From NCBI GenBank assembly GCA_024642705.1, contig JAHEAQ010000009.1, forward strand, positions 18,325-82,324: a stretch of 64,000 nucleotides of DNA. Direction: 5' to 3'. The notes under the pieces are model-generated. The model was given only the letters and a program-made list of their open reading frames with translations, was not told where the DNA came from and ran no database searches. This document shows positions 1 to 64,000 of the stretch, one piece after another. This DNA is from Bacteroidota bacterium. GTDB lineage: Bacteria; Bacteroidota; Bacteroidia; Chitinophagales; Saprospiraceae. How positions within the stretch are numbered: position 1 is the first letter of the stretch; each line of letters starts with the position of its first letter. Both the position numbers and the translations under genes were made by a program.

Positions 1-118
1 CAGTTTTGATAGTATTATTAATGAGAAAATTATTTATTGATTGTCCCTTAATCTATTACTTGATTATTTACCGTACAATTTAGCAAAATATTTTTTTAAC
101 TTACTTCTTAAATTCACA

Positions 119-1861
119 ATGTTAAAATATATGAAGTACTTAGTTCCAATTTTCATAATTGCCTTTTCATTTTCAAGTTTCACTCTAGAAATAGAGGATA
201 TAGGCGAAGAATACATTGCAGCTTACAAAAATTTCTATCCATCAAAAGCATTGAACTTAGGAATTCAAAATGCAATTTATGATTATGAAAATTTTAGCCC
301 TGAAAACATAACTCAATGGATCTCTTTTAATAAAATGGTGCTCGATATCATTTCAAAACCAGATTCCCCATATGTAATACAAAATAAGATCGATGCAAGA
401 TTATTAAGATTACAAATAAAAGAAGAAATCGATAAATGGGAAAATAGAAAAGTTCATCAAAATCTTCTTTCTACCTATACCTCATTAATTTCAGAAGCTT
501 TAGATCCAATTTTTGAAAATAATTTTTTGACCAATTCTGAAAAAAGCGCATTGATTTGTAATAGACTTGAATCCGTTCAAAAATTATGCGCTAATGCGCA
601 AAATTCTCTAGAAAATGGCCAAAAAAATGATCTTGAACGTGGTCTCAAATCTCTCAAAAGAGCATCCAATTATTATAGTTCTGAAATATCTGAAAATATT
701 CAAAAACTTCCAAAATTATCATCTTGCAACAATCTGGAGATTAAATGTGATGAAACAGCTTTAAGTATAGATATGTTAATTAATTATTTAGAATCAAACC
801 TTCTTCCTACTGCCAAAGAATCACCGCTGTCAATAGGTCAAAATGAATATGCAAAACAGTTGGCCTATTACACAGACAGCGAATTAACGCCATATCAATT
901 GGAGAAAATGGCTTTAGCAGAAATAGAAACAGTCAAAAATTTAATGGAAGAAGTTTCCATTAACTATTTAAAAAACCAATATCCTAATAAATCTTTGCCT
1001 TTTACACGTGATGAAACGATTAAAGCAGCTTTGGTTGATATGGAAAAAGATGTGCCCATAAATGCTAAAGACTGTTTAGATTTTTGGAATGAATTGAAGG
1101 AATCTGCAATTGCTTTTGTAGAAAAACACGATATAGTCACGCTTCCAGAATTTCAAACTTTACAAATAATAGCGGCACCTGAAAGTGCTGGACCGGCCGC
1201 AAGAATTGGATGGGTTCAGTCAGCTAGACCTTTTGATCCAAATCCAGTGACCACATTATTTCTTCCCTCCATCCCTGAGACTTTCCCAGAACAGGAACAA
1301 ATTGATTTCTGGGCGTCCTTTAATAAACCTTTTACAAGAATGATCGTAATTCATGAGTTGATTCCTGGTCATTACATGCAAATGAAAATAATTAGAGAAA
1401 CTCCGCATCATGTCCGTTTGTTTTTTCCTTTTGCTTTATATAGTGAAGGTTATGCTACTTTTACTGAGCGAGTATTATTGGATGCAGGATGGGAGAAAGA
1501 TAACCCTCTTACTTTTTTAGCTCATTTACGCAAACGGCTAGAAAATGCAAATCGTGCATATACTTCTATGCAACTTCATTGCAACAATTGGACACCTGAA
1601 CAAGTAATGGAATTTTCGACTGAAACATCACTAGTTGCTCCGCAATTTGCTAAAAGCTTGTGGGGAAGGATTTCAGCCAATCCGATGCAAGTCATATCAT
1701 ATTTTTTAGGCGGCAAACAATTTTCAGATCTATTTGATTCTGAAAAAGAAAAACAAGGTGACAAATTTGTTTTAAAAGATTTCATGGACACTATTTTACG
1801 TATGGGGCCAATACCAATTGACGAATTTCCTAGTATTTTTGAAATAAATAGTATGAATTAA
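119..1861 (+). CDS. DUF885 family secreted metallopeptidase-like protein
   Basis: Predicted exported zinc-peptidase-like protein of the DUF885 family, about 580 aa. The reading frame is open from base 41, but the ATG at 119 (or 131) directly precedes a basic, then hydrophobic signal peptide (KYLVPIFIIAFSFSSF), so I chose 119. The hallmark of the family, HELIPGH, lies near residues 412-418, followed by a SEGYATFTE segment near residue 443 that supplies the second Glu, as in gluzincin-like enzymes. The substrate is unknown; relatives are thought to cleave peptides. The stop overlaps the start of the aldo/keto reductase gene by one base (TAATG), suggesting co-transcription. Family call is firm, activity is inferred. 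Confidence 0.82.
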   Translation: MLKYMKYLVPIFIIAFSFSSFTLEIEDIGEEYIAAYKNFYPSKALNLGIQNAIYDYENFSPENITQWISFNKMVLDIISKPDSPYVIQNKIDARLLRLQIKEEIDKWENRKVHQNLLSTYTSLISEALDPIFENNFLTNSEKSALICNRLESVQKLCANAQNSLENGQKNDLERGLKSLKRASNYYSSEISENIQKLPKLSSCNNLEIKCDETALSIDMLINYLESNLLPTAKESPLSIGQNEYAKQLAYYTDSELTPYQLEKMALAEIETVKNLMEEVSINYLKNQYPNKSLPFTRDETIKAALVDMEKDVPINAKDCLDFWNELKESAIAFVEKHDIVTLPEFQTLQIIAAPESAGPAARIGWVQSARPFDPNPVTTLFLPSIPETFPEQEQIDFWASFNKPFTRMIVIHELIPGHYMQMKIIRETPHHVRLFFPFALYSEGYATFTERVLLDAGWEKDNPLTFLAHLRKRLENANRAYTSMQLHCNNWTPEQVMEFSTETSLVAPQFAKSLWGRISANPMQVISYFLGGKQFSDLFDSEKEKQGDKFVLKDFMDTILRMGPIPIDEFPSIFEINSMN

Positions 1862-2910
1862 TGAGTATTGAACGAATTCAATTAAAAACTGATTATTCAA
1901 TTTCAAGAATTATTAAAGGTGGCTGGCATCTTGCTGGTGGTCATGGAAATATTGATGAATCAAATGCAATTGCCGACATGAAAGCATTTGTTGAGGCAGG
2001 CATTACTACTTTTGATTGTGCGGACATCTATACAGGAGTTGAAATCTTGATTGGTAAATTTCTAAAACAATATAAATCAGCATTTTTATCTGGCGACTTA
2101 CCGGAAGTTCAAATCCATACTAAATATGTTCCTGATTATAATGCTTTGTCTACTGTAACTTTAAAGGATACAACCAAAATAATTGATCGATCGTTGCGGC
2201 GTTTGGGTGCAGACACATTAGATCTTGTTCAGTTTTCATGGTGGGATTATAATGTTCCGAGATATGTAGAAACCGCTCATCATTTAGCCCATTTGCAAAA
2301 AGCTGGCAAAATTAAACATATTGGCCTTACCAATTTTGATGGAAAGCATGTAAATGAAATATTGGAATCAGGTGTTTCTGTTCTCACCAACCAAGTTCAA
2401 TATTCTTTGCTAGACCAGAGAGTTGAGAAGGATTCCAACACTATAATGGAAAAATATGGCATAAAATATCTCTGTTATGGAGTTGTCGCTGGAGGTTTCT
2501 TGAGTGATAAATATCTTTCCGTTCCCGAACCGCTTCCGCCTCTAGAAAATCGATCCTTGGTGAAATATCGTTTGATGATTGATGAATTTGGTGGATATGA
2601 ATTATTTAAAGAAGCTTTGCAAATATTGAAATCAATTGCTGATCAATACAATGTTGGAATTGCAGAAATAGCTACCAAATATATCCTTCAGAAAGAATTG
2701 GTAGGTGCTACTATAATAGGTGCAAGAAATTCAGAGCATCTTTCAAAATTAAAACTTTTGAATAGTTTTAACCTTAATGATTCTAATCTGAAACAGCTCA
2801 AAATTATAATTGATCAATCACAAGGTCCAAATGGAGCTTTCTACGAATTGGAAAGGGATAAAAATGGAAAACATGGATCAATTATGAGATATAATTTGAA
2901 TGAAGACTAA
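1861..2910 (+). CDS. Aldo/keto reductase
   Basis: NAD(P)H-dependent oxidoreductase of the aldo/keto reductase superfamily, 349 aa, cytosolic TIM barrel. Visible family features are DCADIYTG (catalytic Asp and Tyr), HTKYVPD (catalytic Lys), a central GLTNFD strand and a C-terminal IIGARNSEHL cofactor-binding segment. In the strand that normally carries the catalytic His (usually QFH in this subgroup) the protein reads QFSWWDY, so the His appears replaced by Ser. It is translationally coupled to the upstream DUF885 gene through a one-base stop/start overlap. Substrate cannot be predicted. Confidence 0.85.
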   Translation: MSIERIQLKTDYSISRIIKGGWHLAGGHGNIDESNAIADMKAFVEAGITTFDCADIYTGVEILIGKFLKQYKSAFLSGDLPEVQIHTKYVPDYNALSTVTLKDTTKIIDRSLRRLGADTLDLVQFSWWDYNVPRYVETAHHLAHLQKAGKIKHIGLTNFDGKHVNEILESGVSVLTNQVQYSLLDQRVEKDSNTIMEKYGIKYLCYGVVAGGFLSDKYLSVPEPLPPLENRSLVKYRLMIDEFGGYELFKEALQILKSIADQYNVGIAEIATKYILQKELVGATIIGARNSEHLSKLKLLNSFNLNDSNLKQLKIIIDQSQGPNGAFYELERDKNGKHGSIMRYNLNED

Positions 2911-2914
2911 AGTG

Positions 2915-2934
2915 ATTGTAACAAAAGTTACAAT
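2915..2934. repeat. Inverted repeat between aldo/keto reductase and nhaC
   Basis: An 8-bp perfect stem (ATTGTAAC / GTTACAAT) with an AAAA loop lies just after the reductase stop. There is no T tract, so it could be a weak terminator, an RNA-stability hairpin or an operator; the sequence alone does not decide. Confidence 0.4.
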
Positions 2935-2961
2935 TAAAGACAAATAACGAAAAACTACCCC

Positions 2962-4386
2962 TTGAAGAAAGAAGTAATTAATGAAATAAGTCCAGAAGAT
3001 CAATTGTTGAGATTTTATGGAGGTCTAGTTGGAGCTATTTTCCCTTTTATTATTTTTGTGGTAGGAGTTGTATATATTGCTTTGTCGGGAGCCCCAGATG
3101 AGCGTGGATTTTGGCCTGTTTTATTACTTGCTTTAGGTGTAAGTTTATTGTTAGCTAAGGATAAGAAGCTCTACAGCGAAAAAGTGATTAAAGGAATGTC
3201 TGACCCGATAGTTATGATCATGATTACTGCTTGGATTTTGGCTTCGACGATTGGTGTATTAATGTCCATTACTGGATTTGTTGAAGCGCTTACATGGTCG
3301 GCCAGTCAATTAAATCTTGGAGGGACAAGTTATATCATAACTGCTTTTATTATTTGTTGTGTTGTTTCGCTTTCAACGGGTTCTAGTTTTGCTACTATAT
3401 TAATATGTAGCCCAATTCTTTATCCATCTGGAGGCCTAATTGGATCGCATTTACCAACCCTTGCTGGGGCAATAATTGGTGGAGCTACGTTTGGTGATTT
3501 TTTTGCACCAATTTCTGATACAACGATTGCAAGTACATTGAGCCAAAATGCAGAAATTGGTCCGACTGTTAAAAGTAGATTAAAATATATTATCCCTGCT
3601 GGACTTGTAGCATTAGTTTGTTATATCATAAGTGCTCAATCTTTTGGAAATCCATCTATCATTAAGGGAAATGAGTTAATAGGCGATCCTCAAGGTTTGC
3701 CTATGTTATTGATCCCTGTATTAATCATTTTTCTTTTTTTAAAAGGAAAACACTTACTTCATGGACTAATGTTTGGATTAATGTTTGGAATTCTTTTAGG
3801 CCTTGTACTAGGATTATTGCCAATCGACAAAATAATAACCCTAGACTTAGAGCATATGGTTGCGCAAAGTTTTATCATTGATGGCATAAATCGAGCAGTT
3901 GGAATTAGTTTTTTCACTATTTTATTGATGGGTTTAGTCAGCACTTTAAAAGCTAGTGGCTTAATCAACAAACTTGTAGAATTTGCCGAAAAACGGAGCA
4001 AAACTCAAAAGGATGGAGAAGGCTGGATTGCTGCGGCAATAACTGGAGCAGTATTATTGACAACCCATAGTGTGGTTGCCATTTTAATGGTTGCGGAATT
4101 CTCCAATAAGACGGGCGAAAAAATGGGAATTAGTCCTAAAAGAAGATCGAATATTTTGAGTTTGGTTGCTTGTGTCTTTCCATTCCTACTACCCTACTTC
4201 ATTCCCGTCATCCTTATGGCCAATACTACACAAAGCGGGGCAGATTTTGAAATTCCTACTGTTAGTGCTTTAGAAGTAGGATTGCACAATTTTGTATCTT
4301 GGGCCTTATTGGTGGCAAGTCTTTTAGCGATTTTATTTGGCTACGGAAGGAAAGAGGACAATAAAATTAAGGAAGTTATTGATTGA
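2962..4386 (+). CDS. nhaC: NhaC-family Na+/H+ antiporter
   Basis: Polytopic inner-membrane protein of 474 aa with about 11-12 hydrophobic segments. The stretch GDFFAPISDTT near residues 178-188 matches the conserved GD-x-x-(S/A)P-(L/I)SDTT signature of the NhaC antiporter family, and TTHSVVAILMVAEF is the second family-typical re-entrant region. It probably exchanges external protons for internal sodium, for pH and Na+ homeostasis. No ATG is available near the N-terminus; the start is a TTG at 2962 that gives a charged N-terminal tail before the first membrane helix. It lies 51 bases after the reductase gene and 17 bases before the next gene. Related amino-acid/H+ antiporters of the same superfamily cannot be excluded. 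Confidence 0.85.
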   Translation: MKKEVINEISPEDQLLRFYGGLVGAIFPFIIFVVGVVYIALSGAPDERGFWPVLLLALGVSLLLAKDKKLYSEKVIKGMSDPIVMIMITAWILASTIGVLMSITGFVEALTWSASQLNLGGTSYIITAFIICCVVSLSTGSSFATILICSPILYPSGGLIGSHLPTLAGAIIGGATFGDFFAPISDTTIASTLSQNAEIGPTVKSRLKYIIPAGLVALVCYIISAQSFGNPSIIKGNELIGDPQGLPMLLIPVLIIFLFLKGKHLLHGLMFGLMFGILLGLVLGLLPIDKIITLDLEHMVAQSFIIDGINRAVGISFFTILLMGLVSTLKASGLINKLVEFAEKRSKTQKDGEGWIAAAITGAVLLTTHSVVAILMVAEFSNKTGEKMGISPKRRSNILSLVACVFPFLLPYFIPVILMANTTQSGADFEIPTVSALEVGLHNFVSWALLVASLLAILFGYGRKEDNKIKEVID

Positions 4387-4403
4387 AATAATTATAAAAA
4401 ATA

Positions 4404-4754
4404 ATGAGAGCAGATCAGTTTGAATTGTATGATTTAAAAATTTTTGTTGAAAGCATTTCTGGAAATTGCACGTGCAATATGAAAGAGGGGGACGCTTTTT
4501 ATTTAAAAGGCGGAAAATTATCATTGCCTAATGACGCTGACTTTTGTTTGTACGCACTTCAATCTACCATTCCATTATTACCAGCTAAACAAAGAATTTT
4601 ACATCCTGCAGATTGGATGGAAACAGATTCTAGAATTGTATGTCCAGATCCTGCTTGTGGTTTGATAATGAAAATTGACAGGTTAGAAAAGAGGATTTTA
4701 AATCATGATGATGTGAGTCCAATAAAATGGGACCACAACCATGAAAATAAATAA
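4404..4754 (+). CDS. TIGR04076 family protein
   Basis: Small cytosolic protein of 116 aa matching the TIGR04076 family of unknown function: an N-terminal YDLKIFVESISGNC strand followed by a MKEGDAF turn, a central LP-x-DADFCLYALQSTIPLLPAKQR region and a C-terminal CPDPACG motif. Cysteines occur at GNCTC and PACG and could bind metal, but this is inference. Starts with ATG 17 bases after nhaC and is followed by a convergent gene. Confidence 0.7.
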   Translation: MRADQFELYDLKIFVESISGNCTCNMKEGDAFYLKGGKLSLPNDADFCLYALQSTIPLLPAKQRILHPADWMETDSRIVCPDPACGLIMKIDRLEKRILNHDDVSPIKWDHNHENK

Positions 4755-4814
4755 ATACAAAATTTAGCTATCAAGATAATTCGTGGATCTAATTTGAAAT
4801 TACTCTAAAATTTT

Positions 4815-4837
4815 GTGTTTGTTGCAATAACAAACAC
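4815..4837. terminator. Bidirectional hairpin between convergent genes
   Basis: Perfect 9-bp stem GTGTTTGTT / AACAAACAC with loop GCAAT, lying between the ends of the TIGR04076 gene (+) and the PepSY gene (-). On the minus strand it is followed by AAAATTTT, giving a short U run; on the plus strand there is no T tract. Confidence 0.5.
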
Positions 4838-5353
4838 CTATACGAACAGCATAATTAAAGTCAAAATTATACCCCCGATCGTAAAATAAATTCCTTTTTT
4901 GAAAATTGGCATTTTAGGAGTGTACATCCAGAATGCAGATATTACAAAAAAGAGCAAGGACAAACCAAAAAAGATATTAAAATAATACAATGGGCTCTTG
5001 GTTGTTGCTTTATGAAGGCGCTCCATTTTATCAATAATGTAAGGAAGTTCCATTTTCTTTAATATCACAAGACCAGTTTTTGGGTCATAAGTGTTCTTAT
5101 CAAATTGAATGATACCATTTTCAGTTTTTGGGTTTCTTACCGGCATTTTTAAGATTGGCTCCAGTTCACTTTGTGATAAATTAGGTTCAATTTGTTTTTC
5201 AGAAATTACTTCATGTTTCAAAAAATTGGTTTGCCTAAAAATCATAATGATGCCACTAATGGCGTACATTGCCATCACTCCAGCTAAAAAAAAGCCTAAA
5301 TATCTATGAATGACTCTCATTTGAATTGAAAATGGGTTGTTGGAAAGTGCCAT
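4838..5353 (-). CDS. PepSY-associated transmembrane protein
   Basis: Membrane protein of 171 aa related to the PepSY-associated TM helix family. Helix 1 (about residues 14-36) begins with the family-typical RVIHRYLGFFLAGV segment; a periplasmic PepSY-like part follows, with YDPKTGLV and MERLHKATTKSPLYY; two helices close the protein (about 123-142 and 150-171). Bacteroidota relatives occur near iron uptake and TonB receptors and may act in iron reduction or inhibit proteases, but no such gene is adjacent here. Starts at ATG 5353, divergent from the DUF6090 gene. Confidence 0.65.
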   Translation of the reverse strand: MALSNNPFSIQMRVIHRYLGFFLAGVMAMYAISGIIMIFRQTNFLKHEVISEKQIEPNLSQSELEPILKMPVRNPKTENGIIQFDKNTYDPKTGLVILKKMELPYIIDKMERLHKATTKSPLYYFNIFFGLSLLFFVISAFWMYTPKMPIFKKGIYFTIGGIILTLIMLFV

Positions 5354-5542
5354 ATTTTATTAAAAATTTAATCATTAAATTGAATTAGACTGCAATAATA
5401 ATTAAAGGTTTAATTAAATAGAAAAGTCAATTCATATTTTATTAAACTATTATTGCCGCCACATTTCATATTCTTATTGAATTTCCGAAATATGCGTTGA
5501 AAATGTAATAAATACTTCAAACATGTTTCATATCTTTAATTT

Positions 5543-6259
5543 ATGCTTTCATTTCTACGAAAAATCAGAAAATCATTGGTTGATGTGTCAAATTTCAAAA
5601 AGTATTCTCTTTATGCAGCAGGTGAAATTGCTTTGGTGGTGATTGGGATATTGATAGCTCTGCAGATCAATAATTGGAATGAATGGAGAAAGGACAGAAT
5701 CAAGGAAAAAAAAGTGTTGGAACAAGTTATTGAAACAATAAAGATAAATTCCGATCATTTTCATTCCGCCATTTTAGGAATGAAAAGAAACAAAGAGCGA
5801 ACTGAAGAAGTAATTTCAATAATAAACAATAAAACTGTATATGAAGAATCAATGAATGAGTTATTTCACTCTGTTAGAGTTAATCGGCGTTTGACTTTAA
5901 CGACTGCCGGGTATGAAGAATTAAAAAACACAGGTTTTGATATCATACAAAATGATTCATTAAAAATTGGTATTGTTAATTTATTTGAATCTACTTATTC
6001 TGAAACATTAACTGTTCTTGACAAAGTTGAACTTTATACTGATCGTTTTACAGAATTTATAGTTGCAAACTTCTTGGAAATAGAATACAATAAGTTGGCT
6101 CCAGTAGATTATAGTCTAATAATAAATAATCACTTTTACTACTCATCGTTATTACATATCATTTCTATAAGGACTTGGCGAATTGGATTAATAGAAAAGT
6201 CTTTAGAAGAAAACAATAAAATCCTTCATCTTATCAAAGAAGAATTGGGGCAAGAATAG
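5543..6259 (+). CDS. DUF6090 family membrane protein (copy 1)
   Basis: Protein of 238 aa typical of DUF6090, a Bacteroidota family of unknown function. The hallmark is the N-terminus: RKIRKSL, then YAAGEIALVVIGILIALQINNW, a single membrane helix at about residues 27-46 ending in the NNWNE motif. The rest is a helical domain rich in charged residues, presumably outside the cytoplasm. A second copy lies at 30549-31313. It stands alone, divergent from the PepSY gene. No function can be assigned from sequence. Confidence 0.75.
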   Translation: MLSFLRKIRKSLVDVSNFKKYSLYAAGEIALVVIGILIALQINNWNEWRKDRIKEKKVLEQVIETIKINSDHFHSAILGMKRNKERTEEVISIINNKTVYEESMNELFHSVRVNRRLTLTTAGYEELKNTGFDIIQNDSLKIGIVNLFESTYSETLTVLDKVELYTDRFTEFIVANFLEIEYNKLAPVDYSLIINNHFYYSSLLHIISIRTWRIGLIEKSLEENNKILHLIKEELGQE

Positions 6260-6558
6260 AAAATGACCAAGGGGAATGCCTGATCAAATCCAAGCTCCCA
6301 GTGAAATTACATTTGAATAAGCAATTTGACTTCTCTATATGTTTTATCTATTTGGAAGGCAGAATTTATTTCAGACAATTCCTTTAACTTTTATCCATAA
6401 ATAGGATCAGTTATTTATCAATAAAATGGCGAAGTTTAAACAAAAGTCGTTTATTTTTAAAAACAGGGAAGAATAGATTTGAGTTGATTTCATTTCATTA
6501 ATGTATTACTTCAAAATAAAATCCATAAAATTAGCAAGGATATCACAAGCATAGATGC

Positions 6559-6592
6559 AATAAAAATTTCCAAGCTTCGCTTGATTTTTATT
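6559..6592. repeat. Hairpin with AT-rich flanks
   Basis: Arms CAAGC (6571-6575) and GCTTG (6579-6583) around TTC, flanked by complementary AATAAAAAT (6559-6567) and ATTTTTATT (6584-6592). It resembles a bidirectional terminator or a REP-like palindrome. The closest plus-strand gene ends 300 bases upstream. Confidence 0.45.
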
Positions 6593-6631
6593 AGTCAGTG
6601 CTACTGACGTGGACCGGCAACCATGCTGACC

Positions 6632-6668
6632 AAAAAAAAAGTGGTCCGAATTGGACCACTTTTTTTTT
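6632..6668 (-). terminator. Rho-independent terminator of tRNA-His
   Basis: Nine A residues, a perfect 7-bp stem (GTGGTCC 6641-6647 and GGACCAC 6653-6659), a 5-base loop, then nine T residues. It is symmetrical, so it can end transcription in both directions; on the minus strand it lies 11 bases after the tRNA-His 3' end. Confidence 0.85.
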
Positions 6669-6678
6669 GCGTCATTAG

Positions 6679-6753
6679 GGTGGAAGACGGGATTCGAACC
6701 CGCGACCCTCGGTACCACAAACCGATGCTCTAACCAACTGAGCTACGACCACC
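6679..6753 (-). tRNA. tRNA-His (anticodon GTG)
   Basis: Cloverleaf on the minus strand: D arm with GCTCAGTTGGTTAGAGC, anticodon stem TCGGT/ACCGA around loop TTGTGGT (anticodon GTG), T arm GCGGG-TTCGAAT-CCCGT. The extra 5' G at position -1 opposite discriminator C73, the identity mark of tRNA-His, is present. CCA is not encoded. As I pair it, the acceptor stem (GTGGTCG with CTTCCAC) has two mismatches, at 5-68 (U-U) and 6-67 (C-U), which is unusual. A strong terminator follows. Confidence 0.9.
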
Positions 6754-6827
6754 ATTTCAGCTTGCATTCAATGTAGAAAATTTGAATAATTAAAATGCAT
6801 TTTCAGCCCAATTATTTACCCTTCTAC

Positions 6828-6860
6828 TTGTAAAAGCGATGCAAAAATAATATATCTTCG
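6828..6860 (+). promoter_or_regulatory. Candidate Bacteroidota promoter of the glycosyltransferase gene
   Basis: A TTG at 6828-6830 and TATCTTCG at 6853-6860 are 22 bases apart, close to the Bacteroidota primary sigma consensus (TTTG, 17-23 bases, TAnnTTTG; one mismatch in the -7 box). The gene starts 53 bases downstream. Confidence 0.35.
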
Positions 6861-6913
6861 ATATTTAAGTAAATTTTTTCAATATTTGATGAAATTATTT
6901 TTCTTCATTATTT

Positions 6914-8476
6914 ATGCTTTCAGATAATCGTCAATTAGTCAGTAGATTAACTTCCAACTCTTATTTTGCTTATGGCATTCTCCTAGTTTTTTTCCTTGTA
7001 AAATTAACGCACATCAATATTTCGTTCTTTTGGGATGAATCTTGGGTTTATGCGCCAGCACTTAGAACGATGGCAGAAAACGGTCCTTCCCTCCTACCCG
7101 ACGCAATTCCTTTAGATTATTCACGTGGTCATCCATTATTATTTCATTTTCTCGGTGGACTTTGGATTAAAATTTTTGGATCAAGTTTTTCAAGTATGCA
7201 TCTTTTTGCTTTATCAATAAGTGTTGCATACCTTTTTGTTTGTTATACGCTGTTTTCCAAATTATTCACAAAAAGCATTGGATTTTGGATATTGCTTTTA
7301 TTGAGCATTCAAGCTATGTTTTTTGCTCAATCAAGTATGGTTCTTCCTGAAATGATGCTGGCTTTCTTCTCCTTTTGTGCAATATATTTTTACATAAATA
7401 AGCAAAATCTATTGTACATCCTAGCCGGAATTCTCACTATATTAACAAAAGAAACCGGAATTTTAGTTATTCTGTCTATTGTAACATTCGATTTTCTGCA
7501 TAGGATTGTCCATAGAGTTTCATTTAAATTAATTTTCAAATCAGGTTTAATAGCTGCATTGCCACTATTTACTCTCATTGCACACATGATTTATTTAAAA
7601 TATGTGTTCGGTTGGTACCTGTATCCTGAACATACTGGAATGGTAAAGACAGATTTATACGCCATACTTACAAGTTTCTCTCACGTGATTAACGATCAAA
7701 TCTTTATCCAGAAGAGATTCTTAATTTCTGTTCCATTTGTTTTAATTTATTTTATTAACCTATTGAGATCCAAATCCACTTTTCAAATGGTTTTTGGGTT
7801 CACTACCTTGCTTTTATCAGGATATTTATTTAAGTTTCATGGAGACCAATTTGCTTTGAGTACTATTTTTGTTTTATTTTCTGCTCATTATTGCATTTCC
7901 AAATTTATTCACGGAAATGAAAAAGAAAAGAACTTGTTCTTATTTTATATTTTCATTTTGGCTTATGCAATTTTTTCTGCAGCCAACTTCTATACCGTCC
8001 GATATTTACTTTCGAGTCTTGTTTTTACATTAGTCATTCCCTTGTATTATCTTTTGACAGATGAAGATGTGAAAAAATTCATTCCATTTTATCTTTTGCT
8101 AACCTTCATAGTTTTTGTATTAGAATTGATAAATCCTCAAAAAATAAATGATGTAAACCTTAGTTATTTATCATATTGTCCGGCTCAATTAGAAGTAGTG
8201 AAATATTTTGAATCGAATAATCTTTATAAGGAACAAGTAAACACCATGTTTTTAATGTCTGTAGGCTTAAATGATAAATATGCAGGTTATCGGTCTACTG
8301 ATGATACTTTTGAATTTGTAAATAAAGAGAATAACAAAGATGCTGACTATTTTATATTTTATAATGTTGAGGCTAATGACAATAGAGCAAAACTTCAAGA
8401 AGATCCTAACTCAACCTTAATTAAAAGAATTGAAAAGAATCATATTTGGTTTGAAATTTGGATTCAAAAACATTAA
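6914..8476 (+). CDS. GT39/GT83-like membrane glycosyltransferase
   Basis: Integral membrane protein of 520 aa with about 10-12 hydrophobic helices. The first loop carries FFWDESWVY (Asp41-Glu42), the acidic motif typical of lipid-phosphate-sugar-dependent glycosyltransferases such as dolichyl-phosphate mannosyltransferases and ArnT, followed by a SRGHPLLFHFLGGLWIK segment as in the family. A soluble tail of about 80 residues follows the last helix. It probably transfers a sugar from an undecaprenyl- or polyprenyl-phosphate donor to a lipid, polysaccharide or protein on the periplasmic side. The gene stands alone and its stop overlaps the stop of the converging FG-GAP gene by 3 bases. Confidence 0.75.
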   Translation: MLSDNRQLVSRLTSNSYFAYGILLVFFLVKLTHINISFFWDESWVYAPALRTMAENGPSLLPDAIPLDYSRGHPLLFHFLGGLWIKIFGSSFSSMHLFALSISVAYLFVCYTLFSKLFTKSIGFWILLLLSIQAMFFAQSSMVLPEMMLAFFSFCAIYFYINKQNLLYILAGILTILTKETGILVILSIVTFDFLHRIVHRVSFKLIFKSGLIAALPLFTLIAHMIYLKYVFGWYLYPEHTGMVKTDLYAILTSFSHVINDQIFIQKRFLISVPFVLIYFINLLRSKSTFQMVFGFTTLLLSGYLFKFHGDQFALSTIFVLFSAHYCISKFIHGNEKEKNLFLFYIFILAYAIFSAANFYTVRYLLSSLVFTLVIPLYYLLTDEDVKKFIPFYLLLTFIVFVLELINPQKINDVNLSYLSYCPAQLEVVKYFESNNLYKEQVNTMFLMSVGLNDKYAGYRSTDDTFEFVNKENNKDADYFIFYNVEANDNRAKLQEDPNSTLIKRIEKNHIWFEIWIQKH

Positions 8477-11295
8477 TTTTTAATCAATTTAAAAGTCGAT
8501 ATTTTTGAATTGCTCACCATTTGGATGAAATAAATACCTTTATTGGATTCACCCAATTCTAGTTCGTAACTACTATTAAAACTCCCAGTTTTGATTATTT
8601 GACCATCTACCGAAAATAATTTAAAGGAATAATGTTCATTGGTATTAGATTGCAAATTAATCTTTTTTGTAAATGGATTAGGGTAAATGTTGAAATCAGA
8701 AATGCCAAATTGCTGAGCTGCGTTATCTACATCGATCACAATATTTACTGGAACCAAGTCGGAATAACATTCAATATCAAGCTCAATAATTTTCCAATCA
8801 TAGAAAGAATAGTAATCAAGCAAATTACCTGTACTTGAGACAATTGAAACATTCCCATTTTGAGATTCAATTATGTATGGACTTTGAGAAAACTGGGATC
8901 TCTTAAGTCGTGGAGATGTAGTTCCAAAATTAGCAAAATTCTTACTTGCATCGGTGGTCATTAAATAATAATTAGAAGGCTGAAGAAGGAAATCTAATAC
9001 AACGATAGAATCTTCAGGCCCAATAAAAACTTCCTTTTGCGCGACAACATTATCCCAATAATCTTTCACCAAAATCTTTCGAATACCGACAGAATCAGTA
9101 AAACATTTTATGCTGTGAATATTAATTTGGTGATCTTTTACTTGAAAAATGATGCCTCCATTAATTTGTGGAGGTGGAAAGGCGAATTCCAAAGGTACAT
9201 TTTCAATATACAATGAATCTTCCAAATAAAATGAACTTTCTTTTTGAATGTAAAAAGTGGTATCATTGAAAACATTTGAAATAATGAATTCATTCCCTTC
9301 AAAAATTAGATTTTGTCCCATAGAATCAGAATACCAAAAAAGCGGTTCTCCTGAATTTAAAATTGCTTCTTCGCCAATTTCTAGGGTATCATTGGCAAAT
9401 GTTGGTAATTCAAAATCGGCAATGTTCAACAACAAAATTTTAGATGAAATGCCACCACAATAATCCAATATATAGAAAATTGAATCCATAGCCATGGCAT
9501 TTGTTTCATTGGATTTATCCCCATTGTACCATGTCAAATCATACGGTGAATCAACAAATAATTGAATATTGTCATTGGGACAATATTTAATCGCTTGGTC
9601 TACAACTTGAATCTCTGGTAATTTTAGTTCTTGGGAAGTTATAAACTTAACACTTGGAGCTTCAAAAAAGCATCCTTCAGACGTTTCATATTTTAACCTA
9701 AAAACTCCAGTATTTTCACTTGTTAATGTTTGTTCAGAAGTACCATCATTCCACAAAAAACTCGAAGATTCAGGAGCATTTAAGTTAATTTGCTCTCCTG
9801 AACATACCACAAAATCGTTTTCAGTCTCAATTGTTAATTGAGGAGCAATACAACCATTTTCATTAATCAAATAATGCTTATTAATCTCCAAGCCATTTAT
9901 TAAAAACCTTTTGCCCATAGGCCAAGAAATAACCAAAGAATCAAAACTAGTTTCTGTGCCCAATCCAAATATGATACTCATGGAATTTGAAATTCCATAA
10001 CTATCCCCTAGTTTATTTTCATAGGTCTGATTGCCCCATGAACCAAATAATTCGCATTTTGCTCCAACTGCATCATAATTAGACTCTAATCCAATTAATG
10101 AAAATTTGATGAAGTTATTCATATTGGTTTCGTTCATATGAATATCATCTTGAACATATTTATTTGGACTAATTAGATTTTCAGGGTAAGATGCATAAAG
10201 ATCCCAGAAACCATCATTATTTAAATCACCACATGCAATACTTGAAGCAATTTTACCATTTAAAAATTCAACATCTTTTACAAATTCAAAATCACCTTTA
10301 TTCCAAAACATTTTAGATTCAATACCTGCAATACAAATATCTTTTAATCCATTGTTATCGAAATCTCTAACAATCAATTGAAGACTTTCAAAAGTTTCAT
10401 TAAAGTCTGTATTCAGATCTCTCCGCTCATATATTTGATTGCCTAGATTTTCGAAGATATAATTACTGTTGGTGTGATTCAACATAATAATATCTTTATC
10501 CCCATCATTGTCTAAATCTTCAAAACTTGTAACCCAGGTTTGTTCGCCAATATCAAGGTGGAAATCACTTGCCTTTTCAGCAAAATTACCTGAACCATCA
10601 TTTACAAATAGTTGATTGACTCTTCGCGGATCATCAAGTTCAGTGACTCCTAATCTGCATTTAGAAATGTACAAATCTAAATCACCGTCGTCATCGAAAT
10701 CTGTAAAAATAGAACCATAATTTCCAGAACCGTCACTCGGAATAGTTGTAGAGAAATCAATAAAGTCAGGCAAGTAGATCAAACCATTTCCCTGATTATT
10801 TCTAAGATATTTTGGACTTGCTTCGTCATCGCAAACCAACACATCCAAATAACCATCTTTGTCAATGTCACCATATGAAACATTCTGCGTATAAAAATTA
10901 GCAGTTGTCTCTGAAACTTTCAAATAAGAATCTGTGCCTTGAAATTTTTTAAATATTTTCAATTTATCATAAAACCCTCCACTAACAATTTCTCTTTCAC
11001 CATCATTATTTAAATCGGCAATATTTAAAGCAAGTTGACCTTGAATGGAAACTTGTCCGTTATCAAAGGAACTAAATAGAATCGTATTTTGGTGTTGCAG
11101 AAATATTTTCAAACCTCTTGCTTTATCCAAAACTACAATGTCATCCAAAAAATCATTGTTTAAATCTGCGATGGCAATTGGCAAGTTAGAATGAATTTCC
11201 TTTTCACCAAAAGCACCATTATCGATCTTAAAATTCACTTGCCCGTTTAGGGTAAATGACAGGAATAATAAAACTAAATAATTATATTTCAGCAT
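8473..11295 (-). CDS. FG-GAP/VCBS and UnbV-domain protein with T9SS type A sorting domain
   Basis: Secreted protein of about 940 aa. The frame is open to a start at 11325, but the ATG at 11295 begins a clean signal peptide (YNYLVLLFLSFTLNGQ). Residues of about 30-390 hold seven Ca-binding FG-GAP/VCBS repeats (for example DLNNDGEREI, DIDKDGYLDV, DFDDDGDLDL, DLDNDGDKDI). An ASPIC/UnbV domain follows (about 395-480, ending near WPMGKRFLINGLE), then Ig-like segments. The last 75 residues, beginning NIYPNPF and ending GIYFIQMVSNSKISTFKLIK, are a type A sorting domain, so the protein should cross the outer membrane by T9SS and be attached to the surface. Likely an adhesin or carbohydrate-interacting surface protein. 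Confidence 0.85.
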   Translation of the reverse strand: MLKYNYLVLLFLSFTLNGQVNFKIDNGAFGEKEIHSNLPIAIADLNNDFLDDIVVLDKARGLKIFLQHQNTILFSSFDNGQVSIQGQLALNIADLNNDGEREIVSGGFYDKLKIFKKFQGTDSYLKVSETTANFYTQNVSYGDIDKDGYLDVLVCDDEASPKYLRNNQGNGLIYLPDFIDFSTTIPSDGSGNYGSIFTDFDDDGDLDLYISKCRLGVTELDDPRRVNQLFVNDGSGNFAEKASDFHLDIGEQTWVTSFEDLDNDGDKDIIMLNHTNSNYIFENLGNQIYERRDLNTDFNETFESLQLIVRDFDNNGLKDICIAGIESKMFWNKGDFEFVKDVEFLNGKIASSIACGDLNNDGFWDLYASYPENLISPNKYVQDDIHMNETNMNNFIKFSLIGLESNYDAVGAKCELFGSWGNQTYENKLGDSYGISNSMSIIFGLGTETSFDSLVISWPMGKRFLINGLEINKHYLINENGCIAPQLTIETENDFVVCSGEQINLNAPESSSFLWNDGTSEQTLTSENTGVFRLKYETSEGCFFEAPSVKFITSQELKLPEIQVVDQAIKYCPNDNIQLFVDSPYDLTWYNGDKSNETNAMAMDSIFYILDYCGGISSKILLLNIADFELPTFANDTLEIGEEAILNSGEPLFWYSDSMGQNLIFEGNEFIISNVFNDTTFYIQKESSFYLEDSLYIENVPLEFAFPPPQINGGIIFQVKDHQINIHSIKCFTDSVGIRKILVKDYWDNVVAQKEVFIGPEDSIVVLDFLLQPSNYYLMTTDASKNFANFGTTSPRLKRSQFSQSPYIIESQNGNVSIVSSTGNLLDYYSFYDWKIIELDIECYSDLVPVNIVIDVDNAAQQFGISDFNIYPNPFTKKINLQSNTNEHYSFKLFSVDGQIIKTGSFNSSYELELGESNKGIYFIQMVSNSKISTFKLIKN

Positions 11296-11404
11296 GTAAT
11301 ATATTTCATATAATAAAGATATCATTTTGATATGATATTACTATCTTCGATAATTATTTTCCTTATTAAAATCAAAAATTATCTTAAATCAAGTCTTTTT
11401 ATAT

Positions 11405-12184
11405 TTGAAATTTCTTTTTTCCGCAACAAATGCACACGGAATACATTCCCCGTTTGTTTTTCAATTTTATAATAAAATTATCAAGGATGAATCAAGGGAA
11501 GATATCTTCCACGAAATAGAAACAATAAGAAAAGAAGCCAAAAGGAACGACAAAATAATTGATATCATTGATTTTGGTCAAGGTTCAAAAGCAGTTGATA
11601 AAAACCAAAGAACTATTTCTTCTATTGCAAAGTCTTCCATTTCCTTTCCATATCAATGTAGGGTAATGCACAGAGTGGTAAAAATTTTTAACCCTGAATA
11701 TATTTTAGAACTGGGAACCTCATTGGGAATATCAACAAGCTATATTGCAACTGGTAATTCAAAAAGTAAAGTTTGGACTTTAGAAGGTGATCATAAAATA
11801 CTTGAAATTGCAGAAAAACATTTCGATAAACTAAAAATCAAAAACATCAGAACCATTAAAGGCCCATTTATTGACACCTTATCGATCACACTTCATGAAA
11901 TGAAAAAAGTTGATTTAGTTTTTATGGATGGACACCATCAGAAGCAAGCTACCATTGATTATTTTGAAACTATATTACCTTATTGCAACAATGAAAGTAT
12001 AATAATAATAGATGATATTTATTGGTCAAAAGAAATGCAGGAAGCATGGAAAACCATAAAAAACATGCCTGAAGTAAGTCTGACCATTAATTTGTTTTTT
12101 TGTGGCATTGTTTTTTTTAGGAAAGAAAATAAAGCAAAAGAACATTTTAACATAAGACCAAAAAAGTTATTTTTCTATGCTTAA
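11405..12184 (+). CDS. Class I SAM-dependent methyltransferase
   Basis: Cytosolic protein of 259 aa. The N-terminal HGIHSPFVFQFYN segment is typical of a Bacteroidota methyltransferase group. Motif I is ILELGTSLGISTSYIA, the acidic ribose-binding residue follows in WTLEGD, and VDLVFMDGHHQKQ plus IIIIDDIYW resemble O-methyltransferase family 3, where the acidic residues bind a metal. The substrate is unknown. The only plausible start is a TTG at 11405; the next ATG would remove the conserved N-terminus. It is divergent from the FG-GAP gene and converges on the CoA-transferase genes. Confidence 0.72.
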   Translation: MKFLFSATNAHGIHSPFVFQFYNKIIKDESREDIFHEIETIRKEAKRNDKIIDIIDFGQGSKAVDKNQRTISSIAKSSISFPYQCRVMHRVVKIFNPEYILELGTSLGISTSYIATGNSKSKVWTLEGDHKILEIAEKHFDKLKIKNIRTIKGPFIDTLSITLHEMKKVDLVFMDGHHQKQATIDYFETILPYCNNESIIIIDDIYWSKEMQEAWKTIKNMPEVSLTINLFFCGIVFFRKENKAKEHFNIRPKKLFFYA

Positions 12185-12224
12185 GTCTTCTATTCAAAAT
12201 TAAATCTTATATTTCAAAATAAAC

Positions 12225-12878
12225 TTAGAAGCTCATTTCGGGAATTTCTCCTTCCACAATTAAATTCCCTTCTGTTGCATTGACAATTTCTTCGACTGAA
12301 ACTCCCGGTGCTCTTTCTATTAACTTAAACCCATGCTCAGTAACATCTAAGACAGCCAGATTAGAAACAATTTTTTTCACGCAAGCTACCCCAGTTAATG
12401 GTAGAGAACAAGACTTTAACAATTTAGATTCCCCTTCTCTATTGGTATGCATCATTGCAACTATAATATTGTCTGCTGAAGCTACTAAATCCATAGCTCC
12501 TCCCATGCCTTTAACCATTTTGCCCGGAATTTTCCAATTCGCAATATCGCCATTTTGAGACACTTCCATTGCTCCTAAAACAGTCAATTGCACATGCTTT
12601 CCGCGTATCATTGCAAAACTTGTAGCAGAATCAAAAACAGAAGCACCTGGCAATAAAGTTACAGTTTGTTTACCGGCATTGATCATGTCAGCATCTTCAT
12701 CACCTTCATAAGGAAATGGGCCCATTCCAAGAATTCCATTTTCTGATTGAAATTCAACTTCTACACCTTTTGGTACATAATTTGCCACTAAAGTTGGAAT
12801 TCCAATCCCCAAATTAACATACCACCCGTTTCTGAGTTCCTGAGCAATTCTCTGAGCTATTTGATTTTTGTTAAGCAT
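12225..12878 (-). CDS. scoB: 3-oxoacid CoA-transferase subunit B
   Basis: Small subunit (217 aa) of succinyl-CoA:3-ketoacid CoA-transferase, which moves CoA from succinyl-CoA to acetoacetate in ketone-body and fatty-acid catabolism. Family marks are the N-terminal GIGIPTLVANYVP loop, SENGILGMGPFP containing the catalytic Glu that forms the glutamyl-CoA intermediate, and GGAMDLVASADNIIVAM in the middle. It follows scoA by 8 bases, so the two subunits are co-translated. Length is normal for the B subunit. Confidence 0.92.
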   Translation of the reverse strand: MLNKNQIAQRIAQELRNGWYVNLGIGIPTLVANYVPKGVEVEFQSENGILGMGPFPYEGDEDADMINAGKQTVTLLPGASVFDSATSFAMIRGKHVQLTVLGAMEVSQNGDIANWKIPGKMVKGMGGAMDLVASADNIIVAMMHTNREGESKLLKSCSLPLTGVACVKKIVSNLAVLDVTEHGFKLIERAPGVSVEEIVNATEGNLIVEGEIPEMSF

Positions 12879-12886
12879 TATTTCTA

Positions 12887-13582
12887 TTATCTTTTACGGA
12901 AAGTTCTTTGTTCGATTCTTTTTTCATAGTTGATACCCTGAAAAATTCTTTGAACGAAAATCCCAGGTGTATGGACAAAATAAGGATCAAGTTCTCCAGG
13001 TTCTACCAATTCTTCCACCTCTGCAATTGTTATTTTTCCTGCCATTGCCATAACAGGATTAAAATTCCTGGCCGTACCTTTATAAATTAGATTTCCAAAT
13101 TTATCTCCTTTCCAGGCTTTTACTAAAGCAAAATCAGCAAAAAGTGCAGATTCTAGAATATGTGGTTTATTATTAAAATACCTCACTTCTTTGCCTTCAG
13201 CCACTTCAGTTCCAAATCCAGCTGGTGTAAAAAAAGCAGGAATTCCAGAACCTCCAGCTCTACATCTTTCAGCCAATGAGCCTTGGGGAATCAAATCAAC
13301 TTCCAATTCGCCAGACAACATTTGCCTCTCGAACTCTTCATTTTCACCAACATAGGATGAAATCATTTTTTTGATTTGTTTTTTTTGCAACAACAATCCC
13401 AATCCAAAATTGTCAACACCTGCGTTATTGGAAATACAGGTCAAATTGTTAACACCTTTTTCAACCAATTCAGCAATACAATTTTCAGGAATGCCACAAA
13501 GCCCAAAACCACCAAGCATTAATGTCATTCCACTTTTTATATCAAAAATTGCCTCTTTAGCATTTTTATAAACTTTGTTCAT
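12887..13582 (-). CDS. scoA: 3-oxoacid CoA-transferase subunit A
   Basis: Large-subunit partner (231 aa) of the CoA-transferase above. The CoA-binding [13 protein letters not shown] loop near residues 23-35, [37 protein letters not shown] and the C-terminal [21 protein letters not shown] are all standard for subunit A. First gene of a two-gene minus-strand operon; 331 bases without a gene lie upstream. Confidence 0.92.
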
Positions 13583-13913
13583 TTGTTAAAATTTCAATGA
13601 ATTTTTAAGCTAGTTCAATTCGAAATATTCCTTATTCAATTTGGTTCTATCTATGATATATGAAACAAGGTTTTTGCATTTTATATGCTATAAAATAGAA
13701 TATCAGCAAAGTTCTTTGCTCATTTTAAAAGTAATTCTTAATCCTTAATTGATCTCAACAATTAATTGTTTTTCAAAATAAATCAACTAAGTGTTAATGA
13801 ATAATGTTCGTTTAAAGATACAAAGATTCGAGAAAATAGAATGCATTTATTAAGGAGAATAGCACAATTAACACCTAATATATTATTCAAAAATAAATAA
13901 AAAGTAATAATAT
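13583..13913. other. Intergenic region, scoA upstream
   Basis: No gene seen. It should hold the scoA promoter on the minus strand. One short perfect inverted repeat, AGCAAAG-TT-CTTTGCT at 13705-13720, could be an operator or the end of the 75-aa gene's transcript; nothing else stands out. Confidence 0.5.
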
Positions 13914-14141
13914 TTACTCTGTAGAAATCGTCTTAAATGAAACGATCCTTACCATTGTTCCCCACATGTGCATAGAAAAACCATTTGATTTCACTGCTTT
14001 ACATTCCACTTTGTGATTGTCAAATTTAAGTTGCTCTGGCATAATTTCGGGCAACCATTCATTTCCCTTGTCATCGATGATTCCCCAAAAGCCTGTACCA
14101 ATATTGAAATACTTAGCTTTTCCTGCGATTTTGAAGCTCAT
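13914..14141 (-). CDS. Small conserved-looking protein coupled to the S24 repressor
   Basis: Cytosolic protein of 75 aa, probably all beta: GKAKYFNIGTGFWGIIDDKGNEW, then a VECKAVKSNGFSMHMWGT stretch. The layout is like a small single-domain beta-barrel (OB or SH3-like), but I do not recognise the family. Its ATG overlaps the stop of the S24 repressor gene as ATGA, so the two are translationally coupled and probably belong together functionally. Confidence 0.6.
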   Translation of the reverse strand: MSFKIAGKAKYFNIGTGFWGIIDDKGNEWLPEIMPEQLKFDNHKVECKAVKSNGFSMHMWGTMVRIVSFKTISTE

Positions 14142-14983
14142 ATTCTTACTCGATTTTGTTTCAACATTTTCTCTATTGTAAGGTTTAGATTGCTGATTAT
14201 TGATGACTGATTATTGATGATGTCTTTTAAATTTTCTACTTCATCAGCAAAACCATTTCTCATGTTTGATGGTGACGGCATGAAAGGACTTATTTTAATT
14301 TTTACAAACCAAATTTCAAGCACTTCATTTATATTAATTTCTTTATTATCATAAAATGAGTTGTCAGAAATTAAAGTGAGCGAGCCTTTCTCTCTAATAT
14401 TATTTTGTACCCTTTTCACTAAAACATCATTTTGCGTGACAATTACGTACACAAAACTATTTTTAATTGCATGAACCCAATGATCTTTTTCAATATGTGA
14501 ACAGACAATTTTATCCCCTTCGAATAGTGATGGTTCCATACTATCTCCAGACACTGAAAACGATCTATATGTTCCATGATTGGTATCAAAATCAGGTAAG
14601 CTATAAACTTGTAAATCATTAAAAAATACAGGATCAGACAACTGCCCACCATATCCAGCTTGAGCAGGAACTGGGACATGTACAATTTTTTCTTTTTTAT
14701 TATAATCTGTTACTACAGTAAGCACATATTCATCATTCGTATTTGCTTGCTCGTTAAACATATTTCCTTCTCCAGTAAAAAGGAATTTTGAACTTACATT
14801 GAATACTTCAATTGATTTTCTAATCAATTCAATTGTCACATCTCGGCGGCCTTTCACTATTTCGCTTAAACTTTGCGGCAAATAATCTAGCGCCATTGCA
14901 AATTGCCTGCTTGACCTAACAAGATTATTTGCTAACAATTTATCATGGCACATAATAAATCTCTGAGTAACAACGCTATTCAT
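14138..14983 (-). CDS. HTH-XRE / S24 (LexA-like) transcriptional repressor
   Basis: Protein of 281 aa with an N-terminal helix-turn-helix (about residues 5-65; SSRQFAMALDYLPQSLSEIVKGR is the HTH core) and a C-terminal S24/LexA-type peptidase fold. AGYG (about residues 112-115) matches the self-cleavage site, SGDSMEP contains nucleophile Ser148, and VLVKRV supplies Lys190 of the Ser-Lys dyad. A coiled tail of about 40 residues may mediate oligomerisation. Such proteins are CI/LexA-like repressors inactivated by self-cleavage after DNA damage. Start ATG 14983 keeps the full HTH. It overlaps the 75-aa gene by 4 bases; no phage genes are nearby. Confidence 0.8.
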   Translation of the reverse strand: MNSVVTQRFIMCHDKLLANNLVRSSRQFAMALDYLPQSLSEIVKGRRDVTIELIRKSIEVFNVSSKFLFTGEGNMFNEQANTNDEYVLTVVTDYNKKEKIVHVPVPAQAGYGGQLSDPVFFNDLQVYSLPDFDTNHGTYRSFSVSGDSMEPSLFEGDKIVCSHIEKDHWVHAIKNSFVYVIVTQNDVLVKRVQNNIREKGSLTLISDNSFYDNKEININEVLEIWFVKIKISPFMPSPSNMRNGFADEVENLKDIINNQSSIISNLNLTIEKMLKQNRVRI

Positions 14984-15144
14984 ATAACAGTAATGTATTA
15001 TTTATTGATTCCGTAAAAATAGAAAAAATAAATATATTAATTAATTTTAATATGTTTTATTTCACCAAAAAAGTGATACTTTTATATATTAAACATTAAT
15101 CTAATATAATAGTTCCTGTTATTAAGTATTTTATGTAATTATTC

Positions 15145-15492
15145 CTAATTTTCCTTTTCAATAATTCCTGTGAATTGTCCAAAATAATGAATGAAATTTT
15201 GGAATTGATTGGCTAATTCGGCGTTTTGAGTTGCTTTGTAATAAGAATCTGCTAGTCCTCTAAGTGTCTGAAACATAAAACGATCCATTTCATTGACTTG
15301 CATGTTTTTCGTCCAAAGATCTAATTTAATGGTATCTAATTTTTCTTCATCAAACAATGCCAAAAGCATACCTTTGCATGCTGTAGGTTCATTGCCAGCA
15401 TCTTCAGATTTCCAAAGAATTTGTATGGGAACATTTGTTTTGTCCAGCCCTACTGTAATAGTAATATCTGAATGTTTGTGAACTTCTTCCAT
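15145..15492 (-). CDS. gldC: Gliding motility protein GldC
   Basis: Cytosolic protein of 115 aa matching GldC in length and along its whole sequence: SDITITVGLDKTNVPIQILWKS, KGMLLALFDEEKLDTIKLDLWTK, then MQVNEMDRFMFQTLRGLADSYYKAT. GldC accompanies Bacteroidota gliding and T9SS and improves gliding in Flavobacterium, though it is not strictly essential. In Flavobacterium gldC sits with gldB; here gldB is not adjacent, and the flanking genes are an S24 repressor and a TraB/GumN protein. Fits with the T9SS cargo protein elsewhere in the window. Confidence 0.85.
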   Translation of the reverse strand: MEEVHKHSDITITVGLDKTNVPIQILWKSEDAGNEPTACKGMLLALFDEEKLDTIKLDLWTKNMQVNEMDRFMFQTLRGLADSYYKATQNAELANQFQNFIHYFGQFTGIIEKEN

Positions 15493-15590
15493 TTCAGTAT
15501 TTGTTTTTTTCTCAAAAATTTTATTAAACGATATTAAATGTCACTATTGCTCGATTAAGTTCTAGACTCAAAGAGCTATATATTATTTTT

Positions 15591-15725
15591 TTAATTCTTT
15601 TTACAAACAGCTAACCTCTCTGAAGTTTTTAAATCCAGTAAGTAGAATATTTTTCCAGTATAGTATGTCAAAAAAATTACCCTTAGCAGTGCTTTTCCTT
15701 TAAAATCTTCTTTTCTATATGGCAT
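15591..15725 (-). CDS. Possible 44-aa small protein
   Basis: An ATG-initiated frame of 44 codons between the TraB/GumN gene and gldC encodes a basic peptide starting MPYRKEDFKG with a hydrophobic middle (LLRVIFLTYYTGKIFYLL), possibly a short membrane segment. No ribosome binding site is clear. An open frame this long can occur by chance in AT-rich DNA, so support is weak. Confidence 0.25.
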   Translation of the reverse strand: MPYRKEDFKGKALLRVIFLTYYTGKIFYLLDLKTSERLAVCKKN

Positions 15726-15764
15726 AAAAGATATTTAATTGCTTTATGGGACATCATTGATGAT

Positions 15765-16544
15765 TTATATTGGTTGTAGTTTCCAATTTCTTTTTTTCAA
15801 CAATTTCAACAATCCAAAACTTCCGCATAAATGGCCCGCTCCAACTGCAAAAAATATAGCCTCATTATTTGCCAGCATATCAAATTTTTCAGCCATAATA
15901 AAATTCCTCCGTTTAAGCAGTAAATTTTTGTATTTGCCCAATGATTTTTTGCCGTTTTTATACAAAAGATCAATTTTTTCTTCTTGGTAGAATTGAGCCA
16001 TTTTTAAAATATTCTTTCTATATTTTTTAGGATTTTTAGAAATTTCTTTTAGCATTTTTATTTGATCCTTTAATAAAATCTTTTTCAAAATTACCTGCTG
16101 AGATTCATATGACTCGACACCGAGCAAAGTTTTATTGCGAGATTTCGCTATTTTCCAAAGATGCAGATCAAGTGGCAAATGATAATCTCGGGATAAAATA
16201 GCTTCAGCAATTATATTAATAATTAATAATGGCAAGTAATATTCAAATTGAGCAAGATCGATTCCGAATGACTTTTCAAACAATTTTTGCATCTTTAAAA
16301 ACTTCTTTTCGCCTAGGAGTTCACTTAAAGATTGCCCATTCGCTATTAATAAATCGCTTGGCTGTTGTACAAATTGAACTTTGTCCAAATGATATTCAGC
16401 AGCAAATGCATCGACTTCATTTATCAGCATTTCAATTTGCCCAATCCTTGAAAAAACTTGCTTGTCTTTTACATGCATGGTACCAAATATGTACGAATCC
16501 GGTTTTCCCTTTTTAGAAATTTTCCACAATAAGGATTGTTTCAT
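15765..16544 (-). CDS. TraB/GumN family protein
   Basis: Protein of 259 aa of the TraB/GumN (Tiki-like) family. The N-terminus has the family sequence SYIFGTMHVKD (the first GTMH-type motif), a second helix EVDAFAAEYHLD, and the C-terminal FFAVGAGHLCGSFGLLKLL (the GAGH motif). Tiki members are metal-dependent proteases; most bacterial members are uncharacterised. No signal peptide is seen at the chosen ATG, so it may be cytosolic or start elsewhere. A terminator lies just upstream, separating it from lrp. Confidence 0.8.
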   Translation of the reverse strand: MKQSLLWKISKKGKPDSYIFGTMHVKDKQVFSRIGQIEMLINEVDAFAAEYHLDKVQFVQQPSDLLIANGQSLSELLGEKKFLKMQKLFEKSFGIDLAQFEYYLPLLIINIIAEAILSRDYHLPLDLHLWKIAKSRNKTLLGVESYESQQVILKKILLKDQIKMLKEISKNPKKYRKNILKMAQFYQEEKIDLLYKNGKKSLGKYKNLLLKRRNFIMAEKFDMLANNEAIFFAVGAGHLCGSFGLLKLLKKRNWKLQPI

Positions 16545-16567
16545 GTAAGTATTTTAAACATAAAGAA

Positions 16568-16596
16568 AAAGAGGCCCTTGTCTAAAGTGCCTCTTT
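16568..16596 (-). terminator. Bidirectional terminator after lrp
   Basis: Perfect 8-bp stem AAAGAGGC / GCCTCTTT around a 13-base loop, followed by a T run on both strands. It lies 22 bases after the lrp stop (minus strand) and before the TraB/GumN start. Confidence 0.75.
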
Positions 16597-16617
16597 TCAA
16601 AAAGTTAATTTTTTTAT

Positions 16618-17094
16618 TTATTCGTAATCAAAAGGTAAAACCTTATCTTTTTTAACTTTAGACAAAGTCATCAAAGTTTTAATTCTTTCTATTTCTTCGA
16701 TTTGCGAAAGTGTTTTAAATAGCAACTTTTCATAAGTTGGAAGATCCTTGCAAACTATTTTCATCAAAAAATCAGCGTCACCTGTGATGATATAACATTC
16801 TGTAACTTCATCAATGTTTCTGATTTTTTCTAGAAAATTTTCTAAAGCATTAGGTTTCTGCCATGCCAAGTTTACCAATGCAAAAGTTCTGACATTTAGT
16901 CCAATTGCCACTGCATCAACTTTTGCATGATAAGATTTAATAATTCCTGAAGTTTCAAGCTTTTTAACCCTTTCAAGAGTTGGAGCTGGAGACAAACCTA
17001 TTTTTTTAGACAAATCAAGATTGGTAATTTTACTATTTTCTTGAAGTAATTTTAAAATCTGAAGATCTATTTTATCTAATTTAGTATCGGACAT
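16618..17094 (-). CDS. Lrp/AsnC family transcriptional regulator
   Basis: Protein of 158 aa with an N-terminal winged HTH (LDKIDLQILKLLQENSKITNLDLSKKIGLSPAPTLERVKKLE, about residues 5-50) and a C-terminal RAM/AsnC ligand-binding domain containing ECYIITGDADFLMKIVC. Such regulators sense amino acids and form octamers. The gene is downstream of glutamate dehydrogenase on the same strand, 200 bases away, with its own strong promoter; control of amino-acid metabolism, including gdh, is plausible but inferred. The name Lrp or AsnC cannot be chosen from sequence. Confidence 0.88.
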   Translation of the reverse strand: MSDTKLDKIDLQILKLLQENSKITNLDLSKKIGLSPAPTLERVKKLETSGIIKSYHAKVDAVAIGLNVRTFALVNLAWQKPNALENFLEKIRNIDEVTECYIITGDADFLMKIVCKDLPTYEKLLFKTLSQIEEIERIKTLMTLSKVKKDKVLPFDYE

Positions 17095-17130
17095 AGTTAA
17101 AAAATTTTAATGATAATTTTTTCATGAATT

Positions 17131-17161
17131 CAAACGTATTAAGACAAAGAAAGATGTCAAA
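17131..17161 (-). promoter_or_regulatory. Consensus Bacteroidota promoter of the Lrp-type gene
   Basis: On the minus strand, TTTG (17161-17158), a 19-base spacer and TACGTTTG (17138-17131) match the TTTG-N19-TAnnTTTG consensus of the Bacteroidota primary sigma factor without mismatch. The ATG follows about 36 bases downstream. Confidence 0.65.
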
Positions 17162-17294
17162 TCATTTGATTATTTTAAAAAAAAATAATTTAAAACAAAA
17201 AACAATATTCCTTTAGATTGCAAAATAGCAAATAATATTCTATTTATCTATAAGTGCTAATCTAAAAATAAACTCAAAATTTTGTAACCCCAAA

Positions 17295-18716
17295 TTATGG
17301 GAAAATTCCCATGTTGGTATAATCACTTGCTATTTTATCCAAAGCCGTAATAAATGCAGCTACTCTATAATCTTTTATTTTCTTTCTTTTCGTTTTTACG
17401 TCTTTGATTTGATAAAAAGAAGAAATCATTGTTTCTTCTAGACCCGATCTAACTAAATCTATTTCATCAGCTCCTCTTGCAATTAGATTCCTTTCTTTTT
17501 CTCCAATTACTTTACCTGTAGTCTTTGCAACTAAATCAACCAAACTTGAATAGGTATTTTGATTAAATCTTTTCTCCATTCTGCCAAATCTCATATGCGA
17601 AAGATTTTTTAACCATTCAAAATAAGAAACCGTTACACCACCTGCATTCAAATACATATCTGGCAAAATCACCACACCCATTTCTAATAAAATTTCTTCA
17701 GCTTTCGAAGTAACTGGTCCATTTGCAGCTTCAGCAATAATTTTCGCTTTTATGGAATGTGCATTTCCTTGATGAATTTGACTTTCTAGGGCTGCAGGAA
17801 CTAAAATGTCACAATCCAGCGAAACCCAATCCTCTCTATTTGCCAAAGCAGTGGTTCCAGGAAAATTCATAATGCTTCCAGTGTCTCTTCTGAACCTCAT
17901 TAGTTTCACAATATCAATTCCATCTTTATTGTAAATTGTACCTTCCATTTCTGAAACTCCAACTATGATAGCTCCGCCTTCTTCTTGTGAAATGGTACCA
18001 GTATATGATCCAACATTTCCCAACCCTTGAATTACTAATCTTTTCCCACTGATGCCCGGAGATAAACCTAATTCACTCATCTCATCTTTTTGAAGTAATA
18101 ATTCTCTCAAACCGTAATACACTCCTCTTCCCGTAGCTTCGGTTCTCCCTCTTATTCCACCCTGAGTTATTGGTTTTCCTGTAACACATGCTAGGCCATC
18201 AATATCTCCTACTTTAAAAGTATTATAAGTATCGAGAATCCATGCCATTTCTCTTGGTCCTGTCCCATAATCAGGAGCCGGCACATCAAGACCCGGTCCA
18301 ATAAAATTTTTTCTAATAAGTTCTGTAGTGTATCTTCTGGTAATTTTCTCTAACTGATCTGGAGTGTAATTCCTAGGGCTGATTTTGACTCCGCCTTTAG
18401 CACCTCCAAAGGGTACATCTACGAGGGCACATTTGAATGTCATTAAAGTTGCAAGTGCCATTACTTCTTCTTGACCTACTAAATGTGAGAATCGAATTCC
18501 ACCTTTGGTAGGATTTCTGTGTTGTGAGTGCTGAACTCTATAAGCTTCAATAACTTCATAAGTGTTGCCGATTTTCACAGGAAATCTCATTTGATATATC
18601 GAATTACACTCTCTAATCTGAGCCAGCATACCTTTCGGAAGATCTGTCAATGCTGCAGCCTTATCAAAACTACTTAATACACTTTCATAAAATGTAACAT
18701 GCGCGTTCTCTTTCAT
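17295..18716 (-). CDS. gdh: Glu/Leu/Phe/Val dehydrogenase (glutamate dehydrogenase)
   Basis: NAD(P)-dependent amino-acid dehydrogenase of 473 aa, linking glutamate and 2-oxoglutarate/ammonia. The substrate site is visible as NPTKGGIRFS, PFGGAKGGV (catalytic Lys) and PAPDYGTG (catalytic Asp). The Rossmann domain contains VIQGLGNVGSYTG and AANGPVT, with LPDMYLNAGGVTVSYFEW near the end. Length is slightly above the usual 410-450 aa. It follows the cytochrome c maturation genes on the same strand by about 80 bases. A perfect palindrome ATGGGAA-TTCCCAT overlaps its stop codon. Confidence 0.9.
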   Translation of the reverse strand: MKENAHVTFYESVLSSFDKAAALTDLPKGMLAQIRECNSIYQMRFPVKIGNTYEVIEAYRVQHSQHRNPTKGGIRFSHLVGQEEVMALATLMTFKCALVDVPFGGAKGGVKISPRNYTPDQLEKITRRYTTELIRKNFIGPGLDVPAPDYGTGPREMAWILDTYNTFKVGDIDGLACVTGKPITQGGIRGRTEATGRGVYYGLRELLLQKDEMSELGLSPGISGKRLVIQGLGNVGSYTGTISQEEGGAIIVGVSEMEGTIYNKDGIDIVKLMRFRRDTGSIMNFPGTTALANREDWVSLDCDILVPAALESQIHQGNAHSIKAKIIAEAANGPVTSKAEEILLEMGVVILPDMYLNAGGVTVSYFEWLKNLSHMRFGRMEKRFNQNTYSSLVDLVAKTTGKVIGEKERNLIARGADEIDLVRSGLEETMISSFYQIKDVKTKRKKIKDYRVAAFITALDKIASDYTNMGIFP

Positions 18717-18794
18717 TTAATTTAATTTGATTTAAAATTTAGCTTTGATTCATAAGTGTGGCTTTGAATTAAAGCGGTTTTATTTATTTAATTA

Positions 18795-19040
18795 TTAATC
18801 ACCAATTTGATTTTCTAGTTTTTTTATTCTTCGCTCCAAATTCCACATAAAAAGAATTAATCCTATAAATATAGCAACCACTACTGCCACTACAACATAT
18901 ATTTTACCTATACTTTGAAAAAAATCTGCGTCAGCATTTTGGGCACTTGAGTCTAGGGAAAGAAACATTAAAATGCAGATCAAAAATGCAATTCTATAAT
19001 TCCAAGTAAACACTAATTTTCTAAGACTTTTTATTTTCAT
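18795..19040 (-). CDS. ccmD: CcmD family protein
   Basis: Small membrane protein of 81 aa: a signal-like hydrophobic segment (about residues 15-32, ending SSAQ), then a second helix (IYVVVAVVVAIFIGLILFMW, about 47-66) and a basic tail LERRIKKLENQIGD. This is the CcmD layout; CcmD stabilises the CcmC-CcmE heme chaperone complex in system I cytochrome c maturation. Its ATG overlaps the stop of ccsA/ccmC by 4 bases (ATGA). Confidence 0.75.
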   Translation of the reverse strand: MKIKSLRKLVFTWNYRIAFLICILMFLSLDSSAQNADADFFQSIGKIYVVVAVVVAIFIGLILFMWNLERRIKKLENQIGD

Positions 19041-20092
19041 GATTCTGATAATTTCTGTTTAATTTTTTTATATCTAATAATTAGGTTTGACATCCAAAAA
19101 CCCATTAAAGTAAAAGCTATAATTGCAGGGTAAAAAACCAATCGCAAAGTATTGTCCAAATCTTCTCCTCCAAAACCAGGATTACCACCATTCCCAGGAT
19201 GGAGACTATCCGTCAGTCTAGGGATCACAAAAATTAAAGGAATAATTATAAAAAAGGCAAAAATATTGTATGCTGACGAAATAATCGCTTTACGATCTTC
19301 ATCCTGAATACTTGACCTAAGAATTAAATAAGCAGCATAAATCATCATTGAAACTGCAGCCATATTTAATTTCACATCTGTTGTCCAATATGTACCCCAT
19401 GTGTTTTTTGCCCATATAGAACCAGTAATCAAACCTAGCACTCCAAAAAGTGTCCCAACTTCAACCAAACTACTACCAATAGTATCAAAATCCTGGTTTT
19501 TGTTTCTTAAGAACTTAATACTATAAATTACAGAAACTAAATAAAGAATGAACATAGAGAACCAAAGACTGACATGAAAGTAAGTATTGCGTAATGTTTC
19601 GTATAGAATGTTTCTAAAAGGTATCGCAAAGCCCTCGTAATGGTTGAGATGTTTAAAATTTCCTTTACTCCAAAGATCTTTTCCTTTCGAAACATTTATT
19701 GAATCTTGCTTAATGATAATGCTTGCAGGAAGCACAAAACTACCAATCTTTGGCGCATCGATAACTAAGGAATAGTCAACAATTTTATCATCAGAAGTTA
19801 AATAGGTAGGAATTTCAAAATCAATATCTATAGTTTGAGCATTAAGAACTGCGATTTTAGAGGCTGCTATGGCAAAACTAGTATCATTTAGTAACCAAGC
19901 TCTAAAGTCTGCACTCTTTAATTCTTCCAATTTTGCATTGTAAGTTTTAACTTTCAATGTGATTTGAGACCCTGCATTCAAACTTTGAGGAGAAACTGAA
20001 ATAATACCAGGTTTTAAAGGCATTAAAAAACCGAGAATTAAAACATAAAGCATTAAAATTATAGCTAAAAACTTCCACCAATTCTTCTTCAT
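19037..20092 (-). CDS. ccmC: CcmC/CcsA-type heme handling protein with extra periplasmic domain
   Basis: Membrane protein of 351 aa in the CcmC/CcsA (heme handling protein) superfamily. After TM1 (residues 8-26) comes about 130 residues of periplasmic beta-rich sequence starting ISVSPQSLNAGSQITLKVK, larger than in proteobacterial CcmC. Then follow about six helices with YFHVSLWF, the tryptophan-rich WGTYWTTD heme-binding loop and SLHPGNGGNPGFGG. It receives heme exported with CcmAB and passes it to CcmE. It sits between ccmB and ccmD with a 9-base gap and a 4-base overlap, so the operon assignment is secure. Confidence 0.85.
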   Translation of the reverse strand: MKKNWWKFLAIILMLYVLILGFLMPLKPGIISVSPQSLNAGSQITLKVKTYNAKLEELKSADFRAWLLNDTSFAIAASKIAVLNAQTIDIDFEIPTYLTSDDKIVDYSLVIDAPKIGSFVLPASIIIKQDSINVSKGKDLWSKGNFKHLNHYEGFAIPFRNILYETLRNTYFHVSLWFSMFILYLVSVIYSIKFLRNKNQDFDTIGSSLVEVGTLFGVLGLITGSIWAKNTWGTYWTTDVKLNMAAVSMMIYAAYLILRSSIQDEDRKAIISSAYNIFAFFIIIPLIFVIPRLTDSLHPGNGGNPGFGGEDLDNTLRLVFYPAIIAFTLMGFWMSNLIIRYKKIKQKLSES

Positions 20093-20101
20093 ACTATTTC
20101 T

Positions 20102-20761
20102 TTATGTACGCCATATTTGAGGGAACAAAATTAACGAAACCCCAACTAATATTATAATTATTGCTAATAACATTAATATATCATTTACAAATGTCGTGCT
20201 TCCTAAAATATTCAAACCCATAGCCGTTATCCTTAAATTGAATAAAATAATGGGCAATATTAACGGAATCGAAAGTACAGACATTAAAGTTGCACTATTT
20301 CCTCCTTTAGATGCAATTGCCGAAACAAGCGTAAATACTACACTTACTCCCAGAGCTCCTAAAATAATTCCAACGATAAAAATTGCAAAATGATCTATAG
20401 GATTATTGATAAAAATAATAAAAGACCCAAAAATCAATAAACCCATTATGATGAGACTAATAAAATTGTAAATGAATTTTGCAATTATTATTTCTACAGG
20501 ACTAGCAAGATAATAATAGTATAATTCTCTAGAAGAAATTTCCTGGTTGAAACTTTTCATCATTGCATTAACTGCAGTAAAAATAAACAGAATCCAAAAT
20601 ATTGCATTCCAAAGCATTGGACTAACTGTTTGCAAAATTTTTGATATAATAAAAACGGTGCTGATAACGTATAAAAGTATGCTGGCAAGAATATATCGTT
20701 GTCTAATTTCAATATTGAAATCTTTTACAATTAAATGCCAAACATTGTTAATTTGATTCAA
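20102..20761 (-). CDS. ccmB: Heme exporter permease CcmB
   Basis: Membrane protein of 219 aa with six predicted helices, matching CcmB: an N-terminal LIVKDFNIEIRQRY segment, FNQEISSRELYYYYLASPVEIIIAKFIYN in the middle, and SAIASKGGNSATLMSVLSIPLILPIILF near the C-terminus. It is the permease of the CcmAB ABC transporter in cytochrome c maturation. First gene of the run ccmB-ccmC-ccmD-gdh on the minus strand. The ATPase gene ccmA is not in the window. Confidence 0.9.
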   Translation of the reverse strand: MNQINNVWHLIVKDFNIEIRQRYILASILLYVISTVFIISKILQTVSPMLWNAIFWILFIFTAVNAMMKSFNQEISSRELYYYYLASPVEIIIAKFIYNFISLIIMGLLIFGSFIIFINNPIDHFAIFIVGIILGALGVSVVFTLVSAIASKGGNSATLMSVLSIPLILPIILFNLRITAMGLNILGSTTFVNDILMLLAIIIILVGVSLILFPQIWRT

Positions 20762-20873
20762 TTATATTGTTTTGTGACTGCAAATTTAACAGACATTGAC
20801 CATAATCACTTTGTTTTTTTAGTTTTTTTCAAAATTCACAAATAAAATAATTATGACATTAATAATTTAATTT

Positions 20874-20881
20874 TAACTTTG
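20874..20881 (+). promoter_or_regulatory. Candidate -7 promoter box of the amidase gene
   Basis: TAACTTTG matches TAnnTTTG exactly and lies 42 bases before the ATG. No TTG is found at the expected distance upstream, so support is partial. Confidence 0.35.
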
Positions 20882-20923
20882 TCATATTAAGATTATTTTT
20901 AATATATAAAATATTGATAAAAC

Positions 20924-22186
20924 ATGAAATTATTTGCTTATTTCATATTATTTAATTTATTTTCAATAATAAATGTAAATGGTGCAGAACCATATTATCA
21001 CAAAGTAACTGCACTTCGAGGAGACGGTGTTTATTCTCTTTTAAGAAGATATGAATTGGCAGATGAATACTGTAATGTTTTAAAATTTTATCAATTGAAC
21101 AACCTCCAAAAGGAAGAAAAACTTTTTGAGGGCAAAAAGTATTTTCTCCCAATTTTGATTTACCATTACAATGGATCAAGCATTCGTTCAACTATAGGTT
21201 CTGAAGATTGGGATAAGGCTGTTAAGATTCAGGAGTATAATGAAAAACTTGTTAAAAATAATTTAAGAACGTCTTCTTATCAATCAAGTAAATTATTATG
21301 GGTCCCTTTTTCATCTATTTATTGTGGAAAATCCACTACCAAAGATGAAACAACTCCAAAGACTATTGATGCTGACGTTATCAAGAAAGAAGAAGAAGAA
21401 AATAAGATAACAAACAATGAAACAGTACTCGTTCAAGAAAACTATCCTTCCACTGATAAAATAATGAAAACATTCACTTTGTTTGGGAAAGAGTTTGAAA
21501 ACTATCAAGAAATTGATCAATCGCTTAAAAACAAGGTTTTTTATCTTGTGAGTGGACATGGAGGTCCTGATCCAGGTGCAATGTGTACAACTTGCCCACA
21601 TAATTTGTGTGAAGATGAATACGCATATGATGTAATATTAAGATTAGCTAGGAATTTGAAACAACATGGTGCAGTGGTTGAGGTTATCATACAAGATGAT
21701 AATGATGGAATTCGAACAGATAAATATTTGCCTTGCGATTCAGATGAAAAATGCAATGGTAAGTCTTTACCATTTAAGCAAAAAAAGAGACTTCAACAAA
21801 GAGCAGATTACATAAACGAGCTACATGTTCAATACAAGAATAAAGGTTATAAAGACCATACGGTTGTTGCTATCCACGTCGATGCTGCTGGTGAAGGAGA
21901 TCGAAAAGATGTTTTTTTCTATCATCATGCAAATAGTAAAACTGGTGAAAGATTGGCAAATAATATACAAACTACATTTGAAGAAAAATACGATACTTTT
22001 CAAAAAGGTAGAGGTTATAAAGGAACAGTAAAAGCAAGAGGACTATATATGATCAATCATACTAATCCCCCTATTGTTTATATTGAATTAGCTAATATTC
22101 ACAATCCAAAAGATCAACAAAGAATTATGATTGATACCAATAGGCAGGCATTAGCAAATTGGATTTTTCAGGGACTTCTTAGATAA
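20924..22186 (+). CDS. N-acetylmuramoyl-L-alanine amidase (Amidase_3) with LysM-like N-terminus
   Basis: Exported cell-wall hydrolase of 420 aa. A signal peptide (LFAYFILFNLFSIINVNGA) is followed by a LysM-like segment (about 25-80, HKVTALRGDGVYSLLRRYEL ... LFEGKKYFLP) and a low-complexity Lys/Glu linker. The Amidase_3 domain covers about 205-420 with zinc ligands His212 (SGHGGPDPG), Glu230 (CEDEYAYD) and His318 (IHVDAAG), and catalytic Glu388 (YIELANI). It should cleave the amide between N-acetylmuramic acid and L-alanine in peptidoglycan. A CTTCPHNLC insert after the first motif has three cysteines and may be a local structural feature. Divergent from ccmB. Confidence 0.87.
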   Translation: MKLFAYFILFNLFSIINVNGAEPYYHKVTALRGDGVYSLLRRYELADEYCNVLKFYQLNNLQKEEKLFEGKKYFLPILIYHYNGSSIRSTIGSEDWDKAVKIQEYNEKLVKNNLRTSSYQSSKLLWVPFSSIYCGKSTTKDETTPKTIDADVIKKEEEENKITNNETVLVQENYPSTDKIMKTFTLFGKEFENYQEIDQSLKNKVFYLVSGHGGPDPGAMCTTCPHNLCEDEYAYDVILRLARNLKQHGAVVEVIIQDDNDGIRTDKYLPCDSDEKCNGKSLPFKQKKRLQQRADYINELHVQYKNKGYKDHTVVAIHVDAAGEGDRKDVFFYHHANSKTGERLANNIQTTFEEKYDTFQKGRGYKGTVKARGLYMINHTNPPIVYIELANIHNPKDQQRIMIDTNRQALANWIFQGLLR

Positions 22187-22193
22187 TATTGAA

Positions 22194-23207
22194 TTACGAG
22201 GAAATATTTTCTAATAATAGATTACAACCTCTGATTTCAGAATTTTCGATTCGTCCTTGTATCTTAAAATGGCCACAACCATCAGAAATTCCAAGATCTT
22301 GCGTTTCTATAAAGCTACAAGTATCAAAATTTGATAAATCTACTACTTTTACAATGCCAGTTTTAAAAGGCTTTTCCCATGCTTTTGGATCACTTAATTG
22401 ACCAATTAGAACTCTTTTAGTAGATGCACTTTTATACCATTCTCCGTCTATTGTATAGGATTGGGATAATAATTCAGTCATTCCATATTCTGAATTGATA
22501 TTTTTTATTTTCCATGATTTTTTAAATTTTTCAATAATTTCCTCTTTGGACATTTCCATACTTGAGGTCTTCATTCCTCCTGTTTCTATAACTATTAAGT
22601 CTGGAAAGTCAATTTCAAATTTGCATAAATCCAACAAAGCAAAACTAACACCAATTAAAATGGTGGGAATATTTAATTTTTTATTCTTTTGTAAAACTTG
22701 AATCATAGCTTCTTCCCGATTCAAATAATATCCTGACTCTTGATATTTACTCCTTTTTATCAATTCGTTAACCATACAAATAAGAGAAGAATCTGATCTT
22801 TCAATGTAGCCCGGCAGTATTCCAATAAAACAATAAACACTAGGGTCTTCAAAAAATTCCTTAAATCCGCTTATGGCATTATCAAGATAATATTGAATTG
22901 ATTTAATATAATGTTTGCTTTTCAGAGAAGATGTAGTCCCACTGCTCACAAAATAATTTTCGTGAATCCAATTCCCAGTTGTGATTCTTTTATTTTTGAA
23001 AAATTCTATTGGCAGAAAAGGTATATCAGATATAGAATTGATTTTACTTATTTTTTTATCCATAATATCAATATATGTCCGATAAAATGAATTGTAAGTA
23101 TACTGAAATTTGAAAATATTTAATGCGCTTGCTTCAAACTCATCTATGTATGATTTTGACTCCATCATTTTTGTTATATTTTCTCTTTCGTGGATGTAAT
23201 CTGTCAT
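22194..23207 (-). CDS. LuxE-like acyl-protein synthetase
   Basis: Protein of 337 aa in the LuxE acyl-protein synthetase / adenylate-forming family. Family marks are IPFLPIEFFKNKRI, the phosphate-binding loop YFVSSGTTSSLKSKH, and a late NSEYGMTELLSQSY, equivalent to the YG-x-TE motif of acyl-adenylating enzymes. LuxE activates fatty acids as acyl-AMP for the luciferase reductase complex, but no luxC/luxD partners are present, so a general acyl-activation role (lipid or surface glycan modification) is more likely. It ends 7 bases from the convergent amidase gene. Confidence 0.78.
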   Translation of the reverse strand: MTDYIHERENITKMMESKSYIDEFEASALNIFKFQYTYNSFYRTYIDIMDKKISKINSISDIPFLPIEFFKNKRITTGNWIHENYFVSSGTTSSLKSKHYIKSIQYYLDNAISGFKEFFEDPSVYCFIGILPGYIERSDSSLICMVNELIKRSKYQESGYYLNREEAMIQVLQKNKKLNIPTILIGVSFALLDLCKFEIDFPDLIVIETGGMKTSSMEMSKEEIIEKFKKSWKIKNINSEYGMTELLSQSYTIDGEWYKSASTKRVLIGQLSDPKAWEKPFKTGIVKVVDLSNFDTCSFIETQDLGISDGCGHFKIQGRIENSEIRGCNLLLENISS

Positions 23208-23288
23208 TAATTTTTCGTTATAATATTTACAGTGTAAGATAAAAGCTTAATTTTAATGAAATTTTGCATTGAATAACCGAAATTATCA

Positions 23289-23789
23289 ATGATAACTAAT
23301 ATTTTAAAACTGAATATATTATTTTTAATAATATTATCATTTTGTGGATGCATTACTTCTCCTGATTACCCAATTGAACCTGTTATTGAATATGCTGGGG
23401 TAAGTAAAACCTTTATGACTCAGAATAATTTAAATACAGATTCCCTCTATCTTTATTTAACATTTACTGATGGAGATGGAGATTTAGGTCACCAACCGGA
23501 AGATACTACCAGAAATATTTTTATCATAGATTCCAGAACTGGAAATATTCAAGACAAATTTAAAAGTCCATTCATACCTGAAGAAGGAGTAGGAAATGGA
23601 ATTTCAGGTGATATTCAACTCCTTCTGTACACCACATGCTGTCTATTTCCCGAAAATATCCCCCCATGCAGTGCACCTACTAAATATCCAACGGATACTA
23701 TTGTATATCAAATTTACTTAAAAGATAGAGCTGGGAATATTAGTAATACGATACAGACTGAACCTATAGTAATTTTGTGTAGCAAATAA
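23289..23789 (+). CDS. Predicted lipoprotein of unknown function
   Basis: Protein of 166 aa with a type II signal peptide (KLNILFLIILSFCGC; probable lipidated Cys21). The mature part is beta-rich, with TDGDGDLG near residues 59-66 as an acidic, possibly calcium-binding, turn, and several cysteines (TTCCLFPENIPPCSAP). The C-terminal YLKDRAGNISNTIQTEPIVI resembles an Ig-like strand pattern. Similar DGDGDLG lipoproteins are frequent in Bacteroidota, with no known role. Divergent from the LuxE-like gene. Confidence 0.6.
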   Translation: MITNILKLNILFLIILSFCGCITSPDYPIEPVIEYAGVSKTFMTQNNLNTDSLYLYLTFTDGDGDLGHQPEDTTRNIFIIDSRTGNIQDKFKSPFIPEEGVGNGISGDIQLLLYTTCCLFPENIPPCSAPTKYPTDTIVYQIYLKDRAGNISNTIQTEPIVILCSK

Positions 23790-23944
23790 TTCTATTTTTT
23801 TCAAAATTCAATCTTTTGTTGAGTATAGCATTCTTAGAAAGAGATTGACGGTTTTTATTTTTTTCTACAAAGGTTTTTAAAAGATTACATTTTGTGCTCA
23901 ACTTTTTTAGCTTTGATAAAAATTAATAGTTAAAGCTCCTTTTT

Positions 23945-26815
23945 ATGAAAAAAGTCATGCAATTTTTATTTTCATTCATTTTATTGATTCTTTCGATTTC
24001 TATTTTAAAATCTCAAGGGTTTCAACCCCCTGCTAGTACTCCTGCAGATAGAATAGAAGCATTCAATAAGAGAGAAGCGTTAAAATCCAATAGCTTAATT
24101 AATAATATTCCATTCAAAAATGTTGGTCCGACAATTATAAGTGGTCGAGTAGTTGATGTTGCTGTAAACCCAAAAGATCCAACAATTTTTTACGTTGCTT
24201 ATGCCTCAGGCGGACTTTGGAAAACAACAAATAATGGAACCAGTTTTAATCCAATTTTTGACAATGAAGCCGTTATGACAATTGGAGATTTTGATGTACA
24301 CTGGGAAAGTGGAACCATCTATGTCGGCACTGGTGAGGTAAATTCCAGTAGGTCTTCCTATGCAGGCCTAGGCGTATTTGTATCAAAAAACGATGGAGCT
24401 ACTTGGGAAAATATAGGATTAAATGATTCACACCATATAGGCAAAGTAATTGTTTCAGAAGACAATCCTAATGAAGTTATAGTAGGTGTTTTAGGACATT
24501 TATATTCAGACAACAATGAAAGAGGTATTTACAAAACTACAGATGGAGGAAAAAATTGGAAGCGTACTTTGTTTATAAATAATAAAACAGGAGTTGTAGA
24601 TATTAGAAGAAACCCAACTGACAAGAATATACTTTATGCTTCAAGTTGGGAAAGAGAAAGAAAAGCTTGGGACTTTAAAGAATCGGGTAAAAATTCTGCC
24701 ATTTATAAAAGTGCAGATAACGGGAATAGTTGGCAACTTCTTTCCAATGAAAAAAGTGGTTTCCCTACTGGGGAAGGAGTCGGTAGAATAGGGTTAGCCG
24801 TATATAGCAAAAATGGAGTCGAGAAGATATATGCATTGCTCGATAATTACAATCGCAGGCCAATGGAACCTAAAAAAGAGAAAACTTTGACAAAAGATGA
24901 TCTTAGGACTATGACGAAAGAAGCATTTATGGAGCTAACTGATGATGAACTTTCAGATTTTCTAACTTCTAATCGATTTGATAGGAAATATTCCGCAAAA
25001 AAAATCAAAGGTATGGTGAAATCAAATGAGATTATGCCAATAACATTAGTTGAATACCTGGAAGATGCGAATTCTTTGTTATTTGATTCTCAGGTCATTG
25101 GTGCAGAAGTCTATCTAAGTGAAGATGGAGGTAGATCTTGGAAGAAAACTCACGATTCATATATTGAGAATTTATACAGTAGCTACGGTTATTATTTTGG
25201 TGTAATTGATGTTTCACCAATAGATCCTGATAAAATATATATTGCTGGTGTTCCTATTTTAAGGTCCGATGATGGAGGTAAAAATTGGGTAAATATTAAT
25301 GGCGAAAACGTTCATTCTGATCACCACTCTATCTGGATTGATCCAAATAGACCTGGGCACTTAATTAATGGAAATGACGGAGGAATTAACATATCCTATG
25401 ATGATGGTGAAAATTGGATCAAGTGTAATTCTCCAGCTGTTGGGCAGTTTTATTATGTTAATGTTGACCAGCAAACACCGTATAATATATATGGTGGAGC
25501 GCAAGATAATGGCGTTTGGTTTGGACCTAGTAATTATGAAGCGAGCTCGAGATGGCATGGAACTGGACAATATCCTTATCGCAGTTTAGTTGGTGGCGAC
25601 GGAATGCAAGTCCAAATTGACTCCAGAGATAATAATATTGTATACGGAGGATTACAATTTGGTGCCTATTTCCGCATTAATAGAGCGAATGAAGATCGAA
25701 AATTTATCACACCTCAACACGAACTGGGTGAAAGACCATACAGGTGGAATTGGTTAACCCCAATACTTTTATCTAAACATAATCAAGATGTATTGTACAT
25801 GGGATCAAACTTTTTGCAAAGATCAATGGACAAGGGTGATAATTTTACTATTATTTCTGGTGACTTAACAAATGGTGGCAAAAAAGGAGATGTATCATTC
25901 GGTACTTTAAGTTCCATTGATGAATCACCATTTCGTTTTGGTCTGCTGTATACAGGATCCGATGATGGTGTTATTCAAATTTCAAAAGATGGAGGTTATT
26001 CATGGAATATAATTTCCAACAAATTGCCACAAGATATGTGGGTGAGTAGAGTTCAAGCATCGGTTCACAATGAAGCTAGTGTTTTTGTTAGTTTGAATGG
26101 ATACAGGTGGGACGACTTTACACCATATTTATATGTTTCAGACAATTATGGTGAAACATGGAAAAGGTTGGGTAAAGATTTACCGCATGAAGCTATCAAT
26201 GTCGTAAAAGAAGATCCAGTTGATGAAAATATTCTTTATGTGGGAACAGATCATGGCCTTTACGTTTCATTTGATCGGGGAGAAAATTTCACAATAATGT
26301 CAAACAACCTTCCTGCGGTGGCTATACATGATCTTGTAATTCAACCAGAAGCTCAAGAAATTATATTAGGAACACATGGCCGTTCTTTTTATAAAGCAAG
26401 TGTTAAAGAATTACAACAATTAAATAAAATAAAAAATAAGCAAATCCATCTTTTTGCTCTGGAATCGGTTAGAAGTTCTCCTCGATGGGGCAGAAACCGT
26501 TCATCTTTCAATAATAATCCTGGACCTAATTACGAATTTTCAATATTTTCTAACGAATCAAGTACTGTTAAAATTAGTGTAAATAACGCTGAGGATGAGT
26601 TGCTTACTTCATTTGACATAAAAGTTGATAAAGGAATTACTTTTCACAATTATGATTTGACTGTGGATGAAATAAATGTTAGTAAGATGTCAAAGGACTC
26701 CAAAAAAAGTCCAGAAGCAGCTGAAAATGGCAAATTTTATCTAATTCCTGGGAAATATAAAATTACTGCAAGCTATAAAGAATCAAAAGAAGAACAGACT
26801 TTAGAAATTAAATAG
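23945..26815 (+). CDS. Secreted BNR / sortilin (VPS10)-like beta-propeller protein
   Basis: Exported protein of 956 aa with a signal peptide (FLFSFILLILSISILKSQG). At least nine Asp-box (BNR) motifs are visible, for example SKNDGATWENIG, TTDGGKNWKR, SADNGNSWQ, SEDGGRSWKK, SDDGGKNWVN, SKDGGYSWN and SDNYGETWKRLG, spread over about residues 140-820, which means two beta-propellers as in VPS10/sortilin-type and xyloglucanase-like proteins. The last 130 residues form a beta-sandwich-like tail and are not a T9SS sorting domain. Often annotated as glycosyl hydrolase, but catalysis cannot be shown from sequence. It is followed after 9 bases by yjjG. Confidence 0.8.
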   Translation: MKKVMQFLFSFILLILSISILKSQGFQPPASTPADRIEAFNKREALKSNSLINNIPFKNVGPTIISGRVVDVAVNPKDPTIFYVAYASGGLWKTTNNGTSFNPIFDNEAVMTIGDFDVHWESGTIYVGTGEVNSSRSSYAGLGVFVSKNDGATWENIGLNDSHHIGKVIVSEDNPNEVIVGVLGHLYSDNNERGIYKTTDGGKNWKRTLFINNKTGVVDIRRNPTDKNILYASSWERERKAWDFKESGKNSAIYKSADNGNSWQLLSNEKSGFPTGEGVGRIGLAVYSKNGVEKIYALLDNYNRRPMEPKKEKTLTKDDLRTMTKEAFMELTDDELSDFLTSNRFDRKYSAKKIKGMVKSNEIMPITLVEYLEDANSLLFDSQVIGAEVYLSEDGGRSWKKTHDSYIENLYSSYGYYFGVIDVSPIDPDKIYIAGVPILRSDDGGKNWVNINGENVHSDHHSIWIDPNRPGHLINGNDGGINISYDDGENWIKCNSPAVGQFYYVNVDQQTPYNIYGGAQDNGVWFGPSNYEASSRWHGTGQYPYRSLVGGDGMQVQIDSRDNNIVYGGLQFGAYFRINRANEDRKFITPQHELGERPYRWNWLTPILLSKHNQDVLYMGSNFLQRSMDKGDNFTIISGDLTNGGKKGDVSFGTLSSIDESPFRFGLLYTGSDDGVIQISKDGGYSWNIISNKLPQDMWVSRVQASVHNEASVFVSLNGYRWDDFTPYLYVSDNYGETWKRLGKDLPHEAINVVKEDPVDENILYVGTDHGLYVSFDRGENFTIMSNNLPAVAIHDLVIQPEAQEIILGTHGRSFYKASVKELQQLNKIKNKQIHLFALESVRSSPRWGRNRSSFNNNPGPNYEFSIFSNESSTVKISVNNAEDELLTSFDIKVDKGITFHNYDLTVDEINVSKMSKDSKKSPEAAENGKFYLIPGKYKITASYKESKEEQTLEIK

Positions 26816-26824
26816 GAAAAATAT

Positions 26825-27505
26825 TTGTCAACAAGATTCAAACATTTATTTTTTGATTTAGATAATACAATTCTAGATTTTGACCATGCAAGCCATGAGT
26901 CTTTTGCCTCACTTTTGAATGAGAAGAAATACAATCATCCAGATGCTTACCAAGTATTTAAGATTGTAAACTCTGGAGTCTGGAAGGAATTTGAAAATGG
27001 AAAAATTACTGCAATCGAATTGCGATCAAAAAGATTTGATTTATTTTTAGAACAAATGGATTGGAAAGGAAAAGGAGCAGAATGGAACAAGCTTTATTTG
27101 GAAAATCTTATAGTTCATACGAAGTTTGTCCCTGGTGCCCAGACGCTTTTGAAAAATCTTTCCATAAATTATAAAATTCATATCGTCACTAATGGGCTTC
27201 GAGAAGTTCAAAGACCGCGAATAACAACAGCTGAATTAGATGGACTAATTTCTTCAATTACAGTTTCAGATGAAATTGGAAGTGCTAAACCACAGATAGA
27301 ATTTTTCAATGTAGCTTCCAATAATGCTGGAAATCCAGATAAATCTGAAATATTAATGATTGGAGATAATTATTCAAGCGATATAATTGGCGCCCACAAT
27401 TATGGAGTTCAATCTTGTTGGTTCAATTTTAAAAATGAAAAAATTGATAATGGTGTTCATAATTTTGCAATTAGTCAAATAGTTGATTTGAACCAAATCA
27501 TATGA
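26825..27505 (+). CDS. yjjG: YjjG family noncanonical pyrimidine nucleotidase (HAD)
   Basis: HAD-superfamily phosphatase of 226 aa. Motif I is FFDLDNTILDF (nucleophile Asp), motif II IVTNGLREVQRPRI, motif III region GSAKPQIEFF (Lys), and motif IV MIGDNYSSDIIGA. YjjG hydrolyses noncanonical pyrimidine nucleoside monophosphates and so protects against base-analogue incorporation. The start is a TTG at 26825, 9 bases after the BNR protein stop; no ATG is available before motif I. Length is typical. Confidence 0.85.
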   Translation: MSTRFKHLFFDLDNTILDFDHASHESFASLLNEKKYNHPDAYQVFKIVNSGVWKEFENGKITAIELRSKRFDLFLEQMDWKGKGAEWNKLYLENLIVHTKFVPGAQTLLKNLSINYKIHIVTNGLREVQRPRITTAELDGLISSITVSDEIGSAKPQIEFFNVASNNAGNPDKSEILMIGDNYSSDIIGAHNYGVQSCWFNFKNEKIDNGVHNFAISQIVDLNQII

Positions 27506-27914
27506 ATATAATTTTCAAAAAATTAGATTTCTATTAGTTACGCTTTTTAGAAATCCAATTTGGAAATTCAAATTAAAATTCATTTTGGAATGAAACTTTT
27601 GTACCGTAGATAAAGGATTTAGATTGACTGTTCATAATCATATCGAAAGCATTTATTATTAATTTTCTTCCATAATTACTCTGTTGATGTAACTAGAGAT
27701 TTAACTTTCTCTGCACCAATACTTCTTCAGTATAAATATTTTTCTGATTAAAAACTTCAATTAAATCAAAACTTGGGTTTTGGTAAACGACATGATTGAT
27801 TAAATTCAATATTTTGAATTTATAATTTGAACTTAATTATTAAATTGTCAATTTGTTGGCAGACCTTCATTTGTCTCAATTCGATGAAACATTGGCTCTT
27901 TAAATAAGTATATA
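27506..27914. other. Intergenic region, no gene seen
   Basis: About 410 bases between the convergent yjjG and FAD oxidoreductase genes. Stops are frequent in all frames. I saw no strong hairpin, repeat or RNA gene. Confidence 0.5.
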
Positions 27915-29627
27915 TTATTCTAAAATTTGATCCAATTTGAGTAACATTTCTCTAATCTTATTATATGCAATTTCTTGAACAGCTTTGTCCTCTTCAATGG
28001 CTAAAGAAGCAATAACCGCTGAACTTTGACCTAAAACCATAAAAACTGGTTCCATACGAATCGATCCAAATGCAATATGTGTAGCACTAAGGCAAATAGG
28101 AACTACCAAATTAGAACATTCTTCTATTTTTGGCACGATTGAACGATAACTTATTGGGAAAGGAGCTTTTACCCGTGCTTCAACATTTCCTTCATTTGAC
28201 ACAAATCCATTTGAATTCACATAGCGTTTTATATGGTGGGAATCCATACCGTAAGCTGCCATTCCAACTGGATCCTGCACTATTTCAATTCCTTCGCAGT
28301 TTTTTTGAGTCATTACATAATTGCTGATCATTCGCCGGGCTTCTCTTATGTAAAGTTGTTGTTGCCATCCATCTTCTCTTTCATATTCGTCTTTACATGT
28401 CCCCCATTGAGAAACCTTATCCCTTACTATTTTTGGAATTCTATGATGGTAGCCTAATGTCCACATCAATCCTTGTTGGTATTGTCGATGTCGAATTAAA
28501 ATATTTTCGCGTTCTTCATAGGATGCTTCAGGGTATTCCCAATTTTGTCCTATAAAATCAGTCGAAAACCCTTTTTGATTGTTGGTATCTGTTTTACGAT
28601 TTGGCATAGGTGAATTGATCCAAGGAACCAGAGGATCACCATAAGAATACATTTCTTCAATTGGCCCTGTTGCTGCTTCATAATTACGAAATAAAAGCTC
28701 ATAATCCATTTCGTTATAACCCTTAGGTTTCTGAAAAGGTATTCTATTTTCAGGATGGTCGGTTAGTGTCATTCGGAAGCAATAGGCTTGTATCCCTTCG
28801 TCCCCTTGTCCTTCACTTCTATACTCTTTTGCAGAAATAAAAGGAAGAAGTCCACTAGAAGAATCCCCTTTAACAATATACGGATCGACACCATCGATAA
28901 AATTGTGATACACGCTATTATTTGAAACTGCACCAAGCAATGTTGTCCCAAATTTGTTGGACTGAATCCCATTCAGAGATTCCCCATATTGAGAATTAGA
29001 TTCTCTGCCAATAGTGTATGAAACACCAGCAGCAGCCATGAGATCTCCTTCATAAGTGGCATCGATAAATACTTTACCAAAAAAAATATCGCCAGATTCC
29101 ATAGAAATGGATTTGATAGCCTTATAATTTTTTGATACCCCTTCTGCCCTATTAAGTTTCTGATTGTACACTATTCTAATATCAAGATTTTCGATCATTT
29201 TATGATAGACTTTCAGAGCGGCTGAAGGCTCAAATGTCCACATTGCATTTTCATCTTTTCTTGATCGAGATTGCCCTTCGTCTATATATTCAGACCTGAG
29301 TTGCCAAACCCAATTTGCAGAATCCAAATAATACGTTTTAATATTCTTATAAAACTCACGTGAAATTCCTCCTATGACTTGCTTATTTCCAATATCTGTC
29401 TGACCAAGACCTCCTGTTGTTAAACCCCCTAAACGATTGGTAGGCTCTATTAAAATGACTGATTTTTCAAGTCTTGCTGATTGAATAGCTGCACTTAAAC
29501 CAGCAGAAGTACCCCCATAAATAATAACATCTGCGGAATTATGATTTTCAATACTCCCACATCCGAATAAAGCAGAGGTAATAATTATAAGTGCTAAAAT
29601 TTTAAGTAATGTTTTTTTAATTTGCAT
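27915..29627 (-). CDS. FAD-dependent oxidoreductase, predicted lipoprotein
   Basis: Protein of 570 aa of the FAD_oxidored (PF12831-like) family. A type II signal peptide with lipobox LFGC (Cys23) precedes the dinucleotide fold: VIIYGGTSAGLSAAIQSARL at about 33-52, then LIEPTNRLGGLTTGGLGQTD, the second family motif. KVFIDATYEGDLMAAAGV and the C-terminal IRMEPVFMVLGQSSAVIASLA are also standard. Relatives act on sugars or other small molecules, but substrates are mostly unknown. Export of an FAD enzyme as a lipoprotein is notable. The gene stands alone on the minus strand. Confidence 0.82.
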   Translation of the reverse strand: MQIKKTLLKILALIIITSALFGCGSIENHNSADVIIYGGTSAGLSAAIQSARLEKSVILIEPTNRLGGLTTGGLGQTDIGNKQVIGGISREFYKNIKTYYLDSANWVWQLRSEYIDEGQSRSRKDENAMWTFEPSAALKVYHKMIENLDIRIVYNQKLNRAEGVSKNYKAIKSISMESGDIFFGKVFIDATYEGDLMAAAGVSYTIGRESNSQYGESLNGIQSNKFGTTLLGAVSNNSVYHNFIDGVDPYIVKGDSSSGLLPFISAKEYRSEGQGDEGIQAYCFRMTLTDHPENRIPFQKPKGYNEMDYELLFRNYEAATGPIEEMYSYGDPLVPWINSPMPNRKTDTNNQKGFSTDFIGQNWEYPEASYEERENILIRHRQYQQGLMWTLGYHHRIPKIVRDKVSQWGTCKDEYEREDGWQQQLYIREARRMISNYVMTQKNCEGIEIVQDPVGMAAYGMDSHHIKRYVNSNGFVSNEGNVEARVKAPFPISYRSIVPKIEECSNLVVPICLSATHIAFGSIRMEPVFMVLGQSSAVIASLAIEEDKAVQEIAYNKIREMLLKLDQILE

Positions 29628-29836
29628 AAGAAGATACGGCTATTTTGATTTTTGTGATAAAATAATAAAATAATTAACAGTTCGCTTTTGAGCCAAGCTT
29701 TTCGTTGATACGGTTTTGATTTTCATATCCTTTTCACTCTGAATTTCTATATTTAATACTATCAGTTTCCAAAACTTCTAAATTACAGAAAAAATAACTC
29801 ATCCTTGGTATTGATTGATATTGCCAATTATCCAGT

Positions 29837-30331
29837 TTATCTTATTGTGTTGGCATTCCACATTTGTTTATCATTCACTTTACATTTAACCAAAATCCAT
29901 GCAGAAATTCCCGCGAAGATTGTCATAACGAATGCACTACAAATTAAATCGACAAAAATACCAGATAAAGAATAAATATTTTGCGCAGAAAAAAGACCAA
30001 AATTAGTTGCTACCAAAAAAAGTAAGCCAAGTATAAAGCCAAACTTTAAGCCTGAAATAAAGGTTTTTGTGCCTGACCTTTTTATTGTCGTTGTAATCAA
30101 AATACCAAATGATAATGTTGAAAATAGTATTGCCCAATATATTTGTTGGTCGGATGGTCGATACTGTTGATTTAAATATTCTAGTGCACCTGATACTGGA
30201 TTTGATGTAAAGAAATCTTTTAAAACTAAAAAATAAATACCTGCAAGAAGTATTAAGTTAGATATAGCGTTAACTGTACCTGCAAAAAGATAATTTTTGG
30301 TTATCATTTTGCTGCTATTTTTATTAACCAC
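29837..30331 (-). CDS. Four-helix membrane protein of unknown family
   Basis: Membrane protein of 164 aa with four hydrophobic segments (about residues 14-36, 64-82, 92-108 and 117-147) linked by short loops. I do not recognise the family. The frame opens with GTG at 30331; an ATG eight codons later (MITKNYLFAG) is equally possible. The GTG overlaps the stop of the 41-aa ORF by 8 bases, which suggests coupling. Confidence 0.55.
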   Translation of the reverse strand: MVNKNSSKMITKNYLFAGTVNAISNLILLAGIYFLVLKDFFTSNPVSGALEYLNQQYRPSDQQIYWAILFSTLSFGILITTTIKRSGTKTFISGLKFGFILGLLFLVATNFGLFSAQNIYSLSGIFVDLICSAFVMTIFAGISAWILVKCKVNDKQMWNANTIR

Positions 30332-30449
30332 TTAATTTATTAAACCTTTCATTTAAATTGTTAGATTTGAATGCGGACACAAAGATAAAACCTAAAAACA
30401 AGGTCAATGTTATTGAATAAATTTTTAGAATGAAGTTTTCTTTTTTCAT
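30324..30449 (-). CDS. 41-aa small ORF, possibly a truncated secreted protein
   Basis: An ATG-started frame of 41 codons encodes MKKENF followed by a hydrophobic helix (ILKIYSITLTLFLGFIFVSAF) and the short tail KSNNLNERFNKLSG. This looks like the N-terminal signal or anchor segment seen at the front of longer Bacteroidota secreted proteins, so it could be a real tiny membrane protein or the surviving 5' end of a lost gene. It overlaps the GTG start of the four-helix membrane protein gene by 8 bases. Confidence 0.45.
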   Translation of the reverse strand: MKKENFILKIYSITLTLFLGFIFVSAFKSNNLNERFNKLSG

Positions 30450-30548
30450 TGATAATTATTTTAATTGATTACAAAAGCGAGATATGCTAAGTATCCGACG
30501 GATTGGGGCAATGATCGACACAGCTGTTATTGGTACCCATGGAATTTG

Positions 30549-31313
30549 TCATTTCTTATGTTCGAGTTTCTCGTTAATTTTAGAGATCAAATCTTTAGCA
30601 TTCTTATTTAATTGGTCAAAGTAATTCAAAAATTCATTATTCCTGTTTTGAATAATCAACGCCAGTGTTTCGAGAGACTGAAATTCTTTAGAAGATGGCT
30701 CATTAAAAAATTTCCACTCATTATCATTATAAACACTTGGATCATCATTCAACTGCATATAATATTTCAAAGTGCCACTTGCAATGATAAATACTTCGAC
30801 AGATAGTTGATTACTCGTGATATTATATTCTTCAATTTGCGATGCAAACTGTTCATTTAAACGATAATAATTGGATATATAAGATTTAAGAACTGGGGGC
30901 TTAATTATTCCTAAATTCCCGGTACTAGTTAATTCTAGATAAGTTGGATTGTGTGTAATAAGAGGATCTGTTGACAAGTCTAAGTGAATTAATAAGTTTC
31001 TAATCTCCTCTCTGCTTTCCTGGGTTTTATAGATTTCAAGGATAAATTTCCTAGTACTGCTATAAGCTTGACTATACATTGAAATTCTATTATTATAATA
31101 AGTTGTATCAAAAGCCAGATCAATGGTCAATTGTTCTAAATATTGAGTTTCCAAGATTCTCTGTTTTCTTTTTTCATTCCAATTGTTTACTTGCAGGGCT
31201 AACAATATTCCAACCATTACCAGAAATATTTCACCAACAGCATAAATCAAGTATCTTTTTAGATTTCCATCGCCAGCTAATTTTCGTCTTATTTTTCGAA
31301 AAAATTTTAGCAT
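30549..31313 (-). CDS. DUF6090 family membrane protein (copy 2)
   Basis: Second DUF6090 member, 254 aa, with the same architecture as the gene at 5543: RKIRRKL, then YAVGEIFLVMVGILLALQVNNWNEKRKQR, a single helix at about residues 25-45, then a helical domain. The two are clearly paralogues at the N-terminus but differ strongly afterwards, so this is not a recent duplication. Function unknown. It lies upstream of the 41-aa ORF on the same strand, with a 99-base gap. Confidence 0.75.
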   Translation of the reverse strand: MLKFFRKIRRKLAGDGNLKRYLIYAVGEIFLVMVGILLALQVNNWNEKRKQRILETQYLEQLTIDLAFDTTYYNNRISMYSQAYSSTRKFILEIYKTQESREEIRNLLIHLDLSTDPLITHNPTYLELTSTGNLGIIKPPVLKSYISNYYRLNEQFASQIEEYNITSNQLSVEVFIIASGTLKYYMQLNDDPSVYNDNEWKFFNEPSSKEFQSLETLALIIQNRNNEFLNYFDQLNKNAKDLISKINEKLEHKK

Positions 31314-31635
31314 TTATTTTTCATTTTATTTTTTCAAATGACCAACAAGAATCAGATGTTTGTATTGAACATATCCACATTATTCTCTTATCCAAATTAA
31401 GTATTTCTTTTGAACTTTATTAGGCTTCGAGACTATTAATGGAAATATGCTATTAAAATTCATTATTTTAAAAACTAGATTGAAAAATAAAGCATGTATA
31501 ATACTATATTTGGTTTCGTTTTAATCAAGTTTGTGACAGTATTTAGCTTTTTCATAAAATTTAGGGAATAAAAATTAAAACATCTACATTTAAATTATTC
31601 AACTTTGATATTCAATTCTATATTTGCACTAACAT
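31314..31635. other. Divergent intergenic region upstream of pyrR
   Basis: About 320 bases between DUF6090 (-) and pyrR (+). A TATATTTG box at 31619-31626 ends 9 bases before the pyrR ATG, which would give a very short or absent leader; no TTG at proper spacing was found. No gene or RNA seen. Confidence 0.45.
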
Positions 31636-32181
31636 ATGAGTAAAGGAAGAACCATATTAGCAAGCACTAGATTTGAATTGACCATTCAACGTTTAGCCCA
31701 AGAATTACTTGAGAACTATGGTGATTTTAATAATACTTGCATAGTAGGAATTCAAGAAAAAGGCGTTGTTCTAGCAAAAAGAATCATTGAACTTATTGAA
31801 AAAGAAAACATTAAATTAAAAGTGCCTTTTGGCAAACTTGATATTACTTTTTATAGAGATGATTTTAGGACTAGGAAAGAGCCAATCAAAGCGGCAAGCA
31901 CTGAAATGGACTTCCTCATAGAAGGAAAAAAAATAATACTAATTGATGATGTTCTTTATACTGGTCGAACCATTCAATCTGCATTAGCAGCACTTCAAGA
32001 TTTTGGCAGACCTGACAAAGTTGAATTGCTTTGTTTAGTAGATAGAAGATTTAACAGACATTTACCAATTCAAGCAGATTATATAGGACTGACGATAGAT
32101 GCACTTGATGAAGCATATGTTAAAGTGGAATGGCGGAACCAAACAAATAAGGATCGGATTCTTTTATTTGCTGCAAAATAA
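31636..32181 (+). CDS. pyrR: Bifunctional pyr operon regulator / uracil phosphoribosyltransferase PyrR
   Basis: PRTase-fold protein of 181 aa. The PRPP-binding motif reads IILIDDVLYTGRTIQSALAAL (about residues 97-117), and CLVDRRFNRHLPIQADYIG follows, both diagnostic for PyrR. In Firmicutes PyrR binds attenuator RNA in response to UMP and also makes UMP from uracil and PRPP; in Bacteroidota regulation by attenuation is less certain, and here there is no leader long enough for a classic attenuator in front of it. It is followed after 6 bases by pyrB. Confidence 0.92.
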   Translation: MSKGRTILASTRFELTIQRLAQELLENYGDFNNTCIVGIQEKGVVLAKRIIELIEKENIKLKVPFGKLDITFYRDDFRTRKEPIKAASTEMDFLIEGKKIILIDDVLYTGRTIQSALAALQDFGRPDKVELLCLVDRRFNRHLPIQADYIGLTIDALDEAYVKVEWRNQTNKDRILLFAAK

Positions 32182-32187
32182 TTAAGA

Positions 32188-33123
32188 ATGACAGAGACAA
32201 AAGAATTAAGTAGCAAACACATTCTTGGCATAAAAGATCTTACTGCTGCTGAAATTCAATTGATTTTTAACACAGCTAAAAATTTTAAAGAAGTAATCAA
32301 CAGACCTATTAAAAAAGTCCCTTCTTTAAGAGATGTAACCATTGCAAATTTGTTTTTTGAAGATTCGACAAGGACAAGGATCTCATTTGAACTTGCTGAA
32401 AAAAGGCTTTCTGCTGATGTGGTTAATTTTTCTGCATCGTCATCCTCAGTAAAAAAGGGAGAGACTTTATTGGATACAGTGAACAACATACTTTCCATGA
32501 AAGTTGATATGATTGTAATGCGGCATCCTGCTCCCGGAGCATGTTCTTTTCTTTCACAAAATATAAATGCCAATATAATTAATGCAGGAGATGGAACGCA
32601 TGAACATCCAACACAAGCCTTATTAGATGCATTTTCAATGCTTGAGGTTTTTCCTGATTTAAAAAACAAAAATGTGCTGATTGCTGGAGATATTAAACAT
32701 TCTCGAGTTGCACTTTCTAATATTTTTTGCCTTAAAAAACTAGGCGCCAATGTAAAAGTTTGTGGCCCTCCTACCCTTATTCCTAAATTTATTCAAAAAC
32801 TAGGAGTAGAAGTAGAATATGATATCAAAAAAGCATTGGAATGGTGTGATGTAGCAAATGTTCTTAGGATTCAGCTTGAGAGACAAGAAATCAAGTACAT
32901 ACCTTCCTTAAGAGAATATTCTCAATATTTCGGAATCAACAAAAAGTTATTAAACAGCCTAGGTAAAAAAATAACTATAATGCACCCAGGTCCAATTAAT
33001 CGAGGAGTGGAAATAAGCAGCGACGTAGCCGATTCAGATCAATCCATTATTTTACAACAAGTTGAAAATGGAGTAGCTATAAGGATGGCAGTTTTATACT
33101 TATTAGCCGGAAAGAGATTATAA
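32188..33123 (+). CDS. pyrB: Aspartate carbamoyltransferase catalytic subunit
   Basis: Enzyme of 311 aa that condenses carbamoyl phosphate with aspartate, the committed step of pyrimidine synthesis. The carbamoyl-phosphate loop is EDSTRTRISFELAEKRL, with SSVKKGETLLDT, MRHPAPG and HEHPTQALLDAF giving the remaining active-site residues, and MHPGPINRGVE near the C-terminus is standard. No pyrI follows, so it should be the trimeric, regulatory-subunit-free type. Co-transcribed with pyrR (6-base gap). Confidence 0.94.
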   Translation: MTETKELSSKHILGIKDLTAAEIQLIFNTAKNFKEVINRPIKKVPSLRDVTIANLFFEDSTRTRISFELAEKRLSADVVNFSASSSSVKKGETLLDTVNNILSMKVDMIVMRHPAPGACSFLSQNINANIINAGDGTHEHPTQALLDAFSMLEVFPDLKNKNVLIAGDIKHSRVALSNIFCLKKLGANVKVCGPPTLIPKFIQKLGVEVEYDIKKALEWCDVANVLRIQLERQEIKYIPSLREYSQYFGINKKLLNSLGKKITIMHPGPINRGVEISSDVADSDQSIILQQVENGVAIRMAVLYLLAGKRL

Positions 33124-33219
33124 TATATCTTGTATATAACATTTATTTAACTTACTGACAGCCGATAGATAACAAGTTGTGAATAATTTTGTAATTTGTA
33201 TCAAAGAAATTGCTTTTCC

Positions 33220-36060
33220 ATGAAGAGAATCTTGATTCTTGCTGTTATTATGATTACACTAAGTCAAACTTTAACCTCTCAAAACTGTGATCAGTTCATA
33301 AAAGAGGATAGAGAAATTGGTGAACTACAACTTTTAAAAACATCAACAGAAAAAATTGTTTCAAGAGGCAGTTATTCCTATTATTTTTCGTTTGAAACAA
33401 TTAATCAGAACATATATATTAAAATGGTCTCAGATAATGGAGGAATCTTAAATGAAGGGGATGAAATCATTTTTATAGATAACAATCAAAAACGTCAAAG
33501 ATTTAGATTCCAAGATATTGGTAAAAGAACAGATAGAGGAGGAATTCCCATTTATGAAAACAAATTTTTGATTTCAGTTGAAAGTTTGAATTGGTTTGCA
33601 GATCAAAAAATGCAAACGCTCTACGTTCAAAATAACATAAGTGAATCATGGCGAAAAGTTTCATTAGCAACAAACAACCAAGCAATTCTTCAAAAATTAG
33701 CTGATTGTTTTAATGCAAGTCTTCACAAAGAAAACATTACGCAAATTCAAGACCAAATAAATCTAAATGATCCTGGAACATTAAGTAAGACGCAAAAAAA
33801 AGTCTCTGAAATGTCTGATGATGAATTGAAAGATCTGAAGCTAGAATTAGCTGAAGTAAAAGACCAAGTTAGAGCAGAGATCCAAAATGAGCGTAAAAAA
33901 AGCGAACAGATAAAATCACAGTTGAATGAGGAAGTGGCATTATCTTACCAAAATTCTAATAATAAAAAACAAGAATTTGCAGATGAAATTCTTAAAGCCA
34001 GAATAAAAGCCAATCAAGAACTTGAAAATATAAGGAAAGAAAATCAAGAACTTGTTTTGAATGAAAAGGATAAAGCAGCTGGAGCAATATCAAAAATTCA
34101 AAACGCAATCAATGAGGCTCAATTAAGTGCTGCTGAAGAAATTAACAATATCAAGCTAAAATCTGCTGAAAAAATTATAGAAATTAGAAAAGAAACTGAA
34201 TCAGAATTGGTTCGAATTAAAAAAATATTAGAAGAATCCAAAGCTGAATATGCTGATAATATTTCATTGTCCAAAGAAAGGTACAATTCAGAAATTGAAA
34301 AAATCAGAAATGAACTAGAAACAAACCTTAATGAATTTAGATCAAAAATTAATGAAACAAAATCAGTTTCTGTTGATCAAATCAATAAAGAAAGACAAAA
34401 AGCAAGCGAAGTTCTAGCTAATGTACACCAAGAAAATGCCATTGCAATTTCTAAACTCAAAGAAAATGCAGCCATTGTAAAAGAGAATATTGCAGTTGAA
34501 GTTGCCGAGGCCAGAAGAAAAGCAGCTGAAGAAAAGGCCATCATTCAAACTCAAAGTATAGATGAATTATCCAGGTTGAAAGAATCCACAAATGCTATTA
34601 AAGAAGAACTAACACTTGAAGTTATAGAATCTAGAAAAAATGCGTCTTCCACTATGTTGGCCATTCAACAAAGAATCGAAGATGAAGAAGCAAAATCAAA
34701 AGAAAGAATGCTTCTTATTCAACAAAATACCAACAAAGCCATAGAAGACATTAATGCAGCACTTGTCACCAAAATAAAAAATACAAATCAGATTGAATTT
34801 GAAAAACTTGAAGCTATTGAAAAAGAATACAATCAAAAACAAGAAGCATATAAAAATGAAATACTAAAAATAAATTATGCACTTGAGCAAAAGAAAAAAT
34901 TAGCTCAACAAGAAGAAGAAAACATAACTAAAGAATCTATTTCAAGAATGACGCAAAATAGTCAATTGGCCCAAAAAACAATTGAAGAAACAAGGCAAAA
35001 AGCAAATACAGAATTACAAAACATTAATTCAGCATTAGAAAAAGAAAAAACAAAATATGCAGAGGATGTTAAAACAAGTCGAAATGCTGCATTGACTGCA
35101 ATCGAAAAAATTGAAATAGAAAAGCAAAACACCATTAAGGAAGCACAAGAGGAAATGCTTACTTCAAGGAATACAGCTTTAGAAAAATTGAATTTGACCA
35201 ATCAGGAAGCGAATAAAAGAATTCAAGAAATAAAAACCAAAAACGCAAATGAAATTGCTTTGTTAAAAACCAATGCAATTAATCAAAAAGAGGAAATTCA
35301 AAAGGAAGTTTTAGATTTCAAACAAAAAGCCACTATAGAATTAAATAAAAATAAAGAAAAGTTTGCCAGTGAAACATTGAAACAACAAGAAGCTTTTAAT
35401 ATTGAAGTACAAAACCAAGTTAAGGAATTACTTGATTTTAAAAAGAAGACGGCAGAAGAGGTGAAGACTGCTAAAGAAGCAGCAGCCAAAACTATTTATG
35501 ATGCTGAGAAATTAGCTTTAGATTCAAAATATAAATTATCCAACGAAATAAAATTAGCTCAACAAGAAGCTGCTGAAAAAATCAACCGCATCACTAAAGA
35601 AAGTACTAATGAAATTAGCAACTTGAATATTCAAGTTACTAAGGCAATTGATAGCGCAAATGAATTAAAAGAAAGGGAAATTATAGCAATTGAAGAAGAA
35701 ATAAAACAAGAGAAATTGAAAGGAAAAGCTGAAATTGAAAACATTCGTGCTACAACAAAAAAAGAAGTCGAATCCATCATTGCAGCATCCAATCTAGAAA
35801 AAGCGAAATACATTCAAGAGAAAGAAAATTCCAGATTGGAGAATCTTGAAGAAGACAAAAAACTTAGGGAAGATTACACCAATCAGCTTTATGAAGCTCA
35901 AAAAAATGCGATTGAAACCATTCAAAAAATAAAAGCTGAAACCGCTGAAGAAATTTCTGAACAGAATAAATTAATTTCCGAAAAAGAATTGAAAATTGCT
36001 GAATTGGAAAAGAAAATTTTGGAACTTGAAGAAAAACTAAAAAAAACTAAGAATAATTAA
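33220..36060 (+). CDS. Secreted giant coiled-coil protein
   Basis: Exported protein of about 946 aa. An earlier TTG at 33196 is in frame, but the ATG at 33220 starts a clean signal peptide (KRILILAVIMITLSQTLTSQ). Residues of about 20-160 form a globular beta-rich domain (YSYYFSFETINQNIYIKM, GDEIIFIDNNQKRQRF, ISVESLNWFADQK). From about residue 180 to the end the protein is one uninterrupted Lys/Glu/Ala-rich alpha helix with coiled-coil character, about 760 residues or more than 100 nm if extended. Many stretches repeat with an 11-residue step. No T9SS domain, lipobox or membrane anchor is seen, so it is probably periplasmic. I recognise no family. Confidence 0.7.
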   Translation: MKRILILAVIMITLSQTLTSQNCDQFIKEDREIGELQLLKTSTEKIVSRGSYSYYFSFETINQNIYIKMVSDNGGILNEGDEIIFIDNNQKRQRFRFQDIGKRTDRGGIPIYENKFLISVESLNWFADQKMQTLYVQNNISESWRKVSLATNNQAILQKLADCFNASLHKENITQIQDQINLNDPGTLSKTQKKVSEMSDDELKDLKLELAEVKDQVRAEIQNERKKSEQIKSQLNEEVALSYQNSNNKKQEFADEILKARIKANQELENIRKENQELVLNEKDKAAGAISKIQNAINEAQLSAAEEINNIKLKSAEKIIEIRKETESELVRIKKILEESKAEYADNISLSKERYNSEIEKIRNELETNLNEFRSKINETKSVSVDQINKERQKASEVLANVHQENAIAISKLKENAAIVKENIAVEVAEARRKAAEEKAIIQTQSIDELSRLKESTNAIKEELTLEVIESRKNASSTMLAIQQRIEDEEAKSKERMLLIQQNTNKAIEDINAALVTKIKNTNQIEFEKLEAIEKEYNQKQEAYKNEILKINYALEQKKKLAQQEEENITKESISRMTQNSQLAQKTIEETRQKANTELQNINSALEKEKTKYAEDVKTSRNAALTAIEKIEIEKQNTIKEAQEEMLTSRNTALEKLNLTNQEANKRIQEIKTKNANEIALLKTNAINQKEEIQKEVLDFKQKATIELNKNKEKFASETLKQQEAFNIEVQNQVKELLDFKKKTAEEVKTAKEAAAKTIYDAEKLALDSKYKLSNEIKLAQQEAAEKINRITKESTNEISNLNIQVTKAIDSANELKEREIIAIEEEIKQEKLKGKAEIENIRATTKKEVESIIAASNLEKAKYIQEKENSRLENLEEDKKLREDYTNQLYEAQKNAIETIQKIKAETAEEISEQNKLISEKELKIAELEKKILELEEKLKKTKNN

Positions 36061-36236
36061 GCTTTTAAGTACTACAATTTTAGTTCCCTTCAATAAATTA
36101 TATTTTGGAACGTTATTATTTCGTCTGGTAAAATAATTTTATTCAACTTTGTAAAGTTAATTATATCATAAGATGTCTTTATAATTAATCATATAAATTA
36201 TAATTTCTGTTTCTTTCTAAAAATATTTCAAATTTT

Positions 36237-37691
36237 ATGCAAAAAGTTTTTTTAATTCTCTTGATTTGTATCATTTCAATTTGCTCAGCAATTGCCCAAG
36301 ATTCGAAACACAAAATTGAAATCTCCTCTCCTAATTATGATAAAGATAAAATAGTCATAGGTTATTATTTCGGAGACCGGCAATTGGTATTGGACACAAT
36401 TGAAAAAAACAATAATTCAAAGTTTGTTTTAGAAGGAAATGAGCCTTTAAAACAAGGTGTTTATCTCCTGTTGTTAGTTCCAAATAACAGGTACATTCAA
36501 TTTATTGTTAATGAAAATGAACAGAAATTCTCTATTAAAATTGATACCTCTGATTTAGGAAATCCGATCATTTCTGGATCAAAGGACAACAAACTCTTTC
36601 TGGATTATGTAAATTATCTAAACGAAAGAAGTGAAGAAAATAAAAGTTTAACAGAAGAAATCAAAAATAATGAATCTGCAGGGGAAAGCATTGAAGAAAT
36701 TCAGAAAAAACAAAAAGAACTTGATAATAAAGTAAAAAAATATCAGAATGATTTGATAGCTAACAATCCTAAATCGGTAACTGCCAAATTGATTAAATCT
36801 ACCAAAGAAATTGAAATTCCAGAATTTGAAGGAACAGATGATCAAATAAAAAGTCAACAATATTATTATTATAAGAAACATTATTTTGACTATATTGATT
36901 TAGCTGACCCTACGCTTTTAAGAACTCCATTTTTGCATAACAAAGTGGACTCTTATTTGAACAAGCTTACTCCTCAAGTTCCTGATTCTTTGAATAATGA
37001 AATAGACTTTTTGCTTGAAAAAATGAGGCCAGCACCTGAAACCTTTAAATTTTATCTTAGCCATTTTTTGAATACTTATGCTGGATCTAAAATCGTTGGA
37101 TTTGATGCTATGTATGTTCACCTGGTTGAAAAATATTATAGTAAAGGCGATGCTGACTGGGTTGAACAAGAAAATTTAGACAAAATAATAAGCGAAGCTA
37201 AGAAACTTAAACCATTATTGATTGGTCAGGTTGCACAAGATATTAAAGTCTATAGAAGAGATAAAACTCCAATATCATTATCAGATATTAAAACAAAATA
37301 CTTATTGCTTTATTTTTGGGCCCCAGATTGTGGGCATTGCAAATTGGCAACACCACATGTCATAGATTTTTATAATAAGTATAAGAAAACTACCGATATT
37401 GAGATTCTTGCTGTATGCACAAAACACAGAGATAAAGAACCAGATTGTTGGGATGCAGTTGACGAAAAAGGAATGGATATATGGATAAATGCTTCAGATG
37501 TGAATCACTTAAGTCGATTTAGAGATAAATACAATGTAGAACAAACTCCATCTATATTTATTCTAAATGAAAAAAGAGAAATAATCATGAAGAGAATCGG
37601 AGCTGAACATTTAGATGAAGTAATGCAAGAAATCCTTCGAATTGATGATCTCAAAGCAATAGAAGAACAAATAGAAAAATCAAAAAAATAG
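36237..37691 (+). CDS. DUF5106/TlpA-like thioredoxin-fold protein (copy 1)
   Basis: Exported protein of 484 aa with an ordinary signal peptide (VFLILLICIISICSAIAQ). An N-terminal beta domain resembling DUF4369 (about 20-120) is followed by a charged helical linker, a DUF5106-type helical domain (about 190-330; HYFDYIDLADPTLLRTPFLHNKV) and a C-terminal thioredoxin fold (about 335-470) with active site Cys365-x-x-Cys368 in APDCGHCKLATP. Such proteins are periplasmic thiol-disulfide reductases in Bacteroidota. A paralogue with the same domain order lies at 54771. Stands alone after the coiled-coil gene. Confidence 0.82.
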   Translation: MQKVFLILLICIISICSAIAQDSKHKIEISSPNYDKDKIVIGYYFGDRQLVLDTIEKNNNSKFVLEGNEPLKQGVYLLLLVPNNRYIQFIVNENEQKFSIKIDTSDLGNPIISGSKDNKLFLDYVNYLNERSEENKSLTEEIKNNESAGESIEEIQKKQKELDNKVKKYQNDLIANNPKSVTAKLIKSTKEIEIPEFEGTDDQIKSQQYYYYKKHYFDYIDLADPTLLRTPFLHNKVDSYLNKLTPQVPDSLNNEIDFLLEKMRPAPETFKFYLSHFLNTYAGSKIVGFDAMYVHLVEKYYSKGDADWVEQENLDKIISEAKKLKPLLIGQVAQDIKVYRRDKTPISLSDIKTKYLLLYFWAPDCGHCKLATPHVIDFYNKYKKTTDIEILAVCTKHRDKEPDCWDAVDEKGMDIWINASDVNHLSRFRDKYNVEQTPSIFILNEKREIIMKRIGAEHLDEVMQEILRIDDLKAIEEQIEKSKK

Positions 37692-38082
37692 GAATTTCCT
37701 TTTTATTATTAATCTCTAGGTTCTGATTAAATTTTGTAATTGCAGATTTTGAGTCAATTTACAATTTCAAATTTTTAGCATCGCAATACTTTGAGCTAAA
37801 TCTTCCACAAGTTCATTAAAGATTATAACAAATTAGACTACCATTTAAAAGTTAGTGATCATACTGAAAGGATTATAATTTCCTACTTCTGCTATTATTA
37901 ATCCCCAACTTTTATATGTGTTAAATATTATGTCAATAAAAAAAGGATTAGGCAGGAATTAATATCAAATCCGGTCATTCCTATGGAGCTTGTATGCTTT
38001 ATAATTTGAATCTCTCAAAACTGATCTAGATTTAAGAATTAGTTATTGAATCAATTTGGTTTTAATGGTCTTCATAATAAAT
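37692..38082. other. Intergenic region, no gene seen
   Basis: About 390 bases between the convergent TlpA-like and glnS genes. No open frame of interest, no strong hairpin and no repeat were found. Confidence 0.5.
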
Positions 38083-39744
38083 TTATTTTCCTCCCCAACT
38101 TGCTTTCAATGCCACCGTTCTATTAAAAATTTTATGATCATCAGTAGAATCTTGATCTAAAGCAAAATAGGCATTCCGCATAAACTGATAATGTTTGCCT
38201 AACACAGCTTTGTTTAACCAAGGTTCCATGTGAGCAGTTGCAATTGTCATTGAATCCTTATTATAAAAATCAAGAAAGTTTCGATCTTCGTGAGAATCAG
38301 GTGTTGGATCTGTAAATAAATGGTCTAAAATACGCAATTCACATGTGATTGCATGCTTAACTGAAACCCAATGTAAAGTCCCTTTTGCCTTTACTCCAGA
38401 AACATCTTCACCACTTTTACTATTGGCGATATATGTGCAATAGACTTCTTCCACTTCACCATTTTCATTTTTCTTAAATCCTTCACATTGAATAATATAT
38501 GCACTTTTTAACCTTACAGCTCTTCCAGGACCTAACCGGAAATACTTCTTTGGTGGGTCTTCCATGAAATCTTCCCTTTCGATATAAATTTCTTTAGAAA
38601 ATGGAATCAAATGGCTTCCCGAGTTCTCATCTTCAGGATTGTCTAATGCTTCAAGATCTTCATACTTATTTTCAGGGTAATTGGTAATTATCACTTTAAG
38701 AGGGTTAACAACTACCATTGCTCTATCTGAAACTCGATTTAATTCGTCTCGAACACATGATTCTAATAGATCAAATTCAATCAAATTTTCTCTTTTTGCA
38801 ACACCTGCTTTATCACAAAATGCTCTTAACGCTGCAGCTGGATACCCCTTTCTTCTTAACCCTGCAACAGTGGGCATTCTTGCATCATCCCAACCGCTAA
38901 CCAATCCATTGTCAACCAATTGCAACAACTTTCTTTTACTAGTAATCATGTATTCCACATTCATCCTTGCAAATTCGATTTGTCGGGAAGGAAATATTTC
39001 TAATTTTTCAATAAACCAGTCATATAAAGGTCTATGGTGTATAAATTCTAGACTACAAAGAGAATGAGTAATATTTTCAATAGAATCCGATTGTCCATGT
39101 GCAAAATCATACATAGGATAAATACACCACTTGTCACCAGTCCGATGATGATGGGCGTGCTTAATTCTATAAATTAATGGATCTCTCATTAGCAAATTAG
39201 GTGCACCCATATCCACTTTCGCCCTCAAAACCTTTGATCCATCTTGGAAATCGCCATTTTTCATGCCTCTAAACAGACTTAAATTTTCTTCTACACTTCT
39301 ATTTCTGTATGGGCTTTCTATTCCTGCTTCTGAAGGAGAACCTTTCATGGAAGCTATTTCATCAGAAGTGGAGTCATCCACATAGGCAAGGCCTTTCAAT
39401 ATCAATTCTTGTGCAAATTCATATAATGCATCAAAATAGTCAGATGCAAAATACAACCGATCTTCCCAATCGAAACCTAACCATTTGATATCTTTTTGAA
39501 TGGCTTCAACATAAGATGTATCTTCTGTTACTGGATTTGTATCGTCAAATCTAAGATTTGTCCGTCCTCCATACTTTGCTGCTGTTTCAAAATTAATACA
39601 AATAGCTTTGATATGACCTATATGCAAAAATCCATTTGGTTCAGGAGGAAATCTAGTATGAACATTACCTTGATGTTTGTCTGTTTTTAGGTCATCAACT
39701 ATAATTTGCTCAATAAAATTCAACGATTTTTCTTTGTCTTCCAT
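38083..39744 (-). CDS. glnS: Glutaminyl-tRNA synthetase
   Basis: Class I aminoacyl-tRNA synthetase of 553 aa charging tRNA-Gln. PPEPNGFLHIGHIKAI carries the HIGH motif near the N-terminus, and the second signature appears as MITSKRKL, a variant of MSKRKL. RFDDTNPVTEDTSYVEAI and the C-terminal beta-barrel anticodon domain are normal. The frame is open to 39780, but the ATG at 39744 is preferred: it avoids overlap with argS and leaves a 13-base gap with a purine-rich GTTAGAAAG ahead. Probably co-transcribed with argS. Confidence 0.94.
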   Translation of the reverse strand: MEDKEKSLNFIEQIIVDDLKTDKHQGNVHTRFPPEPNGFLHIGHIKAICINFETAAKYGGRTNLRFDDTNPVTEDTSYVEAIQKDIKWLGFDWEDRLYFASDYFDALYEFAQELILKGLAYVDDSTSDEIASMKGSPSEAGIESPYRNRSVEENLSLFRGMKNGDFQDGSKVLRAKVDMGAPNLLMRDPLIYRIKHAHHHRTGDKWCIYPMYDFAHGQSDSIENITHSLCSLEFIHHRPLYDWFIEKLEIFPSRQIEFARMNVEYMITSKRKLLQLVDNGLVSGWDDARMPTVAGLRRKGYPAAALRAFCDKAGVAKRENLIEFDLLESCVRDELNRVSDRAMVVVNPLKVIITNYPENKYEDLEALDNPEDENSGSHLIPFSKEIYIEREDFMEDPPKKYFRLGPGRAVRLKSAYIIQCEGFKKNENGEVEEVYCTYIANSKSGEDVSGVKAKGTLHWVSVKHAITCELRILDHLFTDPTPDSHEDRNFLDFYNKDSMTIATAHMEPWLNKAVLGKHYQFMRNAYFALDQDSTDDHKIFNRTVALKASWGGK

Positions 39745-39757
39745 CTTTCTAACTTTT

Positions 39758-41602
39758 CTACATTCTGTCTGGCATTTCAATTCCTAAAAGATCCATGCCT
39801 GTTTTTAAAATTTGGGCTACAGCCTCACTCAATTTCAACCGAAAATATTTAGCACTTTCAGTTTCAGCACTCAAAATTCTGAATTCATGATAGAATCTGT
39901 GGTACATTTTTGCCAAATTATAACAATAATTTGCTATTGAAGATGGATCTAAAGCTTCGGCAGCATCCTTAATGAAATCTGGGAATTGAAACATTGTTTG
40001 GATTAATTTTCGCTCTAGTTCTTGCAAATCATCATAATCCAGCACTTCCAATGTGCTATTATTTTTACTTTTTCTTAAAACCGACAAAATCCTGACGTAG
40101 GCATTTTGTATATAAGGTCCAGTTTGACCTTGCATATCAACAGACTCTTTTGGATCAAAAGTCATCCTCTTTCTAGGATTCACTTTAATAATAAAGAATT
40201 TCAATGCAGCTAGACCTATTTTTCTAAATATTTCCTCTTGATCAAATTGATCGACACCTTCTAACTCCCCTCTCGACATTGAAGCAGATTTTGCCTCGTT
40301 AATTACATCTTCGATAAGGTCATCAGCATCCACTACCGTTCCTTCTCTCGATTTCATTTTGCCTGTGGGAAGGTCAACCATTCCATATGACAAGTGGTGC
40401 AATTCATGCGCATATGGTTCCTCCAACTTTTTTAAGATCTCAAATAATGCTTTGAAATGATAATCCTGCTCATCCGCAACCACATAAACCATTCGATTTA
40501 CCTGATTGTCCACATTTCTTTGTTGGGCCGTTCCAATGTCTTGAGTCATGTAAACTGAAGTGCCGTCACTTCTCAAAACAAGCTTATGGTCCATACCCAC
40601 ATCTTCAAGATTTATCCAAACACTACCATCTTCTTTTTTATAAAAAACTTCTCTTTTAAGTCCATCCTCAATTAAAGTTTTCCCTAATTTATAAGTATCA
40701 GATTCGTAATAATTTCTATCAAAATATACTCCTAATTTTTCATAAGTTTTTTCAAATCCTTCATATACCCAAGAATTCATTTTTGACCATAACTGAATTG
40801 TGTCTTCATCACCGTCTTCCCATTTCAATAACATTTCTTTGGCTTGAATTCCAAGCTTACTGTAAGTATTGAAATATTCGTTTTTGAATCTATCAAAAAA
40901 GTGATCTTCAATTTCACCCTCTTTTTTGTTTGAATCAAATGCATTTAATCCATTATCAGATTTCTGCCATTTTTTGTATTCTTGTTTGAAATGCGTTTCA
41001 AAGCTTACATAGTATTTCCCAATAAAATGATCCCCTTTAATTCCGGTAGATTCTGGTGTTGTTCCATTTCCAAAAAGTTGATAGGCAATCATACTTTTGC
41101 AAATAGCAATTCCTCTATCATTTACAATTTGAGTTTTGACCACTTCATAACCTGCGGCTTGCAACAACTTTGAACTGGACCAACCTAAAAGGATATTTCG
41201 AATGTGGCCCAAATGAAGAGGTTTATTCGTATTTGGAGATGAGAATTCAACCAAAACTTTGTTGCCATTTGGTTCAGAATAACCAAAGTTCACATTTTTT
41301 AAAATTTCATCTAATTGAACATTCCAAAATGAATTATTGAAGCTCAAGTTGAGAAATCCTTGAACGACATTAAAGGATGAAATTGCGGTTGATTTTTCAA
41401 GTATGTAATTTCCTAATTGCTCACCAATTTTGACTGGTGCTGTCCTTAACTGTTTCGCAAACGGAAAAACAACTACGGTAAAGTCGCCTTCAAATTCAGG
41501 TCTTGTTTCATTCACAAGAACATCTGTATCTTCAATTTCAAGACCCCAAATTTCGTTCAAGGCCTGAACAATTATTTTTTTTAAATTTGCAGTTGCATTC
41601 AT
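39758..41602 (-). CDS. argS: Arginyl-tRNA synthetase
   Basis: Class I synthetase of 614 aa for tRNA-Arg. The N-terminal Add1-type domain binds the tRNA elbow; SSPNTNKPLHLGHIRN carries the HIGH motif at about residues 120-135. MKSREGTVVDADDLIEDV is the typical region replacing a strict KMSKS, and GQTGPYIQNAYVRILSVLRK begins the anticodon-binding helical domain. Slightly longer than the usual 560-590 aa. On the minus strand TAAATTTG (41627-41620) is a plausible -7 promoter box about 18 bases before the ATG. First gene of the argS-glnS pair. Confidence 0.94.
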   Translation of the reverse strand: MNATANLKKIIVQALNEIWGLEIEDTDVLVNETRPEFEGDFTVVVFPFAKQLRTAPVKIGEQLGNYILEKSTAISSFNVVQGFLNLSFNNSFWNVQLDEILKNVNFGYSEPNGNKVLVEFSSPNTNKPLHLGHIRNILLGWSSSKLLQAAGYEVVKTQIVNDRGIAICKSMIAYQLFGNGTTPESTGIKGDHFIGKYYVSFETHFKQEYKKWQKSDNGLNAFDSNKKEGEIEDHFFDRFKNEYFNTYSKLGIQAKEMLLKWEDGDEDTIQLWSKMNSWVYEGFEKTYEKLGVYFDRNYYESDTYKLGKTLIEDGLKREVFYKKEDGSVWINLEDVGMDHKLVLRSDGTSVYMTQDIGTAQQRNVDNQVNRMVYVVADEQDYHFKALFEILKKLEEPYAHELHHLSYGMVDLPTGKMKSREGTVVDADDLIEDVINEAKSASMSRGELEGVDQFDQEEIFRKIGLAALKFFIIKVNPRKRMTFDPKESVDMQGQTGPYIQNAYVRILSVLRKSKNNSTLEVLDYDDLQELERKLIQTMFQFPDFIKDAAEALDPSSIANYCYNLAKMYHRFYHEFRILSAETESAKYFRLKLSEAVAQILKTGMDLLGIEMPDRM

Positions 41603-41671
41603 ATTTCAAAATCTCGGCACAAATTTATTATATTCTAAGTAAAACTTTGAATTAAATGCCTTAATATCAAT

Positions 41672-42223
41672 TTAGTGGTCAGATTTATGAATAAAAAAGG
41701 AGAAAATAGTTGTGCCGTAATTTCTTTCTTTTAGATAATTCTTATGTGATTTGAAATCATGATTAGGATTATGCTCTAAAACAAATAATCCTTCAGGTGA
41801 AAGGATTGTATTTGAGAATATAATGTTGGGTATTTCATTCAAATTAGGCAGTGGATATGGCGGCCCAGCAAAAATATAATCGTAAGATAAAGGATCCATT
41901 TTAAGGTATTTGAATACATCAGAACGGATAATTCTAATATGATCTTCCACTCCAAGTTCTTTTGAGATTTGTTGAACAAATTTAACTGCTAACCCAAATT
42001 TGTCCACATAAGTAACATCTTGGCAACCCCTTGAAATAAATTCATAACAATGGTTTCCTGTCCCTCCAAATAAGTCTAACATTTTTGTTTCCTCGAAATT
42101 AATTTCGTTTGATAAAATATTAAATAATCCCTCTTTTGCAAAGTCTGTAGTAGGACGAGTCGGCCATTTGTCAGCAGGAGGATAGAATTTTCTACTTTTA
42201 AATTTTCCTGAAATTATTCGCAT
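41672..42223 (-). CDS. rsmD: 16S rRNA (guanine966-N2)-methyltransferase RsmD
   Basis: RsmD-family SAM methyltransferase of 183 aa that modifies G966 of 16S rRNA. It has the family start MRIISGKFKSRKF, the RPTTDFAKEGLFNIL helix, motif I as LDLFGGTGNHCYEFISRG, and an acidic residue in VTYVDKF. The catalytic motif IV, normally (D/N)PP(F/Y), reads AGPPY: Gly replaces the acidic or amide residue. Either the enzyme is altered or the site tolerates this. Overlaps the DUF3822 gene by 10 bases in a three-gene operon. Confidence 0.85.
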   Translation of the reverse strand: MRIISGKFKSRKFYPPADKWPTRPTTDFAKEGLFNILSNEINFEETKMLDLFGGTGNHCYEFISRGCQDVTYVDKFGLAVKFVQQISKELGVEDHIRIIRSDVFKYLKMDPLSYDYIFAGPPYPLPNLNEIPNIIFSNTILSPEGLFVLEHNPNHDFKSHKNYLKERNYGTTIFSFFIHKSDH

Positions 42224-42993
42224 ATTGAGGTAAAATATAAATCTAATATATCACTACTTGAACTGACATTTGCAAATCCGCCTCGGAAGGTTGAAATTTT
42301 TAAGATATACTTAGAAAGCAACAATTTAAGTTCTGGAATTTGCTTACATGTTCCATCTAAAAAAACTTCAAAATTATCATTATTCAAATCCAATTGTTGC
42401 CAACTTAATAAAATAAAATAAAATGCATCATGTACAGTGGAAATAGAAAATTGATTATAATACAATAATTTGTTGTTTCTTCTGACTAATATACTCACCA
42501 AAATATCTTCATAAAAAACATATATTCCGTCCTCTTTGATAGCTTCCATCCAAGCCAAGCTAACATGTTTAACTCTATTTTCATTCAAAATTAAAGAGAG
42601 ACTTTCTTGAAAACCAAATTCAATTTCATGCAAAATATAAATCCGTTCTTCATCAAATAAATCCACGATTATTTTTCCATTTTTTGCACAGAATGCATTT
42701 TTAGCAAAACTTGTTTCGTGTTCATAATTATATTCATCCATTGGAATGAAAGTGAAGGAGGGTCTTTTGCTGAAAATATTAACTGAAGTGTAAAAATAAT
42801 TTTGAAGTGATTCTTTTTTGATGATTTCACTAATTTCTTTGAGTGGATTGCTTTCTAATTGGTATTTGACAGCAGAACAAAGATTATTATTATGATCGGT
42901 TACACAATAAAAAAAACTGTCCGCATCAAAGATAACGGACAGTATTTTATCATTAAAATCTTCTTTAATTCTGTATTCTAGTGTTATTCCCAA
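42214..42993 (-). CDS. DUF3822 family protein
   Basis: Protein of 259 aa of the Bacteroidota-specific DUF3822 family, unknown function. The fold is ASKHA-like: paired strand-helix units, with IFDADSFFYCVTD near the N-terminus, SFTFIPMDEYN in the middle and VFYEDILVSILVRRNNKLLYYNQFSI towards the C-terminus. It is usually encoded beside rsmD in Bacteroidota, as here. It overlaps both neighbours by 10 bases. Confidence 0.8.
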   Translation of the reverse strand: MGITLEYRIKEDFNDKILSVIFDADSFFYCVTDHNNNLCSAVKYQLESNPLKEISEIIKKESLQNYFYTSVNIFSKRPSFTFIPMDEYNYEHETSFAKNAFCAKNGKIIVDLFDEERIYILHEIEFGFQESLSLILNENRVKHVSLAWMEAIKEDGIYVFYEDILVSILVRRNNKLLYYNQFSISTVHDAFYFILLSWQQLDLNNDNFEVFLDGTCKQIPELKLLLSKYILKISTFRGGFANVSSSSDILDLYFTSICE

Positions 42994-43559
42994 TTGCCCG
43001 ATAAACTTGGTGAGTTCATATTTCCAAATTTGAGAATCGAATTAGGATTATACGATTTGTCATATTTAGAATATTTAATATTTCCAAATTTGCCCATAAA
43101 GTTGGTACGTTGAGTTCCAACTTCCACTACATTTACCAAAGTTTGTTGATAAGTCAAGGTATCCGCTGCAATATCGAACATTTTTCCACTTGAATAAGGG
43201 ACAAATTGCAACGAATCCAAGTCAATTTTCATAGACACGATTGAATCTAAAGCATTGAAATACAACGTATCTATTGTAAATTCTGCATTAGGATCATCTG
43301 GATTTCCAACGACTTTATATTGCGGAATATCTTTCGTTTTTAGAACAAGCACGAGAGTATCAAAAGAACTTGCATATTCTCCTGTTATACTCTTATAAAT
43401 TTCCTGTGATGTTCGAATATCTTTCAATCTTTTTACAACACGGTTTTCTCTTTTTGTCTTTTCAGCTTGAAAAGCTATAGGCTCTTTTATGTTATAATAC
43501 AATAACCACGCAAGAAATCCGATGCCTAAAATCAGTACTACGTTTAATAATAATCGCAT
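42984..43559 (-). CDS. Single-pass membrane protein, pilin-like N-terminus
   Basis: Protein of 191 aa with one N-terminal helix (LLLNVVLILGIGFLAWLLYYNI, about residues 3-24), then a short helix KRLKDIRTSQEIYKSITGEYASSFDTLV that looks like the pseudopilin pattern of helix plus ITGEY turn, and a beta-rich rest. The family is found upstream of DUF3822-rsmD in Bacteroidota; function unknown, possibly an envelope-anchored partner. First gene of the operon. Confidence 0.65.
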   Translation of the reverse strand: MRLLLNVVLILGIGFLAWLLYYNIKEPIAFQAEKTKRENRVVKRLKDIRTSQEIYKSITGEYASSFDTLVLVLKTKDIPQYKVVGNPDDPNAEFTIDTLYFNALDSIVSMKIDLDSLQFVPYSSGKMFDIAADTLTYQQTLVNVVEVGTQRTNFMGKFGNIKYSKYDKSYNPNSILKFGNMNSPSLSGNWE

Positions 43560-43662
43560 ATTTTAATTGTTTTTCGTTATCTAGTCACACAATAATACTA
43601 TTTTTTCTTTAATTCGTGTATTTATATAAATTGAAAAAAAAATAATATCAAAAAAAAGTAAA

Positions 43663-44670
43663 ATGTCTATATATATTTTAGCAATTGAATCATCTTGTGA
43701 CGATACAGCTGCTGCTGTTATTAAAGATGATAAAATTATTGCAAATGGTGTGTCAATTCAAAAAATTCATGAAAATTTTGGTGGCGTTGTTCCTGAATGG
43801 GCTTCTAGAAAGCACCAATCCAACATTATTCCTATTGTAGATTATGTAATTAAGCAAGCTGGGATTGAAATAAAAGATCTTTCTGCAATTGCATTTACAA
43901 GAGGACCCGGCCTTATGGGAAGTTTAATCGTAGGTGTAAGTTTTGCAAAAGCTTTAGCTCTAAGTCTAGATATTCCGATCATCGAAGTTCATCATATGAA
44001 AGCTCATGTGATGGCGCATTTTATTGATGAACCAAAACCAAATTTTCCTTTTCTTTGCTTAACTGTTTCTGGCGGCCATACTCAAATTATTAAGGTTACA
44101 GATTATAACGAAATGGAAGTGTTAGGAAATACATTAGATGACGCTGCTGGTGAAGCATTCGATAAAGCTGGAAAAATAATGGGCTTAACCTATCCTGCTG
44201 GACCAATTATTGACCAATTGGCCAAAACTGGGATTCCAAAATTTCAATTTCCCGAACCTAATATTCCTGAACTAAATTTTAGTTTCAGTGGACTTAAAAC
44301 AGCTTTTAGATATTTCTTGAGAGATAATGTTAATGTTGATCCTGATTTTATTCAGAAAAACAAAGCTGACATTTGTGCATCCTTGCAAGCTCAAATTGTT
44401 AAAATACTCCTCAATAAGGTCCAAAAAGCGGTCGAATTAACAGGAATTAAAGAAGTCGCCATAGCAGGAGGAGTCTCTGCCAATTCTGGCTTGCGTAATG
44501 AATTGATCTTGCGAGCAAATCTTAATTCTTGGGTTGTGCACATTCCAAAATTCGAATATTGCACAGATAATGCAGCAATGATTGCAATTGCTGCTTATTA
44601 CAAATATAAAAAAGATGATTTTTGCGACCAGGGAACAGGTCCTGATGCTAGACTTGAATGGAATGCATAA
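43663..44670 (+). CDS. tsaD: tRNA N6-adenosine threonylcarbamoyltransferase TsaD
   Basis: Enzyme of 335 aa that transfers threonylcarbamoyl to A37 of ANN-decoding tRNAs, with TsaB and TsaE. ASKHA fold: IESSCDDTAAAVI at the N-terminus, GPGLMGSLIVGVSFAKAL, the metal-binding HHMKAHVMAH, and LTVSGGHTQI. GGVSANSGLRNEL and NAAMIAIAAYYKY are C-terminal family marks. Length is standard. Divergent from the rsmD operon; 3 bases before the hydrolase gene. Confidence 0.95.
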   Translation: MSIYILAIESSCDDTAAAVIKDDKIIANGVSIQKIHENFGGVVPEWASRKHQSNIIPIVDYVIKQAGIEIKDLSAIAFTRGPGLMGSLIVGVSFAKALALSLDIPIIEVHHMKAHVMAHFIDEPKPNFPFLCLTVSGGHTQIIKVTDYNEMEVLGNTLDDAAGEAFDKAGKIMGLTYPAGPIIDQLAKTGIPKFQFPEPNIPELNFSFSGLKTAFRYFLRDNVNVDPDFIQKNKADICASLQAQIVKILLNKVQKAVELTGIKEVAIAGGVSANSGLRNELILRANLNSWVVHIPKFEYCTDNAAMIAIAAYYKYKKDDFCDQGTGPDARLEWNA

Positions 44671-44673
44671 ATA

Positions 44674-45327
44674 ATGGAAGCTAAAATATTTTTTATACCA
44701 GCTTTTGGTACAGATTCAACCATCTACCAAAATATAATTCTTAAAGATTCTATTTACAAGAAATCTGCATTTATAGAGTGGCTGCCAGTAAATAACTCTC
44801 AAAATTTTGAAGATTATTCCAAGCGACTTATTTCATATTATAAAATTTCTGAAGGAGATATTGTGGTTGGTGTTTCATTAGGAGGATTGATTGCAATTGA
44901 AATAAATAAAATTATAGCATTAAAAAAAATAATTTCTATATCAAGCTTAATCACTGTCGCAGAATATCCATTGTTGTTTAAATTCTTAAAACTGACAAAA
45001 CTATATTTACTTTTTTCACCGCGACTTGTGAAATTCTGTCTTGATCTAATTATTCCTTTTTATGGGACAAATTTTAGGAAATACTTATGGTTTCGAAAAG
45101 TATTCAAAAATTCTGATAATCAATTTTTAAGATGGTCTTTTAAAAATATTATTAACTGGAAAAATATTGAACGACCTGAAAATATTGTGCATATTCATGG
45201 AGAAATAGACCCTCTTTTTTCTATAAAAAATTCAACTATGGTCAATTATGTTATCCCTAAAGGAAGCCATGCAATGATTAGATTTCAAGCTGAAAAAATA
45301 TCTAAAATTCTAAATAAAGAGCTTTGA
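44674..45327 (+). CDS. Alpha/beta-hydrolase
   Basis: Protein of 217 aa with an alpha/beta-hydrolase fold. The nucleophile elbow is GVSLGGLIAIE (Ser at about residue 70), and the catalytic Asp and His should be in HGEIDPLF and PKGSHAMIRF near the C-terminus. A hydrophobic lid region (PLLFKFLKLTKLYLLFSPRL) suggests a lipophilic substrate. It lies 3 bases after tsaD and is thus co-transcribed, but there is no known functional link. Confidence 0.75.
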   Translation: MEAKIFFIPAFGTDSTIYQNIILKDSIYKKSAFIEWLPVNNSQNFEDYSKRLISYYKISEGDIVVGVSLGGLIAIEINKIIALKKIISISSLITVAEYPLLFKFLKLTKLYLLFSPRLVKFCLDLIIPFYGTNFRKYLWFRKVFKNSDNQFLRWSFKNIINWKNIERPENIVHIHGEIDPLFSIKNSTMVNYVIPKGSHAMIRFQAEKISKILNKEL

Positions 45328-45385
45328 AAAATGTTTTAATGGGATAGGCAAAGTAATCCTAAAACTTAAAAATAAATTCACATTT

Positions 45386-45913
45386 TTAAACAGCCAATCG
45401 AATTTGGAAAACTTTGTTCTTTTCTTTTATCGCATTTGAAATTTGACTCGCTTTCTCCAATAAAAATAATGAGTAAGACATAAAATCTCTAGAATTCAAT
45501 TGCTTTGCTGTTGTTGAAAATTCCCCTTTTAGCATAAATTGATCTTCTCCAATTTCAGTAATTACAAGTTCATCAAAATATCTTTTTCGGATTGAATTAA
45601 ATTGAGAGTCAACATCTAACAAAATATCTTTATTTGTATAGAATTGAGAAAAACCATAACTTATTTTATGCAAATCTATTCGAATATTAAGCTGCTCTAT
45701 CTCCGATTTCACAAAAGCAATCTTTACACATTTTTCAAAGTTGTCAAATGTATGATTAACTTCTAATGAATCAGTGCCTTTCTTATTCATCTCTTTACAA
45801 AGACTTGTAGCCAAAGACTTTATTAAATTCTGAATTTCTAAATTTGCATGTAAGCTGCTGTGTTTGCAATTTGCATACTCATTCAACTTTTGGTATAATA
45901 TACGATTTTCCAT
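45386..45913 (-). CDS. Uncharacterised cytosolic protein
   Basis: Protein of 175 aa without signal or membrane segment. The first 55 residues are helical (LNEYANCKHSSLHANLEIQNLIKSLATSLCKEM); the rest mixes strands and helices (IRIDLHKISYGFSQFYTNKDILLDV, DQFMLKGEFSTTAKQLNSRDFMSYS). I do not recognise the family. A large palindromic terminator lies just upstream, so it is transcribed independently of the DUF697 gene. Confidence 0.5.
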   Translation of the reverse strand: MENRILYQKLNEYANCKHSSLHANLEIQNLIKSLATSLCKEMNKKGTDSLEVNHTFDNFEKCVKIAFVKSEIEQLNIRIDLHKISYGFSQFYTNKDILLDVDSQFNSIRKRYFDELVITEIGEDQFMLKGEFSTTAKQLNSRDFMSYSLFLLEKASQISNAIKEKNKVFQIRLAV

Positions 45914-45942
45914 TTTAAGGAAACAAAAAAAAATACAGTTGG

Positions 45943-45992
45943 TTCAAACTTAAAAAAAAGAATCATTAATGATTCTTTTTTTTAAGTTTGAA
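45943..45992 (-). terminator. 50-nt perfect palindrome, terminator of the DUF697 gene
   Basis: Bases 45943-45992 are a perfect inverted repeat without a spacer: outer arms TTCAAACTT/AAGTTTGAA, eight A opposite eight T, inner arms GAATCATT/AATGATTC. It lies 21 bases after the DUF697 stop, on the minus strand. The A8/T8 tracts give a rho-independent terminator in either direction. Confidence 0.8.
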
Positions 45993-46013
45993 TTGGTATT
46001 CTATTATTTAATT

Positions 46014-46715
46014 TCAATCTTCTTTTAAGATTTTCTTTTTCATGATTAAGAATTCTTCTTCAGTCAAAAATCCTTCATCCATCATTTTTGCAACAGCTTG
46101 CAATTGAGATAAAGGATCTTTTGGAGTTTTGGTAGCTGATTCAGAATCTGCATTTGAAGATTGTTTAATTTTTGGCTTTTTTGAAGATACTTCTTCCACA
46201 TAATCACTATTACTTACACTAACCGTTGATACTTTCTTTTCAGTTTTAGAATCAGCCTCCTGTTCTTTTTTAATTTCTTTAGCTATTTCTTTTCCCTTTT
46301 CAAATTTTTCATTGTAAAATTTCTTGAGTCTTGCTGGATCAAAATCCAAAAATGTTCCTCCCGTTTCAAAATGTTTTTTAAACACTTCACCCAATGCATA
46401 AGTAGATGCTCCAGATAAAACTGCCATGGTTATTCCCCCTAAAACACTTCCAACGCCAGGGATGAATTTTACTGCCCTTGCACCTAATCTGGCTAGTCCA
46501 CTTCCTGTCAAAGCAGTGATGGATGCCTTTCCAGCTGTTTCAGAAAAATCAATATCATGAAGTTTGGCTAATTGACGAACCATATCAAGTTGAATTGCTG
46601 ACACTGCAAAAAAATCAACAATAGGAACTGGTATAAGACCTGCGCCCATTGACCAAACCATATGGTTTTTAATTATAGAATCAGATTTCTCCTTATTTCC
46701 TTTGTTCTCTGACAT
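46014..46715 (-). CDS. DUF697 (YcjF-like) membrane protein with C-terminal SHOCT domain
   Basis: Protein of about 233 aa from the ATG at 46715; the frame is open to 46760 but the extra residues are not family-like. The DUF697 region (about 20-130) has VWSMGAGLIPVPIVDFFAVSAIQLDMVRQLA and a glycine-rich membrane segment FIPGVGSVLGGITMAVLSGASTYALG. A charged linker follows, and the last 35 residues (DPLSQLQAVAKMMDEGFLTEEEFLIMKKKIL) form a SHOCT domain, a short helical oligomerisation tag. Function unknown; DUF697 proteins often accompany GTPases, none is adjacent. Confidence 0.75.
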   Translation of the reverse strand: MSENKGNKEKSDSIIKNHMVWSMGAGLIPVPIVDFFAVSAIQLDMVRQLAKLHDIDFSETAGKASITALTGSGLARLGARAVKFIPGVGSVLGGITMAVLSGASTYALGEVFKKHFETGGTFLDFDPARLKKFYNEKFEKGKEIAKEIKKEQEADSKTEKKVSTVSVSNSDYVEEVSSKKPKIKQSSNADSESATKTPKDPLSQLQAVAKMMDEGFLTEEEFLIMKKKILKED

Positions 46716-46981
46716 AATCATTTTTTTATAGATATACTTTATCATAATTTTGAAATTCAATCCCTATTATAAATCCAATATTCATAATTTAAGTTTCCAA
46801 AATTTTATTTATTCTATCAATCCATGAATATTAAAGAGTAAGATAAAGAACTAATCGATTATATTAAAAACCAATTATGTATTTTTTTCCAAGAATTAAG
46901 TTTTGATGCATATAATCTTTGCTAAATTAACTTAAAAGATGTCTTCTTGATATTATATTTTATTTTTGCAAAAAATAAGTT

Positions 46982-47359
46982 TTGAGACATATACCTGGAC
47001 TTTACATTTTTGAATCAGAAAAAGGAAGAGGAGTTTACTCTGCTGAATCTATTTCTGTTGAGGATACAATTGAAGTTTGTCCAATAATCTTAATCCCAGA
47101 AACTGAAAAAGACATAATTCACAAAACAAAACTCCATGATTATTATTTTATTTGGCCGGAAGGAGGCATTTGTATTGCCTTAGGATATGGATCTATTTAT
47201 AACCATTCCTTTGAACCTAATGCCGAAATTGTTTTTGATCTAGACAATAATGAAATTATTGTCGAATGCATCAAAGCAATAAAACCAGGAGAAGAAATTC
47301 TTATTGATTATTCAGGCGGTGTCTCAGACCACGAATTCTGGTTTGAAGTCATTAAATAA
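46982..47359 (+). CDS. SET domain-containing protein
   Basis: Protein of 125 aa consisting of one SET-type fold: KGRGVYSAESISVEDTIE at the N-terminus, GYGSIYNHSFEPNAEIVFD (equivalent to the NHS-x-PN motif that binds SAM) in the middle, and IKPGEEILIDYSG (the DY motif) near the end. SET proteins methylate lysine; bacterial targets are mostly unknown. The start is a TTG at 46982; no ATG is available. A C-terminal cysteine motif seen in many SET proteins is absent. Confidence 0.78.
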   Translation: MRHIPGLYIFESEKGRGVYSAESISVEDTIEVCPIILIPETEKDIIHKTKLHDYYFIWPEGGICIALGYGSIYNHSFEPNAEIVFDLDNNEIIVECIKAIKPGEEILIDYSGGVSDHEFWFEVIK

Positions 47360-47371
47360 AGTAACTTTCTT

Positions 47372-47395
47372 ATAATGAGTCATGACAGTCATTAT
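47372..47395. repeat. Inverted repeat between convergent SET and alpha-2-macroglobulin genes
   Basis: Arms ATAATGA and TCATTAT with a 10-base loop that itself contains GTCATGAC. No T tract, so at best a weak terminator. Confidence 0.35.
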
Positions 47396-47424
47396 GTGCC
47401 CCATTAATATTATCCAGCAATAAA

Positions 47425-50400
47425 TTAATTAACTTTCAATATGGTATTTTTTGAATAATCATTGAACTCAGGTGCATATAGGTTTTGAATTTTTGCTATC
47501 CCAGAATTGAATTCCCCTAAATTATTAATATACATATCATATTCTACAATATATCTCCCTTTATAGAGGTGATCAATAAAAAAGTGTGTTCCTAAATCCT
47601 TAATTGACTTATAATAACCAACACTATTTTTCCATTGGTAACCTGATATTAGATCAAATGGTTCTGCACCAGAAGGTCGATCATCTACCAAATGAATGAA
47701 TTCCATTTCTCGATCCACATCAATAACTAGTCTAACACGTATTCTATTGCCAAGATGTAAAGCAATTTCATCTACCGTTTCCAATTCGCCTTTTTCATTT
47801 ACTTTGAAAACTTCCTTTTTTAAATCAAAGAAGGCATTTTCTGTTCTTTTTATTTTATCATAATCTTGAAAAAACTGGTGGTGAATATTTACCCAAGCAA
47901 TATTATCATTAGGATTTGTGAAAGAAGCTTTCATTATTAAAGACGAACTATTATTAACGGGAACAGTGTTCTTTTGATAATTCAATCCGGTAATCGAATT
48001 TTGGTCTTTAATTTCTTTCCCATCTAACTTTGTAATTACTGGTTTTCCTGATTTCAAGGCACTCGTATTTCCTAAAGATAATGCATAAATTGCACTAGAT
48101 GTGGCAATAGTAGATCCCCAATTATTTGTTCTTTTATTAGAAATCAACCAATATTTCATTTCTTCAATTTCAGATTGATCACGTCCAATTTGATGAAATA
48201 GACCAATTAATAAAGCTTGATTTTCAATAGACCAAGAACTTATGATTTGAGAATTATTCACATTCCAAAACCTACCCAATTCTTCTTTATAAAATGACCG
48301 CTCAAATAAGGATTGTGCTATTTTATTAGCAATCAGCTTATCTTCGCTCCACATTATTGTTGTTATATAAATTTGTTCTCTTATATCATATTTAAACCAA
48401 TTATCCTTTAGTTCTTGTTTTAGAACATTGATCATTTTGATATAGTCCTGACTTTTCATTTCTCCAATGCCCAATTTCGTATACATTGCTAAATGCTTGA
48501 TTAAAATATCAGGTATTAGTCCCCCATCAACATTGGAATATGATTTATAAATCTCTAAATTCCTATCTTGACAAAACTTATATAATGCAGATTTAAACAT
48601 ATCCATTTTTGGATCATCTAATTGAATTTTTAATTCATCCATTTTCAGTAATCCTTCCAATACATATTGACTCATGTACAAACTTTCTGATCCACCAGCA
48701 AACCAAGGTAAACTTCCATTTGGCATTTGCATAGCCATTAATTTATTTAATGCATCGCTAATTTCAATCGTTACATTCTCTTCATTAAACAAATTTGACA
48801 TTTTCAACATTTCTTCCTCTTCAGTTAAAGCATTTGCTAGCCAAGGGGTTTCGTTCAGGTCAATGTTTTTCAACTCACTATTTAATGTTAAAGAAGATTT
48901 CAAATTCAATTTTGCTCTCCACTCCGAATAAAAATCTCGAATAAGCGGATTATCTTGAATTACTTTAAATGCTAAACTGTTTGAAAAGTACCTGTTAAAA
49001 AGTGCTTCAGAATTTTCGAAAGTTTGTTCTGTCAAATAAGGAAGAGACTTTATTGCATACCAAGCGGGACTTCCAGTGCTTTCTATTACAATAGCCGAAC
49101 TCCTTTTTGTTCTGTCGAACCAATCAGAAACCTTATAATCTTTGGTTTCATTTTTATGCAATTGCAATGGCACAGATTCAATTAAAAAAATATCATTTGG
49201 CATTATTGGTATAATATATTGTTCTGCGTCTTTATGTTTTTCTCCAGCGACAGAATAAACCAATTTCAAATTATCATGTGATCCAGGAACAATAATTTCC
49301 CAGAAAACTTCTTTTTGCTCTAATGATTTAAGGATAACAATCTTTTTTTCTGGATATAATGCCAAATCTGAGATTTTAAGACCAGTTTTTTCATCAAATA
49401 TATTAAGTTGAGCATCGACTAATTGGTCTCTATCTGAAATATTAATCAATTTAGCAGCCAAGCTAATTTTATCTCCCTTTCTTAAAAATCTCACTTGATT
49501 GGCTTGAATCATCAATTCCTTTCTTGAAATTATTTCAGTTGAAAAAGACCCAAATTTCAAGTCCGCCGTATATGCAAAATTTTGAAATTTCCATTCAGAT
49601 ATGGCATCATTCATAGTGTATTCTATACCCAGCTCACCATCCATATTAGAATTTAAATTTGGGTAAAAGAATGCAGTTTCATTCAAGTTAGTTCTTATAT
49701 TTTGTTGGTCAGGACCAACATGAGGTGGCGGGGGTGGTGAAGGAGGAATATTATCCATGCTTGCACTTTCCATTTGAACACCATCCATTATATCTTGGTC
49801 CTCACCAGGGCTCGCTTTCGTCCGCATTACATTCCCTGTGGCTAGCATCATTTCATATCTACCATAAAAAACATTTGGAGCGTAATTATAATAAGGCAAT
49901 AAGTACTCCGGAACAAAGGAATATTTTACTTGATTCCAATAATAGTTTGCAGTATTGAACTGTGAACTTCCAAAACTAAAATTGGAAGTATAATAATTAC
50001 CAAAATAACTAGGAAATGGATTAAATTGCCAAGAATGCGGAATAAATTCATCCAGTGAAGCATCATACATTGACGCGAAATTCGAAGACTCCACTGGATT
50101 GCCATTTTCGTCAGAAATAAGGAATTCCCATTTCTCTTTAGCTCCTGGTTCAGTAATATATCTGATAGACTGAGGTATAATAGATAATGTTTTTTGACTC
50201 CAAGGAACATTAATATCCTTAGTATAGGTGTAACTCCTGTTTTTATAATAGCACCTAAACATTAGAGAATAACCTCCCCTATCCGATTCAGAAATCATTT
50301 TATTCAATTTCAAAACACCGCTGACGTTATACCATTTTGACTCTAACACTTTATTATCCCTTAATTTCATCACGTGAATTTCCAATTCTTTTACTGAAGA

Positions 50401-53316
50401 GCCAATAGAAATTACTGCTGTTTCACCTGGTTTAAACTTAGGTTTGTTTATATTAAAATGAATTAAATCTTCAGTTCCAAATATTGAAGTATCGAAATTA
50501 TTTGCTTGAACAATTGTTTTTATTGGAATTGCATTTGGATGCTCAATCAGTATTTTAAAGCTCCCGTATCCAGCAATTTTTGCGATATCTAGCAAAGTTG
50601 AATCTTGAATGTTAATTTGTGATTCATATGTCAGAATGGAAAAATTTTCTTCTTCTGGAATCATTAAAAATTCTGGAAATTTTTTTGACATTTCAGCAAT
50701 TCCACCTTGAAAAATATCTGGCATTTCCCAGTATCTTTTATTACGGTATCCCATATCTTTTGGAGCATAAATCTTAACATTTGCAGTAACTTTTATTGCT
50801 TTGTCTTCAGAATTAACAGCTTGCAAAAGGAACTTCGAATCCTCTCCTTGTATTGGATTTAGCTTTATAAAAACTGATTTGTCACTAATGCTAATTTCTT
50901 TTTTTGCTGTCTTTGTCTCGCCAGTGCTGTCCGTTATATCAAGCTCTACTGAAAAATTATAACTTTTATTATTGTAAATGTTTTTTTGATCTTCAACAGC
51001 TTTGAAATTAATTTCAATTTGACCTTTTTCATTAGTTGTACCCGACCCAGAAGCTATTAATGCCGTAATTCCATTCATTGGAGGAAATATTGACTTGTAT
51101 CTGTAATAAAAATAAGGTACCCATTCTGATCTATAAACTTTATATTGAACTTTAGCATTTGAAATTGGCAAACCTGTAAAAGTTTGTGCATTAGCAATTA
51201 CCGAAACATCAGAATTTAATTGAAAAGCTTGTTCAACATCCAAGAATTCAACTTTAAATTTTGGTCTTTTGTACTCTTCTACTTTTATGTTATTATAGAC
51301 ATTAATATTTAAACCTTCAGACTTAATTTCGAATCTTAAATATCCATTTTGAGTTTTTGGAGGAATAGTAAATTTTGAATCAAAAGCACCTAATGCATCT
51401 ACATTCAAATTTTGAGTTCCGATCAATTGTCCAAATGGATCGTAAAATTCAACTGAAATTATTTTGTTCTGAACAAGTGCAGGCATTCTTTCTTCATCAT
51501 AACGGACCATTATACCCTTGAAATAAACATCTTGACCAGGTCTATAAATTGACCTGTCTGTGAAAATGTGACAAGTAATAGTTCCTTTGTCCTGATAATA
51601 ATTATAATACAATCCATTCCTATTAAAGAAAAATTGTCCTTGGTATTCGACAAAAGGATAAATTTCATTGTTTTGGCTCGTTTGACTTTCGTATTGTGGA
51701 TTTCCTGTTCCTTGATTAATTAGTAAAAATTCTGCTTTTCTTTTGTTTTGATTAAATGTCCTTTCATAAACTGAAAATTTAGCTCCAGTAACTGATTTTC
51801 CTGTTGTACGATCGATACATTCCAGAACAAAAGCATTTTTCTCAGAATCGAAAAATTCATGGATGTACAGATTAGAAACCAAAAAAGCATTATTGAATAT
51901 TGCAACTTCCTTGCTAGTGCTAAAATTTTCAGCATTGCTAATAACAATTCCATAATAACCAGACTCCAAGCCATCTAGAGGAATTTCAATTTTTTGCTCT
52001 ATATGCTTATGTATAGCACTCGGAAGGTCCAAGCTGCTTTCAGAAATCATTTCCTTTTTGTCAAATGGGTTTTCTTTATAAATGACATCTTCAAAATAAT
52101 CTGCTTTATTTAATTTATATATTCGATAATATATTTTATTAAGGTTGTTATAGTTAATACTTAACAATATAGACTTATTGGGAGTATACACCATTTCCAT
52201 TTCTGCAGAAATAGTTGGTTGATTCAACGCAGCAAGTTGTGCTTTAGAATTTCCAACAAAGATCTTATCTGCATTATTATTTATTATTTGGAGAAAAATT
52301 TCTGACGCTTCAATTTTCAGAAGTGATCTAACTTTCTTTTCTAATTCAGGTTGTTGAGATTTCTCAATTAAGGATGAAGCATAAGCATAATCAGAGATAT
52401 AATGAAAGGGCGAATTCTTTTGGATTTCTCGATATTTACTTAAGTCATCATTTAGATCTTGTACATCGTTTGAACGGTAATATTTTATCTTTTCAATTTC
52501 CTGAAGAATCGAAAGTTTATTTTGAGCATTTTGATCTAACTTATTAATAAGATTTTGATAAAGTTTGAGTATTCTAAGTGAAATACCAGATTCTTCATTT
52601 ATGATTATTGAGTCATTTTTGAATTCTTGCCCAACAATTTTACAAATAACACAATCATCCACATCATTGTAATAATTGCTATACTGATATGTTTTTTTCA
52701 GTCTGATATTTTCTAACATTAAAAAATCCCAAAGCATCAATTCTTCTTGAGATTCATAGTTAGTAAAAAATTCTTTTATGGCAGAAATTGGCACAGTTTG
52801 AGAACTCGGAAAATTTAACGCTTTGTTAAAATGATAATCAATAGTGTCAATAAACATTTCTGAACTCCATTCTTTATAGGATAAATTAAGATTTTCTGAA
52901 CCTTCAATTCGAGATGGAATTTGACCATAATTTGATTCCCAAAAGTTGTAATAAATCAAAGCAAGCGAATAATTCAATAAACTTGAGGAAGTTGACTCAC
53001 CGCCATCTTTTATATATCCTTTTAAAAGAGGGATTTTTTCTTTCATGAATTCCTCTTGATCCAGACTGTTCAATTTCATCAAAGTCAATATTCCACGAGT
53101 GGCAATTAATGGCTCATTATTATTTTGAGCTTGTTTAATTAATTTAAAAATTTCTGATTCCGCTTGTTTTACCATTTGTTCTTCAATAAGCTTATCTATT
53201 TTTTGCCATTGAAGTTCATAGTCATTATTGTTATTATTCAAATCTTTTGGTGTTTTGCATGAAAAAATTCCGAATATTATTAAAAGGAAAAATGTACACA
53301 ATAAATTAAGCCTCAT
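47425..53316 (-). CDS. Alpha-2-macroglobulin family lipoprotein
   Basis: Very large lipoprotein of 1963 aa; lipobox IFSC (Cys20). Helical and beta domains fill the first 550 residues; MG2 is marked by FTDRSIYRPGQDVYFKGI near 590; several MG domains follow; a proline-rich spacer SPPPPPH near 1195 resembles the bait region, followed by an A2M domain with ISEWKF-type strands. The thioester segment, usually C-x-EQ in an alpha-alpha toroid, appears degenerate: FENSEALFNRYF at about 1433-1444, with Asn1435 and Ala1438 in place of Cys and Gln. Thus it would trap proteases without covalent bonding. Bacterial members protect the envelope from proteases. Monocistronic on the minus strand. Confidence 0.85.
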   Translation of the reverse strand: MRLNLLCTFFLLIIFGIFSCKTPKDLNNNNNDYELQWQKIDKLIEEQMVKQAESEIFKLIKQAQNNNEPLIATRGILTLMKLNSLDQEEFMKEKIPLLKGYIKDGGESTSSSLLNYSLALIYYNFWESNYGQIPSRIEGSENLNLSYKEWSSEMFIDTIDYHFNKALNFPSSQTVPISAIKEFFTNYESQEELMLWDFLMLENIRLKKTYQYSNYYNDVDDCVICKIVGQEFKNDSIIINEESGISLRILKLYQNLINKLDQNAQNKLSILQEIEKIKYYRSNDVQDLNDDLSKYREIQKNSPFHYISDYAYASSLIEKSQQPELEKKVRSLLKIEASEIFLQIINNNADKIFVGNSKAQLAALNQPTISAEMEMVYTPNKSILLSINYNNLNKIYYRIYKLNKADYFEDVIYKENPFDKKEMISESSLDLPSAIHKHIEQKIEIPLDGLESGYYGIVISNAENFSTSKEVAIFNNAFLVSNLYIHEFFDSEKNAFVLECIDRTTGKSVTGAKFSVYERTFNQNKRKAEFLLINQGTGNPQYESQTSQNNEIYPFVEYQGQFFFNRNGLYYNYYQDKGTITCHIFTDRSIYRPGQDVYFKGIMVRYDEERMPALVQNKIISVEFYDPFGQLIGTQNLNVDALGAFDSKFTIPPKTQNGYLRFEIKSEGLNINVYNNIKVEEYKRPKFKVEFLDVEQAFQLNSDVSVIANAQTFTGLPISNAKVQYKVYRSEWVPYFYYRYKSIFPPMNGITALIASGSGTTNEKGQIEINFKAVEDQKNIYNNKSYNFSVELDITDSTGETKTAKKEISISDKSVFIKLNPIQGEDSKFLLQAVNSEDKAIKVTANVKIYAPKDMGYRNKRYWEMPDIFQGGIAEMSKKFPEFLMIPEEENFSILTYESQINIQDSTLLDIAKIAGYGSFKILIEHPNAIPIKTIVQANNFDTSIFGTEDLIHFNINKPKFKPGETAVISIGSSVKELEIHVMKLRDNKVLESKWYNVSGVLKLNKMISESDRGGYSLMFRCYYKNRSYTYTKDINVPWSQKTLSIIPQSIRYITEPGAKEKWEFLISDENGNPVESSNFASMYDASLDEFIPHSWQFNPFPSYFGNYYTSNFSFGSSQFNTANYYWNQVKYSFVPEYLLPYYNYAPNVFYGRYEMMLATGNVMRTKASPGEDQDIMDGVQMESASMDNIPPSPPPPPHVGPDQQNIRTNLNETAFFYPNLNSNMDGELGIEYTMNDAISEWKFQNFAYTADLKFGSFSTEIISRKELMIQANQVRFLRKGDKISLAAKLINISDRDQLVDAQLNIFDEKTGLKISDLALYPEKKIVILKSLEQKEVFWEIIVPGSHDNLKLVYSVAGEKHKDAEQYIIPIMPNDIFLIESVPLQLHKNETKDYKVSDWFDRTKRSSAIVIESTGSPAWYAIKSLPYLTEQTFENSEALFNRYFSNSLAFKVIQDNPLIRDFYSEWRAKLNLKSSLTLNSELKNIDLNETPWLANALTEEEEMLKMSNLFNEENVTIEISDALNKLMAMQMPNGSLPWFAGGSESLYMSQYVLEGLLKMDELKIQLDDPKMDMFKSALYKFCQDRNLEIYKSYSNVDGGLIPDILIKHLAMYTKLGIGEMKSQDYIKMINVLKQELKDNWFKYDIREQIYITTIMWSEDKLIANKIAQSLFERSFYKEELGRFWNVNNSQIISSWSIENQALLIGLFHQIGRDQSEIEEMKYWLISNKRTNNWGSTIATSSAIYALSLGNTSALKSGKPVITKLDGKEIKDQNSITGLNYQKNTVPVNNSSSLIMKASFTNPNDNIAWVNIHHQFFQDYDKIKRTENAFFDLKKEVFKVNEKGELETVDEIALHLGNRIRVRLVIDVDREMEFIHLVDDRPSGAEPFDLISGYQWKNSVGYYKSIKDLGTHFFIDHLYKGRYIVEYDMYINNLGEFNSGIAKIQNLYAPEFNDYSKNTILKVN

Positions 53317-53634
53317 TTTAGAAACATTTGATTTGTATCAAGATGGTTTAAAACCAATAATTACATAAAGTTGCGAAATAAATTAAATTTATAAATTAAA
53401 AATATTTCGATGCTATAAACGAAAAATAACTATAAATCAACATATCGGATTCAGCCTGAATTTTAATAAATTTATATTCAAATTCTGGAGTAAAACAATT
53501 GAGAAAATAGAAATACGAAATTCATCTCTTGTTCTTACCAAATAATCTAAAAAATACTTTAAATATTTTCTTTTGAGTAATAGATTATATCTTACACTCC
53601 AATATTGTTTATAATTAAATTAAAGATAAAATAA
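53317..53634. other. Divergent intergenic region
   Basis: About 320 bases between the alpha-2-macroglobulin gene (-) and lgt (+). It contains the short palindrome TGGTTTAAAACCA at 53344-53356; otherwise AT-rich DNA without a recognisable gene. Confidence 0.45.
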
Positions 53635-54471
53635 ATGATTGCAGCAATTACTTGGAATGTGGACCCAGTTATAGTAGATCTATTCGGTGTTTTTCCACTA
53701 AGATATTATAGTTTATTATTTGCAAGTGGACTTTTCTTTGGATATATGGTTGTGAAAAACATGTTCAAAAAAGAAAAACTTTCTCTTGAAAACTTAGACA
53801 CCTTGGCTTTTTACATATTTATTGCAACTATAATAGGAGCTAGATTAGGACATTGTTTATTTTATGAACCTGAATATTACTTGAAACATCCGCTAGAAAT
53901 GATTTTACCTTTTAATTTCAAAGGAGGCGGCTTCCATTACACAGGGTTTCAAGGTCTGGCAAGTCATGGTGGAATTCTAGGGGTGTTTATAGCAATATGG
54001 TTATATGCAAGAAAAACAAAAAGCAATATTTTCTCAGTATTGGACAAAGTTGCTGTAGGCGGAGCTTTAGCGGGAGCATTTATTCGATTAGGAAATTTGA
54101 TGAATTCAGAAATACTTGGCAAGGCTACCGGAAGCAATTTTGGGGTGATTTTCAAAAAAGTAGACAATGTAATCAGGCATCCTGCTCAATTATATGAATC
54201 ATTGGCATATTTTGCTATATTTTTTATTCTTTTATACCTATACCAAAACAAACATCTAAAAAAACAAGATGGATATATATTTGGGCTGTTCTTCACTTTG
54301 TTGTTCCTTTCAAGATTTATAATAGAATTCTTTAAAATTAACCAAGTCAGCTTTGAGGACGGAATGTCATTAAATATGGGACAATTGCTCAGTATTCCAT
54401 TTATGGTTGCCGGAATGGTCGTAATGTATTTAAAAAGGAAAAAAACAGTTTCTAAAAAGACAAAAGTTTAA
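53635..54471 (+). CDS. lgt: Prolipoprotein diacylglyceryl transferase
   Basis: Seven-helix inner-membrane enzyme of 278 aa that attaches diacylglycerol to the lipobox cysteine of prolipoproteins, which matters here given the many lipoproteins in the window. Visible motifs are ARLGHCLFYEPEYY, LASHGGILG, AFIRLGNLMNSEILG (family signature) and RHPAQLYESL. Length is standard. Starts with ATG at 53635. A possible weak terminator follows at 54491-54522. Confidence 0.95.
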   Translation: MIAAITWNVDPVIVDLFGVFPLRYYSLLFASGLFFGYMVVKNMFKKEKLSLENLDTLAFYIFIATIIGARLGHCLFYEPEYYLKHPLEMILPFNFKGGGFHYTGFQGLASHGGILGVFIAIWLYARKTKSNIFSVLDKVAVGGALAGAFIRLGNLMNSEILGKATGSNFGVIFKKVDNVIRHPAQLYESLAYFAIFFILLYLYQNKHLKKQDGYIFGLFFTLLFLSRFIIEFFKINQVSFEDGMSLNMGQLLSIPFMVAGMVVMYLKRKKTVSKKTKV

Positions 54472-54490
54472 AATGATTTGGCATTATTAA

Positions 54491-54522
54491 AATTGCCTTA
54501 TATATAGCAATTGTGATTTTTT
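54491..54522 (+). terminator. Weak terminator after lgt
   Basis: A 6-bp stem AATTGC / GCAATT with a 10-base loop is followed within 5 bases by six T residues; it lies 20 bases after the lgt stop. Confidence 0.4.
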
Positions 54523-54630
54523 GTAAAATATTATCATAGTGCAAATCACCCTAAAAGTATCCCAATAAAGATAGAGGTGCTATATTTTATTTATGGTAAG
54601 TAAAAATGACTTTTATGCTATTTTAAAACC

Positions 54631-54675
54631 TATTTATTTAGAATCTCCTGTATTAAATAGTCGCCTAAATAAATA
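54631..54675. repeat. 11-bp inverted repeat upstream of the TlpA-like lipoprotein gene
   Basis: TATTTATTTAG at 54631-54641 and CTAAATAAATA at 54665-54675 are perfect inverse copies with a 23-base spacer, about 95 bases ahead of the next ATG. Could be an operator or a decayed terminator. Confidence 0.35.
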
Positions 54676-54770
54676 AATTAGGTCTCAGATTATTATTCTT
54701 ATTAAATATATAGATATTTTCTATGTGTGCTTTTCATAAAAAGTGCTAATTTCGCGTCAAAGTTAGAAAA

Positions 54771-56252
54771 ATGAAAGCATATATTTGGTTTTGCGTGCTC
54801 GCAGCATTTGTTATAAGCTGCAACAGTACTACAGTGGAAAGTGTGAATTCTCAGTCGAATTCAATTTCAGGTGATTACCAATTAATTTCTAAAACACCTG
54901 CTAAGGACAGGAAATTAGAAAATCTGGACATAACTATTGAGATAGCTGGAATGCCAAAAGGTTCTTATTATTTAATGGGATATTATCAAGACCAATATTT
55001 CCTTGTAGATTCTACAAGAATGGTATCAGACAAAATAAACTTCAAATTAAATAGATCATTAGATCCAGGATTATACTTTGCTTTATTTCCTGATAAAGTT
55101 AGTGCAGTGCAAATGTTGATTGACGAAGATCAACAGTTCGTACTAAAATCCAATATTAATGATATTACGCAAAGCATGGAAGTTAATGGAAGTCAAGAAA
55201 ATCAACTTTTATTTGATGCTTTTAAGTATGAATCCAATCAACAAGGTGAATTTTCTCAAATTTCAGAAGTTTTTCAAAAGTTCAAGCCCGGAACTCCAGA
55301 GCATGATGAAGCAAAAGCAAAAAATGATAAACTTTCTAAAGAAAGGATGGATTATTTAAGCGGCCAATTTAAAAAATATCCAACCACTTTATTTTCAGCT
55401 TTTAAAGAAGCTGGACAAAATCCATACATACCTTATGATTTCAATCCAGATGGCACTTTAACTGCGGAGTATACAAGTACATTAAGAAAACTATATTGGG
55501 AAAATGTAAATTTCGCAGACGACAGATTATTACACACACCTGTGATTTCAAATAAGCTGGAGAAATTCTTTACGAGTTTAATACCTCAAAATGCTGACAC
55601 CATCAACAGTTATGCTACAAAATTGGTAGATAAAGTTTTGGACAAGCCTGAATACTTTAAGTATTTAGCTAATTGGATAGTATTGAAGTTCGAACCGACG
55701 AAAACTAGTCTAATGGATGCAGAAGCTGTTTACGTTCATATGATTCAAAAATATTTTACAAAAGAACGAGTTTTTTGGGCTGATACTGTTCAAACATATG
55801 GATTACAGATGCGAGCTTACGAGATGGCAGCAAGTTTAGTCGGCTTGAAAGCACCTGAGGTTAGTGCAAAAGGAGCTGATGGCAAAATGTATAATTTATA
55901 CGATATTAAATCTGATTACATTGTAGTTTTTATGTGGAATCCAGATTGTGAACACTGCGCTGAAGAAACGCCAAAGTTACTTAAATATTACGCTGAAAAA
56001 ACTAGAAAAGAATTTGAAGTTTATGGTATTGTTGTAAATACAGAAGATGCAAAATGGAGAGCAGCATTAGCAAAGTATAAAATGCCGTGGTTCAATGTTT
56101 TTGATCCCACTAATAGAGCAATTTACGCAAAATACTATGTGGACAATACTCCTGAAATTTATGTGATTAATCCAGAAAGGAAAATTATTGCAAAAAACAT
56201 AAAAGTTAATCAAATAGAGACCGTAATTCAACAAGATAAAGCAAAGAGATAA
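54771..56252 (+). CDS. DUF5106/TlpA-like thioredoxin-fold lipoprotein (copy 2)
   Basis: Paralogue of the 36237 gene, 493 aa. Here the signal peptide is of type II (lipobox VISC, Cys17). The order is the same: DUF4369-like beta domain (about 40-140), DUF5106-type helical domain (about 210-350; LYWENVNFADDRLLHTPVISNKLEKFF), thioredoxin fold (about 360-490) with active site Cys393-x-x-Cys396 in NPDCEHCAEETPK. Probably a membrane-anchored periplasmic thiol-disulfide oxidoreductase. Separated from lgt by 299 bases, followed by a methyltransferase gene. Confidence 0.83.
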   Translation: MKAYIWFCVLAAFVISCNSTTVESVNSQSNSISGDYQLISKTPAKDRKLENLDITIEIAGMPKGSYYLMGYYQDQYFLVDSTRMVSDKINFKLNRSLDPGLYFALFPDKVSAVQMLIDEDQQFVLKSNINDITQSMEVNGSQENQLLFDAFKYESNQQGEFSQISEVFQKFKPGTPEHDEAKAKNDKLSKERMDYLSGQFKKYPTTLFSAFKEAGQNPYIPYDFNPDGTLTAEYTSTLRKLYWENVNFADDRLLHTPVISNKLEKFFTSLIPQNADTINSYATKLVDKVLDKPEYFKYLANWIVLKFEPTKTSLMDAEAVYVHMIQKYFTKERVFWADTVQTYGLQMRAYEMAASLVGLKAPEVSAKGADGKMYNLYDIKSDYIVVFMWNPDCEHCAEETPKLLKYYAEKTRKEFEVYGIVVNTEDAKWRAALAKYKMPWFNVFDPTNRAIYAKYYVDNTPEIYVINPERKIIAKNIKVNQIETVIQQDKAKR

Positions 56253-56308
56253 TAATTTTAATTTGGTTCAAATGGGCAACAAATCAATAAATTGTTAGTT
56301 AAATTTCC

Positions 56309-57115
56309 ATGGCAATTAATCCTGAAGAAAATTACAAAGAAATAAATAAAGCTTCTTGGAATAAAAGAACCGAAATTCATTACCATTCTGAGTTTTATGA
56401 TAACAAATCATTTATTAAAGGAAAATCTTCTCTTAATTCCATTGAATTAGAACTCTTGGGAAATGTAAGTGGAAAATCAATCCTTCATTTACAATGCCAC
56501 TTTGGACAAGATACCATCTCACTTGCAAGATTAGGTGCAAATTGCACAGGTATAGATATATCTAATATTGCAATAGAAAAAGCTCACGAACTTTCAAAAA
56601 TTACAAACACAGAAGTTGAATTTATTTGTTGTGATTTATATGATTTGCCCAATCATTTGAATAAAAAATACGATATAGTTTTTTCGAGCTATGGAACAAT
56701 TGGTTGGTTGCCTGATATTGATAATTGGGCAAAAATTATTTCTCAATTTTTAAAACCTAAAGGAAATTTTGTTTTCGCAGAGTTTCATCCTTTTGTTTGG
56801 ATGCTTGATGATGATTTTACTCATATAAAGTATAGGTATTTCAATGATGGACCTATTGTAGAAAACGAGGTCAATACTTATGCAGAAAGAAGTGCGGAAC
56901 TAGATATGCAAAGTGTTTGCTGGAATCATAGTTTAAGTGAAGTCATTAATGCACTAATTTTAAATGGATTAGAAATTCAATCATTTTCGGAATTTGATTA
57001 TTCTCCTTATGACTGTTTTGCAAAGACGGAAGAATTCGAACCTGGTAAATTCAGAATCAAACCGTTCAAGAATAAGATTCCTATGGTTTATGCTATTTTA
57101 GCGGCGAAAAAATGA
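56309..57115 (+). CDS. Class I SAM-dependent methyltransferase
   Basis: Cytosolic methyltransferase of 268 aa. It starts with NKASWNKRTEIHYHSEFYD, typical of a Methyltransf_25/11-type subgroup. Motif I is ILHLQCHFGQDTISLARLG, the ribose-binding Asp follows in CTGIDIS, and IVFSSYGTIGWLPD is motif IV. The C-terminal cap includes EFHPFVWMLDDDFTH. The substrate is unknown; relatives are annotated only as methyltransferases. Starts with ATG, 56 bases after the TlpA gene. Confidence 0.78.
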   Translation: MAINPEENYKEINKASWNKRTEIHYHSEFYDNKSFIKGKSSLNSIELELLGNVSGKSILHLQCHFGQDTISLARLGANCTGIDISNIAIEKAHELSKITNTEVEFICCDLYDLPNHLNKKYDIVFSSYGTIGWLPDIDNWAKIISQFLKPKGNFVFAEFHPFVWMLDDDFTHIKYRYFNDGPIVENEVNTYAERSAELDMQSVCWNHSLSEVINALILNGLEIQSFSEFDYSPYDCFAKTEEFEPGKFRIKPFKNKIPMVYAILAAKK

Positions 57116-57238
57116 AGTTTTAATTCGAGCTTTATTAATATTTACATCTTGAATAATATTACATTTGATTTATTTCAAATTCATTTATTTCTTTTATTAC
57201 CAAATTTAAAGATCAATTAGTTTAAATAAAATACAACA

Positions 57239-57955
57239 TTGGACATAAACACAAGTCGGAATATTTTGGATAACTCGCATATAAATACAATTAACATAAA
57301 AATTAAATTGCATTTTAGTTATTTATTAATAGTAATTTTTATTGCTATTGGAAGTTCCAGTTTCGCGCAATCGGCAGACTTAAGAACCAATGAATTAAAT
57401 GAATGGGCTAACATTAAAATCAAGAAAAAAATAAATTCGGATTTTCAAATTTTTATAGCTCCTCAAATCAGATTTGAACAAAAAATCATCAAAAAATACT
57501 TGTTTGAAACTGGAGGAAGTTATGAACTTAATAAACATTTTGACGTAGGTTTCGGGTACAGATATTCTTTTGAAGAGAAAAAGAAAAATGACGAAAATGT
57601 GCACAGATTTGATCTTGACATTTCTGCCTCTACCAAATTTCATAGATTTAAACCTGAATTAAGAATTCAATTCAATACTGAAAAGGATGTTTTGGAAACT
57701 GAAAGATTCAATACATTAAGGTATAAAACGAGTTTAGATTATGATCCCAAGAAATCAATTTTAAAGCCCTTTATTGTAGGTGAACTATTTCAAAATCTAA
57801 ATGAAAATGAGTTAGAAAAATTTAGAATCGGTGCAGGATTGGAATTTAAAATTAACAAGCACAATTCAATAGATATCGCTTATTTACTTGACTATAATTT
57901 CACTAAAGAAAGAAACATTCATATTATTTCTATAGGTTACGATTTTGATTTTTAG
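57239..57955 (+). CDS. DUF2490 family outer-membrane beta-barrel-like protein
   Basis: Protein of 238 aa with a signal sequence ending GSSSFAQ and a C-terminal part built of alternating strands (for example HFDVGFGYRYSFEE, DLDISASTKFHRFKPELRIQF, SIDIAYLLDYNF) ending in aromatic DFDF, as expected for DUF2490 outer-membrane barrels. Function unknown. No ATG is available in frame: TTG at 57239 is the earliest, and TTG at 57308 would give a shorter signal peptide; I keep the longer form. Confidence 0.72.
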   Translation: MDINTSRNILDNSHINTINIKIKLHFSYLLIVIFIAIGSSSFAQSADLRTNELNEWANIKIKKKINSDFQIFIAPQIRFEQKIIKKYLFETGGSYELNKHFDVGFGYRYSFEEKKKNDENVHRFDLDISASTKFHRFKPELRIQFNTEKDVLETERFNTLRYKTSLDYDPKKSILKPFIVGELFQNLNENELEKFRIGAGLEFKINKHNSIDIAYLLDYNFTKERNIHIISIGYDFDF

Positions 57956-58023
57956 AAGGAAGAGTGCCTATATTTGTCTGTTATTAGAACTATGGAAATT
58001 GAACAAAATTAAACTTAATAAAT

Positions 58024-58449
58024 ATGCCAAAAATAACACCTTTTCATTTAGCTATTCCCGTATATAATTTAGAAAGAGCAAGAGCTTTCTATAGAGATGT
58101 TCTAAACTGTCCAGAAGGAAGAAGTTCAGATCAATGGGTTGATTTTGATTTATTTGGTCATCAATTGGTTATCCATCATAAAGAAGGTGAAGCAAATGCA
58201 AGCAAAGATTCTAATCCAGTAGACGGGCATGATGTACCAATTCCTCATTTTGGCGTTGTTTTAGAATGGGAGCAATGGGAACAGTTAGCTGACAAGTTGA
58301 AAAACTTAGAAATTCAATTTATTATAGAGCCTTATATTAGATTCTTAGGCAAACCTGGAGAACAAGCAACTATGTTTTTCCTGGATACGGAAGGGAATGC
58401 CCTAGAATTCAAAGCATTCAAAGATATAGGTCAACTTTTCGCGAAATAG
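58024..58449 (+). CDS. VOC family (glyoxalase-like) protein
   Basis: Protein of 141 aa with two beta-alpha-beta-beta-beta modules typical of the vicinal oxygen chelate fold. PFHLAIPVYNLERARAFYRDVL opens the first module (metal His8), PHFGVVLEWEQW the second, and FFLDTEGNALEFKAF holds the final metal-binding Glu. VOC members include glyoxalases and dioxygenases; the reaction cannot be chosen. It precedes the nitrilase gene by about 110 bases. Confidence 0.82.
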   Translation: MPKITPFHLAIPVYNLERARAFYRDVLNCPEGRSSDQWVDFDLFGHQLVIHHKEGEANASKDSNPVDGHDVPIPHFGVVLEWEQWEQLADKLKNLEIQFIIEPYIRFLGKPGEQATMFFLDTEGNALEFKAFKDIGQLFAK

Positions 58450-58560
58450 ATGGATATTTGAAAGTAAGAAATATCTCCCTATTTAAAATGATTGAATAAT
58501 TTTCTTCAAATTTATCTTAAAGATTAAATATTTTGCATTTCCATCTTCATAAACTATACA

Positions 58561-59517
58561 ATGGAAAATATTATTAAAATTGCTTTAGCACAAATAGCAC
58601 CTGTGTGGCTTAATAAAACTGCTACGATTGAAAAAATCATTGATTATATTAATAAAGGGGGGAAAGAAAAAGCAGATCTTATAGTTTTTGGTGAGGCTTT
58701 ATTACCTGGTTATCCCTTTTGGATCTCCTTGACAAATGGTGCTGATTTTAATTCTACCGTTCAAAAAGAAATTCACGCTCATTATATAAGAAATGCTGTT
58801 CAAATTGAAGCAGGAGATCTTAATACTATTTGTAAAGCAGCAAGAGAAAATAAAATAGCAATATATCTGGGAACTATTGAAAGAGCACAAAATCGAGGAA
58901 GTCATAGTTTATATTGTTCATTGGTTTATATCAATAAAGAAGGAATTATTAAATCTGTTCACAGAAAACTTCAACCAACTTATGAGGAAAGATTGACTTG
59001 GTCTCCCGGAGATGGCAATGGATTACAAGTACATTCTTTGAAACAATTTACTCTCGGAGGACTTAATTGTTGGGAGAATTGGATGCCATTATCAAGAACT
59101 GCACTTTATGCAATGGGTGAAAATTTGCACATAGCAGTTTGGCCCGGAGCATACAGAAACACAATAGATCTGACTCGATTTATAGCCGAAGAAGGGAGAT
59201 CATTTTCAGTTGGGTGTTCTGGTTTAATGCGCAAAGAAGATTTCCCTAAAAACACACCTCATTTGGAGCTCATTCTCGATAATGCTCCAGATATTTTGTC
59301 GGACGGAGGTTCTTGTATTGCAGGTCCTGATGGGAAATGGATTTGCGAACCAATAATCAATAAAGAAGTTTTGATTGTAGAAGAATTAGATTTTAATAGA
59401 GTTCTAGAAGAAAGACAAAACTTTGATATTCCTGGCCATTATTCAAGACCTGATGTTACCCAATTAATTGTGAATAGAGAACGCCAATCTCTTGTGAAAT
59501 TTAAAAATGAAGAATAA
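58561..59517 (+). CDS. Nitrilase-type carbon-nitrogen hydrolase
   Basis: Protein of 318 aa of the nitrilase superfamily, branch 1. The catalytic triad is visible: Glu45 in VFGEALLPGYPFW, Lys136 in HRKLQPTYEE, Cys170 in LNCWENWMP. The surrounding sequence, and RTALYAMGENLHIAVWPG, resembles true nitrilases (nitrile to acid plus ammonia) rather than amidases. Cytosolic, forms helical oligomers in relatives. Starts at ATG. It has a VOC gene before and an SRPBCC gene after on the same strand. Confidence 0.88.
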   Translation: MENIIKIALAQIAPVWLNKTATIEKIIDYINKGGKEKADLIVFGEALLPGYPFWISLTNGADFNSTVQKEIHAHYIRNAVQIEAGDLNTICKAARENKIAIYLGTIERAQNRGSHSLYCSLVYINKEGIIKSVHRKLQPTYEERLTWSPGDGNGLQVHSLKQFTLGGLNCWENWMPLSRTALYAMGENLHIAVWPGAYRNTIDLTRFIAEEGRSFSVGCSGLMRKEDFPKNTPHLELILDNAPDILSDGGSCIAGPDGKWICEPIINKEVLIVEELDFNRVLEERQNFDIPGHYSRPDVTQLIVNRERQSLVKFKNEE

Positions 59518-59581
59518 TATTGATTCTAAATTTTAAAAAAATAATTATATTAATTGATTTTCAATTGCAAACTTATGCCGT

Positions 59582-60022
59582 ATGGTGGATATTTTAACAG
59601 AAATACTTATTAAAGCGCCTTTAATCAAAGTAGCTGAATATGCTTCGGATCCTGATAATGCGCCTGAATGGTATGATAATATCAAATCTGCAGAATGGCG
59701 CACTGAAAAGCCGTTGAGGATTGGTTCACAAATTGCTTTCATTGCTCATTTTCTAGGAAAAGAATTGGCATATACTTATGAAATTATCGAATTACAGCCT
59801 AATAAAAAATTGGTCATGAAAACTGCTCAAGGACCTTTTCCGATGGAAACTATTTATACATGGAAAGCAATTGATGATCACACCACAGTAATGAATCTAA
59901 GAAACAAGGGAATTCCTACTGGATTTTCAAAGTTATTTGCTCCTCTAATGGGAATTATGATGAAGAAAGCCAATAATAAAGATCTTAAAAAAATTAAACA
60001 CATTTTAGAGGCTAAATTCTAA
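59582..60022 (+). CDS. SRPBCC family protein
   Basis: Protein of 146 aa with a START/Bet v 1-like (SRPBCC) fold: [33 protein letters not shown] begins with strand, helix and the common W, and the C-terminal long helix is [24 protein letters not shown]. Members bind hydrophobic ligands. The ATG is preceded by 64 bases after the nitrilase gene. Its ligand is unknown. Confidence 0.78.
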
Positions 60023-60048
60023 TTTTTAAAATTTAGTCGCAAATTCAA

Positions 60049-60651
60049 TTATGGAAGATTTTTATTCAATTCATCTTGTAGTTTTCTCATGAGAACTTGC
60101 TCTTTTTCTAAAGTTTTTTGCTTGAAAGCATCAAATTCCGCTCTTGTGTCTTCTAATGACTTTTTTGCTTTTGATGTTATGGCAAAGCTTGCTCTGTGCC
60201 TTGAAGCGAAAATAATAAGTGCTATTCCAAGACCAATGATAGTCAATAAAACCAGCGTATTGTAAACAGCTTTACTAATTAACAGCCCAAACAATGACAT
60301 GCCATTGTTTTTTGCTTTCAAATTGGTCAATTCAATCTTAAGTTGACTTAACTGCGAATTTAATGAATCAATATTTATTTCGTGAGTCCTAATTGCAAAA
60401 TTTAGGTCTTCAATTTCTTTAATTGAAATTTGAATACTATCCGTAATATTGCTAAAAAACTTGTCTAAATAATCCTTTTTAACCACTTTATTGTCAAGAT
60501 AATTGCTTGATTTACTCAACAAAAAATCATATTGATTCTTAATGCTTCCTCCATTCAAAGAACTCGAATTTGAATTCGCACCTTGGGCCATCATTGTCCA
60601 AGTAGACAATAAAAAGAATAGATAAATTGATAATTTAAGTTTGTTTCTCAT
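60049..60651 (-). CDS. Exported coiled-coil membrane protein, unknown
   Basis: Protein of 200 aa: signal peptide (LKLSIYLFFLLSTWTMMAQG), a low-complexity Ser/Asn stretch, a coiled-coil region (about 60-115; IEDLNFAIRTHEINIDSLNSQLSQLKIELTNLKAKN), one membrane helix (VYNTLVLLTIIGLGIALIIFA, about 128-148) and a second charged helix (KKSLEDTRAEFDAFKQKTLEKEQ). I do not recognise the family; it could link periplasm and cytoplasm. It converges on the SRPBCC gene. Confidence 0.6.
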   Translation of the reverse strand: MRNKLKLSIYLFFLLSTWTMMAQGANSNSSSLNGGSIKNQYDFLLSKSSNYLDNKVVKKDYLDKFFSNITDSIQISIKEIEDLNFAIRTHEINIDSLNSQLSQLKIELTNLKAKNNGMSLFGLLISKAVYNTLVLLTIIGLGIALIIFASRHRASFAITSKAKKSLEDTRAEFDAFKQKTLEKEQVLMRKLQDELNKNLP

Positions 60652-60838
60652 TATTTATTTTCTATTTCCTAATGTAATACAATCTTTATTCCACATTTTA
60701 ACATATGTCTAAAATATGTCATTTTATATGCCCAGCTAAAAAAAACGTCACTTAACATTTCCAGTATTACATTATAATGTGCCATGGCGACTTTTTCATG
60801 AACACATTTCAACAAGGGTGTAAAACAAATTGCGCAAA

Positions 60839-60989
60839 ATCTAATTTAGAGGCTATCAATATTTGGGATAAAAAGTATTGTACGCCATGACCCAAAAATA
60901 AAGCCACCCATTTACTCTGAAATATTAATACAATTTTTACTGCTGACATACAGGGTGCTGACATTCATCGTAAGGATCGTCATTACAAA
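60839..60989 (+). repeat. Direct repeat copy A (about 150 bp)
   Basis: Imperfect copy of 61451-61603. Shared core blocks include GCTATCAATATTT, CCATGACCCAAAAAT, CTGAAATATTAATACAATTT and GGATCGTCA. By eye about 80% of positions match. Confidence 0.8.
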
Positions 60990-61372
60990 TTGCTAAGTCA
61001 ACCTGAGTATTTAAAATTCTAGTTACTAAAAGAAATATCCATTTAGGATGCGTTTTTCAACAGCATAAGGAGTTAAAGTCGCAGAAAATCGGGAATCCTT
61101 GGACAGATTTTCCGATTTTAATTCCTGGTTTTCCTTGTGAAAGTATTTTAATAGGATTGAAAGGATTCATGCTCAAAAGAATAATTTCGATGCTGTAAAC
61201 AAGGAAAAATGCCTTTGAAAAACTGAGTTTTTTGTTTCGTTTTTTGCTCACTCAAAAAATGAAAACATTTAGTAACTACTAAGTTAGATGATTTATGGGT
61301 GTTTAATAAATAATTTTGTCATCATTTTTTGGTCAAAAATGCCTCCAAAATAAGATTCTTGAGTAATTCCTT

Positions 61373-61393
61373 GCCCTAGGTTGAACCTAGGGC
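61373..61393. repeat. REP-like palindrome
   Basis: GCCCTAGGTT-G-AACCTAGGGC is a 10-bp perfect inverted repeat around one base, followed closely by AGCCCTTT. It resembles the repetitive extragenic palindromes of many Bacteroidota. Confidence 0.6.
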
Positions 61394-61450
61394 TATAGCT
61401 ATTGCAGCCCTTTAAACTTATCTGCTCGCGTTTTACACATATTACACAAT

Positions 61451-61603
61451 ATCTAATTTAGATGCTATCAATATTTCGGATAAAAAGCCTCGCACACCAT
61501 GACCCAAAAATGAAGCCACCTATTTACCCTGAAATATTAATACAATTTTTAATACTGACTTTTTCATGGTCCTGACATTAATCGTCAGGATCGTCAATAC
61601 AAA
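61451..61603 (+). repeat. Direct repeat copy B (about 150 bp)
   Basis: Partner of 60839-60989, in the same orientation with 461 bases between the two copies. In this copy the end reads ATCGTCAGGATCGTCA, a 7-bp tandem pair. Confidence 0.8.
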
Positions 61604-61695
61604 AAGTGCAATTTGTTTTACACACATTTCCAAAAAATTGGATAGCAAATAAAATTATATAATATACTTTAGCATTTATATTCAAAATATTAAAC

Positions 61696-62766
61696 TTGAA
61701 AAATTCTAAAATCTTAATTCTAGGTGCAGGTTTATCAGGGCTCGCAACTGCTTACTATTTAGAAAGAAATGGTTTTAAATCTACAATTCTGGAGACTCGA
61801 AACAGACTTGGCGGAAGGATTCATACCATTTACAAAAAGGATGAAGCACCTGTAGAATTAGGTGCAACTTGGATGGGTAAAAAACACACCCACCTGATCC
61901 ATCTTTTATCTAATTTGAAAATTGAATCATTCATCCAAGAACTTGGAAAAAAAGCAATATACGAACCAATTTCAACCAGCCCTCCGCAAATGGTAGAACT
62001 TCCTAGTAATGAAGATCCAAGTTTTAGAATAGCTAACGGTAGTTCCTCATTAATAAATTCATTAGCAAACCATTTGACTTCCAGCGAAATTATATTAAAT
62101 GCTAAAGTTATTTCTATAAAATCTAAAAACGGAATTATTGAAGTTAATACAATGAGTGAATCATTTGACGCTGATTTTGTAGTGAGCACTTTACCTCCGA
62201 ACTTGTTAATTAATACCATTGAATTTATTCCAAGTTTGCCAAAAGAATTAATTCAAATTGCTAAAAATACGCACACCTGGATGGGGGAATCTATAAAAAT
62301 TTGCTTAACGTTTGACTTTCCTTTTTGGCGAAAAAATTCAAGCGGAACCATGTTTAGCAATGTGGGACCTATTTCAGAACTCTATGATCATTCCAATGCT
62401 GAAGATTCCTATTATGCATTAAAAGGATTCATGAATGGCAGTTTTTATGGTGCAACTCCAAATGAAAGACAAAACTTTGTTTTAGATCAATTATCAAAAT
62501 ACTATGGGGATGAGGTGAAATCTTTTAGAAATTATCATGAATGCGTTTGGAGACTTAAAAGTCCGACATTTTACCCATATGATGGGTATATTTTACCACA
62601 TCAAAACAATGGAAATCCAATCTATATGAAAGATTATATGGAAGGAAAATTTTTTATTTCAGGTTCTGAAACGGCGCCAAGTTTTCCAGGATACATGGAT
62701 GGTGCTGTTGAAAGTGCATCCATTGTTGCACAAAAAATAATAAATTTGAATTCTAAAATGAATTAA
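61696..62766 (+). CDS. Flavin amine oxidase-like FAD oxidoreductase
   Basis: FAD-binding protein of 356 aa in the amine oxidase superfamily. The N-terminal fold is ILGAGLSGLATAYYLERNG with LETRNRLGGRIHT immediately after (both diagnostic), VELGATWMG as the third motif and FFISGSETAPSFPGYMDGAVESA near the C-terminus. It is shorter than typical monoamine oxidases (about 450 aa), suggesting a reduced substrate domain. Cytosolic. The start is a TTG at 61696; no ATG precedes the fold. It ends 10 bases from the convergent gene. Confidence 0.82.
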   Translation: MKNSKILILGAGLSGLATAYYLERNGFKSTILETRNRLGGRIHTIYKKDEAPVELGATWMGKKHTHLIHLLSNLKIESFIQELGKKAIYEPISTSPPQMVELPSNEDPSFRIANGSSSLINSLANHLTSSEIILNAKVISIKSKNGIIEVNTMSESFDADFVVSTLPPNLLINTIEFIPSLPKELIQIAKNTHTWMGESIKICLTFDFPFWRKNSSGTMFSNVGPISELYDHSNAEDSYYALKGFMNGSFYGATPNERQNFVLDQLSKYYGDEVKSFRNYHECVWRLKSPTFYPYDGYILPHQNNGNPIYMKDYMEGKFFISGSETAPSFPGYMDGAVESASIVAQKIINLNSKMN

Positions 62767-62776
62767 AAACTGTGCA

Positions 62777-63748
62777 CTATTTTACGCCATTCCAAATATC
62801 TAAATAAATTTTCCAATCCTGTCCCACTTTTTTCCAGACAATAACATATTTGCCTTTCCAAGAAGTTTCTGAACCATTTGCGAGAAGAGTTTTTCCTTCA
62901 TAATATCCATAATCATAAGCGTAATCTCCAAGAAATCTAATTTCAACGGGAGTAATTTTGTGCTCTAAAATTTTAGTACCGTTCTTAATAGACCATCGTT
63001 CTTTGATTGCATTCCTCCCGATGATTATATCTGAATTGGTAGGAAAAATCTTAGCATCATTTGTATATGAATTGGCTAAAGTTTCGAAATCACTATTGAT
63101 GTAACTTTGTGAAAAGAGCTCAATATTTCTCAAAATCTTATTTTTTTCAGCCTTATTGGTTGAATAATTAGATTTAATGCATTCTATTTTCCAAGTTGGT
63201 TGAGAAATCGTTTCTGTTTCATTAACCCACTCTCCTATCCAATTGAAACCATTTTCATTAATATCAGTAAAACTTATTTTATAAAATCCATCTAAACCAT
63301 TGGGAGCTTTTTGTGCATTGTATAAAATTATGTCTCCATTTGAATTTTTACCACCTGCCCATGCTCTCAAAATTGGCGAAGGAGCTGCAGAGCTATAATA
63401 ATGTACAAACCATTTGCTGCTATCGGGAATATACTGTCGAATGCTACCTGAGTTTGAACCATCTTCTTTTAATGTTTCGTCTTGAACTGCATTTCCGTTC
63501 ATTATATATTTGAATCGCCAAATCATATTTACGGGTTCAGCCCAAGTTAAATCAGCATTAAGTGTCGATGATTTGCAATTGCATTCTCCAATTAAACGTG
63601 CAAAATCCAAAATTTCTGGAGGTGCATCAGGATTGGGCAATCCAAATGGATGATCTGAAGAAGGTTCAAATTCAAAAAAGGTACTTTGCCCATATGAAAT
63701 TATGGAAAAATAGACAGAAAAGAAGCTTATGAAAATGAACTTGGTCAT
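62777..63748 (-). CDS. Secreted protein with C-terminal SnoaL/DUF4440-like domain
   Basis: Exported protein of about 323 aa. The frame is open to 63787 through a TTG, but the ATG at 63748 starts a clear signal peptide (KFIFISFFSVYFSIISYGQ). Residues about 25-190 form an unrecognised domain with LTWAEPVNMIWRFKY, AWAGGKNSNGDIILYNAQ and GFNWIGEW. The last 120 residues look like an NTF2-like SnoaL/DUF4440 fold (IELFSQSYINSDFETLANSYTNDAKIFP ... YVIVWKKVGQDWKIYLDIWN). Function unknown; possibly a periplasmic binding or isomerase-like protein. Confidence 0.7.
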   Translation of the reverse strand: MTKFIFISFFSVYFSIISYGQSTFFEFEPSSDHPFGLPNPDAPPEILDFARLIGECNCKSSTLNADLTWAEPVNMIWRFKYIMNGNAVQDETLKEDGSNSGSIRQYIPDSSKWFVHYYSSAAPSPILRAWAGGKNSNGDIILYNAQKAPNGLDGFYKISFTDINENGFNWIGEWVNETETISQPTWKIECIKSNYSTNKAEKNKILRNIELFSQSYINSDFETLANSYTNDAKIFPTNSDIIIGRNAIKERWSIKNGTKILEHKITPVEIRFLGDYAYDYGYYEGKTLLANGSETSWKGKYVIVWKKVGQDWKIYLDIWNGVK

Positions 63749-63804
63749 ATTTTTACTTTTTACACTTTCTAGGTATTCTAATTTCAACGATTCAAATGCA
63801 TTAA

Positions 63805-63836
63805 TTGTATGGTCTTTTATTAAATAATTATCTTTG
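63805..63836 (+). promoter_or_regulatory. Consensus promoter, possibly leaderless
   Basis: TTG at 63805-63807, 21-base spacer, TATCTTTG at 63829-63836 match the Bacteroidota consensus. The next ATG (63842) is only 5 bases after the -7 box, so transcription would begin at or within a few bases of the start codon. Confidence 0.6.
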
Positions 63837-63841
63837 CACCT

Positions 63842-64000
63842 ATGAATATTTCTTCCAACTTCGATAAAAATGCTCTCAAAAAAATCAGATATGTTTTTTT
63901 GCTGTATTTGTTCAGCACATTAGTGCCTTCCATCATTTTAATCGTTGCATCCATCTCCAATGCAAACTTTATCCATCTGGGTGCCGGTGAAATTATGTTA
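63842..64000 (+). CDS. Partial gene running off the window end
   Basis: An ATG at 63842 opens a frame without stop through the last base (53 codons). The peptide starts MNISSNFDKNALKKIRYVF and continues into a hydrophobic segment (LLYLFSTLVPSIILIVASIS), then NANFIHLGAGEIML, so an N-terminal cytoplasmic tail followed by a membrane helix is predicted. The family cannot be recognised from this fragment. A consensus promoter sits directly ahead, which supports the start. Confidence 0.6.
   Translation, partial: MNISSNFDKNALKKIRYVFLLYLFSTLVPSIILIVASISNANFIHLGAGEIML

What the first reader, a model, noticed from the sequence alone, without database searches (positions are those of the whole stretch)
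60818..61623. 806-bp noncoding segment bounded by perfect 16-bp terminal inverted repeats
GTGTAAAACAAATTGC and its exact reverse complement frame a segment without a convincing gene. This is the layout of a non-autonomous transposable element. A partial direct repeat ACACATTTC flanks the ends. It is the clearest structure that the ordinary genes do not explain.
Basis: partly seen in the sequence, partly recalled or inferred. Interest (0 to 1): 0.5.

Follow-up and report, generated by a model that had tools for sequence, protein, structure and literature searches.

The report
Repeat tied to dead transposase genes
A stretch of DNA without genes turns out to be a mosaic of repeats whose two ends match those of small genome elements carrying a transposase-like gene that has lost its cutting residues and seems to be switched on together with the cell's DNA-uptake genes.

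Summary
The 16-bp inverted ends are real but weak alone: 18 of 60 simulated windows hold such a pair. Recurrence makes them meaningful: 25 genomic matches against 4 reversed controls. Full length is single-copy; pieces recur at 62 places as a mosaic.

The same ends flank 1.2-1.3-kb elements (C42, C106, C9) encoding a relative of REP-associated Y1 transposases whose HUH and Tyr residues are lost in 23 of 23 copies, yet dN/dS is 0.09-0.27 (25 of 36 pairs). No abutting target duplication at 4 of 4 elements.

Two surprises. (1) Inside lies a ~215-nt three-way junction with tail hairpin; 34 of 57 pairs change on both sides; no Rfam match; found in 8 of 49 relatives. (2) All 20 sites GGTAACG-N15-ACACTAAT (≤1 mismatch) precede these degenerate genes (17, one inferred) or comM, radC, comEC (3); in same-genus G001, six of seven precede radC, comM, comEC, an ECF sigma gene and two HUH-bearing Y1 genes.

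'MITE' is partly supported; mobilisation is unproven.

The parts
60818..61623 (.). 806-bp mosaic repeat segment bounded by the inverted ends
60818..60833 (+). left 16-bp inverted end; similarity to the left ends of gene-bearing elements extends to about 60875
   Evidence: local alignment scores 40-51 against shuffle maxima of 27-30 for the C42, C106 and C178 left ends, not for C9 (24)
61608..61623 (-). right 16-bp inverted end; 61599-61623 is identical to the right end of the C9 element
   Evidence: 25 of 25 nt; score 50 for C9, 36 for C106; C42 only 29, equal to its shuffle maximum
60818..60989 (+). direct-repeat unit M1, copy A
   Evidence: D1, D3
61430..61603 (+). direct-repeat unit M1, copy B
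   Evidence: D1, D3
60993..61055 (+). module between M1 copy A and the structured core, also next to the core at other loci
61051..61265 (+). structured module: predicted three-way junction (closing stem 61052-61060/61215-61223) plus tail hairpin; covariance model R1
61235..61264 (+). tail hairpin TTTCGTTTTTTG-loop-CAAAAAATGAAA; the region around it has the most matches in the genome
   Evidence: (coverage up to 33)
61272..61421 (+). third repeated module (palindromic TTTTTGGTCAAAAATG inside)
60802..60810 (+). partial direct repeat ACACATTTC, left copy (right copy 61622-61630); not an abutting target duplication

Best explanation
The segment is an old, non-autonomous mosaic repeat. Its two ends are those of 1.2-1.3-kb elements that carry a gene derived from REP-associated Y1 transposases (RAYT/TnpA_REP). 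Shown by sequence: shared ends, mosaic copies, protein homology, loss of the HUH histidines and of the catalytic Tyr/Asn in all 23 long copies, constraint on the protein, and a covarying three-way-junction fold in the middle. Inferred: the ends and folds were once substrates of an active single-strand-DNA Y1 enzyme, as REPs are of TnpA_REP, and spread as non-autonomous passengers; the noncoding version arose from a gene-bearing element by loss of the gene and gain of other repeat modules. Also inferred: the degenerate proteins are transcribed from an ECF-sigma promoter shared with comM, radC and comEC, so they act, probably as hairpin-ssDNA binders, when the cell takes up single-stranded DNA. 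The 806-bp copy itself is probably immobile today (its internal repeats have diverged by 13-15%).
For: End 16-mer 25 against 4 control; inverted ends at both sides of C42:26091-27291, C106:3360-4566 and C9:41010-42335 (left end of C9 with 4 mismatches), each with the gene inside; end alignments above all 200 shuffles for 3 of 4 left and 2 of 3 right ends. Protein family: 38 protein matches in the genome, some of them pieces of one gene; profile against HUH-bearing relatives 99.5%, E 5e-23; HUH present in 25 of 27 relatives' loci read (the other two are G006; three of the 25 read by eye) and in 0 of 23 own copies; Tyr and Asn 16/16 in a set chosen for its HUH, 0/23 here; dN/dS 0.09-0.27 in 25 of 36 pairs, 11 not computable. 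Fold: single-sequence folds of copies from two other families, G-U 31 against 5 on the other strand. Promoter-like site: 20 hits against 3 reversed controls at ≤1 mismatch, all 20 in front of the family (17, one of them inferred at a contig end) or comM/radC/comEC (3).
Against: The only full-length copy is this one. The perfect pair of ends could be partly luck (18 of 60 simulations). The C42 right end and C9 left end do not align better than shuffles. No target duplication was seen, and no empty site was tested. The fold module lies within about 1.5 kb of only 2 of 23 gene copies and of 0 of 28 relatives' loci, so its link to the protein is weak. Relaxing the promoter-like site to 2 mismatches gives no excess (26 against 24 controls); 9 of 23 long genes keep ACACTAAT but have 3-5 mismatches. 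No Y1 gene was found in this genome by PF01797, though that model also misses an HUH-bearing relative (protein 3).
Confidence: 0.68

Rival explanations
1. A classical MITE of a DDE-transposase insertion sequence, cut and pasted at short target sites.
For: Perfect 16-bp inverted ends and no gene; ends recur in the genome; a 7-9-bp partial direct repeat nearby.
Against: No abutting target duplication at 4 of 4 elements with paired ends; the elements that share the ends carry a Y1-derived gene; only one full-length copy. A DDE transposase with these ends was not searched for by family; 11 of the 25 end matches were not examined.
Confidence: 0.14
2. A BIME-like cluster: independent extragenic repeats (M1, the three-way junction, tail hairpin, third module) piled up side by side in an intergenic gap, with the perfect end pair a by-product of two M1 copies; the 806-bp unit never moved as one piece.
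For: Modules occur in different subsets and orders at other loci; 0 of 16 structured copies overlap a neighbouring ORF of 90 aa or more; the two M1 copies are direct repeats.
Against: The order core - third module - M1 is kept at C98, C105 and C118, and the left and right ends match left and right element ends respectively.
Confidence: 0.3
3. The functional part is a transcribed structured RNA (three-way junction with tail hairpin); the ends are irrelevant.
For: 34 of 57 pairs with changes on both sides and steep loss on sliding; G-U excess on one strand (31 against 5); copies at 61-104 bits in two other families and two other genera of the same family; no known Rfam family.
Against: Multi-copy and mosaic in this genome (32 matches), sparse elsewhere (8 of 49 relatives); no common neighbour gene was apparent in the four relatives' loci that I listed; a very similar fold is predicted for ssDNA, as expected for a REP-type substrate.
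Confidence: 0.25

Closest known systems
REP / REPIN / BIME repeats with RAYT (TnpA_REP) genes, in particular Bacteroidetes subclass 2.6 (RAYT group 5) of Quentin et al. 2018, PMC6006769
   Same: The protein family is homologous to such Y1 proteins; [quoted passage not shown] Assignment to subclass 2.6 itself was not tested.
   Different: HUH and Tyr/Asn residues absent in 23 of 23 copies; 23 long paralogues instead of a mean of 1.8 copies per genome listed for the subclass; paired 16-bp ends around three copies; a ~215-nt three-way junction instead of a hairpin of 20-40 bp (abstract of PMC3733652 as shown in the listing); the paper kept only proteins with HUH and Y motifs for its tree.
Miniature inverted-repeat transposable elements (MITEs)
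   Same: Short, noncoding, inverted ends shared with longer gene-bearing elements.
   Different: No target duplication seen, single full-length copy, partner gene catalytically degenerate and of the Y1 type.
Competence regulons (comM, radC, comEC; their membership in such regulons elsewhere is recalled)
   Same: The shared promoter-like site precedes comM/YifB, radC and comEC in this genome and in G001 (first 220 residues of each protein scanned; comEC there rests on its DUF4131 N-terminus), and an ECF sigma gene in G001 and a sigma-like gene below the cut-off in G002.
   Different: Y1-transposase-type genes sit behind the same site; I found no paper in the searched open-licence library that reports this.

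Membership tests
MITE | terminal inverted repeats | tested here: met
   perfect 16 bp, recurrent in genome
MITE | no coding capacity, short | tested here: met
   largest inner ORF 64 aa, 806 bp
MITE | several full-length copies with the same ends | tested here: not met
   one full-length copy; two large partial ones (C105, C118)
MITE | target-site duplication | tested here: not met
   0 of 4 elements with an abutting duplication
MITE | autonomous relative with the same ends and a functional transposase | tested here: inconclusive
   same ends around a Y1-derived gene, but its catalytic residues are lost
REP/RAYT system (REPtron) | Y1-transposase homologue in the genome | tested here: met
   profile-profile 99.5%; HMM hits to HUH-bearing relatives
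REP/RAYT system (REPtron) | HUH motif and catalytic Tyr | tested here: not met
   0 of 23 own copies; 25 of 27 relatives' loci have HUH
REP/RAYT system (REPtron) | hairpin repeats flanking the gene in inverted orientation and dispersed in the genome | tested here: inconclusive
   inverted ends fold as weak 18-nt hairpins at some ends only; structured module near 2 of 23 genes
REP/RAYT system (REPtron) | GT[AG]G-type guide next to the hairpin | not tested
   subclass 2.6 is reported to lack it
Known structured RNA family | match to an Rfam covariance model | tested here: not met
   no match up to E = 1 for the window segment or for three loci from other genomes
Competence regulon member (the gene family, not the 806-bp segment) | promoter-like site shared with competence genes | tested here: met
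   20 of 20 sites at ≤1 mismatch: 17 family (one inferred), 3 comM/radC/comEC
Competence regulon member (the gene family, not the 806-bp segment) | co-expression with competence genes | not testable with these tools
   no expression data

The most novel reading that the evidence does not exclude
Natural transformation in these bacteria is run by an autoregulated ECF sigma factor whose regulon contains Y1-transposase-type proteins. In G001 they still carry HUH; in this genome (and, in parallel, in G006 with a related-looking upstream box) they have multiplied into a family of catalytically dead hairpin-DNA binders that handle incoming single strands by recognising dispersed structured repeats, such as the three-way junction inside this segment: either to mark self DNA or to keep such repeats from transposing during uptake.
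Probability: 0.15. Interest if true: 0.88.

Novelty: new variant of a known kind. Interest (0 to 1): 0.6.

Why it matters
Y1 (HUH) transposases work on single-stranded DNA, and natural transformation brings single-stranded DNA into the cell. A shared promoter between transposase-type genes and comM/radC/comEC would tie the two processes together and could explain why RAYT genes are kept by their hosts, an open question. A family of 23 constrained proteins without the catalytic residues would be a clear case of transposase genes turned into something else. The three-way-junction repeat, present in several families of the order, is a structure not in Rfam. The 806-bp segment itself is mainly the thread that led to these.

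Tried and rejected
Reading as a classical MITE only: rejected as sufficient, no target duplication, Y1-type partner. Reading the ends as significant on their own: rejected, 18 of 60 simulated windows have such a pair. Known RNA family: none. Small ORFs inside the core (64-72 aa on the strand opposite to the fold in several copies): set aside because the alignment shows 1-2-nt indels between copies. Empty site by synteny: the flavin oxidase gene right of the segment was found in relatives at 53% or less, but I did not compare the intergenic regions. The 806 bp in phages and the protein in plasmids: no match. PADLOC: no match for 3 proteins. Pfam and PDB sequence searches gave nothing useful; NCBIfam matched 1 of 14 members weakly to REP_Tyr_transpos. 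Integron-type attC sites were considered by eye from memory and dropped without a test. Association of the fold module with the gene family: 2 of 23 (about 0.5 expected by my estimate), too weak to claim. dN/dS failed to compute for all 10 pairs of one subfamily and 1 pair of another. The scan of the named genome collection with the protein alignment returned only 7 distant HUH-type relatives (identified); its own genome may be left out there.

Library searches behind 'not found in print': (listings only). Papers: PMC6006769 passages; PMC8266576 abstract and outline; all others listing only.

Full report
Observation. The two 16-bp inverted ends at 60818-60833 and 61608-61623 are exact, and no ORF above 64 aa lies between them. 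In sequences simulated with the window's dinucleotide steps a perfect 16-bp inverted pair 100-2000 bp apart occurs on average 0.37 times and at least once in 18 of 60 runs, so the pair alone proves little. The genome settles it: the 16-mer with up to 2 mismatches is found 25 times against 4 for the reversed pattern.

What the segment is made of. BLAST of the 806 bp against its own 5.7-Mb, 194-contig assembly gives 62 matches (40 of 135 candidate places scored), one of them the segment itself and no other full length. The best others are C105 (query 225-805, 84%) and C118 (179-709, 77%). The matches show modules: a 172-bp direct repeat at both ends (M1), a flank module, a structured core with tail hairpin, and a third module. 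Their order is often but not always kept. Seven of the 17 best core copies lie within about 1.5 kb of a contig end (C105, C122, C78, C130, C97, C94, C1), so the assembly probably breaks at such repeats and the copy number may be a lower bound. In 39 relatives only 36-57-nt pieces match, in 3 genomes (at most 13 candidate places scored per genome).

Who shares the ends. I looked at the surroundings of 14 of the 25 end matches. Twelve belong to this segment (2), to its partial copies C105 and C118, or to elements that carry one gene or a piece or upstream region of it (C9, C42 twice, C106 twice, C74, C178, C30). C62 stops at a contig end 9 bp after the match and C98:84791 is a lone end. Eleven were not examined. 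Both ends are present around C42:26091-27291, C106:3360-4566 and C9:41010-42335 (left end of C9 with 4 mismatches). The left end of the segment aligns over about 56 nt with the left ends of C42, C106 and C178, and its right end over 23-25 nt with the right ends of C106 and C9, above all of 200 shuffles; the right end of C42 and left end of C9 do not. None of the four paired elements (the three and the segment) has an abutting target duplication.

The gene. The encoded protein (about 234 aa) has 38 matches in the genome, some of them pieces of one gene; 23 are long enough to compare throughout (one of these is cut by a contig end, two have an altered N-terminus). Pfam and NCBIfam give nothing reliable (1 of 14 members reaches REP_Tyr_transpos at 0.007). 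An HMM of 14 members finds relatives in 22 of 59 other genomes. Of 27 relatives' loci read, 25 have a HUH motif (three by eye where the script's pattern missed it) and the two without are from G006. Profile comparison with 16 HUH-bearing ones gives 99.5% and E = 5e-23 over 137 columns. At the catalytic Tyr and the Asn of YIHxN those 16, which I had chosen for their HUH, are all intact; at these and at the two HUH histidines all 23 own copies are changed (Q/E, Q/E/L, R/K/L, various). The roles of these positions follow PMC6006769. Yet dN/dS is 0.09-0.27 in the 25 of 36 within-subfamily pairs that could be computed. A second, separate set of degenerate copies exists in G006 (9 fetched, DGW[ALV]M in place of HUH). 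An unrooted tree places own and G006 copies as two groups next to each other, away from the HUH set, with a long-branch warning.

A promoter-like site shared with competence genes. Upstream of the family runs GGTAACG-N15-ACACTAAT. With at most one mismatch it occurs 20 times in this genome against 3 reversed controls. Fourteen sites precede long family genes, two precede truncated family genes at contig ends (C104, C157), one ends at a contig end but carries the family's upstream sequence (C47, inferred), and three precede comM/YifB (595 bits, above cut-off), radC (above cut-off) and comEC (Pfam Competence 170 bits above, TIGR00361 115 bits below cut-off). That YifB is ComM, and that these are competence genes in other bacteria, is recalled. 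With two mismatches there is no excess (26 against 24). Nine of the 23 long genes keep ACACTAAT but have 3-5 mismatches overall. In the same-genus genome G001 seven sites (control 1) precede radC, comM, comEC (DUF4131 N-terminus; first 220 residues scanned), an ECF sigma gene (TIGR02937, 55.7 bits, above its cut-off of 42.9), two HUH-bearing Y1 genes (one at Pfam Y1_Tnp 23.2 bits, cut-off 23; one at REP_Tyr_transpos 43 bits, below its cut-off of 80), and one apparent chance place. In G002 the two sites precede radC (named by eye) and a sigma-like gene (38.6 bits, below the cut-off), while its reversed controls also number two. Ten other relatives have one site each, no more than expected from the controls; I read five of these ten and saw no competence gene. 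That this is a promoter, and of ECF type, is inferred from its layout and from its place just in front of a sigma gene; no expression data exist here. In G006 the 9 degenerate copies and one HUH-bearing copy share, by eye, a different but similarly spaced box; competence genes there were not examined, nor was the sigma gene of this genome.

The structured core. Eleven copies give a three-way junction plus tail hairpin. A covariance model finds 32 matches in this genome and matches in 8 of 49 relatives (stricter filters, 47 candidates scored per genome), four of them at 61-104 bits: G052 and G028 from other families, G043 and G006 from other genera of the same family. In 23 aligned matches 93.6% of cells pair, 34 of 57 pairs have changes on both sides (14.0 in shuffles), and sliding by one column drops the covariation score from 0.233 to 0.093 or 0.064. 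Nineteen of these 23 rows are from this genome and the alignment is fitted to the model, so independent folds matter: copies from G052 and G028 fold on their own (z -2.8 and -4.5) into the same outer stem, two arms and tail hairpin (in G028 the inner part of the first arm differs), as does the window copy (z -5.6) as RNA or DNA. G-U pairs outnumber those expected from the opposite strand 31 to 5 in the 11-sequence alignment, so one strand is probably the folded one. Rfam has no match. None of 16 copies checked overlaps a neighbouring ORF of 90 aa or more.

Mechanism. Best supported: an old non-autonomous repeat that shares ends with elements of a Y1-derived gene family. TnpA_REP is reported to process single-stranded REPs in vitro (abstract of PMC8266576), and subclass 2.6 genes of Bacteroidetes are reported to be flanked by atypical structures with copies elsewhere; by analogy the ends and the core could be former substrates. 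The enzyme that moved them is not identified. PF01797 finds nothing in this genome. The degenerate proteins probably still bind folded single strands, and the shared upstream site suggests that they do so when DNA is taken up; both steps are inference.

Novelty and verdict. The segment is a new variant of REP/RAYT-like repeat biology rather than an ordinary MITE. The two wider observations, transposase-type genes behind a site shared with competence genes and a three-way-junction repeat found in several families of the order, were not found in the library searches listed, which cover open-licence papers only. Organism names are not known to me: the genomes bear handles only.

Noticed in passing
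G001:C33:545303 (L240), G001:C53:192338 (L242): Two HUH-bearing Y1 transposase-type genes of different kinds sit behind the same GGTAACG-N15-ACACTAAT site as radC and comM; L240's leader folds into a hairpin with a 15-bp stem.
   Followed up: partly
G001:C33:685304 (L245), G002:C22:544058 (L239): A sigma-type ORF starts 2 nt after the site, which suggests autoregulation.
   Followed up: partly
L104, L105, L106, L107, L121 upstream of the gene: The leader between the promoter-like site and the start codon forms a short hairpin (z about -5 against base shuffles) in five of 23 family members; others vary.
   Followed up: partly
G006 loci L246-L254: A separate set of nine degenerate Y1-like genes (DGW[ALV]M in place of HUH) with a common GGGTATA-like/ACACTTA-like upstream box, also before one HUH-bearing gene (L255).
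   Followed up: partly
G000:C74:469-676 and C157:73-455: The promoter region of the family gene is repeated, with a variant ACACTTAC copy about 180 and 350 bp upstream of the intact one.
   Followed up: no
G000:C9:41365-42018, C109:17128-17894 and C1:35550-36302: In two family genes the first 17-24 codons are not joined to the rest in the usual way; a third is broken in the middle.
   Followed up: no
L150 (G002) and L149 (G003): HUH-bearing Y1 genes in relatives are flanked by repeats of their own that look unrelated to these (by eye), as expected for RAYT genes.
   Followed up: no
L011 (C90) 1411-1465: A 17-bp tandem repeat ATGTCAGTACCTTGTAA next to the structured core.
   Followed up: no
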